A DNA stretch of 8,442 bases from an uncultured Oscillospiraceae bacterium (lineage in GTDB: Bacteria > Bacillota > Clostridia > Oscillospirales > Oscillospiraceae), in the NCBI GenBank assembly GCA_934630985.1, contig CAKTXO010000056.1, positions 1-8,442 of the forward strand, written 5' to 3'. The notes below the pieces were generated by a model. That model was not told the origin of the DNA. It saw only the letters and a list, made by a program, of their open reading frames with translations, and did not search any database. This document shows, one piece after another, positions 1-8,442 of this stretch. Positions within the stretch are counted from its first letter, which is position 1, and every line of letters starts with the position of its first letter. The position numbers and the translations under genes were made by a program.

Positions 1-1047
1 TGGGCGGACATCGAGGCCGATCCTCTGAAGCCCTTCTTCAACCGGGCCTTCGGCGCCGAGTATCCTCCCGGCTCCTCCTTCAAAATGTGCACCCTGATCT
101 CCGCCATGGAGCACCGGAACAAGAGTGGCGAGTTCATTCACCCCTACGGCACCCGGATCGAGGATAAGGGCGTATTCACCAAGTACGAAGGCTTTGCCCC
201 TACCTGTCTGGCCTGGACCTCCGGTCACTTCGTCCATACCGCATATGACGGCAGCCCCGGCGGCATCGACGCCACCGACGCTCTGTGCTATTCCTGCAAC
301 TATTTCTTCTACGTTCTGGGCGACCTGAACAACGAGGAAAACATGTCCGAGACCTGTAAGGATCTGGGTCTGGGCGTGCCCACCGGCATTGAGCTGGTGG
401 AAAAGACCGGCCGTCTGAACACCTCCGAGGTCAAGCGAAAGGTCTACGGCTCCGGCGTTAACGGCAACTTCTCCGCAGGCGACCGTGTTCTGGGCGCTAT
501 CGGCCAGGGCGAATATCGGTTCACCCCCTTGCAGCTGTGCGTTTACGCCTCCACTCTCGCCAACAAGGGCACCCGGATGAAGGCCACCTTCCTGAGCCGG
601 GTGGTGTCTTCTGACTACCGGACTCTGATCAAGGAAAACCAGCCGGAGATTGCCAACCGTCTGGAAATGGCCTCCACCACCATCGAGAGCTACTGGACGG
701 GTATGCGCAAGGTTATCACCCAGATGGGCGGCACCGCTACCGCCTACTTCGGCGGCCCCAAGGATCTCTACGGCGAGGGCGACGGCGTGTGGCCTCTGAA
801 GGACGAGGTTCTGGTCTACGCCAAGACCGGCACCGCCCAGCACGCCTCCCTGGGTTCCGACCACGGCGCGTTCATCTGCTTTGCCCAGAAGAAGGACGCC
901 GCCGCCCCGGACATCGCCATCGCCCTGTACGGTGAGAAGGTGGCTCACGGCTCCTGGCTGGCTCCCGTTGCCGAGCAGATTCTGCTGAGCTACTACGAAA
1001 TGGACGCGGCCAGCGAAGTCACCGCCTTTGAAAACCAGGCCGGTTAA
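1..1047 (+). CDS. Class B penicillin-binding protein, transpeptidase domain (5' end missing)
   Basis: The frame is open from base 1, so the N-terminus lies outside the window; 348 residues are visible. All three signatures of a penicillin-binding transpeptidase are present in order: SSFK (SxxK, nucleophile Ser at visible residue 25, codon 73-75) inside YPPGSSFK, SCN (SxN, Ser 98), and KTGTA (Lys 275). The family cross-links peptidoglycan stem peptides on the outer face of the membrane and is the target of beta-lactams. The stretch GAIGQGEYRFTPLQL just before the C-terminal half is typical of the PbpA/MrdA/FtsI group. No C-terminal PASTA repeats follow the domain; the protein ends about 70 residues after KTGT. 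Without the N-terminus I cannot say whether it is the elongation (MrdA/RodA partner) or division (FtsI) enzyme; the elongation type or a sporulation paralogue seems more likely. It converges on the minus-strand gene that ends at 1434, with a repeat-filled gap between them. Confidence 0.93.
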   Translation, partial: WADIEADPLKPFFNRAFGAEYPPGSSFKMCTLISAMEHRNKSGEFIHPYGTRIEDKGVFTKYEGFAPTCLAWTSGHFVHTAYDGSPGGIDATDALCYSCNYFFYVLGDLNNEENMSETCKDLGLGVPTGIELVEKTGRLNTSEVKRKVYGSGVNGNFSAGDRVLGAIGQGEYRFTPLQLCVYASTLANKGTRMKATFLSRVVSSDYRTLIKENQPEIANRLEMASTTIESYWTGMRKVITQMGGTATAYFGGPKDLYGEGDGVWPLKDEVLVYAKTGTAQHASLGSDHGAFICFAQKKDAAAPDIAIALYGEKVAHGSWLAPVAEQILLSYYEMDAASEVTAFENQAG

Positions 1048-1081
1048 GCCGGGTGCCCCGGCAGGCAATGCACACCCAAAG

Positions 1082-1129
1082 CCTTCCCCCACGGGGAAGG
1101 TGGCACGGCGCAGCCGTGACGGATGAGGG
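1082..1129 (+). repeat. REP-like two-hairpin intergenic repeat
   Basis: Two hairpins lie in tandem: CCTTCCCC (1082-1089) pairs with GGGGAAGG (1093-1100), then after TGG comes CACGGC (1104-1109) pairing with GCCGTG (1113-1118). The unit ends in ACGGATGAGGG. The same architecture and end sequence recur at 5759-5816, which shows it is a dispersed repeat and not a gene-specific terminator. There is no T-run behind it. It starts 35 bp after the penicillin-binding protein stop codon. Confidence 0.75.
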
Positions 1130-1158
1130 AAAATATCATAAAAAGTTCCAAAAGAGCA

Positions 1159-1234
1159 TGTAGGGGCGGCCATTGGCCGCCCGTGTTCTATGGAAATGCT
1201 ATGAAAAAGCGGGCGGCCAATGGCCGCCCCTACA
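1159..1234. repeat. 76-bp hairpin element with TGTAGGGG/CCCCTACA ends (copy 1)
   Basis: A perfect 25-bp inverted repeat (1159-1183 and 1210-1234) surrounds a 26-base AT-richer loop. Each arm is itself nearly palindromic (GGGCGGCCATTGGCCGCCC), so it can also fold alone. The outer 8 bases, TGTAGGGG and CCCCTACA, are shared with the element at 1287-1364. This suggests one family of small mobile or REP-like elements. No target-site duplication is obvious. Confidence 0.75.
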
Positions 1235-1286
1235 AGAAAAACTGGTGTCACAATCCCCCGGTCATTCCGGAAGCCTTAATAGAATC

Positions 1287-1364
1287 TGTAGGGGTCGATG
1301 CCCCCATCGACCCACAATGTCAGCGGCTAGTGCCGACGGGTCGATGAGGGCATCGACCCCTACA
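1287..1364. repeat. 78-bp hairpin element with TGTAGGGG/CCCCTACA ends (copy 2)
   Basis: The 27-base arms 1287-1313 and 1338-1364 are inverted copies with a single mismatch, around a 24-base loop. Each arm contains the near-palindrome GGGTCGATG..CATCGACCC. Size and the outermost 8 bases match the neighbour at 1159-1234, while the interior sequence is different. It lies 52 bp from that neighbour in a gene-free gap. Confidence 0.75.
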
Positions 1365-1395
1365 AGCGCTGCTTTGTACAAGCCATAAAACAAGT

Positions 1396-1430
1396 AGTGC
1401 CGAACCCAGCCGGGTTCGGCACTCTTTTTT
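1396..1430 (+). terminator. Intrinsic terminator between converging genes
   Basis: A perfect 12-bp stem (1396-1407 with 1412-1423) and a 4-base loop are followed on the plus strand by CTTTTTT, a textbook Rho-independent terminator. It would end plus-strand transcripts coming from the penicillin-binding protein through the repeats. On the minus strand the same hairpin begins about 10 bases after the stop codon of the gene ending at 1434. There it is followed by ACTTGTTTT, so it may work in both directions, more weakly on that side. Confidence 0.88.
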
Positions 1431-1433
1431 GTA

Positions 1434-2537
1434 TTATTGTCCGCCGCTGCGGTACTTATAATCCCAATCCAAATCGAACAGCTTGTTTCCCTGAACCATG
1501 GGGCAGCCGGTGTCCATATCGTCCGCCAGCTCCCGAAGGGTATCCGCCGGTTCCAGGCACTCGATATAAAATTCCGGCAGAGCCTCTTCTCCCAGCCGCA
1601 GACCCAGGATGGCTCCCACCAGAGCCCCCACCGCCGCGCTGCGCCCGGAGTGATTCACCGCCACGATCATGGCCCGGTCGAAATCGTTCTCCGCAATCAG
1701 ACAGGTATACACGGCTCCTGCCAGCACCTGAGCCGCGTTTTCGCATTTCAGCTGCTCCATGACCTCCACCGGCCGGATATCCGGGGCGGAGGCGTAGGTC
1801 ACAGCGTGGCGAACCAGGGTGGCAATGTCAAAGGCCTGGGAATACTGGTGGCCGAACTGATCCTTCATGGCATCCACCGCGGCCAGAAACACCTTTTTCA
1901 GCGGCGCGCCGGGGTGGCGGATCAGCAGGCTAATGATGTGGGTCAGCACCGTGCCCGTCAGGAAGGCCGTAGGGCTTCCGTGGGTCAGGGCTACCGCCTC
2001 CGCTCCCAGCCGGGCCATTTCCCGCCAGTCCATCCGATCCTTGTGGTAAAAAAGCCCCACGCCGATGGCGGCGGTCAGTCCCGCCGGGTCGGAGAAGTTA
2101 TTCACCGGGCTTTCCAGGGAATTGGGAGCCTCCCGGCTCAGGGTGTCCAGCATCCGGGTGTCCATGCAGTGCCGGCGGCACAGATCGGGTCGACGGAGCA
2201 GCCAGCAGTAGCAGCTTTTCGGCCGCCCCCAGGAACGCTGGGAGGCCGCCCATTCCCGGCTGCTCATTTCGATATACTTGATGTAGGGAGCCATTTTCCC
2301 GCTGAGCTGCCCCCGGGTCATGCCGAAGAGCAGGCCGTTGCAGGTGAAGGCCGCCAGCTGGGTATAGGAGGTCACGTCCGCATAGCCGTTGACCAGGTCA
2401 TAGCCAAGAAGTCCGTTGGGGCCGTAGTCTTCCCGGATTTCCTGCCAGCTTCGGTTGTCCACGGTATAGCCCATGGCATCCCCCACCGCCAGACCCAGTA
2501 AACAGCCCCGATAGGCCGATTGCCGACTTGCAGCCAT
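1434..2537 (-). CDS. ADP-ribosylglycohydrolase-fold protein lacking the metal-binding aspartates
   Basis: The 367-residue product opens with RGCLLGLAVGDAMG (residues 10-23), the N-terminal signature of the ADP-ribosylglycohydrolase (DraG/ARH) family. It also has the conserved THGSP motif and a C-terminal NHSG..AVGALVGAILG block. Family members remove ADP-ribose from proteins or nucleic acids using two Mg2+ ions held by TDDT and GDxDT motifs. Here the first reads TSYT (residues 56-59) and the second reads GRSAA (298-302), so none of the usual metal-ligand aspartates remains. A normal hydrolase reaction is therefore doubtful; a binding role or changed chemistry is possible. The ATG at 2535-2537 is chosen because AAAGGGGG sits 7 bases upstream and a sigma-A promoter lies just before it. 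A longer reading from TTG at 2597 would begin inside the -35 box. The gene follows the MocR-type gene on the same strand but has its own promoter. Confidence 0.87.
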   Translation of the reverse strand: MAASRQSAYRGCLLGLAVGDAMGYTVDNRSWQEIREDYGPNGLLGYDLVNGYADVTSYTQLAAFTCNGLLFGMTRGQLSGKMAPYIKYIEMSSREWAASQRSWGRPKSCYCWLLRRPDLCRRHCMDTRMLDTLSREAPNSLESPVNNFSDPAGLTAAIGVGLFYHKDRMDWREMARLGAEAVALTHGSPTAFLTGTVLTHIISLLIRHPGAPLKKVFLAAVDAMKDQFGHQYSQAFDIATLVRHAVTYASAPDIRPVEVMEQLKCENAAQVLAGAVYTCLIAENDFDRAMIVAVNHSGRSAAVGALVGAILGLRLGEEALPEFYIECLEPADTLRELADDMDTGCPMVQGNKLFDLDWDYKYRSGGQ

Positions 2538-2568
2538 GCTTTTTCCCCCTTTCCCCGCCTTTTTTTCT

Positions 2569-2597
2569 ATTATACCTGTTTCGCCGAAAAAAGGCAA
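2569..2597 (-). promoter_or_regulatory. Sigma-A promoter of the ADP-ribosylglycohydrolase-like gene
   Basis: Reading the minus strand, TTGCCT (2592-2597) is followed by a 17-base spacer and a perfect TATAAT (2569-2574). Transcription should start near 2562, leaving a leader of about 25 bases that carries the AAAGGGGG ribosome binding site. The promoter lies in the 74-bp gap after the MocR-type gene, so this gene can be expressed apart from the thiN unit. Confidence 0.8.
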
Positions 2598-2611
2598 GGG
2601 GAAGAATCTGT

Positions 2612-3982
2612 TCAGGGCTCCATCCGATTCTCTATGGCCTTCAAAGCCTTTCTCAGGTCTTCCTCCTGAATGCCGGAGTAGTTGACCACCAGATACCCTT
2701 GCTGGGCTGTGCCCTCCTGATAGAATTCGCTCAGTGCCCGCACCCGGATCCCCGCCTGGGCCAGCCGGGCAGTCAGCTCCCCGTCGGACAGGGGCGTATC
2801 CACCCGCAGAAGGAAATGCAGCCCCGCGTCCTGCTCCAAAATGGTGAGCTTCTCCGAAAAGGCGCAGTGCCTGAGCAGGGAAATTACCGTGTTCCGGCGG
2901 CTTTTGTAGGATTTTCGCATCCGGTTGATGTGCTTTTCAAAATACCCCCGGTCGAGAAACCGAGCCAGGGTATACTGCTCGAAGGAGGGCACGGTGCAGC
3001 TGTAAAAACCCAGCTGCTTCTGAAAGACACGCATCAGCTCTCCGGGCAGCACCATATAGCTGATACGGATGGAGGGAGCCAGGGTTTTGGTGAAGGTGTT
3101 CATGTAGATCACCCGCCCCCGGCCGTCCAAAGCCTGCATGGCAGGCACCGGATGGGCATCGAACCGGAATTCCGAGTCGTAGTCGTCTTCGATAATCCAC
3201 TTGTCCGTCCCGGCCCAGTCAAGCAGCTCCAGCCGCCGGTTCACCGGAGTCACCAGCCCCGTGGGGTAGTGGTGGGAAGGGGAGCAGTGGAGCACCTGGG
3301 CACGTTCCAGGCTCTCCGGGATCACCCCCAGACTGTCCAGATAGGCGCTGACGCACCGGACACCGCCGGCGGCGTAGATTTTCCGGATTTTGCCGTAGCC
3401 CGGCTCCTCCACGGCGTAGATTTTCTCCCGACCCAACAGCTGAATCAGCAGATTGTAGAGAAAATCCGTTCCCGCCCCCAGGATGATATCCTCCGGATCC
3501 ACCCGCATTCCCCGGAACTGCCCTAAGTGCCGGGCGATGGCTCGGCGCAGCTCCGGAATTCCCCGGTTGGGCAGAGGGCGCAGAAGGGTCTGGCCGTAGT
3601 CCAGCATCACCTCCCGCTGAAGCTTCATCCACACGGAAAAGGGGAAGCCCTCGGTGCCGTTTTCCGTCAGATCCAGCAGCCAATCGGGACTGCTCTGCGC
3701 CGGAGCCGCCGGTTCCGAAGATACCTCCCGGGGTCGCCGCTCCACCTGCTCCACAAAGTAGCCCACCTTCTCCCGGGCATACAGGTAGCCCTCGGAGAGA
3801 AGCTGATTATAGGCGGTCTCCACGGTGATTTTGCTGACCTCAAGATTCTGAGCCAGGGCCCGCTTGGAGGGCAGCTTTTCCCCGGGTGCCAGCTTCCCGG
3901 TGAGAATGTCCTCCCGGAGGCACCGGTACAGAGCCTCGTACAGGGGCACGCCCGGGGCTTTTTTCAGTTCATAGGTTACCAT
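2612..3982 (-). CDS. MocR/PdxR-type transcriptional regulator (GntR HTH fused to aminotransferase-like domain)
   Basis: The 456-residue length and two-domain layout fit the MocR family. Residues 12-78 form a GntR-type winged helix with the usual EKLPSKRALAQNLEVSKITVETAYNQL pattern broken into helix-turn-helix (about 36-62). A charged linker (80-100) leads to a fold-type I aminotransferase-like domain. In that domain, SHHYPTG (236-242), EDDYDSEFRF (265-274) and TFTKTLAPSIR with the probable PLP lysine at 299 are all intact. The family senses PLP or an amine/amino-acid aldimine and controls vitamin B6, GABA, taurine or transport genes; the target here is unknown. The ATG at 3980-3982 is preferred over GTG at 4013-4015. 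It has GAGG 6 bases upstream and begins 8 bases after the thiN stop, whereas the GTG start would overlap thiN. Co-transcription and translational coupling with thiN are likely. Confidence 0.9.
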   Translation of the reverse strand: MVTYELKKAPGVPLYEALYRCLREDILTGKLAPGEKLPSKRALAQNLEVSKITVETAYNQLLSEGYLYAREKVGYFVEQVERRPREVSSEPAAPAQSSPDWLLDLTENGTEGFPFSVWMKLQREVMLDYGQTLLRPLPNRGIPELRRAIARHLGQFRGMRVDPEDIILGAGTDFLYNLLIQLLGREKIYAVEEPGYGKIRKIYAAGGVRCVSAYLDSLGVIPESLERAQVLHCSPSHHYPTGLVTPVNRRLELLDWAGTDKWIIEDDYDSEFRFDAHPVPAMQALDGRGRVIYMNTFTKTLAPSIRISYMVLPGELMRVFQKQLGFYSCTVPSFEQYTLARFLDRGYFEKHINRMRKSYKSRRNTVISLLRHCAFSEKLTILEQDAGLHFLLRVDTPLSDGELTARLAQAGIRVRALSEFYQEGTAQQGYLVVNYSGIQEEDLRKALKAIENRMEP

Positions 3983-3990
3983 AACATGCC

Positions 3991-4623
3991 TCAATTTCGG
4001 GTGGGAAAGCCGCACTTTCGCTCCCAGAGCACCAGCAGGCTGCCGTCTTTCACTTCGATTTCCGCTTTCTCCCCGGTAAAGTGGTTGCTCACCCCCAGAG
4101 GAAAGCCGCTGGTCAGCGTCCCGTTTTCCAGCTTGTAGAACAGTCCCCGCTCGGTAACGCCCCGGGCGTCAGCGCCCATGCAGAAGACGGAAATCGTTCC
4201 CGTCTTTCCGGCGGGGAAGGTGATTTTTCCGTTCTTCACCACCGTAACCAGGGTGGTATTGCCTACCAGATACCCGGTTGCCCCGCGGTCTGCCAGATAT
4301 TGCAGGGTCTGGAAATTCGCCACCGTGTGGTCAAGCCGGGGGCCGTCCAGGCTGCCGTAGAGCAAAAACTCCGTGCAGCCCTCTTTCAGCCCCAGCCGGA
4401 CGGCCAGCATGGAATCGGTATCGTCCTTCTCCACCGGGAACACGTTGGCTCCCTGGGGGGTATAGCCCAGGGAATCAAAGTCCCCCAGCACCACATCCGG
4501 GTGGAGCCCCAGAGCCTGGGTATGCCGCAGGCCTCCGTCCGCCGCGATGACCAGCGTTCCCTCTGCTATGGGTCGGGCCAGTCCCGCAAAATCCGCCGCG
4601 CAGAAAATCACGCATTCTCTCAT
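3991..4623 (-). CDS. thiN: Thiamine diphosphokinase
   Basis: This 210-residue protein carries the thiamine pyrophosphokinase signatures in order: AADGGL (27-32), GDFDS (47-51), KDDTDS (66-71), RLDHTVAN (96-103) and GVSN near the C-terminus. It transfers pyrophosphate from ATP to thiamine, giving the active cofactor thiamine diphosphate in the cytoplasm. The acidic clusters bind Mg-ATP. The ATG at 4621-4623 is chosen because AGGAGG lies 8 bases upstream; a GTG at 4630-4632 would fall within that ribosome binding site. It is the first gene of a minus-strand unit with the MocR-type regulator, whose start lies 8 bases past its stop. The usual GG-x-GGRLDH motif is slightly altered to GSLDGPRLDH. 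Only about 30 bases separate the likely promoter from the start, so there is no room for a TPP riboswitch. Confidence 0.93.
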   Translation of the reverse strand: MRECVIFCAADFAGLARPIAEGTLVIAADGGLRHTQALGLHPDVVLGDFDSLGYTPQGANVFPVEKDDTDSMLAVRLGLKEGCTEFLLYGSLDGPRLDHTVANFQTLQYLADRGATGYLVGNTTLVTVVKNGKITFPAGKTGTISVFCMGADARGVTERGLFYKLENGTLTSGFPLGVSNHFTGEKAEIEVKDGSLLVLWERKCGFPTRN

Positions 4624-4646
4624 TATGTCCACCTCCTGGATTTTTC

Positions 4647-4652
4647 ATTGTA
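4647..4652 (-). promoter_or_regulatory. Probable extended -10 promoter of thiN-mocR
   Basis: On the minus strand TGGTACAAT gives an extended -10 element (TACAAT at 4647-4652). The position 17 bases upstream reads TTCCCC (4670-4675), a poor -35, as expected for an extended -10 promoter. The predicted start near 4640 leaves a very short leader holding AGGAGG (4633-4638). Moderate confidence, since only the -10 is convincing. Confidence 0.5.
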
Positions 4653-4724
4653 CCACACCCGGGAACAAAGGGGAAGAGGCATATTCCCTCCGGCGGCACA
4701 TACCCTGTCTTCAGGAGGGATGGT

Positions 4725-5501
4725 ATGAAAAAACGGGATCTGCTGATTCTGCTCATCGCCGTTGTCATTGCCCTGGCGGTGAGCGTCAGCGTGTTTGCTT
4801 CCAGCGCCCTGAGCACCGGCTCCTGGGGACTGAGCTTCCGGCAGGAGGGCGCGCCGCCCATCGGCAACGCGGGGAAGGATCAGCTGCGCCAGTATCAGGC
4901 GGCCTACATCGGCAACACCAACGAAAAGGTGCTGTACCTGACCTTTGACGCCGGGTACGAAAACGGCTGCACCGCCAAAATTCTGGACACCCTGAAGGAG
5001 AAGCAGGTTCCCGCCGCCTTCTTCCTGGTGGGCAACTACATCCAACGAAGCCCCGACCTGGTGCGGCGGATGGTCGCCGAGGGTCACACCGTAGGCAACC
5101 ACACTATGCACCACTACGACATGAGTAAGCTTTCGGACAAGGCGGCTTTTTCCAAGGAGCTGACCGACCTGGAAGCGCTTTACAAAGAAACCGTCGGCCA
5201 GGAGCTTCCCAAATATTACCGGCCGCCTCAGGGCATTTACAGCGAGGAAAACTTGAAAATGGCTCAGGAATTGGGATATCAAACCGTATTCTGGAGCCTT
5301 TCCTATGTGGATTGGAACAACGACGCCCAGCCCACCCGGGAGACGGCCTTCGCCAAACTTCTGCCCAGAACCCATAACGGCGCGGTGGTGCTGCTTCACT
5401 CCACCTCCAAAACCAACGCCGAAATTCTGGGGGAGCTGATTGACAAGTGGAAGGAGGCGGGCTACCGCTTCGGCACCCTGGATGAGCTGTTTGCTTCGTA
5501 G
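4725..5501 (+). CDS. pdaA: PdaA-like polysaccharide (muramic delta-lactam) deacetylase
   Basis: The 258-residue protein has an N-terminal hydrophobic segment (residues 6-25, after MKKRD) that acts as a signal peptide or anchor, then a NodB deacetylase domain. Motif 1 is TFDAGYENG (Asp 75), the zinc histidines are in HTMHH (126 and 130), motif 3 is RPPQG (Arg 166), then FWSLSYVDW (Asp 196) and LLHS (His 225). YENG and the VDW block are typical of PdaA, which deacetylates N-acetylmuramic acid on the way to the muramic delta-lactam of spore cortex. This points to an endospore-forming lineage. The second Asp of the usual TFDDG is Ala, as I recall is common in this subgroup (often Asn). The start has AGGAGG (4713-4718) 6 bases upstream. 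It is divergent from thiN, with about 100 bp between them. Other secreted peptidoglycan deacetylases cannot be excluded. Confidence 0.85.
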   Translation: MKKRDLLILLIAVVIALAVSVSVFASSALSTGSWGLSFRQEGAPPIGNAGKDQLRQYQAAYIGNTNEKVLYLTFDAGYENGCTAKILDTLKEKQVPAAFFLVGNYIQRSPDLVRRMVAEGHTVGNHTMHHYDMSKLSDKAAFSKELTDLEALYKETVGQELPKYYRPPQGIYSEENLKMAQELGYQTVFWSLSYVDWNNDAQPTRETAFAKLLPRTHNGAVVLLHSTSKTNAEILGELIDKWKEAGYRFGTLDELFAS

Positions 5502-5555
5502 TAATTCCGGCTTTGTCGGGGCGCACTTCCTTTCTGACAGTCTACATTTTGGAAA

Positions 5556-5609
5556 GCAGGGTACGGGAATCGATCGCCGATTTGCCGCCTGCTTTTTCCG
5601 CAAGAAAAG
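5556..5609. repeat. Shortened copy of the tRNA-3'-end repeat
   Basis: Bases 5556-5587 match 6107-6138 with one mismatch, beginning with the reversed tRNA-Gly acceptor and T-arm (GCAGGGTACGGGAATCGA). Bases 5589-5609 are identical to 6227-6247. The hairpin block between those parts of the full copy (6139-6226) is missing, as if deleted. The ends GGAAAGCAGG (5551-5560) and CCTGCTTTTTCC can pair and end in a T-run, so it may also terminate pdaA transcripts 55 bp after its stop. Confidence 0.7.
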
Positions 5610-5758
5610 GAGCTGTCTCAAAATAGCAAAGAGCCCAAATAGCACAATGTCATTGCGAGCCAGTGGTGCTCCGCGCAGCGAATCAAAATCGAAATGACTG
5701 CCAGTGGCAGTCATACCTTAACGTAGCTCACACTGGCGTGGCAATCCGTCTCCCCATG

Positions 5759-5816
5759 CCTTCCCCTCCGGGGAAGGTGGCTCGTGCGTCCCCCGCAAGC
5801 ACGAGACGGATGAGGG
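5759..5816 (+). repeat. REP-like two-hairpin repeat, second copy
   Basis: This has the same plan as 1082-1129: CCTTCCCC (5759-5766) pairs with GGGGAAGG (5770-5777). A second hairpin CTCGTGC (5781-5787) pairs with GCACGAG (5799-5805), and the unit ends in ACGGATGAGGG. The second hairpin differs in sequence from the first copy but keeps its pairing, which suggests structure is what is conserved. Confidence 0.75.
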
Positions 5817-5823
5817 CCACTTG

Positions 5824-5860
5824 CCTCTCCCTCTGGGAGAGGTGCCGGAGGCGGAGAGGG
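5824..5860 (+). repeat. REP-like repeat, related type (CCTCTCCC hairpin)
   Basis: CCTCTCCC (5824-5831) pairs with GGGAGAGG (5835-5842), followed by TGCCGGAGGCGGAGAGGG. The order hairpin, TG-C, short second arm, then G-rich GAGAGGG end parallels the unit immediately upstream. It is a related but diverged member. Confidence 0.6.
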
Positions 5861-5870
5861 CTTGTGACTA

Positions 5871-5911
5871 CCCTCTCAGTCACTTCGTGACAGCTCCCCC
5901 AAAGTGGGAGC
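5871..5911 (-). repeat. REP-like repeat in reverse orientation
   Basis: Read on the minus strand this is GCTCCC/GGGAGC hairpin (5893-5898 with 5906-5911), then GTCAC/GTGAC hairpin (5879-5883 with 5887-5891), then TGAGAGGG. That is the same two-hairpin plan as the units at 1082 and 5759 but inverted relative to them. Confidence 0.6.
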
Positions 5912-6023
5912 CAAGAGGAACGGATTGCCACACCAGTGACATCGGTCACTGGTTCGCAATGACATGGTATATTTTGGCTATGTTGACCCATAGGGGCTCT
6001 TAACGAGACAACCCCTCTTCTTA

Positions 6024-6045
6024 TGGAGCAGAGTGCGGAAATCGA
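6024..6045 (-). repeat. Degenerate tRNA-Gly 3' end fragment
   Basis: These 22 bases match the 3' end of the intact tRNA-Gly (6279-6300) at 19 positions and keep the encoded CCA end (TGG on the plus strand). The following TCGATTCCCG (6042-6051) is the inverted T-arm, so the two ends of the longer element at 6103-6247 appear directly joined here. It is not a functional tRNA. Confidence 0.65.
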
Positions 6046-6074
6046 TTCCCGTCCGTCCTCAAGATACAAGAAAA

Positions 6075-6101
6075 GCACCCCGAATGGGGTGCTCTTTTCT
6101 T
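6075..6101. terminator. Duplicated copy of the tRNA terminator hairpin
   Basis: GCACCCC (6075-6081) pairs with GGGGTGC (6086-6092) around GAAT, followed by TCTTTTCTT on the plus strand and by TTTTCTT on the minus strand. Bases 6086-6101 are identical to 6260-6275 beside the real tRNA. The left arm has lost two bases relative to that copy. It could still end transcripts from either side. Confidence 0.65.
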
Positions 6102-6102
6102 A

Positions 6103-6247
6103 TGGAGCAGGGTACGGGAATCGATTGCCGATTTGCCGGAGCAAATCGTAAGGAGCAAGTGCCATCCAGCTGGCACTTGGCAAATGTCCACCGGACATTT
6201 GCATTTTGATCGGTTCGATTCCCGTTCTGCTTTTTCCGCAAGAAAAG
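6103..6247. repeat. Full copy of tRNA-3'-end-bounded multi-hairpin repeat
   Basis: The left end (6103-6124) is identical over 22 bases to the 3' end of the intact tRNA-Gly. The right end (6213-6230) holds an inverted T-arm, GGTTCGATTCCCGTTCTGC. Between them lie three strong hairpins: 6129-6136 with 6141-6148, 6156-6163 with 6172-6179, and 6180-6189 with 6193-6202 (perfect 10 bp). Short reading frames through it are spurious. The unit recurs in shortened form at 5556-5609. Confidence 0.72.
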
Positions 6248-6276
6248 AGCACCCCAAGTGGGGTGCTCTTTTCTTG
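6239..6276 (-). terminator. Terminator of tRNA-Gly
   Basis: A perfect 17-bp inverted repeat (6239-6255 with 6260-6276) and a 4-base loop lie directly after the tRNA. The central stem GAGCACCCC/GGGGTGCTC is GC-rich and is followed by TTTTCTT in either direction. It therefore terminates minus-strand tRNA transcription and could block plus-strand readthrough as well. Confidence 0.88.
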
Positions 6277-6278
6277 TA

Positions 6279-6352
6279 TGGAGCAGGGTACGGGAATCGA
6301 ACCCGCCTCTGTGGCTTGGGAAGCGACCGTTCTACCGATGAACTAACCCTGC
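6279..6352 (-). tRNA. tRNA-Gly (anticodon CCC)
   Basis: On the minus strand the 74 bases fold as a complete tRNA. Acceptor GCAGGGT pairs with ACCCTGC, D-arm GTTC/GAAC encloses ATCGGTA, and the anticodon stem GTCGC/GCCAC (one mismatch) holds loop TTCCCAA with anticodon CCC. T-arm CGGG/CCCG encloses TTCGATT. The discriminator base is T, as expected for bacterial tRNA-Gly, and CCA is encoded. It reads the GGG codon. It lies 66 bp after mgtE on the same strand but has its own promoter and terminator. Confidence 0.95.
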
Positions 6353-6363
6353 GTTGTGGGGTC

Positions 6364-6392
6364 ATTATAACAGACCCCGGCCAAAAAATCAA
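6364..6392 (-). promoter_or_regulatory. Promoter of tRNA-Gly
   Basis: On the minus strand TTGATT (6387-6392), a 17-base spacer and a perfect TATAAT (6364-6369) place the start near 6357, about 5 bases before the tRNA 5' end. A 6-bp inverted repeat (6358-6363 with 6373-6378, GGGGTC/GACCCC) flanks the -10 box. Whether it matters is unknown. Confidence 0.8.
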
Positions 6393-6418
6393 TCCCTTTT
6401 TGTCGAATCGGAGCCCTC

Positions 6419-7798
6419 TTACAGTCCCAGAATGGACTTGGCGAACATGAAGTACACCAGAAGGCTCAGGGCATCCACAATGGTGGTGATGAAAGGCGAA
6501 GCCATCACCGCCGGGTCAAAGCCCAGACGCTTGGCAAGCAGAGGCAGGGTGCAGCCCACGAACTTGGCCATAATCACCGTCACCCCCAGGGTCAGGCTCA
6601 CGACCCCCGCCACCAGCAGGCTGATGCTGGCGTTGCCCATGAGCATCCGATCCACCACCAGCACCTTCACGAAGCACAGTGCCGCCAGGGTAACGCCGCA
6701 GAGAATGGCCGTCTGGAGCTCCTTCCACATGACCCGGAAAATATCCTCGAATTTCAGCTCATCCAGGCTCAGGGAACGGATCACCGTCACGGAGGACTGG
6801 GAGCCGCAGTTACCGCCGGTGTCCATCAGCATGGGGATAAAGGCGGTCAGGGCAGGCAGCAGCGCCAGGGCGCTTTCAAAGGACGAAATAATCATTCCCG
6901 TGAAGGTTGCCGACACCATCAGCAGCATCAGCCAGGGAATCCGGTGCTTGTACAGATCAAAAGGCGAGCTCTTCAGATAGGTCTTCTCGGAAGGCGTCAT
7001 AGCCGCCATGATCTCCATATCCTCGGTAGCCTCTTCTTCCATGACGTCCATGGCGTCATCGAAGGTGACGATACCCACCATCCGGTGCTCCCCGTCCACC
7101 ACGGGCAGAGCCAGGAAGTTGTACTTGCTGAACATCCGGGCCACTTCCTCCTGGTCGGTCTGGGTGGTGACGCAGATCAGGTTGGTGATCATCAGCTCTT
7201 CAATTTTATCGTCGTCATCCTCCGCCAGAAGCAGATCCTTCACGGTGACAATGCCCAGGAGCTTCCGGTCATTGGCGGTGACGTAGCAGGTGTAAATGGT
7301 CTCCTTGTCCACGCCCTGCCGGCGAATCCGCAGGATGGCCTCGCCCACGGTCATTTCCGGCCGCAGGGAGACGTACTCCGTGGTCATAATGGAACCGGCG
7401 GAGTTTTCGGGATAGCGCAGGATCTGGTTGATAGAGTGGCGCATTTCCGGGTCAGCGTGACGAAGAATCCGGCGCACCACGTTGGCGGGCATTTCCTCCA
7501 CGATATCCGCCGCGTCGTCCACATACAGTTCGTCCAGGACTTCCTTCAGCTCGTTGTCGGAGAAGCTGCGGATCAGCAGCTCCTGAGCCTCCGGCTCCAT
7601 CTCTACAAAAGTTTCCGCCGCCAGCTCCTTGGGGAGCAGCCGGAACATCAGCGGAATCTGCTTTTCCTCCAGACAGTCAAACAGTCCCGCCACGTCGCTG
7701 GGATTCATGGTCACGAGAATGTCCCGCAAAGTCGGGTACTTCTTCTCCTCCAGCATGGTAAGGACTGCTTTTTCTACAATTTCAAAACGTTCAGCCAT
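6419..7798 (-). CDS. mgtE: Magnesium transporter MgtE
   Basis: The 459-residue length and layout match MgtE Mg2+ channels. An acidic, helical N-domain spans roughly residues 10-130. A CBS pair follows (about 136-255, opening with GSIMTTEYVSL and containing LGIVTVKDLL and VGIVTFDDAMDV). A five-helix membrane domain runs from about 286 to the end. The pore signature PMLMDTGGNCGSQSSV is at 322-337, and the last helix has FITTIVDALSL with Asp 442, which corresponds to the conserved pore aspartate. In the family the cytosolic domains bind Mg2+ and close the dimeric pore when Mg2+ is plentiful. The ATG at 7796-7798 has AGGAGG six bases upstream. The leader is unusual: a 23-codon ORF plus hairpins, one covering this ribosome binding site, so translation is likely regulated. 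The gene is followed by tRNA-Gly with its own promoter. Confidence 0.96.
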   Translation of the reverse strand: MAERFEIVEKAVLTMLEEKKYPTLRDILVTMNPSDVAGLFDCLEEKQIPLMFRLLPKELAAETFVEMEPEAQELLIRSFSDNELKEVLDELYVDDAADIVEEMPANVVRRILRHADPEMRHSINQILRYPENSAGSIMTTEYVSLRPEMTVGEAILRIRRQGVDKETIYTCYVTANDRKLLGIVTVKDLLLAEDDDDKIEELMITNLICVTTQTDQEEVARMFSKYNFLALPVVDGEHRMVGIVTFDDAMDVMEEEATEDMEIMAAMTPSEKTYLKSSPFDLYKHRIPWLMLLMVSATFTGMIISSFESALALLPALTAFIPMLMDTGGNCGSQSSVTVIRSLSLDELKFEDIFRVMWKELQTAILCGVTLAALCFVKVLVVDRMLMGNASISLLVAGVVSLTLGVTVIMAKFVGCTLPLLAKRLGFDPAVMASPFITTIVDALSLLVYFMFAKSILGL

Positions 7799-7804
7799 GA
7801 TTTC

Positions 7805-7835
7805 CCTCCTATTTTCCGATTTTGAGAATAAGAGG
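7805..7835 (-). promoter_or_regulatory. Hairpin sequestering the mgtE ribosome binding site
   Basis: In the mgtE leader RNA, CCUCUUAUU (plus-strand 7827-7835) can pair along all nine bases with AAUAGGAGG (7805-7813), with one G-U pair and a 13-base loop. The second strand contains the complete AGGAGG of mgtE. The helix lies 7-37 bases upstream of the start codon. Its outermost 2 bases (7834-7835) are shared with the base of the larger stem at 7834-7902, so the two structures touch or compete. Pairing is seen in the sequence; regulation is inferred. Confidence 0.6.
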
Positions 7836-7902
7836 CAATGTATCTGATCTACGCAAGAAGGCTCACCAGGGAGCCCGCGCTACTTCGACCAGGTATATTG
7901 CC
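7834..7902 (-). promoter_or_regulatory. Leader stem spanning the small ORF and its stop codon
   Basis: The leader segments 7887-7902 and 7834-7849 pair over 16 positions: 13 Watson-Crick, one G-U and two A-C mismatches. An inner hairpin GGCUC/GAGCC (7871-7875 with 7860-7864) has a 6-base loop. The 5' strand is coding sequence of the small ORF and the 3' strand starts at its stop codon. A translating ribosome would therefore melt the structure. Confidence 0.55.
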
Positions 7903-7920
7903 ACTGCCGCCAGCGTCCAT
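7849..7920 (-). CDS. 23-residue leader peptide upstream of mgtE
   Basis: ATG at 7918-7920 has AAGGAGGT (7927-7934) 6 bases upstream, one of the strongest ribosome binding sites in the window. The ORF ends at TAG (7849-7851) after 23 codons. The peptide is rich in Gly, Ser and Leu, starts MDAGGSGN, has Pro at position 10, GRSSAG at 11-16 and ends SLVSLLA. It is too short and not hydrophobic enough for a membrane helix. Start codon, ribosome binding site and upstream promoter are all well placed, and the ORF ends 50 bases before mgtE. I read it as a translated leader controlling mgtE, comparable in concept to the mgtL leader peptide of enterobacteria, with no sequence similarity claimed. It includes AUA and CGA codons that look uncommon in the neighbouring genes. 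Confidence 0.68.
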   Translation of the reverse strand: MDAGGSGNIPGRSSAGSLVSLLA

Positions 7921-7952
7921 GGTGGTACCTCCTTCATAAAATATTCACTCTT

Positions 7953-7981
7953 ATTCTACCCATTCAAGTGCTAAATGTCAA
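7953..7981 (-). promoter_or_regulatory. Promoter of the mgtE leader and mgtE
   Basis: On the minus strand TTGACA (7976-7981), a 17-base spacer and TAGAAT (7953-7958) form a near-perfect sigma-A promoter. Transcription should begin near 7946, giving about 25 bases before the leader ORF and about 148 bases before mgtE. Its -35 is 2 bp from the -35 of the divergent acetyltransferase promoter. Confidence 0.83.
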
Positions 7982-7983
7982 CC

Positions 7984-8012
7984 TTGACGAAGGCTTTTTT
8001 GTGACGTAAAAT
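7984..8012 (+). promoter_or_regulatory. Promoter of the GNAT acetyltransferase gene
   Basis: TTGACG (7984-7989), a 17-base spacer and TAAAAT (8007-8012) give a good sigma-A promoter, with a start near 8019. The leader of about 50 bases can form either GAAGU/ACUUC (8013-8017 with 8028-8032) or GGGGC/GCCCC (8021-8025 with 8036-8040). These exclude each other; significance is unknown. Confidence 0.72.
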
Positions 8013-8068
8013 GAAGTTGCGGGGCTGACTTCTTCGCCCCAGGCTTTCGTCAAAGTGAGGTTCTTTCT

Positions 8069-8442
8069 ATGCTGCGAATGGCTCAGGAAGCGGATCTTCC
8101 GGAAATGCTGGAAATCTACGCCCCCTATGTGCTGAACACCACCGTAAGCTTTGAGTACGCGCCCCCCTCCCCGGCGGAATTTCGCCGTCGGTTCACTGAG
8201 TACACCAGGCAGTTTCCCTGGCTGGTCTGGGAGGAAGGGAATCGGATCCTGGGCTACGCCTACGCCAGCGCCCCCTTCACCCGGAAGGCCTATCAGTGGT
8301 GCGCCGAGCCCACCATCTATCTGCGCCGGGAAGCCCAGGGCAAGGACATTGCCCGGAAGCTCTATGCCGTGCTGGAGGAAATTCTCTTTTCCCAGGGCTA
8401 TCAGGTGCTCTACAGCCTGGTCTGCGGGGAAAATATTCCCTC
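8069..8442 (+). CDS. GNAT N-acetyltransferase, phosphinothricin acetyltransferase (PAT/MnaT) type (3' end missing)
   Basis: 124 complete codons are visible and the frame runs off the window end; the family is usually about 165-180 residues, so roughly two thirds is present. The pattern is that of the PAT group. It has an opening MLRMAQEADLPEMLEIY, then VLNTTVSFEY (21-30), PWLV (50-53), GYAYASPF-like GYAYASAPF (62-70), AYQWCAEPTIYL with the conserved Glu 80, and the acetyl-CoA loop QGKDIARKLY (90-99). The loop has Asp 93 where a Gly is usual. Such enzymes acetylate amino groups of small molecules, including methionine sulfone/sulfoximine or phosphinothricin-like compounds; the physiological substrate here is unknown. 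The ATG at 8069 is chosen because it gives the usual N-terminal length and has GTGAGG 8 bases upstream, a weaker site than those nearby. The gene is divergent from mgtE. Confidence 0.88.
   Translation, partial: MLRMAQEADLPEMLEIYAPYVLNTTVSFEYAPPSPAEFRRRFTEYTRQFPWLVWEEGNRILGYAYASAPFTRKAYQWCAEPTIYLRREAQGKDIARKLYAVLEEILFSQGYQVLYSLVCGENIP

Follow-up and report, generated by a model that had tools for sequence, protein, structure and literature searches.

Short translated leaders control Mg2+ transporter genes in enterobacteria, where mgtL, mgtM, mgtP and mgtQ have been described (PMC8092293, PMC11282234). As described for the Salmonella mgtCBRU operon (PMC8092293), mgtQ encodes 8 aa and lies inside the operon; its Asp2 and Glu5 are reported to be required and to destabilise ribosomes, its region 1 pairs with region 2, and stem 2:3 frees the mgtB ribosome binding site. 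The mgtL leader of E. coli and Salmonella mgtA is described as encoding a peptide that is incompletely translated at low Mg2+, which turns the transporter on, and it uses a Rho-dependent terminator (PMC11282234). Two other systems are comparable at the level of their published descriptions. In Mycobacterium tuberculosis, the conserved small uORF2 lies in a Mg2+-related leader with an SD/anti-SD/anti-anti-SD logic, but at the pe20 and rv1535 loci an M-box controls it, and its peptide is mycobacteria-specific according to the authors (PMC12810186). The Thioalkalivibrio mgtE motif is a structured RNA whose model also spans the mgtE Shine-Dalgarno (SD) sequence and start codon, but it is a riboswitch candidate rather than a uORF and is reported from Thioalkalivibrio exclusively (PMC11109978). 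No description of the Clostridia mgtE leader ORF considered here was found in the open-licence literature, in agreement with the original prediction, which knew of no counterpart.

The window (the whole stretch of DNA analyzed, 8,442 nucleotides from an uncultured Oscillospiraceae bacterium) carries this leader on its minus strand (Table 1). The original prediction had described a near-perfect promoter, a strong and well-spaced SD site, and a 23-codon ORF ending 50 nt ahead of a Mg2+ transporter gene, and all of these were recovered at the same positions when the window was rechecked. The transporter gene is mgtE (TIGR00400; 468.9 bits, cut-off 232.75). The promoter is of the sigma-70 type with 11 of 12 matches; two sites with at least 9 of 12 lie between positions 7000 and 8442, against 0.8 expected from shuffled sequence, and a promoter-like match is present in 48 of the 57 non-redundant leaders that have enough upstream sequence, mostly 31–60 nt 5′ of the leader ATG. 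An overlapping 24-aa ORF (7937–7863) was rejected as the leader: it has no SD before it, its own start precedes the leader SD, and its ATG is unique to the window, being absent from the other 32 of 33 rows of alignment A1. In the region 7976–8012 the leader −35 hexamer sits inside the palindrome GTCAAGGTTGAC, which is found in 18 of the 57 leaders (the window included), all of the window's group; a second promoter-like site on the plus strand (TTGACG at 7984, TAAAAT to 8012) is directed at an acetyltransferase-like gene at 8069. The palindrome with its divergent promoter-like sites is possibly a bidirectional promoter or an operator.

Table 1. Positions in the window of the leader, its promoter, the mgtE gene and the arms of the predicted helices S1, P1 and H3
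Feature	Position	Strand	Basis or remark
-35 hexamer TTGACA	7976..7981	(-)	promoter match
-10 hexamer TAGAAT	7953..7958	(-)	17-nt spacer from -35
Leader Shine-Dalgarno AAGGAGGT	7927..7934	(-)	6 nt ahead of ATG 7920
S1 5′ arm: leader SD, start codon, codons 2-3	7912..7934	(-)	duplex prediction, own-versus-foreign test
Leader ORF, 23 codons, MDAGGSGNIPGRSSAGSLVSLLA	7849..7920	(-)	codons 2-14 conserved as peptide, 15-22 not
P1 5′ arm: ORF codons 6-12 (from codon 4 in most relatives)	7887..7905	(-)	duplex prediction, own-versus-foreign test
S1 3′ arm: ORF C-terminal half, would close leader SD	7855..7875	(-)	duplex prediction, own-versus-foreign test
P1 3′ arm: stop codon to anti-SD, last nt common to H3	7831..7849	(-)	duplex prediction
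H3 5′ arm: anti-SD	7824..7835	(-)	duplex prediction
H3 3′ arm, holds mgtE SD GGAGG (7809-7805)	7805..7816	(-)	duplex prediction
mgtE, MgtE-type magnesium transporter, 459 aa	6419..7798	(-)	TIGR00400

The arrangement of mgtQ and mgtL, in which a short ORF with an SD of its own precedes a Mg2+ transporter gene, recurs well beyond the window. From 417 confirmed mgtE loci the best 80 were chosen on MgtE protein similarity alone; one (L038) begins inside the gene, which leaves 79 testable loci, and the leader is present in 74 of these. Seventy-two were found by a regular expression (an SD, then a start codon followed by [DEP]-[ATSD]-[GED]) and two, L059 and L077, were added by eye. Among the five leaderless loci, L076, L079 and L080 have an M-box (RF00380, the ykoK leader) holding the same place before mgtE, and by eye mgtE follows the end of an MgtE-like gene in L075 and another gene in L046. 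The leaders range from 20 to 41 codons and are spread over many Clostridia and some spirochaetes (L049, L052–L056, L059 and the Treponema berlinense locus L067); one carrier, Evtepia gabavorous (L074), is cultured. L019 and L084, by length and number the same 20,406-base contig, belong to a genome bin with two mgtE genes, each of which has a separate leader.

Searches that started from the leader lead back to Mg2+ transporters. A pattern scan of 200 genomes of the family gave matches in 50 genomes, and 28 of the 39 loci examined (30 from the scan output and 9 picked by eye) precede a Mg2+ transporter gene; 27 of these are mgtE and one, L125, is a P-type Mg2+-ATPase (TIGR01524, 526 bits on a fragment, below a cut-off of 610.75 that applies to the whole protein), and the remaining 11 loci have none. 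A stricter pattern matched 5 times in 391 genomes of the class, against one match with the reversed pattern, and all five lie before mgtE. Finally, a model (R1) derived from the starts of 52 leaders (51 mgtE and 1 mgtA), with neither structure nor any transporter sequence in it, matches at E≤0.01 in 39 of 391 clostridial genomes. Of 30 fetched R1 loci, 28 adjoin a Mg2+ transporter gene, 26 of them mgtE and two mgtA (L178 and L183; L125 from the pattern scan is a third mgtA case); of the other two, L191 is cut off by the end of its contig and L194 (E 0.0017) lacks a transporter gene. Ten further matches lie outside the 30, and L165, L167, L173 and L180–L182 repeat earlier loci. These counts, with those from the best 80 of 417 loci, bear out the leader ORF as real rather than a product of chance. 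Short ORFs are common, so one might in principle arise by chance in a 5′ UTR; the transporter association, together with the conservation, frame keeping and covariation described below, refutes this, and its probability is practically nil.

The two halves of the leader ORF have evolved quite differently. Among 24 leaders of fixed length in the window's group, changes at the first, second and third codon positions number 227/200/1280 over codons 2–14 and 1230/1151/1169 over codons 15–21, counts in which the sequence pairs are not independent and the contrast between the halves is drawn within the same sequences. Pairwise peptide identity is 0.84 for codons 2–14 and 0.17 for codons 15–22. The synonymous bias that was expected within the ORF is thus present in codons 2–14 and missing from codons 15–21, and the expected conservation of the C-terminal half proved to be the reverse of what is found. 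The third-position bias suggests peptide-level selection on the N-terminal half and none on the C-terminal half; the SLVSLLA segment singled out by the original prediction is not conserved as a peptide, and its RNA is instead predicted to pair with the leader SD (in S1). Frameshifts or stop codons among relatives were also looked for, and the ORF withstood this: in 58 non-redundant leaders (the window included) the distance from the ATG to a GGNCGA or G[GA]NC[GA]A motif is 24, 27, 30, 33 or 36 nt, which is divisible by three in all 53 leaders that have the motif; the five that lack it are all spirochaetes. The arginine codon of the motif is CGA in 50 of 50 cases, and three more leaders encode Gln by CAA at that place. 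The AUA codon is invariant among the 24 leaders of fixed length in the window's group, so a role of these codons in ribosome speed is possible.

Codon 2 is acidic in 97 of 99 leaders (the exceptions are Asn2 in L177 and Pro2 in L067), a count that is partly biased because codon 2 is part of the regular expression, the patterns and the model that picked out the leaders. The spirochaete leaders start with [MV]EAG or MPDG, and in them DPDPVP or DSDPVP, which resembles the EPDP of MgtL (PMC11282234), replaces GRS, except in L067, which has PPP. Peptide-level constraint on codons 2–14 would also be expected if the ORF encoded a functional small protein with MgtE or something else as its target, in the way that MgtR and MgtU are described as acting on their partners (PMC8092293). 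The low identity and absent codon periodicity of the C-terminal half make this highly improbable, and only 2 of the 99 peptides contain a 15-residue stretch with a mean hydropathy above 1.6 (0.91 in the window).

Three predicted helices covary between the leaders of different species. From 111 leaders, 82 remained after removal of redundancy at 85 percent (L002, L003 and L061 were excluded beforehand), and two of these (L063 and L064) were dropped since they have no SD before the start derived from the protein match, which left 80. Predicted duplex energies of each leader's own segment pairs were compared with those of pairs swapped between leaders, after row and column centring and with permutation within four groups. 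S1, the leader SD region with the C-terminal coding half, averages −21.0 kcal/mol for own and −16.9 kcal/mol for foreign pairs (0 of 5000 permutations, z −13.2); P1, codons 4–16 with the post-stop strand, −27.3 against −24.6 kcal/mol (0/5000); and H3, the post-stop strand with the mgtE SD, −10.0 against −8.75 kcal/mol (0/5000). Five control segment pairs from the 80 leaders were null (1731 to 4403 of 5000). In the window's group alone (n = 30), S1 and H3 each reach 0/5000 and P1 is not significant (375/5000, and 561/5000 in another run), since the P1 5′ arm hardly varies there; in group g2b (n = 10) the values are 247 for P1, 105 for H3 and 0 for S1, each of 5000. A hold-out set of 17 leaders, from 22 new loci found by R1 (L168, L185 and L188 were excluded because the main start was not found, L171 for its short post-stop strand and L169 as redundant), gave 0 for P1, 0 for S1 and 205 for H3 of 10000; three of its four controls were null, and the C-terminal half against the post-stop strand was not (35/10000).

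The P1 3′ arm and the H3 5′ arm have nucleotides in common in 77 of the 80 leaders and in 16 of the 17 hold-out leaders. P1 would take the anti-SD nucleotides that H3 needs, so these two should be mutually exclusive, and since S1 crosses P1, S1 with H3 on the one hand and P1 on the other exclude each other. Covariation and shared nucleotides together indicate that the leader, like that of mgtQ, carries mutually exclusive predicted helices, one of which would close the transporter ribosome binding site. By eye, the anti-SD (e.g., UUACUUCC) has two possible partners in many relatives, one being the mgtE SD and the other ORF codons 4–6 (GGNAGUAGU), which resemble a copy of the SD inside the ORF. 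RNAalifold on a MAFFT alignment returned no consensus pairs, probably because the arms slide and exclude each other. The N of GGNCGAAG pairs with one fixed opposite base in 17 of 38 cases (114 of 20000 shuffles were as good), which is suggestive only, as the register of P1 varies. In L002 and L003 a hairpin-rich insertion of ∼140 nt lies between the H3 arms, both of which are intact by eye. The original prediction had included neither the predicted RNA switch nor the hairpin between anti-SD and mgtE SD, nor the presence of the same leader on mgtA.

Known RNA families do not account for the element. The M-box covariance model has no match at E≤1 in the window and none in five leader-bearing relatives, nor does any Rfam family match the leader there, and an M-box or other Rfam RNA was rejected as its identity. 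The M-box is absent from 34 of 36 leader-bearing genomes; in the other two, G335 (mgtE) and G461 (mgtA), it lies directly upstream of the leader. By eye, the order in G461 (L125/L160) is M-box, a terminator-like hairpin with a T run, leader ORF, anti-SD region and mgtA, apparently two stacked Mg2+ controls, and this genome has a second M-box elsewhere. A tendency of the two elements to avoid each other was considered as a statistic and set aside: M-boxes occur in 2 of the 28 genomes with the leader and in 32 of 172 others (which include any leaders the pattern missed), a difference that is not compelling.

The RNA might nonetheless itself sense the ion, as a direct Mg2+ riboswitch in which high Mg2+ stabilises S1 and H3 and the ORF is only a lever pulled by ribosomes. 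In its favor are the two exclusive folds, the predicted closing of the leader SD by S1, and the closeness of the two constrained folds, which differ by no more than 5 kcal/mol in 45 of the 80 leaders. Against it, the third-position bias of codons 2–14 is hard to explain if neither peptide nor codons matter, no fixed aptamer-like core is seen by eye outside the arms, whose sequences vary between groups, and Rfam gave no match in the window or the five relatives; on balance a riboswitch seems rather unlikely.

It is probable, on comparative grounds, that the leader is a translational attenuator for the Mg2+ transporter gene that follows, likely reporting Mg2+ through the ribosomes that translate the leader. 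This class of mechanism is well supported by comparison; we infer the response to Mg2+ and its ON/OFF sign, low Mg2+ being taken as the ON signal by analogy with mgtQ and MgtL. The resting state would be S1 with H3, in which the ribosome sites of the leader and of mgtE are both closed, and both would be open in the P1 state. At high Mg2+, ribosomes would traverse codons 4–16 to the stop and disrupt P1, so that H3 stays and mgtE is shut. At low Mg2+, ribosomes would initiate on the leader and stall or abort near the acidic second codon, keeping S1 open; the later codons would then be free for P1 to form, remove the anti-SD and open mgtE.

Folding calculations bear on this scheme in both directions. 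With pairs between the ORF and the post-stop strand disallowed, the best fold has a lower energy than with S1 and H3 pairs disallowed in 64 of the 80 leaders, in line with S1 and H3 as the resting state. The window is one of these 64, and there the fold that lacks S1 and H3 pairs is the weaker by 13 kcal/mol, which counts against attenuation. When a 28-nt ribosome footprint was masked along the ORF, the mean modelled opening of the mgtE SD (n = 80) was 0.20 without a ribosome, 0.22 and 0.19 with one at codons 1 and 2, and 0.11–0.12 at codons 4–16. It was also raised, to 0.24–0.27, at codons 22–27, which makes the sign proposed above tentative. In the window it is small everywhere, which again speaks against an attenuator: 0.00 without a ribosome, 0.14 and 0.19 at codons 1 and 2, 0.00 at codons 3–16 and 0.09 at codons 17–20. 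The modelling favors, without proving, that ribosomes held or aborted near the start would open mgtE and that those crossing codons 4–16 would close it.

The peak with ribosomes in the C-terminal half is instead what plain coupling might give, with constitutive leader translation opening H3, and the CGA of all 50 Arg cases and the AUA fixed in the window's group would suit a signal other than Mg2+, such as an amino acid or slow codons (CGA, AUA, Pro). Such an explanation is distinctly improbable: the leader is found ahead of genes for two unrelated families of Mg2+ transporter, the M-box replaces or adjoins it in some genomes, and by eye the far relatives L177, L183, L190 and L192 have lost GRS and CGA and keep a P1 duplex.

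The preferred attenuator also has to be set against the enterobacterial leaders. The best reading is that it would work like Salmonella mgtQ and mgtL, a likeness in mode of action. With mgtQ as described (PMC8092293) it has in common a short ORF ahead of the gene for a Mg2+ transporter, predicted alternative stem-loops that would free or hide the ribosome binding site of that gene, control at translation and an acidic codon 2. They differ in that mgtQ is found in enterobacteria, that the pairing within mgtQ is with region 2 and here the 3′ half of the ORF would close the leader SD, and that the transporter is MgtE or MgtA here, unlike in the mgtQ system. With mgtL (PMC11282234) the difference lies in the expression platform, which here is translational. 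The acidic second codon fits low Mg2+ as the ON signal. The scarcity of further early acidic residues does not, and it counts against attenuation: the sole acidic residue among the first ten is at codon 2 in 93 of the 99 leaders, and the clostridial leaders mostly have one such residue, fewer than the EPDP of MgtL or Asp2/Glu5 of MgtQ as these are described (PMC11282234, PMC8092293).

Judged from the comparisons, the element is a real leader ORF joined to a covarying, predicted RNA switch on Mg2+ transporter genes. The chances seem about even that Clostridia and spirochaetes have in it a new and widespread Mg2+ sensor, based on ribosomes and taking the place of the M-box, in which the N-terminal half senses as a peptide and the same codons, with the 3′ half, are arms of an RNA switch for both ribosome sites, fitted to the unrelated MgtE and MgtA. 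If so, its strong conservation in Clostridia and spirochaetes, its exchange with the M-box and its use with both transporters would point to translation-based reading of Mg2+ as a solution that either recurs or is far older; it would explain how Mg2+ uptake might be controlled in many of these bacteria that have no M-box, and would offer a compact system for asking how Mg2+ alters early elongation.

Directly 3′ of mgtE, on the same strand, lies a tRNA-Gly gene (anticodon CCC, 6279–6352). An imperfect inverted repeat with arms GAAAAGAGCACC and GGTGCTCTTTTC is present at 6219–6295 and nearby; it has a match to a miRNA model at E 0.038, far below that model's cut-off. The sequence KKRAPH.GC occurs twice in one frame near this repeat, and the pair together with the inverted repeat suggests short interspersed repeats.
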